Part shown: positions 1 to 64,000 of the stretch, in pieces
Numbering within the stretch: position 1 is the first letter of the stretch
Layout: every line of letters starts with the position of its first letter
Assembly (NCBI GenBank): GCA_004297465.1
Contig: SCUB01000020.1
Location: 164,183-228,182 of the forward strand
DNA from: Xanthobacteraceae bacterium
GTDB taxonomy: Bacteria > Pseudomonadota > Alphaproteobacteria > Rhizobiales > Xanthobacteraceae
DNA length: 64,000 bases
Direction of reading: 5' to 3'
The notes under the pieces: generated by a model
The model's input: only the letters and a program-made list of their open reading frames with translations
The model's database searches: none
Told to the model about the DNA's origin: nothing
Made by a program: the position numbers and the translations under genes

Positions 1-1
1 C

Positions 2-343
2 CTTGAGGTCATCGGCGAGCGTTCCTACCAGTACGATGCCAGCAACTATGTCGTTGCGGCCAAGGATGCCAACCGGCCCCAGATCAATCCCTTAAAAGAG
101 GTCAACCAGGAGCGGGGCATTGCCTATTTTCCCGCCTCAACGCTGCCGCCGCCCGATTTAATCGCGCCCTGGCCAGTCGACCGCAAGCTGGGGCTGGAAA
201 TGGCGGCAAAGGCTGAAACGGTTGATCAGGCGTTGGCCCGTCGCGCCCGCGGCGACAAGGTGCCGGACATGTATGTCCCAAGCTACGTGACGGGAAATTA
301 TCTGGCCAAAAAATCATCAAGCCAGGAAGGCAAGAAGGATTGA
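2..343 (+). CDS. 3' end of an unrecognised protein (partial, left edge)
   Basis: An open frame enters from the left edge and ends at TGA 341-343, giving the last 113 residues of a larger protein. The codon usage is normal for the neighbourhood. The tail reads as a soluble protein with no membrane segment, rich in Asp/Asn/Pro early and ending in a Lys/Ser/Gln-rich basic tail (AKKSSSQEGKKD). I do not recognise the family. It runs in the same direction as the binding-protein gene that starts 91 bases downstream, so it may belong to the same transport or catabolic unit. That link is only positional. The true start lies outside the window. Confidence 0.7.
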   Translation, partial: LEVIGERSYQYDASNYVVAAKDANRPQINPLKEVNQERGIAYFPASTLPPPDLIAPWPVDRKLGLEMAAKAETVDQALARRARGDKVPDMYVPSYVTGNYLAKKSSSQEGKKD

Positions 344-434
344 GCCAACAGGGGCAACAATCCCTTAGCGATGAATTGCAAATAAAGGCCGCAAAGGTCT
401 TGCCATCGCGACAATAAAAGCAAGGGGGGAGACA

Positions 435-1757
435 GTGCATAGGATAATTCTGCGCATATTCATGCCAGCGTATGCCGTGATGGTGGGCGCTTACGATTCA
501 GCTTCGGCACAGCAAGTTGTCAAGATAGGCCTGCTCATGGCCTATACCGGACAATTTACAGAACCCGCCACTCAAATGGACAATGGAATAAAGCTCTACA
601 TGAAGGAGCACGGTAATATCGTTGCAGGCAAGAAGATCGAAGTCATCCGCAAAGATACCGCTGGCGCACCCGACACGGCAAAGCGAATGGCTCAAGAACT
701 GATCGTTAAGAATGACGTGAACATTCTCGCAGGGTTCGTCATTACGCCTGAAGCCTTGACCGTTGCCGATCTTTCGGCAAACGCAAGGAAGCTCATGGTC
801 GTAATGAATGCCGCAACCTCGATCATTACGACGATGTCGCCCTACATCACCCGCTCATCGATGACTCTGCCGCAAAATACCAGCCAGCTTGGCTTGTGGG
901 CGGCGCGCAAGGGGATCAAGCGCGTGTTCACATTGGTTTCTGATTATGCGCCGGGACACGATGCTGAAAACACATTTCAAGAAGCATTCAAGTCAGCGGG
1001 AGGGCAAATTGTGGGTTCGACTCACATGCCGCTGACAAATCCTGATTTCTCTCCTTTTGTCCAGCGTGCCAAGGATTCCAATCCCGACGGCATCTTCATC
1101 TTTGTGCCCGGTGGTTCACAGCCACCGGCTTTGGCGAAGGCGCTCATCGAGCGTGGTATAGATCCTAAGACGACCACAATCATGGGGCAGGGCGAAATCG
1201 CCGATGAGAGTTCATTGCGCGCACTCGGCGAGCAGGCTGAGGGAATGGTTACAGCTTTTCATTATGACTATGCACATTCCTCCGCGAAGAATGTTGCGTT
1301 CGTTACGGCCTACAATAAAGCGTTCCAACGCAATCCAGACTTCTATGCCGTCGGTGGCTATGACGGCATGCACCTGATCTACGAGGCACTCAAAAAGACC
1401 AACGGCAATACCAATGCCGAGGGGCTGATTGCTGCGATTAAGGGCATGAAGTGGGAAAGTCCGCGTGGCATGGCGGCGATCGATCCGGAAACTCGCGATA
1501 TCATCAATACCGTGTATATCCGCGAGGTGCATAAGGTTGACGGCAAGATGCTCAACGTTGAGATCGAGAAAACTGAAGGTGTAATAGATCCGGTCAAAGC
1601 ACGCATGAGAGTGCCTGCGGGGTCGGGAAATGGCGGCCGGTTACCATGCGGCAGACCTTGCGGTAGGCGGCGCCGGACCAGACATCGCCGTACCTTAGAG
1701 CCGGTACAGTTTCCTATGATTACGCACCCCTTGCCGAGCCAAGAGCAGCGAGGCTAG
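435..1757 (+). CDS. ABC transporter substrate-binding protein (branched-chain amino acid type), copy 1, with aberrant C-terminus
   Basis: Periplasmic solute-binding protein of the LIV/Peripla_BP_6 family. The GTG start at 435 is chosen because a strong GGGGGGA ribosome site lies 5 bases upstream and a signal peptide (about residues 1-25, ending SASA-QQ) follows. Residues 27 to about 390 align along their whole length with the second binding protein at 11522-12697, including the shared GGYDGMHLIYEALKKT stretch. The last roughly 50 residues do not: after VDPVKAR-like sequence (near base 1607) the tail becomes Arg/Gly/Cys-rich and unlike any binding protein, ending at TAG 1755-1757. The native stop seems to have been lost at a recombination or deletion junction, because the 3' end of a thioesterase gene follows directly. 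The domain itself is complete, so the product could still function. Its cognate permease is not in the immediate neighbourhood. Confidence 0.85.
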   Translation: MHRIILRIFMPAYAVMVGAYDSASAQQVVKIGLLMAYTGQFTEPATQMDNGIKLYMKEHGNIVAGKKIEVIRKDTAGAPDTAKRMAQELIVKNDVNILAGFVITPEALTVADLSANARKLMVVMNAATSIITTMSPYITRSSMTLPQNTSQLGLWAARKGIKRVFTLVSDYAPGHDAENTFQEAFKSAGGQIVGSTHMPLTNPDFSPFVQRAKDSNPDGIFIFVPGGSQPPALAKALIERGIDPKTTTIMGQGEIADESSLRALGEQAEGMVTAFHYDYAHSSAKNVAFVTAYNKAFQRNPDFYAVGGYDGMHLIYEALKKTNGNTNAEGLIAAIKGMKWESPRGMAAIDPETRDIINTVYIREVHKVDGKMLNVEIEKTEGVIDPVKARMRVPAGSGNGGRLPCGRPCGRRRRTRHRRTLEPVQFPMITHPLPSQEQRG

Positions 1758-1910
1758 CTGCGCTTTATCGGCAGCGTTGAAGACAACCTCCGCCTTGAAG
1801 CCGTATCCACGCTGGTCAAGATCTGTCTTGATGATGGCGCTGCGTGCTCAATCCCCTCGGACCTCCGTGCACGCATGGAATCTTATGAGGCCGGCAAGCG
1901 GGCTGTTTGA
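1758..1910 (+). pseudogene. 3' fragment of a 4HBT-family thioesterase gene
   Basis: Directly after the TAG of the preceding gene, and in the same frame, 50 codons ending at TGA 1908-1910 encode LRFIGSVEDNLRLEAVSTLV and further residues. This is nearly the same as the last 50 residues of the intact thioesterase at 13115-13567. Nucleotide similarity starts abruptly at CTGCGCTTTATCGG (1758 against 13415) and by eye is near 88% up to about 1898. The 5' two thirds of the gene, including the TDPAGYVFFPRYF active-site region, is absent. The piece is the remnant of a second binding-protein/thioesterase pair and should not give a functional enzyme. Confidence 0.85.
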
Positions 1911-1914
1911 GCTT

Positions 1915-3120
1915 TCATGGCGCTGCGCACCGATCGGCGGAGCGCTGATCTTCGATCACCTTCGAGCCGATGATCAGCTTCAGAACTTCGCTGGCGCCCT
2001 CATAGATCCGCAGCGCTCTGATCTCGCGGTAGAGTTTCTCGACGGGCATGCCATGCACGACGCCGAGGCCGCCAAACAATTGCACGGCGGCGTCGATCAC
2101 CTGCTGCGCCGCTTCCGTGGCGAACAGCTTGGCGGTCGAGGCTTCCCGGGTCACCCGCGTGCCCCTGACGTCCTTGGTCCAGGCGGCCCGGTAGACGAGC
2201 AGGGCCGCGGCATCGATAGAGACAGCCATGTCGCCAAGTTTGCAGCGCGTCATCTGGAAGTCAGCCAATACCTGACCAAACATGCGGCGCTCAAGGGAGC
2301 GGCCGACCGCCTCGTCCATCGCCCGCCGGGCCAATCCAAGCGCCGTCGCGCCGACTGTCGAGCGGAAGATGTCCAGTGTCGACATCGCGATCCTGAACCC
2401 GTCGCCGCCGAAGCCGATGCGGTTCTCCGCGGGGATCCAGCAATCGGTAAGCCGCAGTGTTCCCAACGGGTGAGGGGCGATCACGTCGATTCTCTCGCCA
2501 TCGTCCAGGCCGGCGGTGTTGGCCGGCACGATGAAGGCGGACAGACCCCTGGACCCGCTGCCATTCCCTTCCTGGGCGAAGACGACGTAGTAGTCGGCCA
2601 GACCGGCGTTGGAGATCCAGGTCTTGACGCCGTTGAGGCGCCAGCCGTCGCCGTCCTGCCGCGCCCGCGTTGAAATGGCCGCGACGTCCGAACCGGCGTC
2701 CGGTTCTGAAAGGGCGAAGGCGCCAATCCGGGTGCCGGCCGCGATGCCTGGCAGAATGGAGCGCTTCTGCTCCTCGCTGCCGAACAGGCTGATGGGAGCG
2801 CTTCCAAGCCCTTGCGTGGCGAATGCGAAATCCGCCAGGCCGGAATGGTATCCCAAGGTTTCCCGGGCGAGACACAAGCTCCGGGTGTCGAGCACTTCCC
2901 GCGTTCCGCCGTAGGCGGCAGGAACGCAGGAGCGCAGGAGGCCGGCCTTGCCCAGTTCGCCGACCAGCCGGCGGACACAGAGATAGACCGCGTCGGCGTC
3001 TTCTTCGGCCCCTTCGAGAAGGGGAGGAAGGCTGTCCGTCGCCCACTGCTTGAAGGCATGCGCCAGTTCCAGGTGACCGTCATCGAAGAACGGCCAGTCG
3101 AGACAGTCCCGGCTCACCAT
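1915..3120 (-). CDS. acyl-CoA dehydrogenase
   Basis: FAD-dependent acyl-CoA dehydrogenase of 401 residues, forming a 2,3-double bond in an acyl-CoA. Both family signatures are visible: GAFALSEPDAGSD near residue 137, and the C-terminal GGLGVVHGMPVEKLYRE followed by RIYEGASEV, where the Glu sits at the place of the catalytic base of medium- and short-chain dehydrogenases. The frame is open further upstream, but the start is placed at 3120 because this ATG overlaps the TGA of the upstream crotonase (TGATG), the usual coupled arrangement. It is the last gene of an eight-gene minus-strand operon (10067 to 1915). With the BadH-like SDR and the hydratase it could act on an alicyclic or branched acyl-CoA, an AliB-like role. 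The substrate is inferred. Confidence 0.88.
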   Translation of the reverse strand: MVSRDCLDWPFFDDGHLELAHAFKQWATDSLPPLLEGAEEDADAVYLCVRRLVGELGKAGLLRSCVPAAYGGTREVLDTRSLCLARETLGYHSGLADFAFATQGLGSAPISLFGSEEQKRSILPGIAAGTRIGAFALSEPDAGSDVAAISTRARQDGDGWRLNGVKTWISNAGLADYYVVFAQEGNGSGSRGLSAFIVPANTAGLDDGERIDVIAPHPLGTLRLTDCWIPAENRIGFGGDGFRIAMSTLDIFRSTVGATALGLARRAMDEAVGRSLERRMFGQVLADFQMTRCKLGDMAVSIDAAALLVYRAAWTKDVRGTRVTREASTAKLFATEAAQQVIDAAVQLFGGLGVVHGMPVEKLYREIRALRIYEGASEVLKLIIGSKVIEDQRSADRCAAP

Positions 3121-3941
3121 CAGTTGCCCTCGAAGACCGGTTTCTGCTTGGCGATGAAGGCGCGATACGCCCTTTCGAAGTCCTTTGTCTGCATGCAGAT
3201 GGCCTGGGCCTGGGCTTCGGCCTCGATGCATTCGCCGAGGCCGAGGCTCCATTCCTGCCACAGCATCGTCTTGGTCATGGCGTGACCGAAGTTGGGGCCG
3301 TCGGCCAGTTCCTTGGCCATGGCGGTAGCTTCCTCCAGGAGCTTTTCAGGCTCCGAGAGGCGATTGTAGAAGCCGATCCGCTCGGCCTCTTCGCCGCCGA
3401 CGACTCGACCGGTGTAGAGCAGGTCGGCGGCGCGCGACAGCCCGATCAAGCGTGGCAGCAGGGTGCAGGCGCCCATGTCCGCTCCGGCTAATCCGACGCG
3501 GACGAACAGGAAGGCCAGTTTGCTTCGGGCCGTTGCGAAGCGCATGTCCGCCGCACAGGCGATCATGGCGCCGGCCCCGGTACAGACGCCGTCGATGGCA
3601 GCGATGATCGGCTGAGGACATTGCCGCATCGCCTTGACCAGGTCGCCCGACATGCGGGTGAAGGTCAGCAGTTGCGTCATGTCCATCTGCACCAGCTTGG
3701 CAATGATGTCCTTGACATCGCCACCTGAGCAGAAGTTGCCGCCCGAACTTGCGAAGACAATGGCGTCAACATCCTTGGTATAGACCATGTCGCGGAACAG
3801 ATCGCGCAGCTCGGCATAGGAATCCAGGCTGAGCGGGTTCTTGCGCTCCGGATAATTCAGCGAGATGGTGGCGATGCCGTTCGCATGACTGTAACTGATG
3901 AACTTGCCCTTGTAGTCGGCCAGCTTGAGTTCCTTGAACAT
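3120..3941 (-). CDS. crotonase-fold protein without canonical hydratase glutamates
   Basis: Enoyl-CoA hydratase/isomerase superfamily protein of 273 residues. The oxyanion-hole segment GGNFCSGGDVKDI and the DGVCTGAGAMIACAADMRF helix are present. When I align this helix and the next loop by eye with mitochondrial enoyl-CoA hydratase, the two catalytic Glu positions are Met (GAGAM) and Phe (FLFVRVG). It is therefore unlikely to be a plain hydratase. A C-C hydrolase, lyase, isomerase or decarboxylase on a CoA ester is more plausible. The ATG at 3941 has GGAG about 11 bases upstream. It lies 24 bases after the SDR gene, and its stop overlaps the start of the acyl-CoA dehydrogenase. Since no thiolase is present in the operon, this gene is a candidate for the carbon-chain or ring-cleaving step, but that is inference. 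Confidence 0.82.
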   Translation of the reverse strand: MFKELKLADYKGKFISYSHANGIATISLNYPERKNPLSLDSYAELRDLFRDMVYTKDVDAIVFASSGGNFCSGGDVKDIIAKLVQMDMTQLLTFTRMSGDLVKAMRQCPQPIIAAIDGVCTGAGAMIACAADMRFATARSKLAFLFVRVGLAGADMGACTLLPRLIGLSRAADLLYTGRVVGGEEAERIGFYNRLSEPEKLLEEATAMAKELADGPNFGHAMTKTMLWQEWSLGLGECIEAEAQAQAICMQTKDFERAYRAFIAKQKPVFEGN

Positions 3942-3965
3942 GTTCCAATTCTCCGTGGACTGGCC

Positions 3966-4715
3966 TTAGCCGCACATCGTCAAGCCGCCGCTGGCGCTCA
4001 GCACCTGGCCGGTGACGTAGCCGGACTGGGAACCGCAGAAAAAGATGATGGGATCGGCCACTTCTTCGGGCCTGCCGGCGCGGCGCAAGGGGATCGCCTT
4101 GATGAACGCCTCCTGATACTTCTCCTCGACTTCACCAAACAGCGGCGTATCGGTCGGTCCAGGGCAGACGCAATTGGACGTGACGTTAAAGCGTGCGCCT
4201 TCCCGCGCCACCGCTTTGGTGAAGCCCATCAGTCCGGCTTTGGCGGCGGAATAGACGGCCTCGCCCAGGCTGCCGACCCGGGCCGCGTCGCTGGAGACAA
4301 AGACGATCTTGCCCTGCTTGCGCTCGAACATCTGCGGCAGCATCAGTTTGGTCAGGCGCATGGGTCCGGTGAGATTGAGACTGAGCACCTTGTCCCAGAA
4401 CTCGTCGGTGGTCTGAACGAAGGGAGTGTTCTTGCTCCAGCCGGCTCCATTGACGAGAATATCAATGTGCCCAAACCGGGTCAGGGCCTCGGCGGCGAAC
4501 TCTTTAATGGAAGCCTCGTCGGTCAGATCGAGATGGAGGTATTCCACCTTATGGCCCTTGGCCCGAAGATCGGCCGCCACGGCGGCGCCCCCATCCCTGT
4601 TGATGTCGCCGATCAGCACCCGAGCGCCACCGACGGCAAGCTTCTCGACGACCGATTTATTGATGCCGGAAGCGCCGCCGGTCACGATTGCATTCTTGTC
4701 GGTAAACATGGTCAT
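3966..4715 (-). CDS. short-chain dehydrogenase, BadH-like (hydroxyacyl-CoA dehydrogenase)
   Basis: NAD(P)-dependent short-chain dehydrogenase of 249 residues. The Rossmann motif is TGGASGIN near the N-terminus, followed by NGAG. The catalytic Ser and YxxxK lie in VSSDAARVGSLGEAVYSAAK. The region SDAARVGS-GEAVY, VCPGPTDT and the C-terminal TGQVLSASGGLTMCG closely resemble, from memory, BadH of Rhodopseudomonas palustris, the 2-hydroxycyclohexanecarboxyl-CoA dehydrogenase. I start at 4715 rather than the upstream ATG at 4733, because GAGGGAAAG precedes it and the upstream codons (RGKEN) look like the ribosome site itself. The gene is in mid-operon, 21 bases after the hydratase gene. Its likely job is oxidation of a hydroxy-alicyclic acyl-CoA to the ketone. 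The substrate is not proven. Confidence 0.87.
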   Translation of the reverse strand: MTMFTDKNAIVTGGASGINKSVVEKLAVGGARVLIGDINRDGGAAVAADLRAKGHKVEYLHLDLTDEASIKEFAAEALTRFGHIDILVNGAGWSKNTPFVQTTDEFWDKVLSLNLTGPMRLTKLMLPQMFERKQGKIVFVSSDAARVGSLGEAVYSAAKAGLMGFTKAVAREGARFNVTSNCVCPGPTDTPLFGEVEEKYQEAFIKAIPLRRAGRPEEVADPIIFFCGSQSGYVTGQVLSASGGLTMCG

Positions 4716-4736
4716 ATTTTCTTTCCCTCTCATGGC

Positions 4737-5492
4737 TCAGGCTTTGACGAGAAATTCGGAGACTCGCCGTCGGGTTTCGGGGTGGTCGTAAAGGGCGCGG
4801 GTCAGGGAGATCTCCTGGGCGTAGCCGCCGCGGGAGAAATCGCCGGACGCGGCAATGCAACGCTTGTTCGCTGCGATGGCCGCGCGGGGAATGGCGGCGA
4901 ACCGCTGGACGACCCTGGCCGTCCACTCGGCCAGCTTGCTGCGCGGCTTGGCCCATTCCACAAGGCCAATCCGTTCGGCTTCGGCCCCGTCGATGATTTC
5001 GGCGCCGAGGATCAACCGGTTGGCTGCACCCCGCCCGCAAAGCTGAGCCAAACGTTGAGTGCCGCCCGCGCCGGGCAATAGACCCAGTCTGGATTCCGGC
5101 AGGCCAAGCTTCGATTCGATTGCCGCCACGCGCACGTCACAGGCCAGCGCAAGCTCCATGCCGCCGCCCATGGCGGTGCCGGTCAGCTCGGCCACCGACA
5201 CCACCGGCGCTGCTTCGATGCGGAAGAAAAGCTCCTGCATCTCTCGCACGACCGCGATCATTTCGTCAGGGCCGGTGGGGGTGGAGAAGCACGAATGCAT
5301 CAGGGCGAGGTCTGCCCCAGCGGAGAATATCTTCTGGTCACTCCGCAGATGCAGAACCGTCACGCTGTCGTCGGAGGTAATCTGGTCGAGAAGGGCGTGG
5401 AACCGCTCGACCATCTCCTTGTTCAAGGCGTTGACGGGTGGACGCGACATTGTCGCGACAACAACCGGCCCGTCTCGTTCAATCTTGATCAT
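4737..5492 (-). CDS. enoyl-CoA hydratase
   Basis: Crotonase-family hydratase of 251 residues. Unlike its two paralogs in this operon it keeps both catalytic glutamates: GGGMELALACD and LPESRLGLLPGAGGTQRL match the hydratase consensus. The frame is open upstream to 5618, but that part overlaps the end of the ligase gene, so the start is placed at the ATG at 5492 (MIKIERDG), 17 bases after the ligase stop. The expected reaction is hydration of the 2-enoyl-CoA made by an acyl-CoA dehydrogenase, handing the hydroxyacyl-CoA to the adjacent BadH-like SDR. A BadK-like role (cyclohex-1-ene-1-carboxyl-CoA hydratase) fits the context. Confidence 0.88.
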   Translation of the reverse strand: MIKIERDGPVVVATMSRPPVNALNKEMVERFHALLDQITSDDSVTVLHLRSDQKIFSAGADLALMHSCFSTPTGPDEMIAVVREMQELFFRIEAAPVVSVAELTGTAMGGGMELALACDVRVAAIESKLGLPESRLGLLPGAGGTQRLAQLCGRGAANRLILGAEIIDGAEAERIGLVEWAKPRSKLAEWTARVVQRFAAIPRAAIAANKRCIAASGDFSRGGYAQEISLTRALYDHPETRRRVSEFLVKA

Positions 5493-5509
5493 GGTTGCGT
5501 CCTGGCGAA

Positions 5510-7060
5510 CTATTGGCGGAGTTTGAAACGTTGCACTTTTCCGCTTGCCGTCTTCGGCAGCTCCTCGGTGAAGTGAATCCACTTCGGGCGCTTGTAGGGA
5601 GCCAGCCGCTCCTTGCAAAAGGCGCGCAGCTCGTCCGAGGTGCTCTCTGACGCGTACCGCTGATCCTTGAGGACAACCCAGGCTTCCGCCTTGGTCAGAC
5701 CTTCGTCATCGGCGCGGCCGACCACCGCCACCTCGAGCACCTTTGGATGTTCAATCAGCGTCGATTCAATTTCGAACGGAGAAATCCACCGCCCGCCGAC
5801 CTTGAGCATGTCGTCGCCGCGTCCGCAGTAGCTGTAGTAGCCGTCATGGTTCCGGAAATAGATGTCGCCTGTGTCGAGCCAGCCATCGATCAGAGCGGAG
5901 GCGGTCTTGACGGGGTTGTTCCAGTAGCGGGTCATCAGCGACTGTCCGCGGATCAGCAGCCGTCCCGGCACGCCGTCGGCGCAGGGCTGGCCGTTCGCAT
6001 CGACAATGCGGAGCTGGAAGCCGGGAAGCGGCTTGCCCGAGGTGCCGGGGCGGATGTCGTCCATCCGATTGCCGATGTAGACGAAGCCGGCTTCCGTCGA
6101 GCCAATTATCTCTCGGACCGGCACCCCTGTCAGCGAGGTCCAGCGCCGCAGCAATTCGGCCGGCATGGCCTCGCCTCCCGACAGGCAGAAGCGCAGGCTG
6201 GACGCCTCCTCGCGGTGCAATTGGCCGCAGGCGATCAACTGGGAATAGAAGGTGGGGACTGCGGCGAAGATCGTCGGCTTGAATTGCCGGAACAATGCAA
6301 CCGTCAATTCGGGGCTGGGCCGGTGCGGATCAAGGATCACGGCCGCCCCAAGCCAGAGGGGAATGGCCATGCCGATTCCCATGCCAAACGAAGTGTACAG
6401 CCGCGGCATCGACAGGATTACGTCGCCGTCGCTGCGGCCGATCATGTGTTCGGCGAAGATGCCGCTGATGACCGGCAGGCAGCTGTGGGCATGGACGACG
6501 CCTTTCGGCTTGCCGGTGGTGCCCGACGAATAAAGGATGTAGCAGTCATCCTCTGCCCTGGCGGGATGGCAATCGCTTCGGGCCTGAACGGTCAGGGCCC
6601 GTTCGGTCAGCGCCTGCAACGGCAGACAGACCTTGGGATGCGTTATCGACTTGCTTACGGCCTCGACGATGGTTTTCTCGAAATCTGCGGCATAGATGAT
6701 GCCGGCGCATTCGCAGTCATCGATGATGTAGGCGTAATCGCCGGCGCCGAGAGCGGTATTCAGCGGAACCGGAATGATGCCGGTGTGGATTGCCCCCATG
6801 AACAGGTAGATGAATTCGGGGCAGTCGGGCAGGAGCAGGGCGACCCTGTCGCCGGGCGTTATGCCAAGGTCGATCAGCGCTTGGCCGTAACGCCTCACGC
6901 GTTCTGCCAATTGGCCATAGGTCACCGTTGCTTCTGCCGTGATGATGGCCGTCCGATCGGCATTCCCGATCGCCACCTGGCGGTCGGCAAAGACCTCGAC
7001 GCAGTTAAAGCGATCGGGAAACTTCTGCCTCGGAATCTCGTCGAACGTCGAGGCGGCCAT
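5510..7060 (-). CDS. acyl-CoA ligase of the benzoate-CoA ligase family (AMP-forming)
   Basis: ANL-superfamily ligase of 516 residues that activates a carboxylic acid to its CoA ester through an acyl-adenylate. Visible motifs are the P-loop YSSGTTGKPKGVVHAH (about residues 175-190), the adenine-binding GSTEAGFVYIGN, the DTGDIYFRNHDGYYSYCGRGDD hinge region and the C-terminal Lys in TASGKVQRFKL. The N-terminal layout (FNCVEVF, then VTYGQL) and length match benzoate-CoA ligases such as BadA, whose substrates include benzoate and cyclohexenecarboxylates. It is the entry step of this operon, 3 bases after the upstream crotonase. An aromatic, aryl-alkanoic or alicyclic acid is the likely substrate. 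Confidence 0.88.
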   Translation of the reverse strand: MAASTFDEIPRQKFPDRFNCVEVFADRQVAIGNADRTAIITAEATVTYGQLAERVRRYGQALIDLGITPGDRVALLLPDCPEFIYLFMGAIHTGIIPVPLNTALGAGDYAYIIDDCECAGIIYAADFEKTIVEAVSKSITHPKVCLPLQALTERALTVQARSDCHPARAEDDCYILYSSGTTGKPKGVVHAHSCLPVISGIFAEHMIGRSDGDVILSMPRLYTSFGMGIGMAIPLWLGAAVILDPHRPSPELTVALFRQFKPTIFAAVPTFYSQLIACGQLHREEASSLRFCLSGGEAMPAELLRRWTSLTGVPVREIIGSTEAGFVYIGNRMDDIRPGTSGKPLPGFQLRIVDANGQPCADGVPGRLLIRGQSLMTRYWNNPVKTASALIDGWLDTGDIYFRNHDGYYSYCGRGDDMLKVGGRWISPFEIESTLIEHPKVLEVAVVGRADDEGLTKAEAWVVLKDQRYASESTSDELRAFCKERLAPYKRPKWIHFTEELPKTASGKVQRFKLRQ

Positions 7061-7063
7061 CTG

Positions 7064-7861
7064 TCAAGCCTTCTTCTGCTGGAGCTTGGCCGTGGCCTTC
7101 TCGACCGCCAGCCGGTGCTGGTCGGTGAAATGGGCGAGGGCCTGCATTGACGCCGACATTTCGAGGATGGTGTCGAGGCGCGCGAACTGGGCTTCGCGGA
7201 TCAGGCGTTTGCTCATCCGCAGGGCGGGAGGCGAGTTGGCGGCAATCCTGCCCGCCAGCGCCAAGGCTTCGTCCAGCAGCCGGTCATCGGGGACGACGCG
7301 GGACACCAGCCCGCAAGCCAGCGCTTCCGCCGCTCCGATGCTGTCCCCGGTAAAGCTCATCTCGCAGGCCTTGGACATGCCCACTACCCGCTGCAGCAGC
7401 CAGGCGCCGCCATCCCCGGGCACGATCCCTAACTTCACGAAGGATTCGGCGAACACCGCGCTTTCCGAAGCGATGCGGATGTCGCACATGCAGGCGAGGT
7501 CGCAGCCGGCGCCTATGGCGGGGCCATTGACGGCCGCGATCGTTGGCACCTGAAGATTGTAAAGGGCCAGGGGAATTGTCTGGATGCCCTGCAAATAGTT
7601 CGACCGCAGCTCGTAGGGCGAGCCTGCGAACATTCCGGAACGATCCTGCATGCCTTTGATGTTGCCGCCCGCGCAAAAGGCCTTCCCCGTTGCAGTCAGC
7701 ACGACGGCGCCTATGCCTTGGTCGGCATTTATCGCCTCGCAGACGTCGACGAATTCGTCGAACTGCCACTGCTCCGAAAGGACATTGCGCTCCTCGGGAT
7801 GGCTCATGGTCAGCAGCACGACACCATCGTGCCTTGACTGTTTGAGGAATGCGGTCGTCAT
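7064..7861 (-). CDS. enoyl-CoA hydratase/isomerase family protein (PaaG-like active site)
   Basis: Crotonase-fold protein of 265 residues. The oxyanion loop is AFCAGGNIKGM. The first Glu position of hydratases is Asp here (GAGCDLACMCD), and the second is not Glu (ESFVKLGIVPGDGGAWLLQRVVG). The FVKLGIVPGDGG loop resembles isomerase-type members such as PaaG, in which an Asp near this loop is catalytic. I therefore expect double-bond isomerisation or hydration of a conjugated substrate rather than a textbook hydratase. The ATG at 7861 overlaps the stop of the small acyl-CoA dehydrogenase gene by 4 bases (ATGA), so the two are translationally coupled. It is the third gene of the operon. Confidence 0.85.
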   Translation of the reverse strand: MTTAFLKQSRHDGVVLLTMSHPEERNVLSEQWQFDEFVDVCEAINADQGIGAVVLTATGKAFCAGGNIKGMQDRSGMFAGSPYELRSNYLQGIQTIPLALYNLQVPTIAAVNGPAIGAGCDLACMCDIRIASESAVFAESFVKLGIVPGDGGAWLLQRVVGMSKACEMSFTGDSIGAAEALACGLVSRVVPDDRLLDEALALAGRIAANSPPALRMSKRLIREAQFARLDTILEMSASMQALAHFTDQHRLAVEKATAKLQQKKA

Positions 7862-8922
7862 CGGGCTTCCTTCATTTGCGAAGTCAACTCCGCCCAGAAA
7901 CCGTCAGCGCCGGCCTTCATCACTCGCTGTCCGAGATGGATGGCCCATTCGCGCTCGCCGCCGAATTCGGAACGCCAGGCCGCCAGCCGCCGGGTAATCC
8001 AGTGGAGGGGGTATTCACGGGTGAAGCCGATGGCGCCATGGACCTGATGGGCGATGGCCGCTCCCTTGGTTGCCGCTTCGGCGGCGCGCACTTTTGCCGC
8101 GGCCGCCAGGAAGCTCGGTTCGTGGCGATCGGCCGCCCGGAAGGCCGCCTCGGCCGCAACGCCGGCGGCGGCGGCTTCCGAGGCCAGAACGGCAAGGTTC
8201 TGCTGCACGGCCTGGAACTTGCCGATCGGCCGGCCAAATTGCTGGCGGTCATTTGCGTAGGTGACAGCCAGTTCCACGATGCCCGACAATCCGCCGGCGA
8301 TCTGGGCGCTGCGAAGCATGGCGCCGAGGACGCCGGCCTCGGGCATCCACGAAACGTCCCGCCATGTTGCAACTTCGACTGGATGGTTGGAGAAAACCAG
8401 CGTGTCGCGGCATTCGCCGGCCAGGTTGGTGCCGCGATGGATCTCTGCGCCCGCGATCGGCGACGACACTATCGAAACGGTTCCGTCCTCAACGAAGGTC
8501 AGGACCACCGTGTGGGCCATACGGCCCCAAGGGGCGCGCGAAACCGTTCCGCTTAGCCTCCAGCCACCGTTGTGGCGCGCCAGCCGCAATTCAGGTCCGG
8601 GGCGGGCTACCGTCAGCGGTCTCGTCGGCATGTCGATGCCGCTTCGGCTCAATAGCCATCGCGCGAGCATGGTCTCCGGCAAGGGGACGGGAAGCCGGTA
8701 GCGGCCTGCCGCCCGAACGATGAAGTAGGCGTCGTGCCAACTTTCCCCGTAGCCATCGGTGCTTTCCGGAGTCAGGGCGTCAGCAAATCCATGTTCCTCG
8801 ATGATTTTCCACAGGTCCGAATGCCAGGTGCCATTCTCCGCTTCCTCCAGAAGGGATGGATGAACAAGGCTGTCGAAGAGCCGAATGGCGGAATCCTCAA
8901 GAATTGTCTGAAGCTCGTTCAT
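7858..8922 (-). CDS. acyl-CoA dehydrogenase, small subunit type (PimD-like)
   Basis: Acyl-CoA dehydrogenase-fold protein of 354 residues, shorter than usual and divergent. The first family signature is not recognisable: the corresponding part reads RAPWGRMAHTVVLTFVED. The C-terminal half keeps RQQFGRPIGKFQAVQQNLA and the late QVHGAIGFTREYPLHW element. It has no YEG-type catalytic Glu motif; the C-terminus carries FGGEREWAIHLG instead. Such short, degenerate members usually form heteromers with a full-length partner, as in PimC/PimD or steroid ChsE pairs. The full-length partner is the gene immediately upstream, overlapping by 4 bases. The protein is likely structural or substrate-binding in a two-component dehydrogenase for a bulky or dicarboxylic acyl-CoA. 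Confidence 0.83.
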   Translation of the reverse strand: MNELQTILEDSAIRLFDSLVHPSLLEEAENGTWHSDLWKIIEEHGFADALTPESTDGYGESWHDAYFIVRAAGRYRLPVPLPETMLARWLLSRSGIDMPTRPLTVARPGPELRLARHNGGWRLSGTVSRAPWGRMAHTVVLTFVEDGTVSIVSSPIAGAEIHRGTNLAGECRDTLVFSNHPVEVATWRDVSWMPEAGVLGAMLRSAQIAGGLSGIVELAVTYANDRQQFGRPIGKFQAVQQNLAVLASEAAAAGVAAEAAFRAADRHEPSFLAAAAKVRAAEAATKGAAIAHQVHGAIGFTREYPLHWITRRLAAWRSEFGGEREWAIHLGQRVMKAGADGFWAELTSQMKEAR

Positions 8923-10067
8923 CGCAGGCCCAATCCCCTGGCGATGATTCCGCGCAGTATCTCCCTCGTGCCGCCCCGCAGCGAAAATGCCGGAGCCATC
9001 AGCAGGAGATGGCCAATCGCGTTGTCGGCATCAGTGTCGCCACCCAAGCCGATGTCCAATCCGAGCATCCGGTGCGCGATTTCGGGCAGCTGCTGCTCGA
9101 AGCCGGTGCCGAGATCCTTGACGATGCAGGCTTCCAGGGACGGATTCCCGTCGGCCGCAAGCATGCTCGCTACCGAGAGCGACATCTGGCGCAGGGTGCC
9201 CAATTGCGCCACCAGCCGTCCTACGTTCTCCCAGCCCTCTTCTGACGGGTTTTCCTCAAGTCGAAGGATCAGACAGGCCAGGACCTGAATGCTGCTGAGA
9301 AAGCGCTCCGGACCGCTGCGTTCGAGGGCAAGTTCTTCCATGGCTTGCGTCCAGCCCGCCCTCCTGCGACCGAGCAACGCATCGCTGGGAAGCATGACGT
9401 CTTCGAATACGACCTCGTTGAAGTGATTTTCGCCGGTCATGTCGGCGATGGGGCGCACGGTAACGCCCGGCCGGGACAAAGGAACCAGGAACTGGGAAAG
9501 TCCCTTCTGGCGGTCCTTGGCCTCGCCGTCGGTACGCACCAGCGCGATCATGTAGTCGGCATGCTGCGCGTTCGTGGTCCAGATCTTGGTGCCGTTCAGT
9601 ACCCAGCCCGATTCGCTTTCCCGCGCCACGCAATGAAGCGCGGCGACGTCCGATCCGGCGTCGGGTTCGCTGAGGCCGATGCAGAAGCAGAGTTCGCCGA
9701 GAGCAATGCGCGGCAGCAGAGTGCGCTTCTGCTCCTCGCTGCCATAGCGCAGGAGGAGGGGGCCGCTTTGACGATCGGCGATCCAGTGTGCCGATACCGG
9801 GGCACCGGCGGCGAGCATCTCCTCCAGGACAACGAAGCGTTCAAGGGCGCTGCGCTCACCCCCGCCGAATTGCCTCGGCCAGGTCATGCCGATCCATCCC
9901 CTGGCGCCGATGGTCTGGCTGAATTCGCGATCAAATCCATCCCAGGAACGTGCGCGTTCGGATCGGGTCCAGTGCGCGCCGTATTCGGCCAGGAAGCCGC
10001 GCACCTCGAGGCGCAAGGCTTCGGCTTCAGGCGGCAGTTGGGCGAGATCGAACCGGATCGTCTGCAT
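8919..10067 (-). CDS. acyl-CoA dehydrogenase, large subunit type (PimC-like)
   Basis: Acyl-CoA dehydrogenase of 382 residues. The FAD-binding signature CIGLSEPDAGSDVA is intact, as is WVLNGTKIWTTNAQHADY. The C-terminal motif reads SLRGGTREILRGIIARGLGLR, with Gly where medium- and short-chain enzymes have the catalytic Glu. The base must therefore come from elsewhere, as in isovaleryl/long-chain enzymes or heteromeric FadE pairs. It is the first gene of the operon. Its ATG lies 26 bases downstream of a TetR-type palindrome (10094-10119), so the whole eight-gene unit is probably repressed from that site. It should form a complex with the small subunit encoded next. Confidence 0.87.
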   Translation of the reverse strand: MQTIRFDLAQLPPEAEALRLEVRGFLAEYGAHWTRSERARSWDGFDREFSQTIGARGWIGMTWPRQFGGGERSALERFVVLEEMLAAGAPVSAHWIADRQSGPLLLRYGSEEQKRTLLPRIALGELCFCIGLSEPDAGSDVAALHCVARESESGWVLNGTKIWTTNAQHADYMIALVRTDGEAKDRQKGLSQFLVPLSRPGVTVRPIADMTGENHFNEVVFEDVMLPSDALLGRRRAGWTQAMEELALERSGPERFLSSIQVLACLILRLEENPSEEGWENVGRLVAQLGTLRQMSLSVASMLAADGNPSLEACIVKDLGTGFEQQLPEIAHRMLGLDIGLGGDTDADNAIGHLLLMAPAFSLRGGTREILRGIIARGLGLR

Positions 10068-10093
10068 GAGAAGGTGGCGTTCTGACCGTGCAA

Positions 10094-10139
10094 AATAACA
10101 TACCGATTGGTATGTTATTCTAATTGGTCACATGGTCAA
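10094..10139 (-). promoter_or_regulatory. promoter and TetR-type operator of the CoA-catabolic operon
   Basis: A 26-base inverted repeat with 11-base perfect arms (AATAACATACC, 4-base spacer, GGTATGTTATT) lies at 10094-10119, just upstream of the first dehydrogenase gene. On the minus strand a possible -35 TTGACC (10139-10134) and -10 TAACAT (10117-10112), 16 bases apart, place the -10 inside the palindrome. The core AACATACC-N4-GGTATGTT recurs at 11354-11373, upstream of the second binding-protein gene, on the other side of the tetR gene. This pattern is expected for a local TetR repressor. The operator call is strong; the exact promoter boxes are less sure. Confidence 0.8.
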
Positions 10140-10502
10140 CCCCCAAAAAGACGAGTTGAGAAGGCTGATGGTGACCCGGGGGGTTGTGGCCCCCTATATC
10201 GACGAGATAATCGCGAAATTCAGCACAACTCTTCCGTCCGGATCCCGTGCCTGCGGCCTTCGTGCCCTGCGGTGACGGCGCCAGTTTCGCGATGCAGGCC
10301 GGTTCGGCCGCCTGCGCTGGCGTCAAGGCTCTCCATACATTAACATTTTGTCTGGACCCCGCAGCAGGAGCCGGTCATTCTCATGCGCCTGCTGGAATAT
10401 CGACACGTTACGGCTGGACAGAAACTCTGCGGTCATTGCAAGGGCAAATCCATCGACGTAATGGTTCGGTCCGATGAACCATGATCTGCATTGAGTTTAG
10501 AC
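10140..10502. other. intergenic region upstream of the TetR gene
   Basis: These 363 bases separate the operator from the tetR start. I see no convincing gene: the open frames are short and overlap one another on both strands. There is one small G/C hairpin (GGGGG, TTGTGG loop, CCCCC) near 10179-10194. A clear promoter for tetR was not found, and no TetR palindrome copy lies directly before tetR, so autoregulation is not obvious from the sequence. Confidence 0.5.
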
Positions 10503-11159
10503 ATGACTGTGACGATTCAAGCGGCGCGGACAAAGCGGAAAAAGAATTCCGACAAGACCATTGAGCGCAAAAAGAAAACCGTCGACAAGATTCTAAAGTG
10601 CGCGATCAATCATTTTGTTCGAGATGGGTATCTCGCGACGACCGTCGATCAGATAGCTTTAAGCGCTGGTCTGACCAAGGGGGCGGTTTATTTCAATTTC
10701 GCCTCCAAAGAGGACATCCTTAGAAAACTGCTGACCCAGGCGGAGGAATTGATCGTCGATCAAGCCATTGATCTGGTCAAAAATACACCGCCATCGGCAA
10801 TCAACAAGCTCGCGGTATTCATGAATCATCAAGCCTCGGTCGCGTTGACCCATGCCCAACATCTGCTGTTGTTGATTCTGATGTCCATCGAGTTCTTCGG
10901 TTCGAATACCGAAATCGAAGTTTGCGTCAGGGCAATTTATCGGCGGCTCTATTCATGCGTCGAAAGCATAATCCATCTCGGACAGGTCGAGGGCAGTATC
11001 CGCAAGGACATTCGCAGTCATGAATTGACGTCCATCGTGATGGCCGAACATGACGGCGTTCTTATTGAATGGTACCGCCGCCCCGGCGAGTTGGAAGGAA
11101 TGTCGCTCAACAGAGCTGCGCGCGCGACCTTGATCGATGGCATCAAGGCGCGCTCCTAA
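10503..11159 (+). CDS. TetR/AcrR family transcriptional regulator
   Basis: Repressor of 218 residues. The N-terminus is very basic (KRKKNSDK, ERKKK) and is followed by a typical TetR helix-turn-helix, TTVDQIALSAGLTKGAVYFNFASKEDIL, at about residues 42-70. The rest is the helical ligand-binding and dimerisation domain (HLLLLILMSIEFF). The start is placed at ATG 10503; a TTG at 10491 in the same frame is possible, and neither has a strong ribosome site. The gene sits between two identical-arm operators and runs divergently from the CoA operon, so it most likely represses that operon and the second binding-protein gene. The inducer is expected to be a pathway CoA ester or the free acid (inferred). 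Confidence 0.9.
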   Translation: MTVTIQAARTKRKKNSDKTIERKKKTVDKILKCAINHFVRDGYLATTVDQIALSAGLTKGAVYFNFASKEDILRKLLTQAEELIVDQAIDLVKNTPPSAINKLAVFMNHQASVALTHAQHLLLLILMSIEFFGSNTEIEVCVRAIYRRLYSCVESIIHLGQVEGSIRKDIRSHELTSIVMAEHDGVLIEWYRRPGELEGMSLNRAARATLIDGIKARS

Positions 11160-11320
11160 CGCAACGTTTGGGGCCGCTGTTTTCATTCGCTCGCTGTTCC
11201 ACTCGGGTCATTTGATCCTCCAATCTGACGCTTTATCGTCCGATGCCGCTCTTTCTTCCGCCAGGAAGGAAAGAAGGCTCACTGATGGATTCCTTCACGG
11301 CGGAATATCGAGAAAAGAGC

Positions 11321-11373
11321 TTGACTCGTCCTGAGGTGACACCTTTAATCATAAACATACCGTATGGTATGTT
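11321..11373 (+). promoter_or_regulatory. promoter with TetR-type operator upstream of binding-protein copy 2
   Basis: A good sigma-70 type promoter is visible: -35 TTGACT (11321-11326), 17-base spacer, -10 TTTAAT (11344-11349). Starting 5 bases after the -10 is the palindrome AACATACC-GTAT-GGTATGTT (11354-11373), overlapping the expected transcription start. The arms equal those of the operator at 10094-10119. About 150 bases of leader separate it from the ATG of the binding protein at 11522. No other gene was found in the 362-base gap 11160-11521. Confidence 0.82.
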
Positions 11374-11521
11374 CTTAACGGCGATTAAGCCAAAGCCAGG
11401 GACCAGGAGAGTTGTCACCAGGCTTCGGACTTGGTGCGTCCTAATTACGCTGCAAGATCTCGCCTGCGCAGGCGCAAGAAAAGGAAATCAAATAACGAAA
11501 TTAAACAGAGGGAGAGCTGCC

Positions 11522-12697
11522 ATGTTTCGCAATTGGATAAAAACGGGATTGCTTATGGTTGCCGTCACTTCGTTCTCGGCATTTGATGCGTCTGCCGAGA
11601 GTACGATCAAGGTCGGTTTGATTATGCCGATGACCGGTCAATACGCATCCGTTGGCAAGCAAGTCGTCGCCGCCGCCCGTCTTTACATTGCGCAACACGG
11701 CACAAAGGTTGCGGGAAAGAACATTGAACTCATCGCCAAAGACGATGGCGGACTTCCCGACGCCACGAAGCGAATTGCCAAGGAACTCCTCGTCAATGAG
11801 AAGGTCAGTATTCTGGCGGGCATGGGGTTAACTCCGCTGGCATTTGCTGTTGCACCCCTTGCGACAGAAGCCAAGGTTTCGCTGATCGACATGGTGGCTG
11901 CGGCTGGGTCAGTCACCGAGAAGTCACCGTACATCGTTCGGGTTAGTTTCACCTTGCCGCAACACTCGGTCGCAATCGCTGATTGGGCGGCAAAGAACGG
12001 CAGCAAACGTGCTGTGACGCTTGTGTCGGATTATGCTCCTGGTGTTGATGCGGAGACTTTTTTCAAGGCGCGCTTTATCGCAGCCGGGGGCGAAATTGTT
12101 GATTCGTTGCGCGTGCCCCTCACGGCGCTTGACTTTGCGCCGTTTTTGCAGCGCGCCAGAGATGCCGCCCCCGATACAATTTTCGTATTCATTCCTTCCG
12201 GACGAGGTGGAAGCTTCGTAAGGCAGTTCCTTGAGCGGGGGTTGGACAAGTCGGGAATCCGGTTGGTCGGTACCGCTGACTTGACGGACGATGATGAACT
12301 CAACGGCATGGGCGACGAAATGATCGGAACGGTGACGGCGGGCAACTACTCGACGGCTCATCCTTCCGCGGCAAACAAAGCCTACGTCAAGGCATTCAAA
12401 GAGAAAAACAGCGATCTTCGCCCCAACTTCATTTCATTGGGCGGCTATGACGGCATGCACCTGATCTACGAGGCGCTCAAGAAGACCGGCGGCAAGACCG
12501 ATGGCGACAGCCTGGTCGCGGCGATGAAGGGCATGGCTTGGGAAAGCCCGCGCGGCCCCATCGCGATCGACCCGGAGACACGCGACATCGTGCAGAACAT
12601 CTACATCCGCAGGGTCGAGAAGGTGAACGGCCAGCTCTACAACGTGGAGTTTGCCACCTTCGAGGCGGTCAAGGATCCGGGCAAGGCCAAGAAGTAA
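11522..12697 (+). CDS. ABC transporter substrate-binding protein (branched-chain amino acid type), copy 2
   Basis: Periplasmic binding protein of 391 residues, LIV/Peripla_BP_6 family. The ATG at 11522 is preceded by GAGGGAGAG and begins a signal peptide ending near SAFDASAES (about residue 25). The mature protein starts TIKVGLIMPMTGQYASVGKQ, the usual first strand and ligand loop. It is a paralog of the protein at 435-1757 and ends normally (DPGKAKK), which defines where copy 1 should have stopped. Close relatives in Rhodopseudomonas bind aromatic acids, and here the TetR-controlled promoter ties it to the CoA-ligase operon. It is therefore the likely uptake receptor for the acid degraded there. 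No permease genes are adjacent, so it must share a transporter encoded elsewhere. Confidence 0.9.
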   Translation: MFRNWIKTGLLMVAVTSFSAFDASAESTIKVGLIMPMTGQYASVGKQVVAAARLYIAQHGTKVAGKNIELIAKDDGGLPDATKRIAKELLVNEKVSILAGMGLTPLAFAVAPLATEAKVSLIDMVAAAGSVTEKSPYIVRVSFTLPQHSVAIADWAAKNGSKRAVTLVSDYAPGVDAETFFKARFIAAGGEIVDSLRVPLTALDFAPFLQRARDAAPDTIFVFIPSGRGGSFVRQFLERGLDKSGIRLVGTADLTDDDELNGMGDEMIGTVTAGNYSTAHPSAANKAYVKAFKEKNSDLRPNFISLGGYDGMHLIYEALKKTGGKTDGDSLVAAMKGMAWESPRGPIAIDPETRDIVQNIYIRRVEKVNGQLYNVEFATFEAVKDPGKAKK

Positions 12698-12777
12698 AGA
12701 TCACTCTCCAGAATCGATCGCCGTCTCGACCGACGCCACTCGACAAAGGCCTTCCAGTATCGTCAGCCAGCGCGGCG

Positions 12778-13048
12778 CGTCTGGCTGACGACAACGTCGG
12801 CACGATGTCGGTGTTCTTTGCAGTAATCAACTTCATTAAATTTCTGACTTTTTTCTCATAAGACGGCTGGAGTTTGGGAAACTAGCCACGTCGAGCATGC
12901 TTTTCCCAATCGGAATTGTATCGACGCTGGCTGGCGTGTGGTTGGTGCGTCGAATTAAAACTGCCGAGTTTTATAAAGTGATTTACAAGCTGGTCTTTGT
13001 CATTGGTGTGTATCTAATAGGAAGAGGAGTATACAGAATTCTCTCATG
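12778..13048 (+). pseudogene. relic of a TauE/SafE (TSUP) family permease, C-terminal part
   Basis: The gap between the binding protein and the thioesterase is not empty. From 12778 one frame reads GTMSVFFAVINFIKFLTFFS and stops at TAA 12859-12861. The next frame then continues with KLATSSMLFPIGIVSTLAGVWLVRRI and AEFYKVIYKLVFVIGVYLIGRG, ending at TGA 13046-13048. Together these match the last three membrane segments of TauE/SafE sulfite/organoanion exporters (FF-VN-K, then LATS-LLP-GVWLG, then FY-IVY-L-GLKL). A frameshift near 12850-12860 and loss of everything upstream make it a pseudogene. The part 12698-12777 shows nothing recognisable. Confidence 0.72.
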
Positions 13049-13114
13049 ATTACCCGGGTGCGCTCGGCGGGGTCAGCTTTGGCGACTTAAACGAAAAGAC
13101 CTGAGGAATGGCTT

Positions 13115-13567
13115 ATGGCTACAACTCGACATGATGGGATTGCGCCGCTTTTCGTCTTGCACTCATCGGTTCGGTTCACTCATACCGATCCGGCCGGATA
13201 TGTGTTCTTTCCGCGTTATTTTGAAATGCTACAGGCGGTCGTCGAGGAGTGGTTCAACCATGCCTTGCAACAAAAATACGCCGACCTAATTATGCGCCGC
13301 CGGCTAGGCACTCCGACCGCTTCGATTCAATGCACCTTCCTGAAACCGTCGCGGCTGGGCGACGATCTTGCCATTGCGGTCAAGATTGAAAACATTGGTA
13401 ACTCGTCATTCCGCCTGCGCTTTATCGGTAGCGTTGAGGACAACCTCCGCCTTGAAGCCGTATCCACGCTGGTCATGATCTGCCTTGATGACGGCATGGC
13501 TCGCTCAATCCCCCCTGACCTCCGTGCACGCATGGAATCTTATCAGGCAGGTAGTTGGCCATCGTGA
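13115..13567 (+). CDS. acyl-CoA thioesterase, 4-hydroxybenzoyl-CoA thioesterase family
   Basis: Hotdog-fold thioesterase of 150 residues. The stretch RFTHTDPAGYVFFPRYFEMLQAVVEEWF contains the catalytic Asp context of 4HBT enzymes (DxAGxVFFxxY). The remainder has the expected strands through FIGSVEDNLRLEAVSTLVMICLD. It hydrolyses an acyl- or aroyl-CoA, either as a product-releasing step or to recover CoA from dead-end esters. Its last 50 codons are duplicated at 1758-1910. The gene lies on the same strand as binding-protein copy 2, separated by the permease relic, so it may be co-transcribed from the TetR-controlled promoter. The ATG at 13115 follows GAGGAATGGCTT. Confidence 0.88.
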   Translation: MATTRHDGIAPLFVLHSSVRFTHTDPAGYVFFPRYFEMLQAVVEEWFNHALQQKYADLIMRRRLGTPTASIQCTFLKPSRLGDDLAIAVKIENIGNSSFRLRFIGSVEDNLRLEAVSTLVMICLDDGMARSIPPDLRARMESYQAGSWPS

Positions 13568-13757
13568 AATGTCGACACGAACAAGCCAAAATCGGACGGC
13601 TGCCGTCGCCGAACAAAATCGCTCGAGCCATACATGCTGCTGCATAGCTGGCTGAAAGGCTGGTGCGCCGCTCCCTGCACACGCGGTGATGGCGCGGGAG
13701 CACATTTCTGGCCGCAAGCTTTCGCCCTGGAACCGAGCGAGCCATTTGTGAGGCCTT

Positions 13758-15020
13758 TCAGCCTAGCGCATCGGCAGCCTCGTTGATGGCCGCGTAGACC
13801 TCATGGAGATCTGCCGCCGTGACGCAATAGGGCGGCATCACGTAAATCGTGTTCCCCAGCGGGCGCAGCAGCAGATTCCGACCGCTAAAGAAAGCCTGAA
13901 GCTGCGGTCCGATACCCGCGAGGTAGCCCCCATCGGGCACTTTCAGATCAAGCGCAGTGATCGTGCCGATCTGACGCACGTTCTTGAAGCGCGCGTCGCC
14001 GCGAAACGGCTCAATTTCTTGCTCCTGCATTGCAACGACGGAAGCTAGGCTCGCGTAAGGCCGATTTTGCCAGAGATCCAGATTTGCTTTTGCGGCCGCG
14101 CAGGCCACCGGGTTCGCCGTGTATGAACTCGAATGAAAAAACGTACGCGTACGATCTTTTGAATAGTGGGCGTCGAAAATGTCGGCGCGACAGAGTGTCA
14201 CCGCGAGGGGAAGCGATCCGCCCGTAAGACCTTTGGAATAGCAGGCGATGTCCGGCGACACCCCCGCCTGCTCGCATGCGAACAATGTTCCCGTGCGGCC
14301 CCAGCCGGTCATGACCTCGTCGGCAATGAACAGGACGTTCGAAGCCTCGCAGATCCGTTTCATCTCTTTCAGCACGCAGGCCGGATACATCCGCATCCCG
14401 CCCGCGCCCAGAATCAGCGGCTCGACGATGAAGGCCGCCGGATTTTCGTTGCGGCACGCGGCCTCCAGCGAATCGAGCGTCGCCTGCTCATGGCCAGACT
14501 CTGGAAACGGAACGGAGGAGACGTCGAACAGCAGTGGTTGGTACGCCGCGTTGAAGACGCCTCGCGCACCGACCGACATCGTGCCGACCGTGTCACCGTG
14601 ATAGGAATGCTGCATCACGACAATACGGGTTCGCGGCTGACCAATGTTGTGCCAGTAGCCAAGCGCCATTTTCAGCGCCACTTCCACACTGGTTGAGCCG
14701 CTGTCGGAGAAGAAGACGTAATCGAGACCGCAAGGCGCAAGATTCAAAAGCAGCGCAGCAACTTCTTCAGCCGGTTCGTGCGTATGGCCGGCAAAAATAA
14801 TCTGGTTGAGCTTTTCTGCCTGCTTCTGGATAGCGCTGACGATGAGCGGATGACAATGGCCGTGGGTCACGACCCACCAGGACGAGATCGCATCGATGAT
14901 TCGACGGCCATCCGCAGTATATAAATATGCGCCATCGCCGCGTACGACTTCTGTCATTTCTCCATGCAGCGCATGTTGCGTGAATGGATGCCATATCGGC
15001 GACTTCTTGGTAGGCGTCAT
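13758..15020 (-). CDS. bioA: adenosylmethionine-8-amino-7-oxononanoate aminotransferase
   Basis: PLP-dependent class III aminotransferase of 420 residues, converting 7-keto-8-aminopelargonate to 7,8-diaminopelargonate with S-adenosylmethionine as amino donor. Typical BioA features are IWHPFTQH at the N-terminus (substrate binding), [14 protein letters not shown], the cofactor Asp in [14 protein letters not shown] and the Schiff-base Lys in [16 protein letters not shown]. Length fits the family (about 420-430). It is the last gene of the bioBFDA operon and its ATG overlaps the bioD stop by 4 bases. The following 190 bases up to the convergent thioesterase gene show no gene. Confidence 0.95.
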
Positions 15021-15649
15021 CGGTTAAAATCAGCGCGGTTGAATAAGGTCTTGAACGCGGTCCGCAACGTGTTTGTCGTGAGCGGAAAGAGGTGAGGCAA
15101 GCGGCCCAGTCTCCGCACCCGTCCGATCTCGCAAATAGCCCTCTCACTGTCGGAATTTCGTTTGCCAATGAATGCAATTCCGAGAATTTCGATCTTACGA
15201 TTTCGCAGCGCCTCGACCGATAACAGTGAGTGATTGATGGTGCCCAGCGCAGTACGTGCGCAAAGCACTACCGGAAGCTGCCATTGCGCAAAAATATCGA
15301 TATAGAGTGTGCTGCGATTGAGCGGCACCATCAGCCCGCCGGCGCCCTCAATCACGAGCGGCCGCCCCCCGGTATCCGGCACATGAAACGACTCCGCGTC
15401 AATGCGCGTTCCGTCAATTTCCGCGGCATGATGCGGCGAAGCGGGTGTTTTGAGTTGGTAACGTTCCGGGATTATGCGATCGTCCGAGAATCCACCGAGT
15501 TGCGCGACGAGCCGCGAATCGCTCTCTCCGTCGAGCCCGGCTTGGATCGGCTTCCAATAATCCGCGCCGAGGAAATCGGCGAGCCCGGCGGAGAAGACCG
15601 TCTTCCCGATCCCGGTGTCCGTGCCGGCCACCACAATCCGGCGGCTCAT
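15017..15649 (-). CDS. bioD: dethiobiotin synthetase
   Basis: ATP-dependent carboxylase/cyclase of 210 residues that closes the ureido ring of dethiobiotin from diaminopelargonate and CO2. The modified P-loop [16 protein letters not shown] is at residues 9-24, KPIQAGL follows at about 35, and [13 protein letters not shown] is the conserved metal and substrate loop. The ATG at 15649 overlaps the bioF stop by 4 bases, and its own stop overlaps the bioA start in the same way, so bioF, bioD and bioA are translationally coupled. Confidence 0.95.
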
Positions 15650-16794
15650 CGGGCACCGTCCTTGGTCTCATCCCTCAGAGCATCGAGCATGGCCCGCACG
15701 TCATTCTCCCCGACGTTAAGTGTCAGGGAAATGCGCAACCGGGCCGTGCCCGCCGGCACGGTCGGAGGCCGGATTCCACGGATATCAAACCCGCGAGCCT
15801 GGAGCGCAGACGCAAGCGTCATCGCGCGCGCATTGTCGCCAACGATATAGGGTAAGATCTGCGATTCAGGAGGACGCCAATCCTCACACACGCTGATCTC
15901 CCGATGCGTGAACGCAATGAGATTGGCCAGACGCTGCTGCCGCTCCGGCTCCTGCTGCAGGATCAGCAAGGCCTCCTGCACCGCCACAGCCGTCAGGGGT
16001 GACGGCGCGGTTGCGAAGATAAAGGGACGGCAACGGTTGACCATAAAGTCGCGCAGCACACGGGGCGCGGCAACGAGCGCGCCGGCTGCACCCAGCGCCT
16101 TGCCGCAGGTATGAACGGCCACCAAATTTTCGCATCCCTCGTATCGGGCGGTGAGTCCTCGTCCCTGCTCACCGTAAACACCGCTGGCATGAGCCTCATC
16201 AACCATTAGGAACGCATCGTACCGATCCGCCAAGGCGACAAGCTCCTTGAGCGGCGCGAAATCGCCATCCATGCTGTAGACACTTTCAACCACGATCCAG
16301 ATGCGCCCCATGCCGCCTTTCGCTCGCCAGTCGCGAATAGCATTTTCGACCGACCGGGGATCGTTGTGGGCGCTTTCGCAAAACTCGGCCCGGCCCGCCC
16401 TCGCGCCTTCATGGATACTCGCGTGAACCAGCGCATCGAGAACGAGCAGATCGCCCCGTTGCGGCAGCGTTGTCAGCACGGCAAAATTTGCGATATAACC
16501 GCTGCCGAAAAACAGCGTCGTCTCCGCTCCGAAGAACTTGGCCGCTTCGGCTTCGAGACTTTCGTGCTCCTCGCAGTTTCCGCGCAGAAGCCGTGATCCG
16601 CCGGCACCGATCGGCGTGCCGGCCTCGAGCGCAGCCGTAACAGCCATTTTCATCCGCGGCGCGCTCGCCAGCGCGAGATAATCGTTCGACGCGAAATCGA
16701 TCCCCGTGCGCGACTTGAGGCGGCGCAACTGGCCGTTGTCGTTCAGGGACTGCAAGGCCGCGCCATAACTGGCCACCTTGTCAGCTGAGTTCAT
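15646..16794 (-). CDS. bioF: 8-amino-7-oxononanoate synthase
   Basis: PLP-dependent alpha-oxoamine synthase of 382 residues, condensing pimeloyl-CoA/ACP with alanine. Characteristic segments are [12 protein letters not shown] at the N-terminus, [11 protein letters not shown], the cofactor-binding [17 protein letters not shown] and the Schiff-base region [15 protein letters not shown]. The ATG at 16794 is 172 bases downstream of the bioB stop. That gap holds no gene that I can see and may contain an intercistronic processing region. Three biotin genes follow with 4-base overlaps. No pimeloyl-precursor gene (bioZ, bioC/H) is in the window. Confidence 0.94.
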
Positions 16795-16966
16795 TCTTTA
16801 CTCCCTGGGTACGCTATCCCTCGCGCCGGAATTGTAACCCGCCGCTAAAACAAAAAATTCCAGCAACGGCCTCGTCGCGTTCACCAGATGTTGAGCCTTC
16901 GTAATGAAGGGCGGCGCGCCGGGTTTGCCTTCATTTTCGCTGGCGTTAGCACAAGCTGCGCGTGAC

Positions 16967-17962
16967 TTAGACAAGCAGGGACGTGATGCCGAGCCGGCTC
17001 AGCAAATATGCGTCGCGGTCGCGCTGCGAATTCTTGGTGGTCAAAAGCACGTCGCCGATAAAGATCGAATTCGCGCCGGCCAGGAAGCACAGCGCCTGCA
17101 GTTCATCGGTCATGTATTGCCGTCCGGCGGACAACCGCACCACGCTGCGCGGCATCATGATCCGGGCGATCGCGACTAGCCGCACCAGTGCGATCGGATC
17201 GGGACGCTCCGCGGTGTCGCTGACCGGCACGCCCTTGACCTCGTTCCAGAGGTTAATCGGCACGCTTTCCGGATGGCTGGGGAGATTGGCCAGCAGCACG
17301 AGCATGCCGAGCCGGTCCTCGACGCGTTCGCCCATGCCGACAATGCCGCCGCAACAAACCTTGATGCCGGCGGTGCGCACATGCGCCAGCGTGTCGATGC
17401 GATCCTGCAAGGTGCGCGTGGTGATGATCTTGCCGTAGAACTCGGGCGAGGTGTCGACGTTGTGATTGTAGAAGTCGAGCCCGGCATCGGAGAGTCGTGC
17501 GGCCTGATGAGGCGTCAGCATGCCGAGGGTGACGCAGGTTTCCATGCCGAGATCTTTGACTTCTCGTACCATCTCGCAGACCTGATCGAGATCGCGTCCC
17601 TTCGGGTTGCGCCAGGCGGCGCCCATGCAGAAGCGGGTCGCGCCGGCGTTCTTGGCGCGCCGCGCGGCGGCGATCACATCGGCTCGGTCCATCAGTCGCG
17701 TGGCTTTCAGGCCGGTGTCGTAATGGGCGCTTTGTGAGCAGTAGCCGCAGTCTTCCGGACAGCCGCCTGTTTTGATGCTGAGCAGGCTTGCCGTTTCAAT
17801 GTGGTTCGGATCGAAACTGCCGCGATGAATGTGCTGAGCCTGAAAGATCAGGTCGGCAAACGGAAGCGCGTAGAGCGCTTCGGCCTCTGCTCGGTCCCAA
17901 TCGGTACGAACCGCTGCGAAATCGGGGGTATCGTTCGGTTTCGCTTCGCCTGTATGAAGCAC
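16967..17962 (-). CDS. bioB: biotin synthase (radical SAM)
   Basis: Radical-SAM sulfur insertion enzyme, 331 residues, converting dethiobiotin to biotin. The [4Fe-4S] motif [11 protein letters not shown] is near residue 67, followed by [17 protein letters not shown] and the [2Fe-2S]-site Arg region RLSAGR. The frame extends to a TTG at 17974. I prefer the GTG at 17962 because GGAG lies 6 bases before it and sits inside the codons of the longer version. A TTATAGATAA box, expected for BioR, begins 16 bases upstream. It is the first gene of bioBFDA. Confidence 0.94.
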
Positions 17963-17978
17963 GGATATCTCCAATTTA

Positions 17979-18007
17979 TTATAGATAATTTGATTGATTA
18001 TCTATTA
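17979..18007. promoter_or_regulatory. BioR-type boxes in the bioB/bioR divergent promoter region
   Basis: TTATAGATAA at 17979-17988 fits the published BioR consensus TTATMKATAA exactly. A second, one-mismatch copy TTATCTATTA lies at 17998-18007, 19 bases away. On the minus strand the first box overlaps a perfect -10 hexamer TATAAT, so binding would block bioB transcription. A related dyad, TAGAT-A-ATCTA, lies at 18065-18075 at the start of the divergent regulator gene and may serve autoregulation. Confidence 0.78.
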
Positions 18008-18074
18008 TTATGATATAAAATTGAGACTAACTGAAATATAGCAACAGCACACTTGTTATTATAGTAGATAATCT

Positions 18075-18704
18075 ATGATAGTAGGCACGACAACAACGCA
18101 GCACATTGCTGATTCCATCGCGGGTCGCATCATCAGCGGCATGCTGCCGCCCAACGCGCCACTCCGGCAGGACCACATTGCGCGGGAATTCGGTTCAAGC
18201 CACGTTCCGGTACGCGAGGCGTTTCGGCAACTGGAGGCTCAACATCTTGTCGTCGCTGCACCCCGTCGCGGCGTGCGGGTTGCGCCGCTCGATACCAACT
18301 CGGTGAAGGAAATTGCCGAGATGCGTGCGGCGTTGGAAATTGTCGCGTTGCGCAACGCCGCGCCGAAATTGACCTCGGCCCATTTGACGCGGATCGAGTT
18401 GGCGCTGATCGAAGCCGACAACGCCAAAACGATCCACGAATTTGAAGTTGCCAACCGCTCCTTTCACCATGCACTGGTCGCACCCTGCGCCATGCCGCGA
18501 CTGCTCGCCAGCCTGGACAGTTTACAGCTTGCAAATTCTCGCCTGGTATTTGCGCTGGCGCGCAGCGCAGGCTGGCGACCGCGGTCCAATCAGGATCACC
18601 GCCTAATTCTGCAAGCGCTGCGAGCGCGCAACGTCGATCACGCGTGCAGTCTGCTCGCGCGGCACATTCAAACTATTGAGTGCCTCGCGCTTCCCGCGTC
18701 GTAA
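18075..18704 (+). CDS. bioR: GntR-family regulator, BioR-like repressor of biotin genes
   Basis: GntR regulator of 209 residues with an N-terminal winged helix-turn-helix (PLRQDHIAREFGSSHVPVREAFRQLE, about residues 33-58) and a C-terminal FCD-type helical domain (EMRAALEIVAL, then HHALV). It is divergent from bioB with only about 110 bases between, and BioR boxes lie in that gap. The assignment as BioR, the alphaproteobacterial biotin repressor known from Agrobacterium and Brucella, rests on family, location and box. The ATG at 18075 lies inside the AT-rich dyad region and has no clear ribosome site, so translation may be leaderless or weak, which suits a repressor. Confidence 0.85.
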   Translation: MIVGTTTTQHIADSIAGRIISGMLPPNAPLRQDHIAREFGSSHVPVREAFRQLEAQHLVVAAPRRGVRVAPLDTNSVKEIAEMRAALEIVALRNAAPKLTSAHLTRIELALIEADNAKTIHEFEVANRSFHHALVAPCAMPRLLASLDSLQLANSRLVFALARSAGWRPRSNQDHRLILQALRARNVDHACSLLARHIQTIECLALPAS

Positions 18705-18844
18705 CCGCGCTGTCGTGATCCAGGGAGGTGCGCCACCTTTAAGCATCACCTGCGCGGCGTTGGGAATCCGCTTGCCCTTGGTCGCAAGCATGGCGCCGGT
18801 GCGGCCGCCCGCCTTGGCGCCGTCGACGGTCCGTGCGGTGAGCG
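18705..18844 (-). other. gap with coding-like minus-strand sequence, unidentified
   Basis: Between the convergent bioR and anti-sigma genes, the minus strand can be read without stop as TLTARTVDGAKAGGRTGAML and then KGKRIPNAAQVMLKGGAPPW, with GC-rich third positions like real genes here. It has no start of its own and runs into bioR antisense. It may be the leftover of a gene now lost. I do not recognise the family, and chance in GC-rich DNA is possible. Confidence 0.25.
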
Positions 18845-19600
18845 TCAGGTCTTGCCAGAGAGGATCGCCGCCTCAAGCCTGTTCCCAAACTCCTGCAGTT
18901 CATCTGCGTTGATGTCGCTGACGGCCCAGAAGCTGAGCCCCTGTTCGGTCCAGCGCCAGATGTTGAAGCCCCGCTCCGAAACGAGCCCTGGGGTCCGCTC
19001 GGGCTTTGCGACCGGTGCGATAAAGAGATTGATCACGTGAGCGCGTCGCTGGTAGACGATGGAGGCGATAGCGCGGCCATCAATATAATCAAGCCGTCCA
19101 CCAAGCAGCGTAAAGCCCTGCGTCGCCAGGTCGAAGACCGGTGGGGCGGCATCCAGCTTTCCATTGAACCATGGTTTGACCGTGTGCTGGTCGCTTGTTT
19201 GCACGTCAGTAAGGTGACCGACTTGCAGCGAGCGCAGATGGGCCGAGATGATTTCGTCGAGAATACGCTGATCCCAGTCGGCCCGCTGGATGACCACGAC
19301 CATGCCCGATGCGGCGATCGCGGATGCGGCCGCGCCCAATGCGAAACCCTGCAGCAGGGTGCGGCGATTGGGAGCGCGTGAGGTGGGTAACGCATTATCG
19401 ATGCGATGGCGCAGTCTGGGAGGGGCCACGAAGCGCAGCTCCGCAGATAGCATCATCTGTCGCAGGTCGCGATAGGCGTGCAGTTGCGCGGTACATCGGG
19501 GGCAATCCGCCAAATGCACCTCCACCTCGCTTGAGTGTCCGGCGTCGAGCTCTCTGTCAAGGAGGGCATGCAAGAGAAATTGGGCTTCGTCACATCTCAT
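18845..19600 (-). CDS. zinc-binding anti-sigma factor with membrane anchor
   Basis: Protein of 251 residues. The N-terminus carries the ZAS/zf-HC2 motif HxxxCxxC (HLADCPRC, about residues 29-36), which holds the cognate sigma factor. A hydrophobic segment at about 80-105 (LLQGFALGAAASAIAASGMVVVI) likely crosses the membrane. A C-terminal periplasmic domain of about 145 residues (ending EAAILSGKT) would sense the signal. Its ATG overlaps the stop of the ECF sigma gene by 4 bases, the standard coupled arrangement. It is predicted to hold the sigma factor inactive until an envelope or oxidative signal arrives. Confidence 0.88.
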   Translation of the reverse strand: MRCDEAQFLLHALLDRELDAGHSSEVEVHLADCPRCTAQLHAYRDLRQMMLSAELRFVAPPRLRHRIDNALPTSRAPNRRTLLQGFALGAAASAIAASGMVVVIQRADWDQRILDEIISAHLRSLQVGHLTDVQTSDQHTVKPWFNGKLDAAPPVFDLATQGFTLLGGRLDYIDGRAIASIVYQRRAHVINLFIAPVAKPERTPGLVSERGFNIWRWTEQGLSFWAVSDINADELQEFGNRLEAAILSGKT

Positions 19601-20181
19601 GGCTCATCCTTTTCCCGCGTCCATGCCGCGCGTAGCATGGAGCGCGCTCGCGCAAGCCGCGACATCACTGTGCCGATGGGAGCGCCAATGACGTCGGCTA
19701 TCTCGCGATATGACAGATCGTTGATCTCGCGCAGCACGATCACTTCCCGGAATGGTTTGGGGAGTGTTTCCACCAACCGGCGAGTTGTCGCCGCGTCCAA
19801 TTGGTGCAGAAGTTGAGTTTCTGGTGAGTTCGGCGTCTCGCACCACATGGGCTCGGCGCCATCGCCAGTTTCTCCTGCGTCGGCAGCGTCCGCACGCAAT
19901 ATGACGCCTGAACGGCGCGCAAACTCTGAGCGGCAGACGTTGCGCAGAATGGCAAACAGCCATGGCTTGATCGCCGTTCCGTGGAAAGTGTCAAAATGCG
20001 TCAGCGCCCTGAGATAGCATTCCTGGACGGCATCCTCGGCATCGGTGGCGTCACGGAGCAGATAGCGGGCGAGGGTGTAGACATCGTCGAGATACGGCAA
20101 CGCCGCATCGCGAAAGCGACGCACTCTATCGAAGTTTTTATCGCTGGGATCTCCGGCCATCCTGTCGAACCGGGCTTTCAC
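19597..20181 (-). CDS. ECF-family RNA polymerase sigma factor
   Basis: Sigma-70 family ECF factor of 194 residues. Region 2 reads LARYLLRDATDAEDAVQECYLRAL with PWLFAILRNVCR (region 2.4 context). Region 4 reads LPKPFREVIVLREINDLSYREIADVIGAPIGTVMSRLARARSML. The GTG at 20181 is preceded by GAGG at a good distance; an ATG at 20160 lies too close to any ribosome site. The gene is downstream of a metallophosphoesterase and a cupredoxin on the same strand, with small gaps, and upstream of its anti-sigma. The four genes look like one stress-response operon that probably transcribes itself. Confidence 0.92.
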   Translation of the reverse strand: MKARFDRMAGDPSDKNFDRVRRFRDAALPYLDDVYTLARYLLRDATDAEDAVQECYLRALTHFDTFHGTAIKPWLFAILRNVCRSEFARRSGVILRADAADAGETGDGAEPMWCETPNSPETQLLHQLDAATTRRLVETLPKPFREVIVLREINDLSYREIADVIGAPIGTVMSRLARARSMLRAAWTREKDEP

Positions 20182-20221
20182 ACGTTCTGGCCTCAGCGCC
20201 TCTGGCGGAGTTCCTTGCGGG

Positions 20222-20572
20222 TCACTGTGCCTCCACTACGATGCTGCCGGTCATATGGGCGTGCAAGGAGCAAAAATACTCAAATGTGCCGGCTGTCGTG
20301 AATGTGAAAGAGAAACGATCATCGGAATCGATCACCTTCGATTTGAATACATTGGTGCTGGAGGCAATGGTGTGCGGAATGTCGTCCTCATTGACCCAGG
20401 TTACGGTGGTGCCGGCCTTCACCTTGAGTTGCTGCGGACTGAAAGTGAAGTTTGCAATTTTCACCACGGTGTCCGCAGCCCGGGTCGGCACGGCGGGTAC
20501 GGCGAGCATCGACAGAAGAGCGAGTTGAAAGGCGGCCGCGGGCACAATGCCGTATCGTGTCATATGGTTCAT
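20222..20572 (-). CDS. periplasmic cupredoxin (amicyanin/plastocyanin-like)
   Basis: Small blue-copper-type protein of 116 residues with a signal peptide (about 1-32, ending PTRAADT). The copper ligands are visible: His in NEDDIPHTIAS, and Cys, His and Met in YFCSLHAHMTGS, the order expected for amicyanin-like proteins with a short CxxHxHM loop. The start is placed at ATG 20572, with GAGG 8 bases upstream, instead of the in-frame ATG at 20605. It may carry electrons or copper in the periplasm. It is encoded between a metallophosphoesterase and the ECF sigma gene, 40 bases from each. Confidence 0.88.
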   Translation of the reverse strand: MNHMTRYGIVPAAAFQLALLSMLAVPAVPTRAADTVVKIANFTFSPQQLKVKAGTTVTWVNEDDIPHTIASSTNVFKSKVIDSDDRFSFTFTTAGTFEYFCSLHAHMTGSIVVEAQ

Positions 20573-20614
20573 TTTGAGCCTCGTCTCACGAATCCTGCGC
20601 TCCATTTCACTCGT

Positions 20615-21583
20615 TCAGTCCTGCAATGGCGTGTCGATGACAGCGAGTTTTTGCTCGCCCTGCTTGACGGTGACGCTGGCGATGCCGAGCATGGTCCGCA
20701 GCTTGTCGTCGGCAACCTTCATCGGCCCCGGTGACGGCGCGGTACCAGGCGCCGGCTGCGGGAAGGCCGTCGAGCGGGCGGTGTGGAATGTGATGTTGCC
20801 TTCGACCTTCTGCATAATTTGATGAATATGGCCGTTGAGCACAGTCACAGAGCCAAAACGCTTGAGGTATTCAAGCGCGCGCGCCGCGTCCTCCGTTCCC
20901 CAGCCCCAGTTCGGGTAGACTGTCCACAGCGGAATGTGCGCGAAAACGACGACCGGATCCGATGCCGCGCGGCCCTTGAGATCGTTCGCCAGCCATTCGA
21001 GTTGCTCAGCGCCAAGATTGCCCAATCCGCCGGCCTTGAGATCAACCACGTTGACCAGGCCGATAAAGTGCACGCCGTTGGCGTCGAAGCTGTACCAGCC
21101 GGCTCCCTTGGTACCGCGTCCGTAGCGCTCGCGGTAGAGCCTGACCTCTTCGTCGATCACGTCATGCTCGCCCGGCACGTAATGCACGTCGAGACGCGCC
21201 TGCGAGATGATGCGGTCGGCGTCGTCGAACTCGGACGGTTTTGATAAATGGCTGATATCGCCAGTGTGAATCATGAAAGAAGGCTTCACCGGCAGAATCT
21301 TGATCTTGCCAATCGCCTCCTCGAGAGTGCCCCTGGCATTGGGATTGGCGGGTTTGTCGAAACCTATATGGCTGTCGCTGATCTGTAGGAAGGTGAACCC
21401 GCTTTGCTGCGCCATCGCTTCGCCGACGAGTCCCACGGAGCGCGGCACTCCCCCGGCGACGGTCCACAGAATTCCTGTTCCCGCCCAGGTCATGCATTCC
21501 AGAACCTTGCGTCGGTTCACCGCGTGGCCATTGGTATCGTGGCGGCCGTTATTCCGGCCGTTGTCGTGATCGAAATCGCCCAT
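20615..21583 (-). CDS. Tat-exported calcineurin-like metallophosphoesterase
   Basis: Binuclear metallophosphoesterase of 322 residues. All metal motifs are present in order: ISDSHIG (DxH), HTGDISH (GDxxx), GEHD in the place of GNHD, FAHIPLW and NGHIHQ (GHxH). The N-terminus has an Asp/Asn/His-rich stretch, then NRRKVLECM, a twin-arginine-like motif, and a hydrophobic segment ending MAQQ. This points to export by Tat in folded form. The substrate is unknown; phosphoesters such as nucleotides or phospholipid headgroups are possible. It is the first gene of a presumed operon with cupredoxin, ECF sigma and anti-sigma. GGGAGAA lies 6 bases before the ATG at 21583. Confidence 0.87.
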   Translation of the reverse strand: MGDFDHDNGRNNGRHDTNGHAVNRRKVLECMTWAGTGILWTVAGGVPRSVGLVGEAMAQQSGFTFLQISDSHIGFDKPANPNARGTLEEAIGKIKILPVKPSFMIHTGDISHLSKPSEFDDADRIISQARLDVHYVPGEHDVIDEEVRLYRERYGRGTKGAGWYSFDANGVHFIGLVNVVDLKAGGLGNLGAEQLEWLANDLKGRAASDPVVVFAHIPLWTVYPNWGWGTEDAARALEYLKRFGSVTVLNGHIHQIMQKVEGNITFHTARSTAFPQPAPGTAPSPGPMKVADDKLRTMLGIASVTVKQGEQKLAVIDTPLQD

Positions 21584-21596
21584 CGCCGTTCTCCCG

Positions 21597-21615
21597 GGAA
21601 GCCACCACGGCTTCC
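21597..21615. repeat. short inverted repeat in the leader of the metallophosphoesterase gene
   Basis: GGAAGCC, a 5-base loop and GGCTTCC form a perfect 7-bp stem 14 bases upstream of the gene at 20615-21583, next to its ribosome site. It could stabilise the leader or serve as a binding site. It has no T-tract, so it is not a terminator. Confidence 0.5.
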
Positions 21616-21644
21616 GGGGACTAGATCAACCAGGTGGAGATTTA

Positions 21645-22191
<547 letters not shown>

Positions 22192-22304
22192 TCAATCTGC
22201 GCTCGGTGTTCTGATCCCGCATGCGGGCGGCGGTCGTCGCGAGACGATGGCCGTCCGCGACGCGCGGCAAGACCCGGGCGTAGCCAAAGACGCGCTCGGC
22301 GAAG

Positions 22305-23969
22305 CTATTCGGGCTTGTAATCGTAATCTCGCTCGGCAGCTTCGAGTGTTATCTTTCCATTGCGCAAATCATCCGAGGTCAGATCAGCATTGCGTTTGGC
22401 GGGGCTGCCAAAACCGCCGGCACCAGGCAGCCGGATGCTGACCACATCGTTGATGCGCACGATATCAAGCCCTTTTGAGGCCATGGACCTTTCATTGGGA
22501 GTTCCAGGATTGAGCAGGATAGCTCCTGTGCTGCCTGGCTTGCCGCCAAATAAACCCTGCGGTGCGAATTTATGGCGGTCGCCATAGCGCGCGAAGCTCA
22601 CTTGATCGGCCAGGATACGGATATCGCGGCGCAGGGCCATGCCGCCGCGATATTGGCCGGCACCGCCGGAGTCGGGAATAAACTCATAGCGGTCGATCCG
22701 GATCGGGAACTGGCGCTCGATGACTTCAATCGGCGTATTCATGAAGCGCGGAAGATGGGAGTCCTGACCATCGCGGCCGTCGCGGTAGGGCCGCCCGCCC
22801 GAGCCGCCGCCCTGGATATCGGTGTATATGAACGGCTTGCCTGTGCGTGGATCCGTTCCGCCGAAGCCGCAGGTCGATATCTGTCCATGCGAGCCCGCGG
22901 TGACGCGCTCCGGGATCACCTGCGAAAAAGCGCGAAGCATCGCTTCGACGATTTTCTGCGAGGTGTTTGTGCGCGCGGCAACCGCGCCCGGTGGTCGCGG
23001 ATTGACGATGGTACCCGGCGTGGTCACGACCCGGATCGGGCGATAGCAGCCGGAATTCGGCGGCGCCTCGGGGTCGATCACCGCAATCAGCACGTAGTAG
23101 GCGGCGGCGTGCGTGTTGGCCAGAGTCGAGTTGATGTTTCCCTCGGCCTGCGGATCTGATCCCGTGAGGTCGACGATCACCTCGTCGCCTCTCACGGTGA
23201 CATCGACCGCGACGCGGATTGGCCGGTCATTGATGCCGTCATCGTCGATCACATCCTCGCCGTGCCATGTTCCATCCGGTAAATTCGAAATTCCCAGACG
23301 CATGCGGCGCTCGGAGTAGTCGAGCAGGTCGCGGCAGGCCTGCTGCATCGTCGCTGGCCCGTAACGGTCGTACATGCGCGCAAGGCGTTCCGTTCCCACC
23401 ATCAGCGAGCTGACCTGCGCCCGGATATCCCCCAAAGTCTTGTCGGGAACGCGAATCTGGTTGGCGATGATGGCGAAGATTTCTTCATCTTCACGCCCGG
23501 CCTTCATTAATTTGACAAAGGGCAGTCGCAGTCCTTCGAGATAGATTTCGCGCACACCTCCGGCGACGCCGCCCGCGGCAACGCCACCGAGATCGGAATG
23601 GTGGGTAATGTTGCCGACGAATCCGATCAGCGCGCCGTCATGAAACGCCGGCGCGATGGCGTACAGGTCCATGATGTGCTGGCCGCCCTTGTAGGGGTCG
23701 TTCATCACGATGACGTCGCCGGGAGCGAGATCCTCGGGTCGGTACTTCTTCACCAGCTCCTTCATGGTGATCTCGAAGCCGGCGAGCAGGCTGGGATTGT
23801 GATGCGCCTGCGCCACCGTCTGGCCATCGACGTCGGTCACGACGCACGAAATGTCCTTGATCTCGGTGATGATGGTCGAACGCCCGGTGCGCACCAGCGT
23901 GTAGCCCATTTCGTCGGCGACCTGTTCGAGCCCGTAGCGCACCACCTGCATCGTGATGAAGTCGGTCAT
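22305..23969 (-). CDS. hyuB: hydantoinase B / oxoprolinase family protein (HyuB)
   Basis: Protein of 554 residues of the HyuB family, the partner subunit in ATP-dependent N-methylhydantoinase, 5-oxoprolinase and acetone/acetophenone carboxylases. Family hallmarks are GDVIVMNDPYKGGQH, VGNITHHSDLGG (His/Asp metal ligands), LANTHAAAYYVL, the Gly-rich GGGSGGRPYRDGRDG loop and LPGAGGFGSP near the end. The ATG at 23969 overlaps the hyuA stop by 4 bases, so the two subunits are made together. It is the last gene of the long minus-strand locus. It should hydrolyse, or less likely carboxylate, a substrate phosphorylated by HyuA. The substrate is unknown; a cyclic amide or imide is suggested by the neighbours. 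Confidence 0.9.
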   Translation of the reverse strand: MTDFITMQVVRYGLEQVADEMGYTLVRTGRSTIITEIKDISCVVTDVDGQTVAQAHHNPSLLAGFEITMKELVKKYRPEDLAPGDVIVMNDPYKGGQHIMDLYAIAPAFHDGALIGFVGNITHHSDLGGVAAGGVAGGVREIYLEGLRLPFVKLMKAGREDEEIFAIIANQIRVPDKTLGDIRAQVSSLMVGTERLARMYDRYGPATMQQACRDLLDYSERRMRLGISNLPDGTWHGEDVIDDDGINDRPIRVAVDVTVRGDEVIVDLTGSDPQAEGNINSTLANTHAAAYYVLIAVIDPEAPPNSGCYRPIRVVTTPGTIVNPRPPGAVAARTNTSQKIVEAMLRAFSQVIPERVTAGSHGQISTCGFGGTDPRTGKPFIYTDIQGGGSGGRPYRDGRDGQDSHLPRFMNTPIEVIERQFPIRIDRYEFIPDSGGAGQYRGGMALRRDIRILADQVSFARYGDRHKFAPQGLFGGKPGSTGAILLNPGTPNERSMASKGLDIVRINDVVSIRLPGAGGFGSPAKRNADLTSDDLRNGKITLEAAERDYDYKPE

Positions 23970-26083
23970 GACGCGGCTCCCATGGCGGATGTAACGAGGG
24001 GGTCACTGAGCGGTCTGCCAAGTGGAACGAACAGGCCGAGGTCGGCGGCGACCATGGCCTGCGTCCCGGGTGGAATGAGCGTCGACGATGTTGTCTCTTC
24101 GATCACGGCGGGGCCGGAAACGATCATGCCCGGCTTGAGCAGTGCGCGGTCATACACCGCGGTTGTCGTAAATCCGGTTTCTTCGAAATACACTGCGCGT
24201 TGCCCGGTGCCAGCCATTGAAGGGTCGGGGCCCGCGGCTGCCGGATGGGGCAGCGCCACCGGCGCGTTATGGCCGAGCGCCGAGACACGCAAATTGACCA
24301 GTTCGATCGGCTCGCCCTCAAAAAAGAAAGCATAACATTCGCGATACAGCGCCGCGAAGGAGGCGATAAGCTGGTCGAGCCCGGCCTTGTCCAGCCGACC
24401 ATGGACCGGTAGCGGCAACGACAGTTCATAAGTCTGCCCCGTCACCTTGAGGTCGGCCAGCCGCACCAGCTCGATATCTTTCGCCGCGAAGCCTTGCGCC
24501 GTCAGTGCATCCCGTCCTTTTTTCTCCATGTCCTGGAAATGCGATTCCAGCGCCGCGATGTCGGCCTTGTCGACCGGTAGTCCGCCCAGCGCCGTCACAT
24601 AATCGTGGCGCATGTCGGTGACCAGCAGGCCGACCGCCGAGAATGTACCCGGCAGCGGTGGGATGACGGCCTCGGCCATGCCGAGGTCGCGCGCGAGATC
24701 GACCGCATGCACGCCACCGGCGCCGCCGAACGAAACCAGCGAGAAGTCGCGCACGTCGATGCCGCGCAGGATGGTGACGGCGGCGATGCCTTTCACCATG
24801 TTGGCGTTGACGATCTTGATGATGCCCAGCGCCGTTTGTTCGAGACCGAGGCCAAGTTGCCTGGCAAGGCTCGCGACGGCGCGCCGCGCAGCATCGGCGT
24901 CGAGCTGCATGCGCCCGGCGTTGAAATTGTCGGGATTGAGCCGGCCCAGCACCACGTTGGCATCGGTCACGGTCGGCTTGTCACCGCCGCGTCCGTAACA
25001 GGCGGGCCCCGGCATGGCCGCGGCGGAATAGGGGCCCACATTGAGCGCGCCACCCGGATCGCGCCACGCGATCGATCCGCCTCCCGCGCCGATGATATGT
25101 AAGTCGATGATCGGGATCTTGACCGGAAGCCCCTGGAACGCGCCTTCGGTCGTCACCTTCGAGATGCCGTTCTCGATCAGCCCGATATCGAACGATGTGC
25201 CGCCCATGTCGACCGATACGATACGGTCGCGGTCATTGTTCCGGCCGTAGAACGCCGCGGCGACCACGCCGCCGGCCGGGCCCGAGTTCACCGTCGTGAC
25301 GGCGTTGCTGCGCGCCAGATCGACGGTGGTCGAGCCGCCATTGGCCTGGATGATCGAGAGGCGGATCGGGCCGAGATAATCGCGCAGGCGCGGCTGAAGC
25401 TTGTCGAGATAGGCATTCATGATCGGCGTCAGATACGCGTTCATGACGGTGGTCGAGCTGCGTTCGTATTCGCGGATCTCGGGACTGACGTGCGCGGACA
25501 GGCTGATCGGTACCCCGGGCAGCTTTCTTGCCAGAATTTCCGCCGCCTTTTCCTCATGGGTGGGGTTGAGAAACGAGAACAGGAAGCAGATCGCGACCGC
25601 CTCAACTTTCTCACGCGCAAAGTGTTCCGCCACGGCTTCCACGCTGGACTCATCAAGCGGGATCAGCACCGAGCCGTCGGCGGCAATGCGTTCGCGTGCC
25701 TCCAAGCGCAAATGGCGCGGGACCAGAGGCAGCGGCAGGTCGACCGAGAAATCATAGAGACCTGCTTCGGGACGCATGATGCGGCCGATCTCGAGAACGT
25801 CGCGGAAACCTTCCGTGGTCAGCAGACCGACCCGCGCGCCGTTGCGCTCGATAAGCGCATTGGTTCCGGCGGTTGATCCATGCACCACTTCGACGACCTG
25901 ATCGGGGCTGACGCCGCCGGCTTCGAGTACGGCGCGGATTGCATCGAGGACGCCATCGGCGCGATCGCGGGGCGTCGTCAGCGCCTTGGCTGAAATCAGC
26001 TTGCCGCTGCCGGGTTCGCACAGCGTGGCATCTGTGAATGTGCCGCCAACATCCACGGCGATACGATATGTCCGTTGATTCAA
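23966..26083 (-). CDS. hyuA: hydantoinase A / oxoprolinase family protein (HyuA)
   Basis: ATP-binding subunit of 705 residues. The N-terminal ASKHA-type phosphate motif is AVDVGGTFTDA (about residues 9-19), and a second one, SVDMGGTSFDIGLI, sits near residue 288. Between them are HGSTAGTNALIERNGARVGLLTT and NSGPAGGVVAA. The protein phosphorylates the amide oxygen so that HyuB can open the ring, as in 5-oxoprolinase and N-methylhydantoinase. It lacks the carboxylase third subunit found with acetone carboxylase, which favours a hydrolase. The start at 26083 is 13 bases after the DHOD-like gene. With PyrD/PyrK-like genes directly upstream it probably acts on a ring those enzymes oxidise or reduce. 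Confidence 0.9.
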   Translation of the reverse strand: MNQRTYRIAVDVGGTFTDATLCEPGSGKLISAKALTTPRDRADGVLDAIRAVLEAGGVSPDQVVEVVHGSTAGTNALIERNGARVGLLTTEGFRDVLEIGRIMRPEAGLYDFSVDLPLPLVPRHLRLEARERIAADGSVLIPLDESSVEAVAEHFAREKVEAVAICFLFSFLNPTHEEKAAEILARKLPGVPISLSAHVSPEIREYERSSTTVMNAYLTPIMNAYLDKLQPRLRDYLGPIRLSIIQANGGSTTVDLARSNAVTTVNSGPAGGVVAAAFYGRNNDRDRIVSVDMGGTSFDIGLIENGISKVTTEGAFQGLPVKIPIIDLHIIGAGGGSIAWRDPGGALNVGPYSAAAMPGPACYGRGGDKPTVTDANVVLGRLNPDNFNAGRMQLDADAARRAVASLARQLGLGLEQTALGIIKIVNANMVKGIAAVTILRGIDVRDFSLVSFGGAGGVHAVDLARDLGMAEAVIPPLPGTFSAVGLLVTDMRHDYVTALGGLPVDKADIAALESHFQDMEKKGRDALTAQGFAAKDIELVRLADLKVTGQTYELSLPLPVHGRLDKAGLDQLIASFAALYRECYAFFFEGEPIELVNLRVSALGHNAPVALPHPAAAGPDPSMAGTGQRAVYFEETGFTTTAVYDRALLKPGMIVSGPAVIEETTSSTLIPPGTQAMVAADLGLFVPLGRPLSDPLVTSAMGAAS

Positions 26084-26096
26084 GCTAATTTCTCCT

Positions 26097-27035
26097 TCAG
26101 CCGACCGCAGCCCATGACGGGTCTGCGGCTTCGTTCGCGCGCATTGTTCCGATCAGGTCCGTCACGCGCGTCAGGCCATGCCGCCGCAGAAATTCAGGCA
26201 ACGCGTCGATGATGTCGATCATCGTCGTGGGATGGATGAAATTGGCGGTGCCGACCTGAACGGCCGTCGCGCCGGCCAGCATGTATTCCACGGCATCATT
26301 AATCGAGGAAATTCCCCCGCAGCCGATGATGGGCAAGGGAACGGCCTGAGCGCACTGATAGACCATGCGCAGGATGACGGGTTTCATCGCGGCGCCGGTC
26401 ACGCCGCCCATCACGTTGCCGAGTTTCGGCCTGAAGGTGGTTACGTCGATGGCCATGCCAAGCAAGGCATTGGCCACCACCAGCGCATCGGCGCCGCCCT
26501 CATGCGCGGCTACCGCGATTTCCGTGATGTCGCCGACGTTGGGCGTGAGCTTGGCCCAGACTGGCCGGTCGGTGCTTTCTTTGATGTGGCGGATTGCATC
26601 ACGGGTGGCTTCGGGAAACATGGCGAAGGCGCGGCCGTTCACCTCAAGGTTGGGGCAGGACAGGTTGACTTCGATCGCGGCAATGCCGGGAGTGTTCAAT
26701 CGTGCCGCAAGTTTGCCGAAGGCCTCCACGGAGCTGGCCGAGATGCTGGCGATCAGCGGCGGCTTGAAGCGCGCGTAGAACGGCACGGTTTCGGCGCAGA
26801 AATAGTCAGGCCCCTTGGATGGGATGCCGATCGACGACAGCATGCCTCCGACGACTTCGGTGAGGCGCGGCTGTGGATTGCCGTGACGGATATCGGGGGT
26901 GATGGTTTTTGCAACGATGGCGCCGAGACGATCGACGTCGATGACACGCTCCATCCCTTCCGCAAAAGTGCCGGAGCCCGGCATAACCGGGTTTTCCAGA
27001 ATGAGACTTCCGATTCTGACTGTGAGATCGATCAT
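26097..27035 (-). CDS. dihydroorotate dehydrogenase 1B-like flavoprotein (PyrD/PreA-like)
   Basis: FMN-dependent TIM-barrel enzyme of 312 residues. It resembles class 1B dihydroorotate dehydrogenase throughout: GSGTF near the N-terminus, AIEVNLSCPNLEV with the catalytic Cys, AKLTPNVGDITEIA and NALLGMAIDVTTFRPKLGN. The substrate loop differs: where class 1B enzymes have GMLN-IGLQN, this has GMLSSIGIPS, so the orotate-binding Asn is Ser, and the INT motif is ANA. A non-orotate substrate is therefore likely, perhaps another unsaturated cyclic amide. The ATG at 27035 is used; the longer frame overlaps the EthD-like gene. A PyrK-like electron-transfer subunit is encoded two genes upstream. Confidence 0.87.
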   Translation of the reverse strand: MIDLTVRIGSLILENPVMPGSGTFAEGMERVIDVDRLGAIVAKTITPDIRHGNPQPRLTEVVGGMLSSIGIPSKGPDYFCAETVPFYARFKPPLIASISASSVEAFGKLAARLNTPGIAAIEVNLSCPNLEVNGRAFAMFPEATRDAIRHIKESTDRPVWAKLTPNVGDITEIAVAAHEGGADALVVANALLGMAIDVTTFRPKLGNVMGGVTGAAMKPVILRMVYQCAQAVPLPIIGCGGISSINDAVEYMLAGATAVQVGTANFIHPTTMIDIIDALPEFLRRHGLTRVTDLIGTMRANEAADPSWAAVG

Positions 27036-27039
27036 TTCT

Positions 27040-27747
27040 TCATATCCTCGCGGGAATGATCGAGTAAGTGTGCATCGGGTAGTGAATATTGCCGCCGGTG
27101 AAGGGCGGGAAGGCGCGGAAGTCCTTGCGCATGGCGTCAAGGGCAGGGGATTCCAGCGCCGCCGTCAGAGCGGCCGCATTGTCGAACACGATCTTGTTGC
27201 GCTGCATGTGATGCACGCGCCGCCAGGGCATCGAGTCGCACCAGTCGGCGCGGGTGAAGATCTCGATCTCGCGAATGCCGGCAAACCCCATCATCAACCG
27301 CGAATGATGGGTCAGATAGTGCCGCAGCCAGGCATTGAGGTCCTCGGCGTGGCCGGGATAATGCACCAGATAGCTGCAGCGCGGCCCGGCCGCGGAAGTG
27401 TCCGCGTTCGGCACTGGAAACGGCCGCGTGATCATGGCTTGCTGCGTGACGGTGGTGCCAGAAAGGCACGGCCATTGCTCCGTCGCGGTCAGCGCCTGCA
27501 GCGCGCCCTCGGGCGCAAGGACGGACTCGAGGCTGGGCAGATCGGGAAACACGAGCTGCAACGCCAGCCGTGGCGGCGGACCATCGTTGGTGAAAGGCCC
27601 GCCGGCCGTGGTTGGCGTGAACAGGTTGGCCCGCGACAGCCCTGGAAGCCGGCGCACGAGATCGAGCAGCCGATGCCGGTCGGCATCGCCGATCGCGGTG
27701 CCTGGCGCAGTGGCATCCTCGAAATAGACGAAATAGGAAATGGTCAT
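27040..27747 (-). CDS. EthD-domain-like protein
   Basis: Soluble protein of 235 residues with two halves that each look like a ferredoxin-like (dimeric alpha/beta barrel) unit: TISYFVYFEDATAPG at the N-terminus and SYLVHYPGHAEDLNAWLRHY-LTHHSRLM from about residue 120. The second half, ending GGNIHYPMHTYSIIPARI, looks like the EthD family, small proteins that accompany degradation enzymes. The start is placed at the ATG 27747; the frame is open upstream to 28032, but that part overlaps the PyrK-like gene. It lies 4 bases before the DHOD-like gene and 20 after the PyrK-like gene. It may be an accessory protein, isomerase or lactonase-like enzyme. The function is not known. Confidence 0.72.
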   Translation of the reverse strand: MTISYFVYFEDATAPGTAIGDADRHRLLDLVRRLPGLSRANLFTPTTAGGPFTNDGPPPRLALQLVFPDLPSLESVLAPEGALQALTATEQWPCLSGTTVTQQAMITRPFPVPNADTSAAGPRCSYLVHYPGHAEDLNAWLRHYLTHHSRLMMGFAGIREIEIFTRADWCDSMPWRRVHHMQRNKIVFDNAAALTAALESPALDAMRKDFRAFPPFTGGNIHYPMHTYSIIPARI

Positions 27748-27767
27748 GGCGACGCTCGCATTTGTTG

Positions 27768-28586
27768 TCACGCCGCTTCCTGGATGGCGAACACAGGTCC
27801 TTCTTGGCAAACCCGCTTGAATATCGTCTGTCCGTCGACGACGAACGGCCGCACGCAGCAGAAGCAGGAGCCGATGCCGCAGGCCATTGGCTGTTCGAGG
27901 GCGACCTGGCCGTCGATACCGAATTCCTGATGCAGGCGCCGAACAAGCCGCAGCAGACGACCCGATCCACAGGTGGCGATAAAGTTGACGCCCTGTTCGG
28001 TCACGATCTGCCGCAGCACCGGCTCGAGCCATTCGGGTGCCGCGCTGCCGTCGGCGTCATTGACGATGCGCACTTCGGCGCCGGCGGCGCGGAGGTGATC
28101 GGCCGCCACCGCGAGTTCTGGTCGAGCCGCCGACAGGATGGCTGTTACTTTCATGCCGCGCGCGATAGCGGTCTCGGCTAGCGGCGCCAGTGTCGCCATC
28201 CCGGCGCCACGACCGAGCAACACTATGTGCCGCCATTGCATGTTCAGGCGGAAGCCTTGCCCCAGCGGTCCAAATATATCGAGTTCGTCGCCCGCGGCCA
28301 GCCCGCTCAATCCCCTGGTGCCGGCGCCAACAATCTTGAAGAGAAATTCAAGCTGACCGCGGGCATGATCGACGCGGTAGACGCTCATCGGCCGCCGCAG
28401 CGTATGGCGATCCTGACCCTGGCCAGGACACAGCAGTTGGAAAAACTGGCCCGGCATCGCTGCCAGCGCCGTCGCTGACGCGGTCACCGCCAGATGCCGA
28501 TAGGGGCCATGGAGCGGTGTGTTGAAAACCACGCGGCAGACCTCAGCCCGGATCGGGCGCGGTTGGATCGGGCTCAGCGTACTCAT
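27768..28586 (-). CDS. PyrK-like electron-transfer flavoprotein (FAD, 2Fe-2S)
   Basis: Protein of 272 residues built like the PyrK subunit of dihydroorotate dehydrogenase 1B. It has an FAD-binding barrel with RRPMSVY (RPxS motif, about residue 64), an NAD-binding region GRGAGMATLAPLAE, and a C-terminal [2Fe-2S] site CGIGSCFCCVRPF followed by KRVCQEGPVF. It should pass electrons between NAD(H) and the DHOD-like partner encoded at 26097-27035. A perfect 24-base palindrome (28603-28626) lies 17 bases upstream of the ATG, so this gene may begin a separately controlled unit of five genes down to hyuB. AAGG provides a ribosome site. Confidence 0.9.
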   Translation of the reverse strand: MSTLSPIQPRPIRAEVCRVVFNTPLHGPYRHLAVTASATALAAMPGQFFQLLCPGQGQDRHTLRRPMSVYRVDHARGQLEFLFKIVGAGTRGLSGLAAGDELDIFGPLGQGFRLNMQWRHIVLLGRGAGMATLAPLAETAIARGMKVTAILSAARPELAVAADHLRAAGAEVRIVNDADGSAAPEWLEPVLRQIVTEQGVNFIATCGSGRLLRLVRRLHQEFGIDGQVALEQPMACGIGSCFCCVRPFVVDGQTIFKRVCQEGPVFAIQEAA

Positions 28587-28602
28587 GTCAGCAGCCTTGT
28601 CT

Positions 28603-28626
28603 GCAAAAATGGTCGACCATTTTTGC
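28603..28626. promoter_or_regulatory. perfect palindrome, probable GntR operator upstream of the PyrK-like gene
   Basis: A 24-base perfect inverted repeat with core AATGGTCGACCATT lies in the 53-base gap between the isomerase and PyrK-like genes. The half-site AATGGTCGAC also occurs at the divergent binding-protein/gntR promoter (33947-33966). The position just before a start codon is typical of an operator controlling an internal promoter. The likely binder is the GntR protein encoded at 34009-34749 (inferred). Confidence 0.8.
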
Positions 28627-28639
28627 GCCTCAGAGTTTT

Positions 28640-29377
28640 CTATGTCAAGGATGGAAGCGGAGTATCAAATTGCCCCTGCAGCAAAGCGCCGTAATGCGTG
28701 GAACGATCCGATATGCCGAGCAGGCGCAGGCAGTGCCAGACCAGGGCCTGATTGCTTGCGATGACGGGGCGGCGGAAGTCATGTTCGATGGTGGCCAGCG
28801 TGTCGGCGAGCTGGATTCCGGCACAACTGATCAATAATCCATCGCAATCGGTCGAGCTGAGGCCATGGGCCAGTTCCCGCCAGCGCGACGGCGGGATCGT
28901 TCCCTGTGCAACGGGCGTGCCGCAGGGCAAGCCGGCGGCCGCGACGACTTCATGGCCGCGCGCCTGAAAGAATGCCGTCTCGGCGGCGACCACTTCGGGC
29001 GGATACGGCGTGAGCAGGGCAAACCGGCGCAACCTCGCGGCGGCAAGGGCCGCCAGCACCGCTTCGATCGTGGTGGTGGAGGCAATGCCGGTGGCGTCCT
29101 TGATCCTCTGGTTGATCGCGTCCGGCCCGATCACCAGGCTGACTGCGGTGCAATTAAAGGCGATGAGTTGCACCTCGGCATCGGCCAGCAGGCGGGCGTG
29201 CGCCTCGATGTCCTGCGTGAATGCGGCATAGTCTTCAAGACTTGTGCTCTGGAAGCTCATCCGCGTGGTGACGAATTGCACGCCGTCCGGCGCCATTGCC
29301 TGCGGTTCGTAATCGCACAGCCCGCCCGAGGGATAGAGATGTCCGATGCGGGCTTTCCAGCCAAAACCCAACGCCAT
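28640..29377 (-). CDS. maleate isomerase / Asp-Glu racemase superfamily protein
   Basis: Protein of 245 residues of the Asp/Glu racemase superfamily. It has both cysteines expected of the maleate cis-trans isomerase and racemase mechanism: FNCTAVSL (about residue 75) and LISCAGIQ (about 185). The late ASNQALVWHCLRLLG is typical of maleate isomerase and arylmalonate decarboxylase. Having two cysteines argues against arylmalonate decarboxylase, which has one. It may isomerise or racemise the open-chain acid formed by HyuAB. It lies 14 bases after the livF gene, so it can be read with the transporter genes, and it precedes the palindrome. Confidence 0.82.
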   Translation of the reverse strand: MALGFGWKARIGHLYPSGGLCDYEPQAMAPDGVQFVTTRMSFQSTSLEDYAAFTQDIEAHARLLADAEVQLIAFNCTAVSLVIGPDAINQRIKDATGIASTTTIEAVLAALAAARLRRFALLTPYPPEVVAAETAFFQARGHEVVAAAGLPCGTPVAQGTIPPSRWRELAHGLSSTDCDGLLISCAGIQLADTLATIEHDFRRPVIASNQALVWHCLRLLGISDRSTHYGALLQGQFDTPLPSLT

Positions 29378-29391
29378 CGCCGTTCCCGTTA

Positions 29392-30105
29392 TCAGATGCC
29401 CAGGTAGGCGGAGCCGATCCGCTGATCGGCGATCAACTCGGCACCGCTTCCAGACATCGCCAGCTTGCCGCTTTCAAGCACGTAGCCTTGGTCGGCGATT
29501 TCAAGGGTCCGGCGCACATCCTGTTCGGCGAGCAGGATGGTGAGGCCGGACGCCTTGAGCTGCTTGATCGTCTCGAAGATCATCGTCGCCATAACCGGCG
29601 CCAGGCCAAGGGTCGGCTCATCGAGCAGCAGCAATTGCGGCCTGGCCATCAGGCCGCGGGCCAGCGCCAGCATCTGCTGCTCGCCGCCGGAAAGCGTGCC
29701 GCCCATCTGGCTGCGGCGCTCCTTGAGGCGCGGGAACATGACATAGGCTTGGTCCAGTCCCTCGGCCTGCCGGGTGCGCGCCCGTGGTGAGAAGGCGCCC
29801 AGCTTTAAATTCTCCTCGACCGTGAGTTGCGGAAAAATAAGCCGGCCTTCCGGTACCATGACGATCCCGAGATCGACACGCTGATCGCTGCGGCAGGATG
29901 TGATGTCCTGGCCTGAGAAAACGATGTGCCCCCGGCGTGTGGGCAGAAGTCCGGCGATCGTTCGCAGGAAGGTGCTTTTGCCGGCGCCGTTGCTGCCCAG
30001 CAGCACCGTGATCGAATTGGGGGCGACCGTCAGGGAGACGCCGTGCAAGGCGATCACGTCGCCATAGCCGGCCGCCAGATCTTCCGCTTCAAGCACGGCT
30101 GTCAT
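29392..30105 (-). CDS. livF: LIV-type ABC transporter ATP-binding protein LivF
   Basis: ATPase subunit of 237 residues. Walker A GSNGAGKST is at 37-45, the signature LSGGEQQ at 138-144 and Walker B LLLLDEP at 158-164. The LivF subtype is recognised by short length and DQGYVLESGKLAMSGSGAEL at the end. It is the second ATPase of the high-affinity uptake system encoded by 33887-29392. Its ATG overlaps the livG stop by 4 bases. Substrate specificity lies in the binding protein; a cyclic amide or its precursor is inferred from the downstream enzymes. Confidence 0.93.
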   Translation of the reverse strand: MTAVLEAEDLAAGYGDVIALHGVSLTVAPNSITVLLGSNGAGKSTFLRTIAGLLPTRRGHIVFSGQDITSCRSDQRVDLGIVMVPEGRLIFPQLTVEENLKLGAFSPRARTRQAEGLDQAYVMFPRLKERRSQMGGTLSGGEQQMLALARGLMARPQLLLLDEPTLGLAPVMATMIFETIKQLKASGLTILLAEQDVRRTLEIADQGYVLESGKLAMSGSGAELIADQRIGSAYLGI

Positions 30106-30830
30106 GTCGACGGTCCCAGATAGGCGGCGATGACCTTTGGATCGGCGACGATCTCCTGCGGCTTGCCTTGCGCGATCAGTTCGCCATGGTGCAGCACCAT
30201 CACCCGGTCGGATAACCGCATCAGCGCCTGCATGACATGCTCGACCATCAGAATCGTGAGCGACATGCGCCGTTTGATGCGTCGGATGGAATCGAGCAAC
30301 TCGGACACCTCGGTTGCGGTCAGGCCGGCCATGACCTCATCGAGCATCAGCAATTCCGGGCCGGTCGCCAGCGCCCGCGCGATCTCAAGCCGCTTCTGCC
30401 CGGACAGTGTGAGCGACGAGGCGGGGTCGTCGGCGCGATTGGCAAGATTGAGATCGGCGAGAATATCCATGGCGCTGGCGGCGGCGCGCGCCGTGCTGCG
30501 CTCCTGCCGCACCCCGTACAGCGCGCCGACAATGACATTGTCGAGCACCGTCATGTTTGCGAACGGGCGCACGATCTGGAACGTGCGGGCAATGCCCTGC
30601 CGGCAGATATGGTCGGGCCGCAGGGCGGCGATGGGACGGCCCTTGAAGTGGATGCTTCCCAGGCTGGGACGGGAATGGCCGGCGATGAGACTGAACAGTG
30701 TCGTCTTGCCGGCGCCGTTGGCACCCATCAGCCCAACGACTTCCTGCTGTTCGACATCGAAGCTGATGTCGCGCAGGGCCTGCAGGCCACCGAACGATTT
30801 CGAGACGCCGTTGATCGTCAGGAAACTCAC
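30102..30830 (-). CDS. livG: LIV-type ABC transporter ATP-binding protein LivG
   Basis: ATPase subunit of 242 residues. Walker A GANGAGKTT is near residue 37, LTLSGQKRLEIARAL is the signature region (LSGQKR, the usual LivG variant), and Walker B LLMLDEV follows. The start is the GTG at 30830, which overlaps the livM stop (GTGA); the longer open frame lies inside livM. It pairs with LivF to drive LivHM. Confidence 0.92.
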   Translation of the reverse strand: MSFLTINGVSKSFGGLQALRDISFDVEQQEVVGLMGANGAGKTTLFSLIAGHSRPSLGSIHFKGRPIAALRPDHICRQGIARTFQIVRPFANMTVLDNVIVGALYGVRQERSTARAAASAMDILADLNLANRADDPASSLTLSGQKRLEIARALATGPELLMLDEVMAGLTATEVSELLDSIRRIKRRMSLTILMVEHVMQALMRLSDRVMVLHHGELIAQGKPQEIVADPKVIAAYLGPST

Positions 30831-31744
30831 GTCGCTCTCCTGCGTGCGCCGCCGAACAGCTGTTTGGCAAGACCCTGAGGCGCGAACAGCACGAAGAATA
30901 CCAAGAGGGCGCCGAGCACGATCATGTAGACCTGCGGCGCGCGCGCCCACAGAAGTTCGGACAGGCCGATGAGAAAGAGGGCGCCGAGCAGCGGGCCGCG
31001 TGCATCGTCACTGCCGCCAATCATCGCCATCACCACGATATTGAACGAAATCAGGGCATCGAAGGCCTGGCTCGGCTCGAAGTAGCTCAACCGCATGGCC
31101 ATCACCGCGCCCACCATGCCCGGGATGAAGGCCGACAGGCCGAATGCGGTCAGCTTGTAGCGGGCAACCGGTATGCCGATGGTTTCGGCCGCCTGCTCCT
31201 CTTCCCGGATTGCCCGCAGGCCGTAACCAAAACGGGAATTGGAAACCACGTAAGTGATCAGCGTCGCCGCCGCCGCCAGCCCCAGCATGGCAAGATAGAG
31301 TGCGTTAGGCGACGGTGCGCCGATGATCAGGCGACTGAATTGCCCAAGCGTAGCCTCGATGCCGATAATGCTGAACTTCAGGAACTCGGCCAGTCCGAAC
31401 GTTAGCATCACGAAATAGGGGCCGCGCACCTTGAGCGCCGGGTAACCCGCGGCAAGGGCGAACAGGCAGCTCACGAGGCCGGCCAGCGGCACCGAAAGCC
31501 ATGGCGACAAGGTTCCCCAGGTCAGCACCTGCACATAAGCGCCCATGCCGTAGAACGCGGCGTGGCCGAACGAACCATAGCCTGTCATGCCGCACAACAC
31601 GGTCCAGCTTTGCGCCAGCGCGACCCACATGGCGAATGACAACGCGACAGCGACCACATACTCGCTGCCAAATTGCGGCAGAAAAGACGCGGCACCAATG
31701 ACGGCAACGAAAATGAGGGACGTGCGTATGGGGACCGGCTGCAT
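30827..31744 (-). CDS. livM: LIV-type ABC transporter permease LivM
   Basis: Integral membrane protein of 305 residues with about eight to ten hydrophobic segments. The family-typical GMTGYGSFGHAAFYGMGAYV is near residue 60 and VSNSRFGYGLRAIREEEQAAETIGI lies in the cytoplasmic coupling loop. The ATG at 31744 shares its last base with the livH stop codon (TGATG); the upstream open frame is inside livH. It forms the channel with LivH. Confidence 0.92.
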   Translation of the reverse strand: MQPVPIRTSLIFVAVIGAASFLPQFGSEYVVAVALSFAMWVALAQSWTVLCGMTGYGSFGHAAFYGMGAYVQVLTWGTLSPWLSVPLAGLVSCLFALAAGYPALKVRGPYFVMLTFGLAEFLKFSIIGIEATLGQFSRLIIGAPSPNALYLAMLGLAAAATLITYVVSNSRFGYGLRAIREEEQAAETIGIPVARYKLTAFGLSAFIPGMVGAVMAMRLSYFEPSQAFDALISFNIVVMAMIGGSDDARGPLLGALFLIGLSELLWARAPQVYMIVLGALLVFFVLFAPQGLAKQLFGGARRRAT

Positions 31745-32628
31745 CACGATGGCCGCCTGCCGAGAAGACCCTGCGATTGAAGAAACAGCACCACGATGAA
31801 AACCCCGTAGATCAGGACCGAGTGAAGGCTGGGTGACGTCAGGGCCACGCCGTAGATCTCGACAAATCCGAGGAACATACCGGCCGCCATGCCGCGTGTC
31901 AGGTTGCCCAGGCCGCCGAGGATGACAGTGACAAAGCCCGCGACGGTGAAGGGAAAGCCCATGAACGGAGTAATCTGCTCGGTCATGCTGAGCAGGGAGC
32001 CGGCCAGGCCGGCCAGCCCAAAGCCGATCGCAAAGCTGAGGAGCTGAATGCGTTCGATGTTCACGCCGACGACGGCGGCAGCCTGACGATGCTGGATCAG
32101 GGCCTTGATCGCCAGACCGTAAATATGGAACCGCAGGAATAGAAAGGCGGCCGCGCACAGGACCGCCGCGATGATGAGCACCGCAATGCGGTTACCGGTC
32201 ATGGCCACATTGCCGAAGCGGATGATGCCGTCCAGATAGGTATAAGCGCGTGGCGTGGTATCAAAACAAAGCGCGGCAACATTCTGCAGGATGATCGAGA
32301 TGCCGAAGAACAGCAGCAACGAGTTTCCCTCCAGCCGCTGCGACAATTGCGTGTTGGCGAGAAGTCGGCGGAACAGCCCGTAATAGATGGCGGCACCGAA
32401 GCCGGCGCTGAGCGCGCCCGCCACCAGCATCGACAGCAGGGGCGACATGCCAGAGAGCGTGAACAGCCAGAAGCTCGTGTAGGCCCCAAGCATGACGATG
32501 TCGCCATGGGCCGCGTCGAGCAGGCGCATGGTACCGAACACGAGGTTGAGGCCAAGCGCGATCAGCACGTAGATCGAGCCGACAACAAGAGCGGCAAACA
32601 GTAGCTGGCCCGAGAAGAGCGTGCTCAT
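31744..32628 (-). CDS. livH: LIV-type ABC transporter permease LivH
   Basis: Integral membrane permease of 294 residues. Recognisable features are IALGLNLVFGTMRLLDAAHGDIVMLGAY near the N-terminus (the NxAHGxxxxLGAY variant of LivH) and ILGGLGNLTRGMAAGMFLGFVE near the C-terminus. It is the first permease gene after the binding-protein gene. A strong GC hairpin lies in the 74-base gap between them, which would favour more binding protein than permease. Confidence 0.92.
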   Translation of the reverse strand: MSTLFSGQLLFAALVVGSIYVLIALGLNLVFGTMRLLDAAHGDIVMLGAYTSFWLFTLSGMSPLLSMLVAGALSAGFGAAIYYGLFRRLLANTQLSQRLEGNSLLLFFGISIILQNVAALCFDTTPRAYTYLDGIIRFGNVAMTGNRIAVLIIAAVLCAAAFLFLRFHIYGLAIKALIQHRQAAAVVGVNIERIQLLSFAIGFGLAGLAGSLLSMTEQITPFMGFPFTVAGFVTVILGGLGNLTRGMAAGMFLGFVEIYGVALTSPSLHSVLIYGVFIVVLFLQSQGLLGRRPS

Positions 32629-32670
32629 GGAAGACCGTTTTCGCAGGGAACATCAGACCGCGATGGGCGA

Positions 32671-32694
32671 GGGGCGCGGAGTAACCCGCGCCCC
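32671..32694 (-). repeat. stable hairpin between binding-protein and livH genes
   Basis: GGGGCGCGG and CCGCGCCCC form a perfect 9-bp all-GC stem with a 6-base loop, 8 bases after the stop codon of the binding-protein gene. There is no T-run after it on the minus strand. It most likely protects the upstream mRNA from decay or attenuates transcription, giving excess binding protein. Confidence 0.75.
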
Positions 32695-32702
32695 GTCGTT
32701 GC

Positions 32703-33887
32703 CTACTTGGCGGGCCACGCCGGCTTCGGCTTGAAATCAGCCGTGGCGATCGACGGCGGCCAGATCAGGGTCATGTTGCCGCCCTGGATCTGAAGCAGTC
32801 CGGCTGGAGTGCCGACGTTTTCAATGCCTTCGAATTTCACCGGTCCGTTGACGGTGTCGAAGGTATCCGTGGCGATGGTCTTGCGGATGGCGTCGCGATC
32901 GAGCCCGACCTTGGCCACGGCCTGTTCCAGAATCTGACAGCTCATGTAGACCAGCGGCGCATTCAGATAGCTCGGCGGCTCGTTGTATTTTTGCACATAC
33001 GAGTCGAAGAGCGCGCGGGCGCCGGTCCATTGCTTGTTATCCGGAGTCCAGTGGCCCATGGTCACGATGCCGTTGAGCGCTTCGCCGAATTGCTTGGCGA
33101 AGGCCGCTTCCGTTGGACCCACCTCGACAAACTGGAATTTGGCGTCGATACCAAGCTCGCGGGCCTGCTTCAGGTAGATCGCGGAGTCGGAAGGAAACGA
33201 AAAGGCGACCACGGCGTCGGGATTGGCCTGCTTCACATTAATCAGCATCGCCGTCATGTCCTTGATGGACGGCGGATATTCCTCGCTGACCTTGACCTCG
33301 ATTCCGGCCTTGGTCAGCGCCGGAACGAGATAGGTTTTCGATTCGAGGCTGAAGGGAAGCTGATTGGCGAGCAGGGCGATGCTCTTGATGCCCTTGAGCT
33401 TGAACAGTTCGACCAGCGACACCGCAAGGCGGTCCGGCATCTGGCCGGTGGTGAACCAGATGTTGCCCGGCTTGATCTCGCGCAGCTTGACCGAGGCCGC
33501 GGTGTTGCCGACCATCGGGAACTTGTAGCGCTCGACCACGCCGGCCGCGGCGATGTGGGAGGACGTGCCGTAGGGCGCCAGCAGCAGGTCGACCTTGTCG
33601 CCGGTGATCAGCTTCTCATAGATCTGCACGACCTTTCCGGCGTCCGACTGGTCGTCGTAATAGACCAACTCGACTGGCCGCTTCACCCCTTTGACGTCGA
33701 GGCCGCCGCGCGCGTTGACCTGATCTTTCCATAACTCATAGATTTTGATCTGTCCGTCGGCTGCCCCGGCAAACAGGCCGGTCTTGGCGACGGCAAAGCC
33801 GACCTTGACGGGATCGGCCGCATCGGCGGTTCCGGGCAAGAGCAATCCGGAACCGATCGCAAGCGCCAGCAAGGCTTTCTTGAGCAT
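32703..33887 (-). CDS. ABC transporter substrate-binding protein (LIV type) of the hydantoinase locus
   Basis: Periplasmic binding protein of 394 residues with a signal peptide (KKALLALAIGSGLLLPGTADAA, about residues 3-24). The mature domain begins VKVGFAVAKTGLFAGAADGQ, and VYYDDQSDAGKVVQIYEKLI is the usual second strand-helix unit. The start is the ATG at 33887 with GGGGGA 9 bases upstream; the earlier frame start at 33959 lies in the promoter/operator zone. It is the first gene of the LIV transporter operon, divergent from the GntR gene. It determines what the transporter takes up. I cannot name the ligand. Confidence 0.92.
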   Translation of the reverse strand: MLKKALLALAIGSGLLLPGTADAADPVKVGFAVAKTGLFAGAADGQIKIYELWKDQVNARGGLDVKGVKRPVELVYYDDQSDAGKVVQIYEKLITGDKVDLLLAPYGTSSHIAAAGVVERYKFPMVGNTAASVKLREIKPGNIWFTTGQMPDRLAVSLVELFKLKGIKSIALLANQLPFSLESKTYLVPALTKAGIEVKVSEEYPPSIKDMTAMLINVKQANPDAVVAFSFPSDSAIYLKQARELGIDAKFQFVEVGPTEAAFAKQFGEALNGIVTMGHWTPDNKQWTGARALFDSYVQKYNEPPSYLNAPLVYMSCQILEQAVAKVGLDRDAIRKTIATDTFDTVNGPVKFEGIENVGTPAGLLQIQGGNMTLIWPPSIATADFKPKPAWPAK

Positions 33888-33946
33888 GTGTGTTTCCCCC
33901 AAAGCATTATTATTTAGGACAGCAAGCGCGTTCAACTTGCCGACCA

Positions 33947-33966
33947 ACTTGTCGACCATTATTGTG
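33947..33966. promoter_or_regulatory. GntR half-palindrome in the divergent binding-protein/gntR promoter
   Basis: The sequence GTCGACCATTATT (33951-33963) matches the right half and centre of the palindrome at 28603-28626. The left half is degenerate (CTT instead of ATG). It lies between the divergently read binding-protein gene and gntR, about 60 bases from the binding-protein start and 45 from the gntR start. It probably lets the GntR protein control the transporter operon and itself. It is an imperfect site, so it is less certain than the first. Confidence 0.6.
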
Positions 33967-34008
33967 TCCCATGTGTTATCCTTGTCAAGGGAGAGGCTTG
34001 TCAGTTAG

Positions 34009-34749
34009 GTGATTAAGGCAGCGGACATCTCAGGACTCAGGCCAGTGAAACCCGTAAAGACGCAACCCATTAGCGATGCTCCGGATTTCAGCCCTTCGGC
34101 GGTTCAGCGCGTGATCGACGTTGTGCTTGGCCGCATCCGCTCCGGGGAGTATGTCCCCGGCCAGATCATCGTGGCGCGTGACCTGATGGGCGAACTGAGC
34201 CTGAGCAAGGCGCCGGTGCGCGAAGGCATCCACGTTCTTGTCGGCGAAGGCGTGATCGAGTTGCTGCCCAACCGCTCGGCACGCATCCGCAGATTGTCGC
34301 TCAAGGATCTGCTGGACTTCGTGGAAGTATGGGGCGCCGTCGGCGGCGTGAACCTGCGCCTGGGCAGCCAATATATCGGCGATCCCGATAGCCGGCGCCG
34401 TATCGCCGAGGCCCTCAAGGCCATCCAGCGCACGGAACGCAATCGAATTCCTTATGACTTCTTCATGGCCATCGCCCATCTGCACTCGACGCTGGCGGAC
34501 ATTTCAGGCAACGGCTACATCCAGGCCATCATCACGCGCGCGCATTTCGACCACTTCCATCGCCATATCGAGCGGATGTTTCCGGGCGCCTATTGGAACG
34601 AGCACATCATCGCTTTCAAGCGGGCCGGCGAGGCGCTGCTGGCCGGGGATGGCGACAAGGCCGAAACCATCTACCGCAACCACATGCGCTGGGTACGCGA
34701 TATATTGGTCGAATCTCTTTATAATAAACAACGTCAACCCAACGCGTGA
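34009..34749 (+). CDS. GntR-family transcriptional regulator (FCD subfamily)
   Basis: Regulator of 246 residues. The winged helix-turn-helix (about residues 30-95) includes VIDVVLGRIRSGEYVPGQII and LSLSKAPVREGIHVLVGEGVIEL. The C-terminal helical domain has His residues spaced as in FCD ligand-binding domains (AIAHLHSTLADISGN, FDHFHRHIERM, NHMRWVRD). The start is GTG 34009; no strong ribosome site is seen. It is divergent from the transporter/hydantoinase locus, and a shared half-site AATGGTCGAC lies in the gap and again before the PyrK-like gene. It most likely represses the locus until a pathway intermediate binds. Confidence 0.88.
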   Translation: MIKAADISGLRPVKPVKTQPISDAPDFSPSAVQRVIDVVLGRIRSGEYVPGQIIVARDLMGELSLSKAPVREGIHVLVGEGVIELLPNRSARIRRLSLKDLLDFVEVWGAVGGVNLRLGSQYIGDPDSRRRIAEALKAIQRTERNRIPYDFFMAIAHLHSTLADISGNGYIQAIITRAHFDHFHRHIERMFPGAYWNEHIIAFKRAGEALLAGDGDKAETIYRNHMRWVRDILVESLYNKQRQPNA

Positions 34750-34820
34750 TTGAATTCCTGTTGGCATTCTTCCGAGGAGGAATATCAAGGGAGTCCTCCA
34801 GAATCCGCCAAGCAAATGGC

Positions 34821-34847
34821 GGGCCCAAGAAATAACGGGCCCAAGAA
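34821..34847 (+). repeat. short direct repeat before the acyltransferase gene
   Basis: GGGCCCAAGAA occurs twice, at 34821-34831 and 34837-34847, separated by 5 bases. The second copy forms the ribosome-binding region (AAGAAG) of the GTG start at 34851. It may be a slippage-type duplication that moved or doubled the ribosome site. Confidence 0.6.
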
Positions 34848-34850
34848 GAT

Positions 34851-35915
34851 GTGAGCAAGACCTTGACTCGCACCGACACCGAATTGTCCTACCCAGACTA
34901 TCTTGCGAATTCCCATCGGCCGGCATTCGACGGATTGCGTGCCCTTGGCTTCCTGCTCGTCATCACCGCCCATATTCCCAGCGTGCCGTTCTTTGGCTAT
35001 CTGCATGGCTGGTCGGCCGTCTGGATGTTCTTCGCGATGAGCGGCTATCTGATCGCGATGCTGATGATGCGGGAGGAGCGGCGTATCGGCCGCGTTGCCT
35101 TTGGGCCGTTTCTGGTCAAACGCTTTTGCCGGATCGTGCCAAGCTACTGGATGGCCATCCTGATCTATTGGCTGGCGTGTTTCACGCTGGAGCTTGCGCC
35201 TGGCGATTACGCGTCATTCATGGCGCGGCTGCCCTATTATCTTGCCTTTCTGCCGGAATATGCGGACGGAAACGAATTCAGCATCTTCACTCATTCCTGG
35301 ACGGTCGGGGTCGAACTGAAGTTCTATCTGCTGTTTCCGCCGGTTCTGTTTCTGATGATTCGGAACGCGAACTGGCGGTTTGCCGTGACCGCGATTATCG
35401 CCGTGCTGTTGACGATGCAGGGATCGTTTAACGCCCAGTCTTATTGTGCGCTGCTGTACGGAGCCATGCTGGCGTTCGCGCTCGAAAGACCTCAAGGCTA
35501 CGCATTCGTCGCAAGGCTGACGCGAGTGCCCGTCGTGGTGCCTCTGGCCTTTATCGTCGCGTTGTTCGCAATGCTCCGTTATACGGAACAGCTTACGGCG
35601 GTCGCCTTCGTGGCCACGTATTTGATGGCATATGCGATCATCCGAGGAGCCGCGATGTCGCGAGTCCTGGCCTGGCTGCCGCTGGTCTATCTGGGGCAAC
35701 GCTCTTACGGCGCCTATCTGCTCCACTTTCTGGCGATCCGCCTCGGCTATCTGGTGTTTGGCGACAGCACCGCGACCGGCGGTCTTCTGACGGCCTGTTT
35801 CTGTCTCGCGATCACCGTGCCGGCGGCAGAGCTCATGTATCGGGCGATCGAGTTGCCCGTCGTTGATTATGGGCGGCGCCTGTTGAGCGGAGCGAGTTCG
35901 GTATCCATTCGCTAG
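34851..35915 (+). CDS. membrane acyltransferase, acyltransferase 3 family (OafA-like)
   Basis: Integral membrane protein of 354 residues with about ten hydrophobic segments. The N-terminal catalytic region RPAFDGLRALGFLLVITAHI has the His of the family, followed by WMFFAMSGYLIAMLMMREE and RFCRIVPSYWMAI (the R-x10-H and RFxRI hallmarks). Such enzymes move acetyl or other acyl groups onto cell-surface sugars or lipids. The GTG start at 34851 follows AAGAAG. The gene is alone: 100 bases after gntR and 160 before the next gene, on the same strand. No sugar-polymer genes are nearby, so the target is unknown. Confidence 0.88.
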   Translation: MSKTLTRTDTELSYPDYLANSHRPAFDGLRALGFLLVITAHIPSVPFFGYLHGWSAVWMFFAMSGYLIAMLMMREERRIGRVAFGPFLVKRFCRIVPSYWMAILIYWLACFTLELAPGDYASFMARLPYYLAFLPEYADGNEFSIFTHSWTVGVELKFYLLFPPVLFLMIRNANWRFAVTAIIAVLLTMQGSFNAQSYCALLYGAMLAFALERPQGYAFVARLTRVPVVVPLAFIVALFAMLRYTEQLTAVAFVATYLMAYAIIRGAAMSRVLAWLPLVYLGQRSYGAYLLHFLAIRLGYLVFGDSTATGGLLTACFCLAITVPAAELMYRAIELPVVDYGRRLLSGASSVSIR

Positions 35916-36075
35916 CGCGCTGGAGATCGAGGGCCGAGACAGGATCAACTCTGTGCGAGCGCCAGGCCACAGGAACCGCCGGTAATGATAGTGTTTTCGC
36001 AGGCGGGGAAAAGCGCATCGAGGTCATGAAGGCGCGGCAGGAGCCATCCCCGCCACTCCGCGAAAAGGCATACCG

Positions 36076-36822
36076 ATGTTCAAGCGTATCATCCTTGATC
36101 GCGATCGCCGCGCGCTGCTGGGCGCGGCCGGCGCGCTCGTTCTGCAAGTGGTGCTGCGCCCGACAACCGCGCTGGGGCAGGCGGCCGCTCCCCCGATGAA
36201 AATCGGCGTCATTGGCGCGGGCCATATTGGCGGCACGGTCGGCGGCCTCTGGGTCAAGGCGGGCCATCCGGTCTTCTTCTCCTCGCGTCATCCCGATGAG
36301 CTGAAGGGTCTTGTCGCTGGCCTGGGTCCTCTTGCCCAGGCCGGTGCGGTCGATCAGGCGATCGCGTTTGGCGACGTCGTCTTTATCGCGGTGCCTTACG
36401 GCGCGATGCCGCAGATCGGGGTGGATTACGGCAGATCGCTGGCCGGCAAGATCGTGCTCGATGCCGGCAATGCTGTCGCCAGTCGCGACGGCGCCATCGC
36501 TGACGAGGCCGAGCGCGACGGCATCGGCGTCACCTCGCAGAAATATCTGCCCGGTGCACAACTGGTGCGTGCGTTCAACACGCTCTCCTATACGATCTTC
36601 GCGCGCGAGGCGAGCCGCCCCGCGCCAAGACTCGCGGTGCCCATTGCCGGCGATGATCCGGAGGCGGTGCAGGTTGCCGCGGGGCTGGTGCGCGATGCCG
36701 GCTTTGATCCGGTTGTGGTCGGCAGGCTGGCCGATGCGCGCCGCTTCCAGCGCGGCGGGCCCGGATACGGCCAGAATGTGAGCGCGGCCGAGCTCAGACA
36801 GAAACTGTCGCTGGCGCCATGA
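36076..36822 (+). CDS. NADP-binding oxidoreductase with apparent Tat signal (F420-dependent NADP reductase-like fold)
   Basis: Protein of 248 residues. After the N-terminal segment [20 protein letters not shown] and ALGQAAAPP, which reads like a twin-arginine signal, comes a Rossmann domain KIGVIGAGHIGGTVGGLWVKAGHPV, then VFIAVPYGAMPQ and LVRAFNTLSYTIFARE. The fold is that of the NADPH:F420 oxidoreductase / YqcZ-type family, normally cytoplasmic. The His/Arg after the motif (SSRHPDE) suggests NADP binding. Export of a nucleotide enzyme is unusual. Its stop overlaps the start of the MFS gene by 4 bases, making a three-gene operon with an aldo/keto reductase. A wrongly chosen start, at the inner Met before KIGVIG, would remove the signal. 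Confidence 0.82.
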   Translation: MFKRIILDRDRRALLGAAGALVLQVVLRPTTALGQAAAPPMKIGVIGAGHIGGTVGGLWVKAGHPVFFSSRHPDELKGLVAGLGPLAQAGAVDQAIAFGDVVFIAVPYGAMPQIGVDYGRSLAGKIVLDAGNAVASRDGAIADEAERDGIGVTSQKYLPGAQLVRAFNTLSYTIFAREASRPAPRLAVPIAGDDPEAVQVAAGLVRDAGFDPVVVGRLADARRFQRGGPGYGQNVSAAELRQKLSLAP

Positions 36823-38096
36823 CAGCGCTTCAGAATTGGCTGCAGCGTGCTGTGCCGGCGACACCGCGGGAGCGCGCGGCGGCGCTGTGGTCATTCGCCT
36901 ATTTCTTTACGCTGCTGGCCGGTTACTACGTGTTGCGCCCGCTGCGCGACCAAATGGGAATAGCCGGCGGTGTCAGGAACCTGCCGTGGCTCTTCACCGC
37001 GACATTTGCCAGCCTGCTCATCGCGCAGCCGCTCTATGGCGCACTGGTGGCAAGGCTGCCGCGGGTCAGGTTCATACCCATCGTCTATCATTTCTTTGTC
37101 GCCAACCTGATGCTGTTCTGGTTGCTGCTGATATTCGGCATCGCGGAGGTGATTGTCGCGCGTGTATTCTTTGTCTGGATCAGCGTGTTCAACCTGTTCG
37201 CGGTTGCCGTGTTCTGGTCGTTCATGGCCGACCTGTTCAATGCGGAGCAGGGCAAGCGGCTGTTTGGCTTCATCGGCGCCGGCGGCACGGCCGGAGCGCT
37301 GCTCGGGCCCGTCCTTACGATCGGGCTGTCGGTTCCGCTCGGCGCCGTCAATCTGCTGATCGTGGCGGCTGTCTTCCTCGAACTTGCTGTATTCAGTGTC
37401 CATCGGCTTGAGCCCGCGGCCAAGGCGCCGGAATCAGCGAATCTCGAACAGCGCGTGGGCGGGAGTGCTTTCGCGGCGTTGCCCGAATTGATCCGCTCGC
37501 CTTATCTCTTAGGCATGGCCGCCTGGGTCAGCCTGCTCTCATTCGGCGCGACGATTGCCTATTTTGCGCAAGCCAACATTGTTTCGGCTTCAATCCAGGG
37601 CGCGGCGGCCCAGACACGCATCTTCGCGAGCATCGATCTTGCCGTCGGTCTGCTGACTTTGGCGACGCAGGTTTTCGCCACCGGCAGGTTCCTCAAGCGT
37701 TTCGGCACGGGCATGGCCGCCGGCATGCTGCCGATGGTCTACATCGTGGGCTTTGCCGCGCTGGCGATCGCACCGAGCCTCATCGTCGTGGTGATGCTCC
37801 AGGTCGCGCAGCGCTGGATGAATTTCGCCATCGCGAACCCGGCGCGTCAGGTATTCTTCACGGTGGTCGGGCGCGAGGAGAAATACAAGGCCAAGAATCT
37901 GATCGACGTCGTCATCTATCGCGGGTCGGACGCGGTCTATGGTTGGGTCTACGACAGCCTGCAGGCGCTGGGGCTCAAACTCGGCGCGATCGTGCTTTGC
38001 GCGCTTCCGGTCGTGGCCGGTTGGCTTGTGCTTTCCGCGGCATTGGGGCGGGCCCAGGAACATCGCGCAACGGAACAGAACGGCGAAGGAGATTAG
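36819..38096 (+). CDS. MFS-type transporter resembling NTP/NDP exchangers
   Basis: Membrane protein of 425 residues with about twelve hydrophobic segments. The N-terminal stretch LWSFAYFFTLLAGYYVLRPLRDQMGIAGG and the later FVWISVFNLFAVAVFWSFMADLF and QGKRLFGFIGAGGTAGALLGP are features of the bacterial proteins annotated as NTP/NDP exchange transporters (ATP/ADP translocase-like) within or near the MFS. True activity of these bacterial relatives is mostly untested. It is sandwiched, with a 4-base overlap and a 2-base gap, between two predicted exported nucleotide-dependent oxidoreductases, which makes nucleotide or cofactor transport an attractive but unproven role. Confidence 0.82.
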   Translation: MTALQNWLQRAVPATPRERAAALWSFAYFFTLLAGYYVLRPLRDQMGIAGGVRNLPWLFTATFASLLIAQPLYGALVARLPRVRFIPIVYHFFVANLMLFWLLLIFGIAEVIVARVFFVWISVFNLFAVAVFWSFMADLFNAEQGKRLFGFIGAGGTAGALLGPVLTIGLSVPLGAVNLLIVAAVFLELAVFSVHRLEPAAKAPESANLEQRVGGSAFAALPELIRSPYLLGMAAWVSLLSFGATIAYFAQANIVSASIQGAAAQTRIFASIDLAVGLLTLATQVFATGRFLKRFGTGMAAGMLPMVYIVGFAALAIAPSLIVVVMLQVAQRWMNFAIANPARQVFFTVVGREEKYKAKNLIDVVIYRGSDAVYGWVYDSLQALGLKLGAIVLCALPVVAGWLVLSAALGRAQEHRATEQNGEGD

Positions 38097-38098
38097 AG

Positions 38099-38998
38099 AT
38101 GTCGACAAGCCGAATAACCCGCCGGGACTTCGCCGTCCTCGCCGGCGCGGCGCTGGTGTCGCCCGTGGCCATCGCCCAGACCGATGCACCGCTTGTCATG
38201 CGCGCAATTCCCCATGGCGGTGAGCGCGTTGCGGCCGTCGGCCTTGGCACCGCTCGCGTGTTTGATGTCAATGACGAACCGACACGGCGCAAGGCCGCCG
38301 CGGTCGTGCAGGCTCTGACTGCGAATGGCGGACGACTTGTCGATACGGCTTCGACTTACGGAGACGCCGAGGCCGTGCTGGGCGCCATCATCGCCGACGC
38401 GGGTCTGCGCGACAAGCTCTTCATCGCCACCAAGCTCGAATCGCCCAACGCTGAAGAGCTCAAGCGTTCGTTGGCGCGGCTCAAGATTGCCGAGGTCGAT
38501 CTGCTGCAGCTGCACAATGTCAGAAGCACGCAGCAATCCCTCGCGGCATTCAGGGGGTGGAAGGAGCAAGGTATATGTCGCCATGTCGGCATTACGTCGA
38601 CATACCATCGCGATTATCCCGCGGTTGAGGCCGTGCTCAAACGCGAAAAACCGGATTTCGTGCAAATCGACTATTCGCTCGATAACCGCGCGGTCGAGAA
38701 AAGCATCCTGCCGCTGGCCGCCGACGTCGGCGCCGGCGTGCTGATCGCATTGCCTTTCGGCCGCGGCCGATTATTCCGTGCCGTGCGGGGCAAGGAGCTT
38801 CCCGACTGGGCGCGGGTCTTCGCCAACAGCTGGGGACAATTTTTCCTGAAATATCTGCTTGGCGATGCGCGCGTGACGGCCGTGATACCCGGGACCGCTG
38901 ATCCCGGCCATATGACGGACAATGCCGACGCGATGCGCGGCCCGCTGCCCGATTCCGATCAGCGCCGCCGAATGGTCGACTTTGTCGAGGCGCTTTGA
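38099..38998 (+). CDS. aldo/keto reductase with Tat signal
   Basis: NADP-dependent aldo/keto reductase of 299 residues. The N-terminus SRITRRDFAVLAGAALVSPVAIAQT is a textbook twin-arginine signal with an AxA-type cleavage site. The catalytic tetrad is visible: Asp and Tyr in VDTASTYG, Lys in IATKLES, His in LLQLHNV. The C-terminal part FLKYLLGDARVTAVIPGTADPGHM is family-typical. The start is ATG 38099, with GAAGGAG 11 bases upstream; the longer open frame overlaps the MFS gene. It is the third gene of the operon 36076-38998. Periplasmic Tat-linked aldo/keto reductases are known in Proteobacteria, but how NADP(H) would be supplied there is an open question. Confidence 0.88.
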   Translation: MSTSRITRRDFAVLAGAALVSPVAIAQTDAPLVMRAIPHGGERVAAVGLGTARVFDVNDEPTRRKAAAVVQALTANGGRLVDTASTYGDAEAVLGAIIADAGLRDKLFIATKLESPNAEELKRSLARLKIAEVDLLQLHNVRSTQQSLAAFRGWKEQGICRHVGITSTYHRDYPAVEAVLKREKPDFVQIDYSLDNRAVEKSILPLAADVGAGVLIALPFGRGRLFRAVRGKELPDWARVFANSWGQFFLKYLLGDARVTAVIPGTADPGHMTDNADAMRGPLPDSDQRRRMVDFVEAL

Positions 38999-39140
38999 TC
39001 GAGACGCGTCGCGACTCTCACCCGGTGTCTGGCGCGATGAGGGATGGGATCACGGAAGCGCGGCTGAAGCCCTAGGCACTTGAGATCCCGGCTGATTTGC
39101 CTTAGAGGCAGAAACTCTAGCTTCCGCCACAATTTCCATT

Positions 39141-39587
39141 ATGATTGCACCCATGGCGCTTAGGCACCGGCTAGCAGCACTGATCTGGGCAGCGATCCTT
39201 GTGGTCGCGGCGCAGTTTATTGCCGGCTCCGCCTTCGCCCATTCGGCGCATTCGGGACACGCTCACCATCAATCGGCTGCGGTCTCTTCGCCGTCCCATA
39301 CCGAGCACAACTTCCGTTCTTCCGCCGAAGCGCAGCCTGTCCAGGCGGAAAAATCGGTTGAGAGCTTCATCGCACTCGGCCAGACCGACCAGCCCGCAGC
39401 GCCATCAGGAAACTGCACCGGGGGTTGCTGCGGAAGCGGGATCGGCTGCTGCGGCGCCGTTCTCGCGGGCTCATTGAATGCGCTCTCAAGCCTTGGGCGC
39501 GCGAGAGAAATTGTTTCCATTACTTTTGAGCGCGGCTTGGGCATAGACCCCGAAGCACTGGCGCGACCTCCCAGAATCCTCGCCTAG
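39141..39587 (+). CDS. small secreted His- and Cys-rich protein of the RND metal-efflux operon
   Basis: Protein of 148 residues with a signal peptide (about 1-33, ending GSAFAHS). The mature start is His-rich (HSAHSGHAHHQ), and a Gly/Cys cluster CTGGCCGSGIGCC lies at about residues 98-110, followed by a hydrophobic segment. These residues suit metal binding in the periplasm. I do not know the family by name. It runs with the adaptor and CzcA-like genes, 78 bases upstream of the adaptor. The 142 bases before it hold no gene; no clear metal-regulator box was identified. Confidence 0.75.
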   Translation: MIAPMALRHRLAALIWAAILVVAAQFIAGSAFAHSAHSGHAHHQSAAVSSPSHTEHNFRSSAEAQPVQAEKSVESFIALGQTDQPAAPSGNCTGGCCGSGIGCCGAVLAGSLNALSSLGRAREIVSITFERGLGIDPEALARPPRILA

Positions 39588-39665
39588 ACGCCTGCTTGCG
39601 CGCGTGCGCAAGCCGCTGCCGGCAATTCCGCCGGGAGCTTGACGCGGACTGCGAGGATTCTTGTC

Positions 39666-41342
39666 ATGCGACTTCATTATACGTGCGCGCTCATGGCGAT
39701 GCTCGTGCTTGCCGTGCCTTCCCAGCGACTGTCGGCGCATGAGGGCCACGACCACGGGACAGCCACACCCACCGTTGTTCTTCCGGCGCAGCCGCGTGCG
39801 GAGGCTGCATCAAAGGCGTTTGAACTCGTCACGATCGCCAAAGCTGGCGAGTTGACGATCTACCTGGATCGCTTTGCCACGAACGAGACTGTGCCCGACG
39901 CGGCCATCGCGCTGGAAACTCCGCAAGGAAGCGTGGATGCGAAGCGCGCGGGCGATGGAACCTATCGCTTGGCGGCACCGTGGGCCGCCACCCCGGGCCG
40001 CTACGATCTGATCGCAACGGTCAAGAAAGACGGCGTTTCCGACATCCTTGCCTTCACGATCGAGATTCCGCCTGCGCAGGCTCCCACCGCAGCCTCGCCA
40101 GGCTACACAAGCACTGCCATGGCCCTCGGAAACAGGGATCGGATTGCGGCAAGCAATCCGGGCGCGATGGTCGCCGCGATCGGCGCCTTTGTCGTCGGTG
40201 GAATCGGAGGCATGTTTATCGCCAGGCGACGGCGGGCGGTGCAGGTCATGGTGGCGGTGACGCTGACGCTGACACTCGTACAGGCTGCATTCGCGCACGA
40301 AGGCGAGGACCACGGCAATCCCGCACTCGCGCAACCAGCCGGGACGCGGGACACGGCGCAACTCTTGGCGGACGGGAGTGTGTTCGTCCCGAAGGGCACG
40401 CAGCGCATTCTTGCCATTCGTACGATCGTTTCCGAGCCGTCCGCGTACCGCCGCACTGTCGAGCTTCCCGGCCGTATCATTCCGGACCCCAATGCAAGCG
40501 GATTCGTGCAAGCGGCGGTCGGCGGCAGGCTGTCGTCTCCCGAGGGAGGATTCCCGCGGTTAGGAACGCCCGTGAAGAAAGGTGATGTGCTTGCCTACGT
40601 AACGCCGCCCTTGCAGGCGATCGACGTCTCCACGATGCGCCAGCAGCAGGGCGATCTCGATCAGCAGATCTCGATCGTCGAGCGCCGCCTTGCTCGTTAC
40701 GAAACCCTTGCGCCGAGTGGTGCCGTCGCGCGCTCCCAGCTTGAGGAGGCCCGTCTCGAACTGCAGGGATTGAAAGGCCGCCGCGCCTCGCTCGACAAGG
40801 TCAGGCGCGAGCCGGAAGCCCTCGTTGCTCCGGTCGACGGCATCATCGCGGACGGAACTCCCGTCGCCGGACAGATTGCCCAGACAAATGCTGTGGTCTT
40901 CCACATCATCGATCCTGCCCGGCTTTGGATCGAAGCCTTGAGCTACGAGTCTTTGCCTGCGTTGCAGCGCGCCACGGCGCGGGCGGGCGACAAGGAATTG
41001 GGATTGGCGTTTCGGGGCGCCGGCTTTGCAGACCGCAATCAGTCGATTCCGATTCACTTTGCTCTTGAAGGCGATGTGTCCGGAATTCGCGTCGGCCAGT
41101 TCGTGACCGTGTTCGCGGAAACCCCGGAGGAGCAACGGGGGCTTGCCGTTCCGCGCACCAGCATCGTGCGAACCGCGTCGGGACAGGATTCGGTCTACGA
41201 GCATGTTGGCGCCGAACGGTTCGAATCGCGCCCGGTTCGAATCGAGCCGCTCGATGGGCAGCGCGTGCTGATCTCTCAGGGGCTGTCGCCCGGCAAGCGC
41301 ATCGTCGTCCAGGGTGCCGAACTTATCGATCACGTCCGGTGA
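39666..41342 (+). CDS. RND efflux periplasmic adaptor (CzcB/CusB-like) with extra N-terminal domain
   Basis: Membrane-fusion protein of 558 residues, longer than usual (about 380-420). After a signal peptide (about 1-27) comes an extra domain of about 150 residues, then a membrane segment AAIGAFVVGGIGGMFIARRRR at about 178-198 and a second export-like stretch ending AAFAHEGEDHGN. The classical adaptor follows: barrel-sandwich GRLSSPEGGFPRLGTPVKKGDVLAYV, a coiled coil with QQGDLDQQISIVERRLARYE, and a beta-barrel. The start is ATG 39666 because GAGG lies about 10 bases upstream; an in-frame TTG lies at 39639. It precedes the pump gene by 10 bases. The His-rich stretches suit metal handover. Confidence 0.87.
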   Translation: MRLHYTCALMAMLVLAVPSQRLSAHEGHDHGTATPTVVLPAQPRAEAASKAFELVTIAKAGELTIYLDRFATNETVPDAAIALETPQGSVDAKRAGDGTYRLAAPWAATPGRYDLIATVKKDGVSDILAFTIEIPPAQAPTAASPGYTSTAMALGNRDRIAASNPGAMVAAIGAFVVGGIGGMFIARRRRAVQVMVAVTLTLTLVQAAFAHEGEDHGNPALAQPAGTRDTAQLLADGSVFVPKGTQRILAIRTIVSEPSAYRRTVELPGRIIPDPNASGFVQAAVGGRLSSPEGGFPRLGTPVKKGDVLAYVTPPLQAIDVSTMRQQQGDLDQQISIVERRLARYETLAPSGAVARSQLEEARLELQGLKGRRASLDKVRREPEALVAPVDGIIADGTPVAGQIAQTNAVVFHIIDPARLWIEALSYESLPALQRATARAGDKELGLAFRGAGFADRNQSIPIHFALEGDVSGIRVGQFVTVFAETPEEQRGLAVPRTSIVRTASGQDSVYEHVGAERFESRPVRIEPLDGQRVLISQGLSPGKRIVVQGAELIDHVR

Positions 41343-41352
41343 GGAGGGCGCC

Positions 41353-44300
41353 ATGTTCCGATTTCTCGTCACGCACTCCTTGCGCAACCGGCTGTTCGTC
41401 CTGGCCGCGGCGATAGCGCTGGTCGCCTATGGATTGTTCACCGTTGCCCGCCTGCCTGTGGATGTCTTTCCCGATCTGAACAAGCCGACCGTCACGATCA
41501 TGACCGAGGCGGAGGGGCTTGCGCCCCCCGAGGTCGAGCAACTCGTCACGTTTCCGATCGAGACGCAAATGAACGGCGTGCCCGGGGTATCCCGAGTGCG
41601 CTCCGTTTCCGGAGTGGGGTTGTCGATCGTCTATGTCGAGTTTGACTGGGGTACCGACGTCTACCGCAACCGACAGCAGATCGGAGAACGGCTCGCCCTG
41701 ATCCGCGAGCAACTGCCTCCGAACACGACTCCGCAAATGGGACCCATCAGTTCCATCATGGGGCAAATTCTGCTTGTGGCGGTCACCAGCACGGAAGCCA
41801 CTCCCATGGAGGTGCGTGAGGCGGCCGATTTTGTTATCAGACCGCGTCTCCTCACGATCCCTGGGGTAGCTCAGGTCATCCCGATGGGCGGCGAGGTTCG
41901 TCAGTATCGCGTTTCTCCGAATCCGCCCGCGCTGCGCGCCTTGAATGTGACCTATGATCAGGTCGAAAAGGCTCTCGCCCTGTTCGGTGCCAACGCCGGC
42001 GGCGGCTTCACGGACCAGTATTCGCGCGAGTACCTGATCCGCAACATTGGCCGCACCACCAGTCTCGAGGATTTACGTAACGTTGTCGTTGCGAGAGTAA
42101 ACGGCGGTCCGATCTATCTGTGGCAAGTGGCCGGTGTCGAGTTCGCGCCGAAGGTCAAGCGGGGCGACTCCGGATATATGGGCGCATCCGCCGTAATCGT
42201 GTCGATCGAAAAACAGCCGAACGTCGACACCGTTCGGCTGACCCGTGAGATCGAACAGGCGCTGAAAGACGTCACCAACACGCTGCCGAAGGGCATCAAG
42301 GCCGATCAGATCCTGTTCCGGCAGGCGAATTTCATCGAGACCTCAATCCGCAATGTCGAGCGGGTGCTGTTGGAAGCCGGGCTGGTGGTGGCCGTCGTGC
42401 TGTTCGCGTTCCTTCTGAACTGGCGAACAACGGCCATCTCGCTGACCGCCATTCCGGTTTCGATCCTCACCACCGCCGTCGTGTTTCATCTGTTTGGTCT
42501 GTCGATCAATACGATGACACTGGGCGGACTTGCCATTGCAATCGGCGAGTTGGTGGACGACGCGGTTGTCGATGTCGAAAATATCTTCAGGCGTCTGCGG
42601 GAAAACCGCGAAGCGGGAAACCCACGCTCGGTCATCGACGTGATCATCTTGGCCTCTCAGGAGGTCCGGTCGGGCATCGTCTACGCGACGACCATTATCA
42701 TTCTTGTATTCGTTCCGCTGTTCGCGCTGTCGGGAATCGAGGGGCGGCTCTTTGCGCCGCTCGGCGAGGCTTACATCATTTCAATCCTCGCCAGCCTTTT
42801 GGTCTCGATCACGCTTACGCCGGTGATGGCCTACTACATGTTGCCGGGGATCAGGCAACTGAAGCATGGCGACAGCGCCTTGGTCCGCGTCCTCAAACGA
42901 TGGAATAAGCACCTGCTGGGCCTGGCGTTCCGGCATAGGGGCGCGGTGTTCGCCATCGTTGCACTCGCGATCGTGGCGGCCGGCGCGGGTGCCATGCTCC
43001 TGCCCAGGGCCTTCCTGCCCCCGTTCAACGAAGGCACCTTCACGATCAACATGCTGTTCAACCCCGGAATCTCGCTTTCCGAATCCCATCGGGTCGGTCT
43101 CATTGCCGAGCGTCTGATTCTTGAAGTGCCCGAGGTGAAAGCGGTTGGGAGGCGGACGGGGAGGGCCGAACTTGATGAGCATGCCGAGGGAGTTCATTCG
43201 TCGGAGATTGAAGTCGACCTGAAAAGCGGTGGCCGTTCCAAGGCGGAGATCATTGACGATCTGCGCGGCCGGCTGGCTGTCCTGCCTGTATCGACGAACG
43301 TCGGCCAACCGATTTCGCATCGACTGGACCATATGCTGTCGGGCGTGCGGGCCCAGATTGCCCTCAAGATATTCGGCGACGACCTCGACTCTTTGAGGAC
43401 GACGGCTGAACGGCTTCGTCAGCGATTATCGAACATCCCCGGGCTCGTCGACTTGCAGGTCGAGAAGCAGGTTCGAATTCCGCAGCTGGAGATTCGTGTC
43501 GATTACAGGCGTGCCGGGCTTTATGGCGTGCAGCCCGCCACCGTCGTCGATCAGATCAGCCGGTTGTCGAACGGCCGCGTCATCTCACGCGTCGTCGACG
43601 GCTATCGTCGCTTCGACGTCACGCTGCGACTGCCGGACCGCCTCCGCACCACGCAGAAGCTCGGTGACCTGCTCATCGAGACTCCAGTCGGGTGGATCCC
43701 CGCCCGACAGATCGCGGACATCCGCGAAACGGACGGCCCAAACCAGATTCTGCGCGAAAACGGGCGGCGCCGTGTCGTCGTGCTCGCCAACACGGACGGC
43801 CGCGCCGATATGGCGAAGGTGGTCGGAGCCATTCGGCGGGAACTCGCCTCGGTCAAGCTGCCCGAAGGCTCATTCACGCAGCTGGAAGGCACGTTCCAGG
43901 CTCAGGAGGAAGCGACCAGGATGATCGGAGCGCTTTCCGTCCTGTCGCTCGGGATGATCTTCGCCATCCTGTATAGTCGTTACCGGTCGGCGGCGCTGGC
44001 GCTCATCATCATGGGCAACATTCCGCTCGCCCTCATCGGCTCGGTGATCGCGCTTTGGCTGGCGGGTCAGCCGCTCTCGGTTGCGTCGATGATCGGCTTT
44101 ATCACGCTTGCCGGCATCGCCGCCCGTAACGGTATTCTCAAGATCAGCCACTACATCAACCTCGCGCTTCACGAGGGAATGCCGTTCGGTCGCGATCTGA
44201 TTGTTCGGGGCAGCCTCGACCGCCTGACGCCGGTCTTGATGACGGCGCTGTCGGCGGGCCTGGCGCTGTTGCCGCTCCTCATCGATCCCGCTTCGCCCGG

Positions 44301-44484
44301 CAAGGAGATCCTGCATCCGGTGGCAGTGACCATCTTCGGCGGCCTGATCAGTGCGACCTTGCTCGACGCCATCCTGACGCCGCTACTGTTCCTGCGTTTT
44401 GGCGAAACACCCCTGCAACGGCTTCTTGCTCCTCTGGAACAGCACACCTCGGAGCGGCCGGCAGTCATCACCGAAGCTTTCTAG
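41353..44484 (+). CDS. heavy-metal efflux RND pump (CzcA/CusA family)
   Basis: Inner-membrane proton-driven pump of 1043 residues. Family features: VARLPVDVFPDLNKPTVTIMTEAEGLAP at the N-terminus (the PDxxxPxVxI motif), VEQLVTFPIE, and TM4 with AIGELVDDAVVDVENIFRRLREN. Against CzcA (D-x5-D-x6-E), the first Asp is Ala, as in CusA, while the VDD pair resembles hydrophobe exporters. The metal cannot be read from this alone, but the His/Met-rich neighbours favour copper or silver. The start at 41353 (MFRFL) is preceded by GAGGAGGG. The operon continues with two small exported proteins. No outer-membrane TolC/CzcC partner is in the operon. Confidence 0.9.
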   Translation: MFRFLVTHSLRNRLFVLAAAIALVAYGLFTVARLPVDVFPDLNKPTVTIMTEAEGLAPPEVEQLVTFPIETQMNGVPGVSRVRSVSGVGLSIVYVEFDWGTDVYRNRQQIGERLALIREQLPPNTTPQMGPISSIMGQILLVAVTSTEATPMEVREAADFVIRPRLLTIPGVAQVIPMGGEVRQYRVSPNPPALRALNVTYDQVEKALALFGANAGGGFTDQYSREYLIRNIGRTTSLEDLRNVVVARVNGGPIYLWQVAGVEFAPKVKRGDSGYMGASAVIVSIEKQPNVDTVRLTREIEQALKDVTNTLPKGIKADQILFRQANFIETSIRNVERVLLEAGLVVAVVLFAFLLNWRTTAISLTAIPVSILTTAVVFHLFGLSINTMTLGGLAIAIGELVDDAVVDVENIFRRLRENREAGNPRSVIDVIILASQEVRSGIVYATTIIILVFVPLFALSGIEGRLFAPLGEAYIISILASLLVSITLTPVMAYYMLPGIRQLKHGDSALVRVLKRWNKHLLGLAFRHRGAVFAIVALAIVAAGAGAMLLPRAFLPPFNEGTFTINMLFNPGISLSESHRVGLIAERLILEVPEVKAVGRRTGRAELDEHAEGVHSSEIEVDLKSGGRSKAEIIDDLRGRLAVLPVSTNVGQPISHRLDHMLSGVRAQIALKIFGDDLDSLRTTAERLRQRLSNIPGLVDLQVEKQVRIPQLEIRVDYRRAGLYGVQPATVVDQISRLSNGRVISRVVDGYRRFDVTLRLPDRLRTTQKLGDLLIETPVGWIPARQIADIRETDGPNQILRENGRRRVVVLANTDGRADMAKVVGAIRRELASVKLPEGSFTQLEGTFQAQEEATRMIGALSVLSLGMIFAILYSRYRSAALALIIMGNIPLALIGSVIALWLAGQPLSVASMIGFITLAGIAARNGILKISHYINLALHEGMPFGRDLIVRGSLDRLTPVLMTALSAGLALLPLLIDPASPGKEILHPVAVTIFGGLISATLLDAILTPLLFLRFGETPLQRLLAPLEQHTSERPAVITEAF

Positions 44485-44504
44485 ATACTCAAGGAGAGAA
44501 ACTC

Positions 44505-44876
44505 ATGACACTGAAGAATATCGTAGCGATGGCCTTGCTTGCGGCAATGACATCATTCGCGTCGGCACATGCTCCGAAGGTCGGCGCAAACGGCGGCGCG
44601 CAGGCCGACGCCGGCAGCTTTCATGTCGAGGTGGTGCCTCAAGGGACAACTCTGCAGGTTTTCCTTCGGAGCCATGCCGACAAGGTCGTTCTCACAGAAG
44701 GCTATAAGGGAACAGCGATCTTTATAGTCGACGGTAATCCGCAACGCATCCCGCTGACGCCAGCGGGCGAGAACAAGCTGACAGGAACGTCGGAGGTTTC
44801 AATCCCGAGCGAGCCGAAGGGTGCCGTACAGATCACGACGCCTACCGGCAGCACGATGCAGGCGAAATTCGACTAG
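44505..44876 (+). CDS. small exported protein of the RND metal operon
   Basis: Protein of 123 residues with a signal peptide (about 1-22, ending SFASAHAP). The mature part is a short beta-rich domain (FHVEVVPQGTTLQVFLRSHA, then GYKGTAIFIVDGNPQRIPL). It begins with AHAPKVGANGG, where the N-terminal His could bind metal. I know similar small proteins only as hypothetical neighbours of CzcA-like pumps. It lies 20 bases after the pump gene with AAGGAGAGA as ribosome site, so it is made with the pump. It may be a periplasmic metal chaperone. Confidence 0.75.
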   Translation: MTLKNIVAMALLAAMTSFASAHAPKVGANGGAQADAGSFHVEVVPQGTTLQVFLRSHADKVVLTEGYKGTAIFIVDGNPQRIPLTPAGENKLTGTSEVSIPSEPKGAVQITTPTGSTMQAKFD

Positions 44877-44893
44877 GCGGAAAGGATGGAACG

Positions 44894-45502
44894 ATGAAAC
44901 CGCACTTATTGATATCGACGGTGGCTGGGATGGTGCTGCTGTCCGTGGGAGCATTCGCGCAAACGCAACAGCAGGACCATCAGGAGCACCATCCCGGTGG
45001 CTCCCAGGCGCAGGCTCAGACTGAGCCGCCTGCGCCTCAGCCTGCCGCGCCCCAAGCTCCGCCGGCCGCATCGGCCCCTGATCAGCAGCAGATGCCAATG
45101 GGGCAAATGATGCAGGGAATGCCCGAGCAATGCCGGGCAATGATGCAGAACATGCCGCAGGGCTGCATGCCGATGATGCAGCAGATGATGCAGGGGCGCA
45201 TGGGCGGCTCAATGCCGGGCATGGCCCCTCAGCCCGCCACTCAATCGGCCGCCACCAAGGCATACGTGGAGGCATCTGACAGGATGCGCGGCCCGATGAT
45301 GGAGGGCCTTCAAGCAAGCAATCCGGACGTGGCATTCGTCCGTGGCATGATTGCGCACCATCAGGGAGCAATCGACATGGCCAGGGTGGTTCTTCAGTAC
45401 GGAAATGATGGGCAGACAAAAAAGTGGGCCAACGACGTGGTTCGCGAGCAGCAACGCGAGATCAACGAGATGCAGGAGTGGCTCAAGAAGAACAAGCGTT
45501 GA
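44894..45502 (+). CDS. DUF305 family Met-rich periplasmic protein
   Basis: Protein of 202 residues: signal peptide (about 1-23), a Gln/Pro/Ala-rich linker, a strongly Met-rich central part (QMMQGMPEQCRAMMQNMPQG, then MMQQMMQGRMGG) and a C-terminal DUF305 domain with FVRGMIAHHQGAIDMARVVL. DUF305 proteins such as CopM bind Cu(I)/Ag(I) through Met and His, so this is a probable periplasmic copper sponge or chaperone. It is the last gene of the operon starting at 39141, 17 bases after its neighbour, and gives the best hint that the pump handles copper or silver. Confidence 0.87.
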   Translation: MKPHLLISTVAGMVLLSVGAFAQTQQQDHQEHHPGGSQAQAQTEPPAPQPAAPQAPPAASAPDQQQMPMGQMMQGMPEQCRAMMQNMPQGCMPMMQQMMQGRMGGSMPGMAPQPATQSAATKAYVEASDRMRGPMMEGLQASNPDVAFVRGMIAHHQGAIDMARVVLQYGNDGQTKKWANDVVREQQREINEMQEWLKKNKR

Positions 45503-45607
45503 AGCAGGACTGGCGTTGAAGCGGAACTGGGGCCGTTCGCCACGGTTGAACGGCCCATTATCGTTGCGGCGATCGTCTCGCGTCGGCGATGCGCCTGATT
45601 TTTGATC

Positions 45608-45636
45608 TTGACTGCATATTTGATAATACGTATATA
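45608..45636 (+). promoter_or_regulatory. promoter of the ArsR-type repressor gene
   Basis: TTGACT (45608-45613), a 17-base spacer and TATATA (45631-45636) form a likely sigma-70 promoter. An 8-base palindrome ATACGTAT (45626-45633) lies across the spacer and -10, in an AT-rich dyad suited to ArsR-type binding. The expected transcription start is at about 45643, directly before ATG 45644, so the mRNA may be leaderless. Confidence 0.65.
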
Positions 45637-45643
45637 CGCAGAT

Positions 45644-45973
45644 ATGAAATTAAATATGAAAATGATGGACGCCGCGGCCGATCAGGCGAGCGATTTGCTC
45701 AAGGCGCTCGCCAACCGTCACCGGCTGCTGATCATTTGCCAGCTGATCGATGGGGAACGATCCGTCGGTGAGCTTGCCGAATTTCTGAGACTTCGCGATT
45801 CCACGGTTTCCCAGCATCTCGCGCTGCTTCGTAAGGATGGCTTGGTCTCGGCCCGGCGCGAGGCTCAAACCGTCTACTATTCAATCGCGAGCACCCCTGC
45901 GCGAGAGCTTCTGACGACGCTTTACCGCGTCTATTGCGCGCCCGGAAGCGGCAAGAGAGCACCTAAAATGTGA
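45644..45973 (+). CDS. ArsR-family repressor, BigR/SqrR-like (two-cysteine persulfide sensor type)
   Basis: Winged helix-turn-helix repressor of about 109 residues. The recognition helix region is LAEFLRLRDSTVSQHLALLRKDGLVSARREAQTVYYS. Two cysteines lie in the places typical of BigR/SqrR/YgaV: one in LLIICQLIDGERSV and one near the end in LYRVYCAPG. In those proteins the pair forms a persulfide or tetrasulfide link when reactive sulfur is present, releasing DNA. No metal-binding ELCVCDL motif of ArsR/SmtB type is seen. The start is uncertain: ATG 45644, 45656, 45662 and 45665 are in frame, and no ribosome site is present. Its end overlaps the downstream adaptor frame, so it probably controls the following RND pump. 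Confidence 0.85.
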   Translation: MKLNMKMMDAAADQASDLLKALANRHRLLIICQLIDGERSVGELAEFLRLRDSTVSQHLALLRKDGLVSARREAQTVYYSIASTPARELLTTLYRVYCAPGSGKRAPKM

Positions 45974-46071
45974 GGTCGGAATTTGCGCATCTTGAGGCGG
46001 ATCAAAAATCCGCGTCAATTCAGATGGAAGCCTTCTATAAATCAGCGAGCGATAAGAGCGTGAGTCCACAG

Positions 46072-47061
46072 ATGCACAGAGTGACAAGAGCCGGTCTTTT
46101 GATTGTGGCGGCGATGGCATCCTCGCCGGTGCTCGCGGAGACATTCGCGGTTGTTCCGCGACAGGTTTCGGACGAGAAGGCCGTGTTCGCGACGGTCGAG
46201 AGCGTCAGCGTCGTTCCAGCACGCGGGCGAATCGGGGGAACCGTCGTCCAGCTCAATGTGAGAGAAGGCGATCGCGTGACGCGTGGCCAGTCGATTGCGA
46301 CGATTGGCGATGAGAAGCTCGCACTTCAGATGAAATCCCTGGATGCGCAGATTGATGCGCTGCAGGCACAATCGACTCAGGCCCAGACCGATCTGACCCG
46401 GATCGAGGGTCTGGTCGAGCGCGGCACGTTACCACGTATCAGGCTTGATGAGTCCCGAACGGCCGTGAACGTCGCCGAGAACGCGCGCCGCGCGCGCGTC
46501 GCCGAACGTGCGGTGGTACAGCAGCAATTGACCGAAGGTGAGGTGCTGGCGCCCGCCGATGGACGTGTTTTGAAGAAGCTGGCGGCAATAGGATCCGTCC
46601 TGCTGCCCGGCGAGCCAGTCGCCATGATTGCCGAACAAAACTTCATGCTGCGGCTGCGTATTCCCGAACGTCATGCCCGGTCCCTGAAGGCCGGCGACAG
46701 GATACGGATTGACGGTGCGGAGCTTGGCGAACAGACGCCGCGATTCGGAAAAATTGAACTCATCTATCCTCAGATCGAGGATGGGCGCGTCATTGCCGAT
46801 GCGAAGGTCGATGGTCTCGGGGAATATTTCGTCGGCGACCGTCTGCGGGTGTGGATCTCCGGCGAGCAGCGATCTGCCTTTGTGATTCCATCGGGATATG
46901 TGACGACGCGTTTTGGCGTCGACTATGTCCGGGTTCAACAGGCCGGCGGGGCAGTGAGCACGCCAGTGCAGCGCGGCCGGAGGCTTCCAGCGCCCGACGT
47001 GCCGGATGGGTTGGAGATCCTGTCAGGCATCCGTTCCGGCGATCAACTGGTGTCCCCATGA
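46072..47061 (+). CDS. RND efflux periplasmic adaptor subunit
   Basis: Membrane-fusion protein of 329 residues from the ATG at 46072, where a good signal peptide begins (HRVTRAGLLIVAAMASSPVLAE). In-frame earlier starts exist at 46024 and at GTG 45970, the latter overlapping the repressor stop. The lipoyl-like half reads GGTVVQLNVREGDRVTRGQSIATIGD, a coiled-coil hairpin with QIDALQAQSTQAQTDLTRIE follows, then APADGRVLKKLAAIGSVLLPGE. It links an inner-membrane pump to an outer-membrane channel. Its stop overlaps the pump start by 4 bases (ATGA). Confidence 0.88.
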   Translation: MHRVTRAGLLIVAAMASSPVLAETFAVVPRQVSDEKAVFATVESVSVVPARGRIGGTVVQLNVREGDRVTRGQSIATIGDEKLALQMKSLDAQIDALQAQSTQAQTDLTRIEGLVERGTLPRIRLDESRTAVNVAENARRARVAERAVVQQQLTEGEVLAPADGRVLKKLAAIGSVLLPGEPVAMIAEQNFMLRLRIPERHARSLKAGDRIRIDGAELGEQTPRFGKIELIYPQIEDGRVIADAKVDGLGEYFVGDRLRVWISGEQRSAFVIPSGYVTTRFGVDYVRVQQAGGAVSTPVQRGRRLPAPDVPDGLEILSGIRSGDQLVSP

Positions 47062-50000
47062 ACCTCGGATTTTCGGGTCGGTTGACGCAGGGAACCATCA
47101 ACTCCCCGCTCACGCCGCTATTCCTGATTGCTTCTGTCGTAATGGGCCTGATTGCCCTCGTGGTGATTCCGCGCGAGGAGGAGCCGCAGATCAGCGTTCC
47201 GATGGTCGACATTCGCATTAATGCGGATGGTCTGCGCGCGCCCGACGCGGTCGAACTGGTCACCAAGCCGCTCGAAGCCATCGTCAAGGGTATCGATGGC
47301 ATCGAACATGTCTATAGCCAGACAGAAGACGATCGCGTCATGGTCACCGCGCGTTTTCTGGTCGGAACCAAATCGGAAGACGCGATCCTGCGGGTTCATG
47401 AAAAGATCCGGGCAAATCTTGATCGTATTCCGGTGGGGATTCCGGAACCGCTGATCATCGGCCGCGGCATCAATGACGTCGCTATCACTGTCCTGACATT
47501 GTCGCCGAAGCCAGATGCGGCCAGCCGATGGACGGACAAGGATCTTTACGAGCTGGCCGACAAATTGCGATCCGAGCTTGTGAAGGTTGACAGCATTGGC
47601 CTGACATATATTTCGGGAGGCGCCGCCCAGCAGATCCGCGTTGAACCCGACACGGAGAAGCTTTCGTTGTTTGGCGTGACGCTTCAGCAGCTCGCGGCCA
47701 AGGTGAAGGACGCCAATCGCTCGTTCATGGCCGGCCAGTTACGCGAGGCCGGCATTGTGCGAAATGTCGCGGCAGGCCAGACGCTGACCGGAATTCCCGA
47801 TATCGGGTTGCTTCTCATCACGGCGCGCGACGGGCGTCCGGTCTACGTCAAGGATGTCGCGCGCGTCGTCATTGGGTCGAATACCGCCGAGCATCGCGTC
47901 TGGAATGACATGCGCGGAACGAACGGGAACTGGGAGCGCTTTCCGGCGGTCAGCGTGGCGCTTGCCAAGAGGGCAGGCGCCAATGCCGTCGTGGTTTCCG
48001 AAGACATAGCGCATCGGCTCGAAGGGCTCAAATCGCGCCTCATCCCCAGTGACGTTCAGGTCACCGTCACGCGCGACTATGGCGAGACGGCTAACGAAAA
48101 GGCAAACGAACTTCTGTTCCATCTCGGCCTGGCGACGCTGTCGATCGTCGGCCTGATCGCCATAGCGATCGGATGGCGCGAGGCCGTCGTGACGCTGGTC
48201 GTCATCCCCACCACGATTCTGCTGACGCTGTTTGCCGCCAATCTGATGGGCTACACGATCAACCGCGTGTCCCTGTTCGCGCTGATCTTCTCGATCGGCA
48301 TCCTAGTGGATGACGCCATTGTCGTCGTCGAGAACATCGCCCGTCACTGGGCCATGAGGGATGGTCGGCCACGCCTGCAGGCGACGATCGAGGCGGTGGC
48401 GGAAGTTGGCAATCCGACGGTGGTTGCGACCCTGACGGTTGTGGCGGCGCTTCTGCCCATGCTGTTCGTGTCGGGGCTGATGGGCCCCTACATGGCTCCC
48501 ATTCCGGCCAATGCCTCGGCGGCGATGCTGTTCTCTTTCTTCGTCGCCATGGTTGTCGCGCCCTGGCTGATGCTGCGTTTGTCGCCCAGGGAAAATGCCA
48601 TGAACGGCGCCGCCGGCGTCTCGCATGCAGCCCACGACGAGGGTCCGCTCGGCCGTCTCTACCGACGCATCGCGGCTCCCGTCATCCGCAGCAGGCGCTC
48701 GGCCTGGATCTTTCTCATCAGCGTTGGCGTCGCCACGCTGCTCGCCATGATGCTGTTTGCGACAAAATCGGTGACCGTCAAGCTGCTGCCGTTCGACAAC
48801 AAATCGGAAATCGCCGTGGTCGTCGATCTTCCCGAAGGCGCCAGCCTGGAGGACACCGAACGCACCCTGTTCGCGGCGGCCGATATCGCGCGCGGCCTGC
48901 CTGAAATCACCTCGATCCAGTCCTATGCCGGCACGCCCGCGCCATTTAATTTCAATGGCCTCGTGCGGCACTATTACGTGCGCGAACGCCCCGAACTGGG
49001 TGAGCTGCAGGTCAATCTTGTCGGGCGTGGGGACCGCAGCCGCGCAAGCCACGATATCGCCCTTGATCTCCGGCAGCGCCTGATGACCCTGACGGCTCCC
49101 GCCGGTTCGAGCATCAAGGTTGTCGAAGTGCCGCCCGGTCCGCCCGTTCTGGCCACTCTGTTGGCCGAAATCTACGGGCCGGACGCCACAACGCGTCGTG
49201 CCGTTGTCTCCGAACTCAAGAAAATCTTTGCTGATGTTCCGTTCATCGTCGATATCGATGATTCCATCGGCGAGAAGCGGCCGCGGCTGCGCCTTTCGAT
49301 TGATCAGGACCGGCTGGAATTTTTCGGTGTCGAACAGCGCGACGTCTACGACACCATACAGACCTTGTTTGGCGGCGTTTCGATCGGATACTCCCATCGC
49401 GGCGAGGATCGCAATCCGATCGAGATCGCCATTCGATTGCCGAAGAGCGACCTTGCGTGGACCGAGGCGCTTGCCTCCACTCCGGTGCCTGCAAATACGG
49501 TTCCCGGAAGCAAGACTGTGGTCGAACTTGGCCAGGTGGTGAAGGCCAGCACGGAAGAGGGGTCGCCGACGATTTTCAGGCGGGACGGGCGTTTTGCCGA
49601 CATGGTGACAGCTGAACTGGCGGGCCGGTTCGAAGCGCCGATCTACGGCATGCTTGAGGTCGCAAGCCGGGTCGATTCCCATGAATGGGGCACGCTGCCC
49701 AAGCCCGTCATCAGCCTGCACGGACAGCCGGTGGACGAGTCGCATCCCACGCTTTTGTGGGACGGCGAATGGGAAATCACCTATGTGACGTTTCGCGACA
49801 TGGGCGCGGCTTTTGGCGCCGCAATCCTTGGCATCTATATTCTGGTGGTGGCTCAGTTCGGCAGCTTTCGACTGCCCTTGGTGATTTTGACACCGATCCC
49901 GCTCACGCTGATCGGGATTGTTATCGGTCACTGGCTGTTTGGTGCACCCTTCACGGCGACTTCCATGATCGGATTCATCGCGCTTGCAGGAATCATCGTG

Positions 50001-50282
50001 CGAAACTCGATTCTTCTTGTCGATTTCATTCGCCATAGCGCCGGCGAGGGCAAGTCCTTGCGCGAGGTGGTGCTGGAGGCAGGCGCGGTACGGTTCAAGC
50101 CCATTCTGCTGACGGCGCTGGCCGCGATGATCGGCGCGGGGACGATTCTGCTCGACCCGATTTTTCAGGGCCTGGCGATTTCGTTGCTGTTCGGCCTGGC
50201 CTCGTCCACGCTGTTGACCGTCCTGGTCATTCCGGCCATCTACATCGCGCTTCGTGAAAAAAGAACAAAGGCAGACGCTTGA
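47058..50282 (+). CDS. RND efflux pump, AcrB/AcrD/AcrF family
   Basis: Inner-membrane pump of 1074 residues. The N-terminus reads [36 protein letters not shown], typical of the REEEPQI subgroup of RND exporters. TM4 has [21 protein letters not shown] with the DD pair used for proton relay in hydrophobe/amphiphile exporters. The second half repeats the fold ([24 protein letters not shown]). The start at 47058 overlaps the adaptor stop. Control by a BigR/SqrR-like repressor suggests export of sulfur-linked or oxidised thiol compounds, but no substrate can be read from sequence. The gene ends 27 bases from the convergent livF. Confidence 0.9.
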   Translation: [1074 protein letters not shown]

Positions 50283-50309
50283 AGGCTGAATTTGTGTGCG
50301 TGACCGATA

Positions 50310-51014
50310 TTACATCCCGAGATAGGCCTGCCGCACGCGTTCGTCCGCCAGCAATGCCTCGCCGCTACCCGCCAGCGTGACGCGACCGTTCTCCAGCACA
50401 TAGGCCTGGCGGGCGAGCTTGAGCGAGACCGCGACGTTCTGCTCGACCAGCACGCAGGTCAGGCCGGCGCGATTGAGGTCACGGATGGCCGCCAGCACAT
50501 CGTGCACCGCGGCGGGAGCAAGGCCAAGCGACGGTTCATCGAACATCACCAGTTCCGGCGAACCCATCAGGCAGCGGCCGATCGCCAGCATCTGCTGTTC
50601 GCCGCCCGACAACGTGCCAGCCGCCTGGGTGAATCGCTCCCGCAATTTTGGAAACATTGTCAGCACGAACGCAAGGTTTTCGACGCGCTTGCCTTTCGCT
50701 CGCGGCAGCATGGCGCCCATCTCCAGGTTCTCGGCGACGGTGAGTGATGGAAACACCTGACGGCCTTCCGCCACCTGTCCGATGCCGAGATTGCAGACCT
50801 TGTGCGACGGCAGACCGGCGATGTCCTGACCTTTGAACACGATGCGGCCCCGTGCCGGCCGATGCATGCCCGCGATGGTGTGGATCAACGAAGTCTTTCC
50901 GGCGCCATTGGCGCCGACGATCGCGGCGATGGCGCCTTGATCGACAGTTAGCGCGACACCGTCGAGCGCCTGCGCGTCGCCATGGTAGACGTCGAGGTTT
51001 TCGATCCGCAGCAT
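50310..51014 (-). CDS. livF: LIV-type ABC transporter ATP-binding protein LivF (second system)
   Basis: ATPase of 234 residues with Walker A GANGAGKTS (about 36-44), signature LSGGEQQMLAIGRCL and Walker B ELVMFDEPSLGLAP. It is the last gene of a minus-strand operon (54960 to 50310), with a 1-base overlap to livG. It is a paralog of the LivF at 29392-30105, but the two systems belong to different operons and so probably different ligands. Confidence 0.93.
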   Translation of the reverse strand: MLRIENLDVYHGDAQALDGVALTVDQGAIAAIVGANGAGKTSLIHTIAGMHRPARGRIVFKGQDIAGLPSHKVCNLGIGQVAEGRQVFPSLTVAENLEMGAMLPRAKGKRVENLAFVLTMFPKLRERFTQAAGTLSGGEQQMLAIGRCLMGSPELVMFDEPSLGLAPAAVHDVLAAIRDLNRAGLTCVLVEQNVAVSLKLARQAYVLENGRVTLAGSGEALLADERVRQAYLGM

Positions 51015-51742
51015 CAGAGCGCCTCCGCTCCGAGATAGGAGGTGATGACGGCAGGGTCGCGCACCACTTCATTTGGCGCGCCCTCGGCGATCCGGGCACC
51101 GTGGTGCAGCACAAGAATGCGGGAAGCGAGCGCCATGACCGCGCGCATCACGTGTTCGATGAGCAGGATGGTCACGCCGCTTGTGCGATTGATTTCCTTG
51201 AGAATCCCCACCATGCGGTCGGTTTCGGTGGGGCGGAGACCGGCCATGACTTCGTCGAGCAGGAGCAGTTTCGGTTGAGTGGCCAATGCGCGCGCGACTT
51301 CGAGCCGCTTGCGATCTGGCAGCGTCAGCGTCGAGGCAAGATGAAGACGCTTGTCGAATAGATCGAGCTGGCGCAGCACGGCATGAGTGATCTCGAGCGC
51401 GGCGTCGAGGTGGTGTGAGCGCAGGAGCGCGCCCACCATCACGTTGTCTTCAACGCTGAGCGCGGGAAACGGCCGAACGATCTGGAAGGTCCGTCCGACG
51501 CCGCGCCAGGCGATCCGGTCCGGCCGCTCGCGCTCGATCCGCGCTCCGTCGAAGCTGATCGCGCCTTCATCGCATGCGATGACGCCGGCGATCATGTTGA
51601 ACAGAGTGGTCTTGCCCGCGCCGTTCGGTCCAATCACGGCAAAAATCTCGCCGGGCGCGACCTCGAACGATATCCGGTCGACAGCTGTCAGGCCGCGGAA
51701 TCGCTTCGAGACGTCGGTGACGGTAAGCAGCGCCGTGGTCAT
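51014..51742 (-). CDS. livG: LIV-type ABC transporter ATP-binding protein LivG (second system)
   Basis: ATPase of 242 residues: Walker A GPNGAGKTT near residue 40, TLTLPDRKRLEVARAL as the LivG-type signature region with LPDRKR instead of LSGGQ, and Walker B LLLLDEV. The true start is the ATG at 51742, overlapping the livM stop by 4 bases; the longer open frame is antiparallel noise inside livM. The altered signature is common in LivG proteins and not a defect. Confidence 0.92.
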   Translation of the reverse strand: MTTALLTVTDVSKRFRGLTAVDRISFEVAPGEIFAVIGPNGAGKTTLFNMIAGVIACDEGAISFDGARIERERPDRIAWRGVGRTFQIVRPFPALSVEDNVMVGALLRSHHLDAALEITHAVLRQLDLFDKRLHLASTLTLPDRKRLEVARALATQPKLLLLDEVMAGLRPTETDRMVGILKEINRTSGVTILLIEHVMRAVMALASRILVLHHGARIAEGAPNEVVRDPAVITSYLGAEAL

Positions 51743-52740
51743 TGACGGTGCTCCGAAAAACCGAGCCGGCGCGCGATCCATGGCCACACGCCGCTCGGAA
51801 CGAGATAGATGATGGCGATCAGGGCAGCTCCGTAGAACACCGCTTTGGTTCCGGGAGCATTGAATCCGGATCGCTCGGTTGCCGCGATCAGAGCCTCGCC
51901 GAGCGGAGTCAGGATGAATGCGCCGATGATCGGGCCGAATACGGTGCCGAGTCCACCAACGATCGGCGCCAGGATCAGTTCGATCGACCGGCCCATCTCG
52001 AAGACCTGACCGGGAAACAGGTTGCGGTGATAGAAGGCATAGAACACGCCGCCAACCGCCGTCATGCCGGACGAAATCAGCATGGCGATCATTTTGGCAC
52101 GGAAGACATCGACACCCAGCGCGCGGGCAGCCTCGGAATCCTCCCGTACCGCGACCCATTGATAGCCAAGCCGTGATCGCCTGAGCCACGCCACCGCCAG
52201 CGTTGCGCCGGCGACAAGGGCGAGCGCGAGATAATAAAAAAGCAGCGGACCGCCGCGCAGGTTCCACCACTGTCCGGCTTCCTCCGCGTTTACTGGCAGG
52301 AACAGACCGCCGGCGGCGCCGAGCATGTCGATATGGTCGAAGCCGATGCGGGTAAATTCGGCGAAAGCGATGGTAAGAAGCGCGAAGTAAACACCTTCGA
52401 TCCCGAAACGCCAGCTCAGCCAGCCGGTGACCGAGCCGACGGCGGCGGCGACCGCGATGGCCGCGAACACGCCAAGCCATGGACCGATGCCTGCATGAAG
52501 CCATAACCCAGCCGCGACATAGGCGCCCAGGCCGACATAGAGTGAATGGCCAAGCGATAGCTGCCCGGTGAATCCCATCATCAGGTTCCACGCCTGGCCG
52601 ACATAGGCGAAATAGAACACCAGGATCAGCACCGAGATCACGTAGCGGTCGGCAAATGCCGGCGTCGCAATCAATGCCGCAAGCAACATCGCGATCAACA
52701 CGCGTCCATGCATTGGCAATTCCGAGAAAATCCGCTTCAC
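51739..52740 (-). CDS. livM: LIV-type ABC transporter permease LivM (second system)
   Basis: Permease of 333 residues with about nine membrane segments. The family element WNLMMGFTGQLSLGHSLYVGLGAYVAAGL is near residue 55, the coupling loop reads SRLGYQWVAVREDSEAARALGVDVF, and VGGLGTVFGPIIGAFIL is close to the end. The ATG at 52740 overlaps the livH stop by 4 bases. It forms the channel with LivH. Confidence 0.93.
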   Translation of the reverse strand: MKRIFSELPMHGRVLIAMLLAALIATPAFADRYVISVLILVFYFAYVGQAWNLMMGFTGQLSLGHSLYVGLGAYVAAGLWLHAGIGPWLGVFAAIAVAAAVGSVTGWLSWRFGIEGVYFALLTIAFAEFTRIGFDHIDMLGAAGGLFLPVNAEEAGQWWNLRGGPLLFYYLALALVAGATLAVAWLRRSRLGYQWVAVREDSEAARALGVDVFRAKMIAMLISSGMTAVGGVFYAFYHRNLFPGQVFEMGRSIELILAPIVGGLGTVFGPIIGAFILTPLGEALIAATERSGFNAPGTKAVFYGAALIAIIYLVPSGVWPWIARRLGFSEHRQ

Positions 52741-53603
52741 GTCCGCTTCCCCAGCAATCCTTCCGGCCGGAACGCCAATACGGCGATCAACAGCGCGAAT
52801 GAGAACATGCTCTTCATGGACGGCGTGATCAGAAAGCCCGCACAGGCTTCCGATACGCCAATCAGGATGCCTCCAATCAGGGCGCCCGCCATTGAACCCA
52901 GTCCGCCGATGATGACGATCGTAAAGGCAAGCAGCGTATAGGCAGGGCCGAGCGCCGGGGTGGCATCGGCGATCGTCACCATGAGCGTGCCGGCGGCGCC
53001 GACACAGGCGAGTCCGATGCCAAACGTCAATGCATAGAGGCGCTTAACGTCGAGTCCAACGACGGCCGCGCCGACCAGATTGTCGGCGCAGGCACGAATT
53101 GCGGTCCCGGTGTGGGTGTAGCGGAAAAACGCGAACAGCAGGCCCGTGACGGCGAGCGCCGCAATTGCGGCGTAGGTCCGCACCTTATCGATGAACAACG
53201 GTCCGATCGCGAAACTGTCGAACGCATAGGACAGGTTGGTCGGTCGCGCATCCGGTCCGAAGATCATCAAGAGCCCGTTGACGATGATGATGGCGACGCC
53301 GACCAGCAGGATGAATTGTTCATGCGCTGGGCGTCCGATGAAGGGGTTGATCAGCAGCCGCTGCAACGCATAGCCAATGCCGAAGAATCCGAGTGCGATC
53401 GGCAGCATCGCTATGAGCGGATCGAGCCGCAACGCGGAGAACAGCAGGTATGCCGCATACATGGCAATCACGGCGAACTCGCCGTGAGCGAAGTTCACCA
53501 CTCGCACGACGCCGAAGATTACCGACAGGCCAAGCGCCATCAGGCCGTAAACAAGCCCGGTAAGTATGCCCTGAACAACGACGTTGAAGAGGATCGATGA
53601 CAT
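52737..53603 (-). CDS. livH: LIV-type ABC transporter permease LivH (second system)
   Basis: Permease of 288 residues, highly hydrophobic. The N-terminal GLMALGLSVIFGVVRVVNFAHGEFAVIAMYAAYL carries the NFAHGE motif of LivH, and IIGGLGSMAGALIGGILIGVSE lies near the C-terminus. A hairpin (53660-53687) separates it from the binding-protein gene 115 bases upstream, as in the first LIV operon. Confidence 0.93.
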   Translation of the reverse strand: MSSILFNVVVQGILTGLVYGLMALGLSVIFGVVRVVNFAHGEFAVIAMYAAYLLFSALRLDPLIAMLPIALGFFGIGYALQRLLINPFIGRPAHEQFILLVGVAIIIVNGLLMIFGPDARPTNLSYAFDSFAIGPLFIDKVRTYAAIAALAVTGLLFAFFRYTHTGTAIRACADNLVGAAVVGLDVKRLYALTFGIGLACVGAAGTLMVTIADATPALGPAYTLLAFTIVIIGGLGSMAGALIGGILIGVSEACAGFLITPSMKSMFSFALLIAVLAFRPEGLLGKRT

Positions 53604-53659
53604 TGGTCAGCTTGAACAACGAGTACGGGTGAGTGTGGTAAAGCGGAATACGATGTGAC

Positions 53660-53687
53660 GAGGCGCCACGGTTTTCCGCAGCGCCTC
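53660..53687 (-). repeat. stable hairpin between binding-protein and livH genes (second system)
   Basis: GAGGCGC (53660-53666) and GCGCCTC (53681-53687) form a perfect 7-bp stem. Read on the minus strand the loop itself can fold further (CGG, AAAA, CCG plus two wobble pairs), giving a 12-bp stem with an AAAA tetraloop. No T-run follows. It probably limits decay or partly attenuates transcription, favouring the binding protein over the permease. Confidence 0.72.
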
Positions 53688-53718
53688 GATGCAATTCTGG
53701 CTTGCAATCGCCGTCGGG

Positions 53719-54960
53719 TCAGGTGCGGCCCTGCCATGGCGGCATCGGCATGACCGGTGCCATGGTCGCCGAAGCCTGCGGCAGCACGACGGTCGGTGTA
53801 CGACCGCGGTTCTGCACTACCGCCGAGATGATCCCGTTGTTCTGCCCCTTCTCGTCGAACTTGATCGGTCCGCCGATCATGACGTGATCGGCAAGATTGG
53901 TTTCCTTGATGGCTTTCATCAGGTCCGGCCCGTTGGCGGTGCCGGCACGCTTGAAGCCGTCAGCCGCGATCAGCAGGGCTTCGAAGGTAAAGCCGACATT
54001 GAAGCAATCGACGGCAAACCGGTTTGAGGGGTGCGCCGGCTTGAACGCGGCTTCGAGGGCCTGGGTCATCTGCGCCTTGGGGTTGGCCCACGGCAGATTG
54101 TAGGTGTGGAAATCCGCGAAGGGGCCAAGCGCCTGATAAAACTCCTCGTCGTAGAGACCCGGCGAGCCGGGCGAGATGATGCCCTTCGGCTCGAACCGCT
54201 GACGCACCATGTCGCGCACGAGCTTGATCGCATCCGCCGCGCGGGTGACGACCAGCACGAGGTCAGGGTTGAGCGCGCGTATCTTGGTGACTTCCACCGA
54301 GAGATCCTGCGCCTTCGGATCATAGGCAATCGACTCGGCCAGCTGGAACGGCATCTGTGCCTTCGGGAAGATGGCGTCCATGGCCTTGCGCTGCGCCGAT
54401 CCGAACGTGTCGTTGGCATGCAGGAACACGGCGGACTTTGGCGCGACCTTGGTGGCAGCAAGCAGGTCCTTGATCAGATTGAGGCCATTGGTGACGAGCT
54501 GTCCCCCGGTTGGGAAGTTACGCACCAGATACTTGTAGCCTTGTTCGGTGATCTGCGGCGCGGCCGCGATATTGATGACGAACGGAACCTGACGCTGCTC
54601 GCAGACCTGCGCGATCGAGAGGGCGGCGGCGGAGTCGAACGGGCCGACAAGGCATTGAGCGCCTTCGTTGATCAGGCGCTCGGCCTGGGTCCGGGCGATA
54701 TCCGCGCTGGATTCGGTGTCGACATGGACCAGTTCGACGCTGTGACCATAACCGGCGAGAACTTTCGTCGAAATCGTCGCGCCGCGGTGGCACGCCTGGC
54801 CGGACTGGGCGAGATAGCCCGAGCGCGGCAGCAGCACGCCGATCTTCAGCGTCTTTGCCTGCGCCCGCACAATGCCGGGCGCCGATATCAGTGTGGCGGC
54901 GGCGGCCGTTCCGGCGAGCAGCCCGCGTCGTGACAGCGTCATGTGGTTTTTGTCGGTCAT
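53719..54960 (-). CDS. ABC transporter substrate-binding protein (LIV type, second system)
   Basis: Periplasmic binding protein of 413 residues. The N-terminus TLSRRGLLAGTAAAATLISAPGIVRAQAK is a twin-arginine signal with AxA cleavage, so this receptor is exported folded, in contrast to the Sec-type signals of the other three. The mature part begins KIGVLLPRSGYLAQSGQACHRGA. Its ligand is unknown. The ribosome site GGGGGG before the ATG at 54960 can pair with CCCCC 35 bases upstream (see 54970-55017), so its translation may be regulated. It is the first gene of the livHMGF operon. Confidence 0.92.
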   Translation of the reverse strand: MTDKNHMTLSRRGLLAGTAAAATLISAPGIVRAQAKTLKIGVLLPRSGYLAQSGQACHRGATISTKVLAGYGHSVELVHVDTESSADIARTQAERLINEGAQCLVGPFDSAAALSIAQVCEQRQVPFVINIAAAPQITEQGYKYLVRNFPTGGQLVTNGLNLIKDLLAATKVAPKSAVFLHANDTFGSAQRKAMDAIFPKAQMPFQLAESIAYDPKAQDLSVEVTKIRALNPDLVLVVTRAADAIKLVRDMVRQRFEPKGIISPGSPGLYDEEFYQALGPFADFHTYNLPWANPKAQMTQALEAAFKPAHPSNRFAVDCFNVGFTFEALLIAADGFKRAGTANGPDLMKAIKETNLADHVMIGGPIKFDEKGQNNGIISAVVQNRGRTPTVVLPQASATMAPVMPMPPWQGRT

Positions 54961-54969
54961 CGTTGTTAT

Positions 54970-55017
54970 CCCCCCTATGGTGTTTCTGCCTCAGAAATCT
55001 GCCGCGATCTTAGGGGG
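54970..55017 (-). promoter_or_regulatory. possible Shine-Dalgarno-sequestering leader structure
   Basis: On the minus strand the leader has CCCCCTA (55017-55011), a 33-base loop and TAGGGGG (54977-54971), a perfect 7-bp pairing that buries the Gly-rich ribosome site of the binding-protein gene. Inside the loop a second perfect hairpin TTTCTG-AGG-CAGAAA (54997-54983) is present. The two nested stems could switch translation on or off. It does not match a riboswitch class that I recognise. Confidence 0.55.
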
Positions 55018-55102
55018 TTGTTGGTGTGGCAGGCAAGCCATGCCGGAACAAATGACGGCCGTTCGAGAGCCTGACCCCGCGGTTCCCCCGGCCTTCGGAC
55101 GG

Positions 55103-56248
55103 TTAGCCCCAGATCCTGGCGGCAACTTCGTTCATCAGGTCCATCTTGCGCCACTGGTCGTCCTCGGCCAGACGGTTGCCGCCGATGCCGGATGCAAAGC
55201 CGCATTGCGGGCTGAGCGCCAGCTGGTCCACCGGAAGGTAGCGGCTCGCATCCTCGATCCGCCGCAGGAGCTCGTCGGCGGCCTCGATCTGGCCGGTCTT
55301 GGTCGTGATCAGTCCGAGCACGGCGATCACGCCCTTCGGAACGAAACGCAGTGGCTCGAAGCCGCCGGCCCGGTCGGTGTCGTATTCCAGAAGCAGCCGG
55401 TCGTAGGTGAGGCTGCCGAACAGGGTTTCGGCGATGGCGTCGTAGGTGCCCTCGCGGTGCCACATGCTGGCGCGATTGCCACGGCAGATGTGCAGTCCGA
55501 ACACGGCGCGGCCTTTCAGACCGGCAATGACCCTGTTGTCGGCCTCGATGGCGCGGCGGAGATTGGCGAGCGGTTCCTCGCCCCGCGCGGCAAGGCGGGC
55601 AAGCGTGGGCGGATCGACATAGCCGGTGTAGCTCGGTTCGTCGATCTGGACGTAATCGCAACCGGCCTCGACCAGGTCGGTCACCATCTGCTTCTGGATG
55701 GCGACAATGTCCGCCAGCAGGCTGTCGGAATCCTTGTAAAGCCCGTTCGAAGCGGAGATGTCCGACATCTGGCAGACGCGGTCAGGACCCATCAGGGCGA
55801 CCTTGATCGGCCGCTTGGTAACGGAGCGGAGGAACCTGCATTCCTCAAGCGGCAGGCTGTTGATGAGCTTGAGATGCGCCGTGACGGGCGTGCGGAACGC
55901 CAGCACCGCGTCCTCGCCCTTGTGCAACGGCACTTCGCCGGGCACCATGTTGTCGGGATTGGCGATGAAGTGCCGCCACGAGCCCGCCCACATGTCCCAG
56001 CCGTCGATCTCCGAGAAGCTGACCTGCCAGTTGAGGCGGCAAAATTCGCCGTCGGTCACGACCGGCAGCTTGTGGGCTTCCTGCTTGGCTACGACTTCGC
56101 GGATGGCCGCTTCCTGCGCGCCGCGCAGATCGTCCCGTGTCGATTCCTTGCGCGCAAAGCGCATGAATGCGTCCTTGAGGGTTTGCGGGCGCAGCAGGCT
56201 TCCGACCTGGTCGACACGGCTTTCCATCAATGACTTGGCTGCGGACAT
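55103..56248 (-). CDS. MetE-like zinc methyltransferase (cobalamin-independent methionine synthase II family)
   Basis: Protein of 381 residues corresponding to the catalytic C-terminal half of MetE. The four zinc ligands are recognisable: His and Cys in GLHICRGN, Glu in LLLEYDTDRAGG, Cys in ALSPQCGF. VTDGEFCRLNW and VQIDEPSYTGYV are family motifs. The long N-terminal domain of true MetE is absent, so methyl transfer from a small methyl donor or to another thiol (epoxyalkane:CoM transferase-like) is as likely as methionine synthesis. The start is ATG 56248 because GAGGGGGAAAT precedes it. It lies 142 bases upstream of the binding-protein gene on the same strand. Co-expression with that transporter is possible, and the substrate may be imported. 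Confidence 0.87.
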   Translation of the reverse strand: MSAAKSLMESRVDQVGSLLRPQTLKDAFMRFARKESTRDDLRGAQEAAIREVVAKQEAHKLPVVTDGEFCRLNWQVSFSEIDGWDMWAGSWRHFIANPDNMVPGEVPLHKGEDAVLAFRTPVTAHLKLINSLPLEECRFLRSVTKRPIKVALMGPDRVCQMSDISASNGLYKDSDSLLADIVAIQKQMVTDLVEAGCDYVQIDEPSYTGYVDPPTLARLAARGEEPLANLRRAIEADNRVIAGLKGRAVFGLHICRGNRASMWHREGTYDAIAETLFGSLTYDRLLLEYDTDRAGGFEPLRFVPKGVIAVLGLITTKTGQIEAADELLRRIEDASRYLPVDQLALSPQCGFASGIGGNRLAEDDQWRKMDLMNEVAARIWG

Positions 56249-56405
56249 ATTTCCCCCTCGCATTATCAGCTTTGCCCGCCACTATAAGAACCTTGGCTTG
56301 CCACGCCAGCAAAACCGCCGCCGGCAGAGTTTCACAAAATTCTACGGAGTGTCAGGACCAGAGCGGAAAGTGACCTGGGGCATATTGTCGCCTCCTCGAT
56401 CGTGA

Positions 56406-56430
56406 AAAAGCCCGCCATTGGCGGGCTTTT
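56406..56430. terminator. bidirectional Rho-independent terminator
   Basis: AAAAGCCCGCC, ATT loop, GGCGGGCTTTT form an 11-bp stem with A-run on one side and T-run on the other, so it can stop transcription from both directions. It lies between the GYD gene end (56512, minus) and the MetE-like gene start, and would end transcripts of the GYD gene. This is the clearest terminator in the window. Confidence 0.9.
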
Positions 56431-56511
56431 ACGTTTGAAATGCCAGTACGCACGACGGCTGACACCAGGGATCCAGGCAGCGCCGTCGGGCGCCTGTGAC
56501 ATCCGAAGCAA

Positions 56512-56805
56512 CTACGGAAGCTCGGATATCAGCTTGGTCCATTCGGGTTCGGTCCAGGCCACCGAGGTGCTGGTGCGCACGTTTCCCATCGAGCCGAGCG
56601 CAAGCGCGAGTTTGGTGACGTTGTCCATCTGGGGTGCTTCGGCGATGACGAGAAGATCATGCTCGCCGGTGGTGAGATAAACCTGCTTGAGGTCGACCCC
56701 GACTTTTTTGGCGAGTTCTTTCGCCGCGTCCCTGCGTTTGGGCGAGTCCTTGACCGTGCGAATTCCCTGATCAGTCCAGTTGATCGCTATAATGAATGTC
56801 GGCAT
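56512..56805 (-). CDS. GYD domain protein
   Basis: Small soluble protein of 97 residues of the GYD family, with a ferredoxin-like alpha/beta fold. PTFIIAINWTDQGIRTVKDSPKR at the N-terminus and YLTTGEHDLLVIAEAPQMDN (the GxHDLL variant of the GYD motif) are typical. The ATG at 56805 (MPTF) is preferred over that at 56817, with GAGAACGAC upstream. The function of the family is unknown. It is a single gene ended by the terminator at 56406-56430. No gene was seen in the 290 bases to the right (56806-57095). Confidence 0.85.
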   Translation of the reverse strand: MPTFIIAINWTDQGIRTVKDSPKRRDAAKELAKKVGVDLKQVYLTTGEHDLLVIAEAPQMDNVTKLALALGSMGNVRTSTSVAWTEPEWTKLISELP

Positions 56806-57095
56806 GTCGTTCTCCATGGGTTACATCAGCCCCATTGCTTGCCGCGCGCGCGGCACGCCAACCTGCCCAATGTTTGAAGTTTGTGAGAGCGCTAAAAAAA
56901 TGGCGCTGCGTTCAGACTGCAATGCCTGCCGACGGCCTGTTTGCTGCCCATTTCATCAGGTGGGACGTCGGCTCGTCCCTCAAAAAGGCAACTCATTTCA
57001 TATTACGCGAGATCGCGCGGCTGAGAAAGGGGGCTTGCTTCCACATTGCTTATCACAAACGGATTCAAGCCCCGGATCTTGCCCCAAGCAAAACC

Positions 57096-58055
57096 TCAAT
57101 GGCGATGCCCGCCACCACCGATCGGTCGCACGGCGTACTCGATGTCGAGCGTGCCCGCCTTCTCGAACTGCAGCGTGCCCTTGACGATCTGTCCCTCGGT
57201 GAAGCTGCCTTGCAACTCCATGCCCATGATGTGATAGCCGCCCGATTTCAATTCGATGGTTTCGCCGGGGCGGATCTCGATGCCGTTGGGCATTGCCCGC
57301 ATGCGCATGACATTGTCGGTCATCGTCATCTCGTGGATTTCGAGACGACGCACTTGGTCGAGCGTGCCGCCGGTCAGGCGGTCTGTCGTCGAACCGGTGT
57401 TAGTGAGTGTCATGTATCCGCCGGCGACCTGGGCGCCGGGCGGGGTCGCGCGCAGATATGGGGATGCGACGACAATCGAACCAATTCTAAACGTTGTCGC
57501 CGGAACTCCTTTGGCGGCCGCAAGATGCAGCGCCGGCGCCGGTGACTTCAGGTCATGGGATGATTGGCCGGCCTCGGGGATCTCGATCCACCGTTCGGCA
57601 CCGCGTTCGCATTCCTGGACGACGGGGAAATACAGGGTGCTGCCGGCCGGCAGCACATCGGCAAGAAAGCCTAGAAAAGCGAACTCGTCGAAGTGGGCGC
57701 CATCGAGCTTGCCCTTCCAGGTGATTTCGCGCACTCCCTCGGAAAGTTTTATGCCGTGCATGAAGGTGTAGGCCTTATCGTATTTGGCCTTCGCGATTTC
57801 GACGGTCCACCCGGGTTTCGGCATCGGCTTGACGGCGATGACCCCTTCGGGGATGCGCACGGTGATGCTTGTGGTGGCGGAGCCGTTGCAACCATGCGGC
57901 ACGACGAGAACCGCCTTGTAGGACTTTCCAACGGTTGCCTCTTGCTGTTCCAGCGTGACATGCGCGCGGGCAGGCGTGGCGATGGCTGCAGCGAAGGCCG
58001 AAAGCGAAAGAGTGAAAATAGACTTCATGGCAAGTTCGGTGAGATGTTTCGACAT
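57096..58055 (-). CDS. DUF1775 (YcnI)-PCuAC fusion, periplasmic copper chaperone
   Basis: Protein of 319 residues: signal peptide (about 1-31, ending ARAHVTLEQ), a YcnI/DUF1775 domain (about 32-175) beginning with the N-terminal copper-ligand His of mature HVTLEQQEA, and a PCu(A)C domain (about 185-310). The latter shows the conserved copper site in HEMTMTDNVMRMR and YHIMGMEL (HxM-x10-M and HxM). The tail ends in GGGGHRH. Both domains are copper chaperones, usually separate genes. It delivers copper to cytochrome oxidase or takes it from the receptor encoded upstream. GAGGAG lies 8 bases before the ATG. It is last in the operon after DUF2946 and TonB receptor genes. Confidence 0.9.
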   Translation of the reverse strand: MSKHLTELAMKSIFTLSLSAFAAAIATPARAHVTLEQQEATVGKSYKAVLVVPHGCNGSATTSITVRIPEGVIAVKPMPKPGWTVEIAKAKYDKAYTFMHGIKLSEGVREITWKGKLDGAHFDEFAFLGFLADVLPAGSTLYFPVVQECERGAERWIEIPEAGQSSHDLKSPAPALHLAAAKGVPATTFRIGSIVVASPYLRATPPGAQVAGGYMTLTNTGSTTDRLTGGTLDQVRRLEIHEMTMTDNVMRMRAMPNGIEIRPGETIELKSGGYHIMGMELQGSFTEGQIVKGTLQFEKAGTLDIEYAVRPIGGGGHRH

Positions 58056-58067
58056 CGTTTTTTCTCC

Positions 58068-60209
58068 TCAGAGCCTGAACCGGATGCCGGCATAGGCGGC
58101 GCGGCCGGTGCCGGGGTTGAACAGCCGCGACGCGGGCGTCGCGCGGTCAATAATGCTGGTGCTGCTGATGTAGGCCTGATCGGAAAGATTCCGGCCCTCG
58201 ATATAGGCGGAGAACGTCTTGCCGTCGTCATAGGCGGCGCGGACGCCCCACAGCAGATACGGCGAGGTTGTCACCGTGTTGGCGCTATCGACATAATAGG
58301 AGGTCGGAACCCATTCGATATTCGGTCCGATCGAGAATCCGGACGGATGCTTGTAGAGAAGCTCGGCCCTGACATAGTGCGGCGGCGCACCCGGCAGGCG
58401 ATTGTTGCCGAAGGTGGCGTCGTTGTCATAGTGGAAGTCATTGTAGGTGTAAGCGAGGTTGAGCCAGATGCGGTCGGGATCGCTGCCGCGCGCGGCAAGT
58501 CCTTTCATAAGGCTGAGGCCAGCACCGGCCTCGATGCCCTGATGCACGGTGCGGTCGGCATTGGTGACATTGCAGGTGCCGAAGCTGCTGTAGAAGCATT
58601 GCAACTCGTCCCGGATGTTCGCCCGGTAGAGCGAAAGATCCCACGAATAGTCCGGGCGGCGGCCGCGTGTTCCGATCTCGTAGGTGGTGGCGGTCTGCGC
58701 CCTGATGTTGAAGAACGGAATGGTGGGGAAGGTCGGATTGAGGAAATTCGGCGCGACGCTCTCGCCAAAGCTGGGCGCTTCCGCGCTCCGCGAGATGTTG
58801 CCGAAGACCTGCCATGACGGATCGACATCCCATAGGAAGCCAGCCTTGGGACTCCACAGGTTGAACGAACTGCGTCCCGGCACGTCGCCGTTCAGCGAGA
58901 AGTTCACCTGCTGTTCGCGGACCGCATAAAGAAACTGCGTGCCGGCAACCAGCGCGACGGAGGGCAGCACATAGAACGCGTTTTCGGCGTAGACCGAGTA
59001 GTTCTCCGGCCGCTGCACCCGGGATGAAAGCAGAGCCCCCTTGAAGCCGCCGGCGTTGACGTATTGGTTGGCGTCGATGGTGCCGTTGAGGATGTTGAAT
59101 CCTGTGGTGAACCGGTTGCGATGACCCCAGATCAGCCGTTCGTCGACGGCGCGGACGAATCCGCCATAATCCTTGTAACGGTAATCGAGCCACTGGAAGA
59201 TCGGGTGCATCAGATGGCGGTCGACGCCGAACACGCCGAAGTCGATGGTGGTGTTGTCGAGTCGCAGCGTCGATTTGCTGGCGATGCGCACCGTGTCGAT
59301 GTTGCGCTGCCAGTCATTGACGACGTTATCGGTCCAGGCGGTGCGCGGCGAATTGAGCGCGCTGTCCTTGGTGACTTCGCCTGGAATCCGCTGGCGGACG
59401 GTGTTGGCGTTCAGATAAAAGCGCGTCTCGAAGTCCGGCGAAAACTGGTAGCCGAAATTGGCGCTGCCGCGCTCCGATTGTCCCCAGCTATGGTCGCGAT
59501 AGCCGTCGATGCGCTGCGCCGATCCGCTGACAAAATAGTCGGCCGGTCCATATGCGCCGCCGCTGCTGGCTGCGCCGCGAAAATAGCCGAAGCTGCCGCC
59601 GTCGATGCGGCCGTCAAAGATATGTGCATCGCGCCCGGTTGGCGTGACGAAGTTGATGGCTCCGCCGAGCGAGTTCGCGCCAAAGCGTAGCGCATTCGCA
59701 CCCTTGAAAACCTCGACATAGCGATAGGCGATCGGGTCGATCTCCTGGAAGTCGCCATAGCCGTCCGATGTGTTGATCGGGATGACGTCCATGTAGAGTT
59801 GAACGCCGCGCAAGTGGAAGTTGCGCGAAAGGCCGGAGCCGCGGATCGAGAGGCGGGTGTCGTCTCCCCATTTGGGCTGTGCCCAAACGCCCGGAACCCA
59901 GTCGACCATATCCTTGAGGGTGGCCGCCGGCGTGGTTTTGAACCTGGTGTCCGGCACGACGGCGACAGCGCCGGGTGTGCGCTCGATCGCCGCCGTGGCC
60001 TCCGCGGTGGTGGGCACCGTGAGGCTTGCCGGAGCGGCAGGAACATCCGCGTGCGTGTGCGGGTCTGTCGACGGCGCGGAACGCGTATCCGGTCTCGGGG
60101 CGTTAACGACGAGTTCCGGCAACTGCGTCGGGGTTTGAGCGAAAGCGTGATCGGGCATCGCGATAGCGAGCGCGATCGCTGCGCAGCAAGCGCAGGACAA
60201 GCGTGACAT
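58068..60209 (-). CDS. TonB-dependent outer-membrane receptor, probably copper
   Basis: Outer-membrane receptor of 713 residues with a signal peptide (about 1-24) and a TonB-box-like LPELVVNAP. The plug domain carries DMVDWVPGVWAQPKWGDDTRLSIRGSGLSRNFHLRGVQLYMD and RFGANSLGGAINFVTPTG. A 22-strand barrel region follows and ends with GIRFRL, the aromatic-free variant of the terminal strand. The N-terminal insert between TonB box and plug has HTHAD. Since it is flanked by DUF2946 and PCuAC genes, copper or a copper chelate is the likely cargo, as for OprC-like receptors. It is 12 bases upstream of the chaperone gene. Confidence 0.88.
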   Translation of the reverse strand: MSRLSCACCAAIALAIAMPDHAFAQTPTQLPELVVNAPRPDTRSAPSTDPHTHADVPAAPASLTVPTTAEATAAIERTPGAVAVVPDTRFKTTPAATLKDMVDWVPGVWAQPKWGDDTRLSIRGSGLSRNFHLRGVQLYMDVIPINTSDGYGDFQEIDPIAYRYVEVFKGANALRFGANSLGGAINFVTPTGRDAHIFDGRIDGGSFGYFRGAASSGGAYGPADYFVSGSAQRIDGYRDHSWGQSERGSANFGYQFSPDFETRFYLNANTVRQRIPGEVTKDSALNSPRTAWTDNVVNDWQRNIDTVRIASKSTLRLDNTTIDFGVFGVDRHLMHPIFQWLDYRYKDYGGFVRAVDERLIWGHRNRFTTGFNILNGTIDANQYVNAGGFKGALLSSRVQRPENYSVYAENAFYVLPSVALVAGTQFLYAVREQQVNFSLNGDVPGRSSFNLWSPKAGFLWDVDPSWQVFGNISRSAEAPSFGESVAPNFLNPTFPTIPFFNIRAQTATTYEIGTRGRRPDYSWDLSLYRANIRDELQCFYSSFGTCNVTNADRTVHQGIEAGAGLSLMKGLAARGSDPDRIWLNLAYTYNDFHYDNDATFGNNRLPGAPPHYVRAELLYKHPSGFSIGPNIEWVPTSYYVDSANTVTTSPYLLWGVRAAYDDGKTFSAYIEGRNLSDQAYISSTSIIDRATPASRLFNPGTGRAAYAGIRFRL

Positions 60210-60254
60210 CGGCTACTCCAGCAGAAAAGCGTGAGACGAACAAAAATCGGTGCG

Positions 60255-60641
60255 TCACACGGTCTGTGGAGGGCCCTGGCTGGTGCGAGGGTTGTGGTTC
60301 CGGCTCGTTGCAAGCCGGATCTGCGCGGCGGGCCTGTCGGCCGCCGTGACGAAGGCCTCAATCGGATGCGCGGGCTCGACCTTGGAGGGAAGCGGCGCCG
60401 AGAACGACGCCAGGACGCAGATCACGCAAGTGGCGTGATTGATCTGCTTGGTTGGAGAGCCTGCGCCGTTATCGTCGGAGGAGTGGCCGCCGTAGCAGAT
60501 GGCCGAGGAATCGAACGGGCCGGCGGTCGCCATCTGCGTGGCGGCGATACCGGCCATGAGCATCTGGACGGCGAACACAAAAGCCGTGGCGACGCCAATG
60601 GCGCCTCTCAACCAACCCTTGCCCCGCAGCCTGGCCAACAC
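60255..60641 (-). CDS. DUF2946 family protein
   Basis: Protein of 128 residues with an N-terminal hydrophobic segment (AIGVATAFVFAVQMLMAGIAA, about 13-34) and the DUF2946 signature around NHATCVICVLAS (CxxC). The rest is Pro/Ala/Arg-rich. Members occur beside copper TonB receptors and PCuAC proteins; a role in copper uptake is likely but not proven. It is the first gene of a three-gene minus-strand operon and lies 45 bases before the receptor gene. The 137 bases upstream hold repeated AACCCGA elements that may be part of the promoter. Confidence 0.82.
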   Translation of the reverse strand: MLARLRGKGWLRGAIGVATAFVFAVQMLMAGIAATQMATAGPFDSSAICYGGHSSDDNGAGSPTKQINHATCVICVLASFSAPLPSKVEPAHPIEAFVTAADRPAAQIRLATSRNHNPRTSQGPPQTV

Positions 60642-60778
60642 GAAACATTCCTCTCGGGGAACCCGAAAACAGAGTTCTCGGTAACCCGATAAACTGTCCT
60701 GAGCCGTGTGCCAAGGCCATCAGCGCATAAAGAAGAACAAAATTGGCGCCGGACCGAATGCGGCAAATTCCTCCCGGG

Positions 60779-61216
60779 CTATTTCTTCATGACCTGCCCG
60801 CGCAGTTCGCCGCCTTTGTGCTCATTGGTATGAATGTTCACGTATAAACGATTTGCTTCGAGATCCGCCGCCTGGGCATCCGTCAAGGTTGCCTCGCCCT
60901 TGATCGGGCTGACAAGGCTGCCGGAAAACGGCACGGTCACCGGGGCGTTGGCGGTTGGTGCCGCCGGGCCGTGGAAATGGCCGGCGATTGCATCGCCGGT
61001 GAGGCCCGAATAGGTGACCGTCCACGACAGTTTTTTCGAAGCCGTGTCGAATGTCGCGTCGAGCGAACCAGTTCCCTTGGTCTCGTTTGGCGGCACTTCG
61101 CTGGCGCCTTTCAGGTCGGCTTTATACGAAAGCATTTCGGCGGAGGCCGGATGCGCCAGCTGGAACGCGAAAAGGGTGGCGAGCGACACAAACAGAACAG
61201 AATTGGCGATACGCAT
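60779..61216 (-). CDS. CHRD domain periplasmic protein
   Basis: Secreted protein of 145 residues with signal peptide (about 1-27, ending PASAEML) and one CHRD domain: KADLKGASEVPPNETKGTGS at the start, LTGDAIAGHFHGPAAPTANAPV in the middle and NRLYVNIHTNEHKGGELRGQV at the end. The His residues in GHFHGP and NIHTNEH are typical of the family. The function in bacteria is unknown. The start is the ATG at 61216 with GGAG upstream. It is transcribed toward the copper operon but separated by 137 bases, so it is probably its own unit. Confidence 0.87.
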   Translation of the reverse strand: MRIANSVLFVSLATLFAFQLAHPASAEMLSYKADLKGASEVPPNETKGTGSLDATFDTASKKLSWTVTYSGLTGDAIAGHFHGPAAPTANAPVTVPFSGSLVSPIKGEATLTDAQAADLEANRLYVNIHTNEHKGGELRGQVMKK

Positions 61217-61642
61217 TGGGAGTCTCCATGCGTTATTGTTCATGCGTAGAGAAATAATCCCCGCAGTCATGGGCAATCAATCGACCAGGTTAATTCCCGG
61301 GCCCGGTGAAAATCACTTTCATGCGATTTCGATCACGCACCAGAAGCGTCTTGCATCTAATCAATCTTCGTGGCGTCAGCTTGAACAGGCTCGCTGGCCG
61401 GGGCCCCTCATGGGGGCTCGCGCCGACCTCGAACAACAACAGTCGCGCCATCGCACCGGACAGCCGTTCTTTCTGACGAATATGTGATCGGGGTGGTGCG
61501 GCCCCGGCGTGTTGATCGGGTATGCTGCGGGCCGATATTTGGTCCTCGTCCGCTGAGGCCATCGGCCCTGCGGAAATGGCGTGCGATTGACGCGCCTGAT
61601 GAAACCGCCATCTGGCTGTTGTGAAAAAGAGGCAAGTCGCCC
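61217..61642. other. intergenic region between CHRD and egtB genes
   Basis: These 426 bases separate divergently read genes and so must contain both promoters. I see no reading frame with gene-like composition on either strand that is not a shadow. A short GC hairpin (GCCCC-TCATG-GGGGC) occurs at 61403-61417. No known regulator box was identified. Confidence 0.45.
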
Positions 61643-62920
61643 ATGCACGCGAAGCCCGTTTCCCGTCCCGCTCTGGAGCGCTCTCAAATCGCCCGGTTCT
61701 ATCGCGAAGTCCGCGATACGAGCCGCGCTCTCGCGGCGCCACTGTCCGACGCCGATGCGACAGTGCAATCGATGCCGGACGCCAGCCCGGCCAAATGGCA
61801 TTTGGCGCACACCACATGGTTCTTCGAGACCATGGTGGTCGAGCCTCATCTGTCTGGTTATCGCGTTTTCGACCCGCATTACAATTTCCTGTTCAATTCC
61901 TACTACGAGACGATCGGCCCGCGGCTGGCGCGGCCGCAGCGCGGTATGATCACCCGGCCGGCGCTCGATGAGGTCTACGCCTACCGGGAGCACGTGGACG
62001 CGGCGGTTGAAGCGCTGTTTGCGCGCGCGCCGTCCGGGCGCATCATGGCGCTCGTCGAGCTTGGGTGCCATCACGAGCAGCAGCATCAGGAGCTTCTGCT
62101 TACCGACATCCTGCATCTTTTCGCGCGCAATCCTCTCATGCCCGCCTACAAGGACCCGTCACCGGTCGCCGTCGAGGCCGCCGCTTCCGGCCCGCCGGGC
62201 TACAAGACATTCGAGGGCGGCATCATCGAGATCGGGCACGATGGCAAGAGCTTTGCGTTCGACTGCGAAGGCCCGCGGCATCGCGCGCTGATCGAGCCCT
62301 TCAGGCTGGCCGATCGGTTGGTCACCAACGCTGAATGGATCGAGTTCATTGCCGACGGCGGCTACCGCAATCCTGTGCCGTGGCTATCCGAGGGCTGGAT
62401 CAAGGCGTGCGCCGAAGCATGGTCGATGCCGCTGTACTGGGAAGGTCGCGACGGCGATTACACGACGATGACGCTGCGCGGCCGGCAGCCGGTCGATCCC
62501 GCCGCGCCGGTCTGCCATGTCAGCTATTACGAGGCCGATGCTTTCGCCCGCTGGTGTGGGCGTCGCCTGCCAACGGAAGTGGAATGGGAGCACGCGGCAA
62601 AGGATGTGCCGCTGAGCGGCAATTTCGCCGATTCGGGACGCCTCCGCCCCCGGCAAGCGTCGGCGGCGGATACCGGTCTGCGCCAGATGTTCGGCGACGT
62701 CTGGGAGTGGACGGGGAGTGCGTTCCTGCCTTATCCGCGCTTCCGCCCCGCGCACGGCGCGGTGGGCGAATACAACGGCAAGTTCATGTCGGGACAATAC
62801 GTGCTGCGCGGCGGTTCCTGCGTGACGCCGCGCGGTCACATCCGGGCGAGCTATCGCAATTTCTTCATTCCGGACGCACGGTGGCAGTTTTCCGGACTGC
62901 GGCTGGCCGAGGATGCCTGA
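61643..62920 (+). CDS. egtB: ergothioneine biosynthesis sulfoxide synthase EgtB
   Basis: Iron-dependent oxygenase of 425 residues joining hercynine with a thiol (gamma-glutamylcysteine or cysteine) to a sulfoxide. The N-terminal DinB-like domain has SPAKWHLAHTTWFFET and the iron motif HHEQQHQELLLTDIL (HxxxHxE). The C-terminal FGE-sulfatase domain has FEGGIIEIGHDGKSFAFDCEGPRH and RGGSCVTPRGHIRASYRNFF. Both ends fit the family length. It is directly coupled to egtD. EgtC and EgtE genes are not in the window. Confidence 0.94.
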   Translation: MHAKPVSRPALERSQIARFYREVRDTSRALAAPLSDADATVQSMPDASPAKWHLAHTTWFFETMVVEPHLSGYRVFDPHYNFLFNSYYETIGPRLARPQRGMITRPALDEVYAYREHVDAAVEALFARAPSGRIMALVELGCHHEQQHQELLLTDILHLFARNPLMPAYKDPSPVAVEAAASGPPGYKTFEGGIIEIGHDGKSFAFDCEGPRHRALIEPFRLADRLVTNAEWIEFIADGGYRNPVPWLSEGWIKACAEAWSMPLYWEGRDGDYTTMTLRGRQPVDPAAPVCHVSYYEADAFARWCGRRLPTEVEWEHAAKDVPLSGNFADSGRLRPRQASAADTGLRQMFGDVWEWTGSAFLPYPRFRPAHGAVGEYNGKFMSGQYVLRGGSCVTPRGHIRASYRNFFIPDARWQFSGLRLAEDA

Positions 62921-62921
62921 G

Positions 62922-63875
62922 ATGTTGTGGTGGGCGCGCAAGCCGGCGTCGCAGATCGACGATTTCCGCGCCGACGTGATCGCGGGTCTCGGCCTGGTGC
63001 GAAAGTCCTTGTCGTGCCGTTGGCTTTATGACGAGCGCGGCTCGGCGCTATTCGAGGAGATCACCCGGCTCGAGGAATATTACCCAACCCGCACCGAGAC
63101 GGCGATCCTGCGGCAGAACGCAAGGGCCATCGCGGATTTCTGCGGCGAGGAGGCGCTTCTGTTCGAGTATGGCGCTGGAGCGGCGATCAAGACAGAAATC
63201 CTGCTCGATGCCTTGACGTCGCCGCGCCTTTACATCCCGATCGATATCGCCGCCGATTGCCTCGATCAAACGATTGAGCGCTTGCGGCACCGCTATCCTC
63301 GCCTGAAGACATGGCCGGTGGTTGCCGATTTCACCGACGATTTCGATCTGCCGCATGACCTGCCCGACGGGCGGCGCTCGGCTTTCTTCCCGGGATCGAC
63401 GATCGGCAACCTGAATGAAACCGAAACCGGATCGTTCCTGCGGCGTCTGCGCCGGCACATGGGGCCGCGTGGGGCTGCCATCATCGGCGTCGACTTCAAG
63501 AAGGACCTCGGCACCCTTATCGCCGCCTATGACGATCGCGCGGGCGTTACGGCGGAGTTCAATCGCAACATTCTGGTGCGCATCAACCGCGACCTCGGGG
63601 GAAACTTCCCGCTCGATCGGTTCGCACACGAGGCGCGCTGGAACGACGCCGAGTCGGCCGTCGAAATGCATCTGGTCAGCCTCGACGCGTGCGTCGTCAC
63701 CGTCGACGGACAAGCGTTCGAATTCCGGCCGGGGGAGACGATACACACCGAGAGTTCACGCAAATACGACCCCCGGAAATTTGCTGAAATCGCCGAAGCC
63801 AATGGATGGCGCCTGCGCAGAATCTGGGACGATGCCGGCCACCGCTTCGGCGTGTTCGGGCTCATGGCCGCCTGA
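62922..63875 (+). CDS. egtD: L-histidine N-alpha-methyltransferase EgtD
   Basis: SAM-dependent methyltransferase of 317 residues making hercynine from histidine. Motifs: LYDERGSALFEEITRLEEYYPTRTE near the N-terminus, FEYGAGAAIKTEILL (SAM-binding), FFPGSTIGNLNETE and the substrate-binding ILVRINRDLGGNF region. The ATG at 62922 has GAGG 9 bases upstream; an in-frame ATG at 62913 would add three residues and overlap egtB. With egtB it forms the minimal ergothioneine core pathway. Confidence 0.94.
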   Translation: MLWWARKPASQIDDFRADVIAGLGLVRKSLSCRWLYDERGSALFEEITRLEEYYPTRTETAILRQNARAIADFCGEEALLFEYGAGAAIKTEILLDALTSPRLYIPIDIAADCLDQTIERLRHRYPRLKTWPVVADFTDDFDLPHDLPDGRRSAFFPGSTIGNLNETETGSFLRRLRRHMGPRGAAIIGVDFKKDLGTLIAAYDDRAGVTAEFNRNILVRINRDLGGNFPLDRFAHEARWNDAESAVEMHLVSLDACVVTVDGQAFEFRPGETIHTESSRKYDPRKFAEIAEANGWRLRRIWDDAGHRFGVFGLMAA

Positions 63876-63947
63876 CAAAAGGTTGGCGGCGGGGAGCCCG
63901 ACGCGCCGGTTTTGCGCTTGCACGCGCCCATGCGTGGCTGGGCCGGT

Positions 63948-64000
63948 CTACTCGTCCCAGGCCTGCACGATGGTCTGGCGGGCGATCTTGCCGCCGCTAA
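63948..64000 (-). CDS. C-terminal end of a possible NTF2/SnoaL-like protein (partial, right edge)
   Basis: On the minus strand a frame entering from the right edge ends at TAG (63950-63948) and gives SGGKIARQTIVQAWDE. The pattern GKI-R-TIVQ-WDE resembles the last strand of SnoaL/NTF2-like proteins. Only 16 residues are visible, so the family call is weak. It is convergent with egtD, with 72 bases between. Confidence 0.45.
   Translation of the reverse strand, partial: SGGKIARQTIVQAWDE

Follow-up and report, generated by a model that had tools for sequence, protein, structure and literature searches.

The Tat system carries folded, cofactor-loaded proteins, and Sec substrates cross the membrane unfolded. 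The glucose-fructose oxidoreductase of Zymomonas, a Tat-exported, NADP-dependent member of the Gfo/Idh/MocA family, takes its cofactor along, and we know of no dedicated transporter that serves it. Known members of the STEAP / F420:NADP oxidoreductase family are, to our knowledge, all cytosolic or cytosol-facing. Carriers of the ATP/ADP translocator (NTT) family, known from chloroplasts and Chlamydia, are a further point of reference; those characterised so far are a small subset, and the functions of the fused NTTs of free-living bacteria are unknown (PMC5381601). One NTT-family protein, NTT4 of Protochlamydia, carries NAD+ and NADH and imports NAD+ (PMC3831814). A 2024 paper on the Caulobacter ceramide reductase CerR describes a periplasm without free NADH and leaves open where the reducing equivalents come from (PMC11087976).

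Here we describe a cluster of three genes on the + strand, at 36076-38998 of a 64,000-nucleotide stretch of DNA from a Xanthobacteraceae bacterium (the window), that may bring these themes together. As in the Zymomonas case, a Tat-exported, NADP-dependent enzyme is proposed, of another enzyme family, and as with CerR a periplasmic NAD-type reductase with an open electron source is at issue, although the enzymes differ. The open-access literature that we searched, which misses most subscription journals, yielded no published account of a cluster of this transporter with exported enzymes, and nothing in it on Tat-exported aldo/keto reductases with an MFS transporter, or on periplasmic NADPH, describes such a system.

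A three-gene cluster with two putative Tat substrates

The ORF bounds of the cluster are exact, and its features are as follows.

36076..36822, + strand: gene 1, Rossmann protein of 248 aa with a Tat signal, F420/NADP-oxidoreductase-like and STEAP-like (PF03807, E 1e-13)
36076..36183, + strand: putative twin-arginine signal region of gene 1 (sequence; conservation of R11-R12)
36819..38096, + strand: gene 2, MFS transporter of NTT-like type with 425 aa and 12 TM helices, for which we propose transport or exchange of NAD(P)(H) (profile and fold)
38099..38998, + strand: gene 3, Tat-signal aldo/keto reductase (AKR), 299 aa, tetrad D82/Y87/K112/H139 (PF00248, E 1e-30)
38099..38179, + strand: putative twin-arginine signal region of gene 3, MSTSRITRRDFAVLAGAALVSPVAIAQ (sequence; equivalent signals in homologs)

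Genes 1 and 2 share an ATGA (a 4-base overlap) and genes 2 and 3 are separated by a 2-base gap. ORFs, Pfam matches and signals bear out the initial annotation, which had two twin-arginine oxidoreductases flanking an MFS protein in overlapping or nearly touching genes. Gene 1, whose PDB relatives include STEAP3 (2vns) and the F420-NADP oxidoreductase (FNO) 5n2i, belongs to the STEAP / F420:NADP oxidoreductase family but carries an export signal. We judged the Tat signals of genes 1 and 3 by sequence and conservation, and an S/T-R-R-x-F-L-K-like motif, an h-region and a cleavage site can all be recognised; partners at other loci were scored with a home-made heuristic. The predicted signal of gene 1 contains ...ALGQA, with R11-R12 kept in >95% of aligned homologs, that of gene 3 is ITRRDFAVLAGAALVSPVAIAQ, and the genome has a gene for TatC. 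Because signals and gene order are kept in homologs, the cluster is not a product of chance. Elsewhere in the window, 39141-44484 encodes a small exported protein rich in His and Cys, then a membrane-fusion protein and an RND pump resembling CzcA; on reading, this is probably a metal efflux operon.

The transporter is related to ATP/ADP translocators

Profiles were needed to place the gene 2 protein: a single-sequence search of Pfam returned MFS_1 as the sole match, below the cut-off, and a single-sequence search of the PDB found no relative. With a profile of ten homologs, the ADP/ATP carriers 9j3n/9j3j became the top PDB matches (5.5e-11), and they remained the best with a later homolog profile, A3 (9j3n, E 2.5e-13; 9j3j, E 5e-11). 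The Pfam family TLC (PF03219) matches 4/10 homologs, the best at 2e-6, and does not match the window protein itself. An AlphaFold model built from 73 sequences (pLDDT 93.5) has 12 long helices, and its Foldseek ranks 1-3 are all ATP/ADP translocator entries, representing two proteins, at TM-scores of 0.78-0.81. Profile and fold thus confirm that the gene 2 protein is related to nucleotide exchangers, in line with the features of NTP/NDP exchangers read into the middle protein at the outset.

Set against the ATP/ADP translocators (Chlamydia pneumoniae NTT1, Arabidopsis NTT1; PDB 9j3n, 9j3l), gene 2 has the 12-helix MFS fold in common, a basic residue at the LRDTKD/LRPxRD position and a KxK...D motif in a late helix, but identity is 15-18%, the protein is shorter and lacks a Pfam TLC match, and it shares its operons with exported oxidoreductases, in hosts that are not parasites. 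It shares the NTT family with Protochlamydia NTT4, which serves NAD import in an intracellular bacterium and for which we know of no linkage to exported NAD enzymes. Ten charged residues are invariant, all of them within helices (E18, R40, R43, R332, R343, K357, K359, D363, R368 and D371), a pattern that would fit a phosphorylated substrate.

Linkage of the transporter to NAD(P) enzymes

The initial annotation had called for a search for conservation of gene order and signals, and the association is indeed kept across transporter homologs. At least 593 relatives of the transporter occur in the genome collection, and 205 extracted loci gave 189 distinct transporter places with usable neighbourhoods, which we divided by profile score into close (>=450, n=139), middle (280-450, n=34) and remote (<280, n=16) homologs. 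An NAD(P)-family enzyme lies on the same strand within two genes of the transporter for 119/139 close homologs, 13/34 middle ones and 0/16 remote ones. No partner was detected beside 20/139 close homologs; our counts depend on local HMMs and on a simple gene caller based on codon usage, and some of the apparent absences are gene-calling misses. The median gap between transporter and partner is 29 bases, and 40/145 adjacent partners overlap or touch. Hosts are dominated by Pseudomonadota and extend to Thermodesulfobacteriota, Nitrospinota, Gemmatimonadota and Acidobacteriota.

In six of the genomes with the transporter, none of 30 ordinary MFS loci had an exported NAD(P) neighbour, two having signal-less SDRs, and the difference is strong by Fisher's test (p 3e-20), which treats genomes as independent when they are not. 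The partner families were moreover picked because they occur beside the transporter, and the genomes are phylogenetically non-independent. In a second control set, of 141 distant genes, the AKR matches are apparently second AKRs of betaproteobacterial loci, most of them with Tat-like signals. These two controls rule out a chance neighbourhood. In a 289-genome sample of the class, the AKR clade is present in 9/9 transporter-positive genomes as against 37/280 others. The linkage of the transporter with exported NAD(P) enzymes is solid.

Several loci depart from the usual arrangement. In the betaproteobacterial loci L033, L037, L043 and L044, another AKR of the exported type lies within a few kilobases of the transporter. 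L119-L122 represent a group of NTT-like MFS proteins that is more distant and is coupled to a small membrane protein of ~116 aa (MSLIALLLTVLVAVLHLYFLVLEMFLW...), which we take to be DUF1304-like, and not to an NAD(P) enzyme. Two transporter homologs are broken by a frameshift or stop, L050 at 1701-3111 (Bradyrhizobium sp. NAS80.1) and L118 (in-frame TGA), and are either assembly errors or decaying genes.

The neighbourhoods bear on two other ways to read the transporter. It might exchange adenylates, other nucleotides or sugar phosphates, with only an indirect tie to the enzymes; kinship to NTTs is in keeping with this, as is the fact that NTT roles in free-living bacteria are largely unstudied (PMC5381601), but the repeated, almost always exported NAD(P) enzyme neighbours would be left unexplained, and we regard it as improbable. 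More improbable still is that the cluster uses inward transport to salvage NAD(P), whole or in fragments, from outside: NTT4 of Protochlamydia offers a precedent in its import of NAD+ (PMC3831814), but the partners are oxidoreductases, and the neighbourhoods that we read showed no recognisable gene for a nucleotidase or an NAD-hydrolysing enzyme next to the transporter.

Partner families change while the transporter stays

Five families of partner were found: AKR, FNO, extended SDR, classical SDR and NmrA-like SDR. The commonest is the AKR, often together with an FNO-like protein. Extended SDRs occur at L029, L081, L086 and L103, classical SDRs at L177, L180, L189, L190, L202, L203, L205 and L164, and NmrA-like proteins at L010 and L173, and at L118 a lipoprotein SDR lies directly upstream of the transporter. 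What all the partner families have in common is that they depend on NAD(P) and carry a signal for export. On the transporter tree (FastTree; single placements are tentative) 36 changes of the partner label are required, with about four separate entries of classical SDRs. A plasmid cluster of Azotobacter chroococcum (pAcX50f; L160, 2026-6059) combines a Tat-signal SDR, a metallo-beta-lactamase-fold protein, the transporter and an F420-reductase-like gene.

Tat, Sec and lipoprotein signals of the partners

Nearly all intact partners carry export signals. The heuristic called Tat signals in 89/111 AKRs, 28/32 FNOs and 4/4 extended SDRs; most AKRs scored as having none are truncated where the locus ends, and in a few others the heuristic overlooked a visible twin-arginine motif. 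The partners seen without a signal are an AKR on the Pantoea plasmid pPAT9B03 (L161) and the second-position SDRs of L163 and L205. SDRs on the opposite strand or farther from the transporter are for the most part signal-less. Within six genomes, 21 other AKRs had no signals whereas 6/6 transporter-adjacent AKRs had one (Fisher p 3e-6, genomes taken as independent), two of these six signals being of a single-arginine kind. A consistent lack of signal peptides in homologs would have spoken against exported enzymes, and what we find is that the signals are kept. Single-arginine, Tat-like AKR signals (S/T-R-A-x-F-L-R/K, the second Arg replaced) recur at L006, L007, L034, L045, L058, L061, L063, L069, L071, L074, L210, L212, L215 and L218, and are possibly variant Tat or Sec signals.

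The main rival to cofactor supply is that Tat exports the enzymes pre-loaded with tightly bound NADP(H), while the MFS protein carries their substrate or product. Most AKR and FNO partners do use Tat, many alphaproteobacterial exported AKRs do without an NTT-like transporter, and, speculatively, genes 1 and 3 could recycle bound cofactor through a coupled reaction. But for most of the classical and NmrA-like SDR partners the signal lacks RR and is of the Sec or lipoprotein type (Sec/lipoprotein partners are those at L177, L180, L164, L203, L205, L173, L190 and L118). Such partners are presumably exported unfolded and without bound cofactor; since passage through Sec is unfolded, they would have to meet their cofactor in the periplasm, which counts against pre-loading as a general solution. 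Five families, presumably with different substrates, share one conserved transporter, which has nucleotide exchangers as its best relatives. The swapping of partners from unrelated NAD(P) families, together with Sec and lipoprotein export, thus favours cofactor supply over pre-loading by Tat. The initial annotation had itself offered export by Tat with bound cofactor as its alternative; this idea keeps its footing in the Tat signals of most AKR and FNO partners and loses it with family swapping and the Sec/lipoprotein partners, and we think it unlikely, though it deserves to be taken seriously.

Catalytic and cofactor sites

The exported enzymes look active, because the AKR tetrad and the FNO GxGxxG are conserved. 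At each tetrad position (D82, Y87, K112 and H139) no more than one of about 107 partner AKRs deviates, and the FNO-like partners retain GxGxxG (G47/G49/G52) in 33/33 and an Arg after strand 2 (R71) in 32/33. NADP use by the AKR is uncertain: the positions that contact the 2'-phosphate, placed by eye on the canonical motif, hold Gly/Ala and His/Tyr and not the usual Lys/Arg, so that NAD and NADP are not distinguishable.

DUF6064 as a second membrane partner

In the alphaproteobacterial sample, 37 genomes have the AKR clade without the transporter, and the idea that every exported AKR needs an NTT-like transporter is rejected on these grounds. In such transporter-less alphaproteobacteria, exported AKRs commonly adjoin a DUF6064 membrane protein (26 loci, among them a few repeats of the same genome). 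The protein, of ~225 aa, lies immediately beside a same-clade Tat AKR in genomes without the NTT-like transporter (the alphaproteobacterial loci L222, L226, L228-L235 and L237-L249, and L317-L330), and 15/21 DUF6064 loci are paired with Tat AKRs; no membrane partner accompanies four signal-less alphaproteobacterial AKRs. In contrast to the transporter, DUF6064 was accompanied by no NAD(P) family other than AKR in the loci seen, and the open-access literature searched held no mention of it. AKR-only genomes, many with DUF6064, imply that the NTT-like transporter is not indispensable for exported AKRs. DUF6064 could be an unrelated replacement or have some other role, and its pairing tempers the hypothesis of an NAD(P)(H) transporter.

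Possible supply of cofactor to the periplasm

In the mechanism that we propose, the NTT-like carrier would pass nicotinamide nucleotides, as NAD(P)H, NAD(P)+ or both, through the inner membrane. It would probably work by exchange, letting reduced cytoplasmic cofactor out and taking spent periplasmic cofactor in, in the manner of ATP/ADP translocators, which trade charged against spent adenylate. The products of genes 1 and 3, presumably exported (here by Tat), would draw on this periplasmic pool and could reduce aldehydes, ketones or other acceptors. We infer the substrate, direction and exchange mode of the carrier, the choice of NAD or NADP and the enzyme substrates. That gene 2 encodes a nicotinamide-nucleotide transporter or exchanger serving exported NAD(P) oxidoreductases seems to us the hypothesis to prefer, at about an even bet. 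A periplasmic nicotinamide redox system with its own transporter had been suggested from the window alone; NTT kinship, the preserved linkage and signals, and partner swapping all lend it weight, and its transport step is what we infer from them.

What a cofactor shuttle would mean

The broader proposition is that free-living bacteria maintain a nicotinamide-nucleotide pool dedicated to the periplasm, which an NAD(P)H/NAD(P)+ exchanger of NTT descent would feed, serving exported oxidoreductases of several families as a redox shuttle. We advance it more tentatively, as falling a little short of an even chance. Free NAD(P)H is assumed to be absent from the periplasm, a rule that a transporter supplying it would, if real, overturn. 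If true, the proposal would answer how exported NAD(P) enzymes can work in the periplasm, and would assign a function to one branch of a group that has hardly been studied, the NTT-like carriers found in free-living bacteria (PMC5381601). Such a carrier might also become a tool for periplasmic redox biocatalysis.
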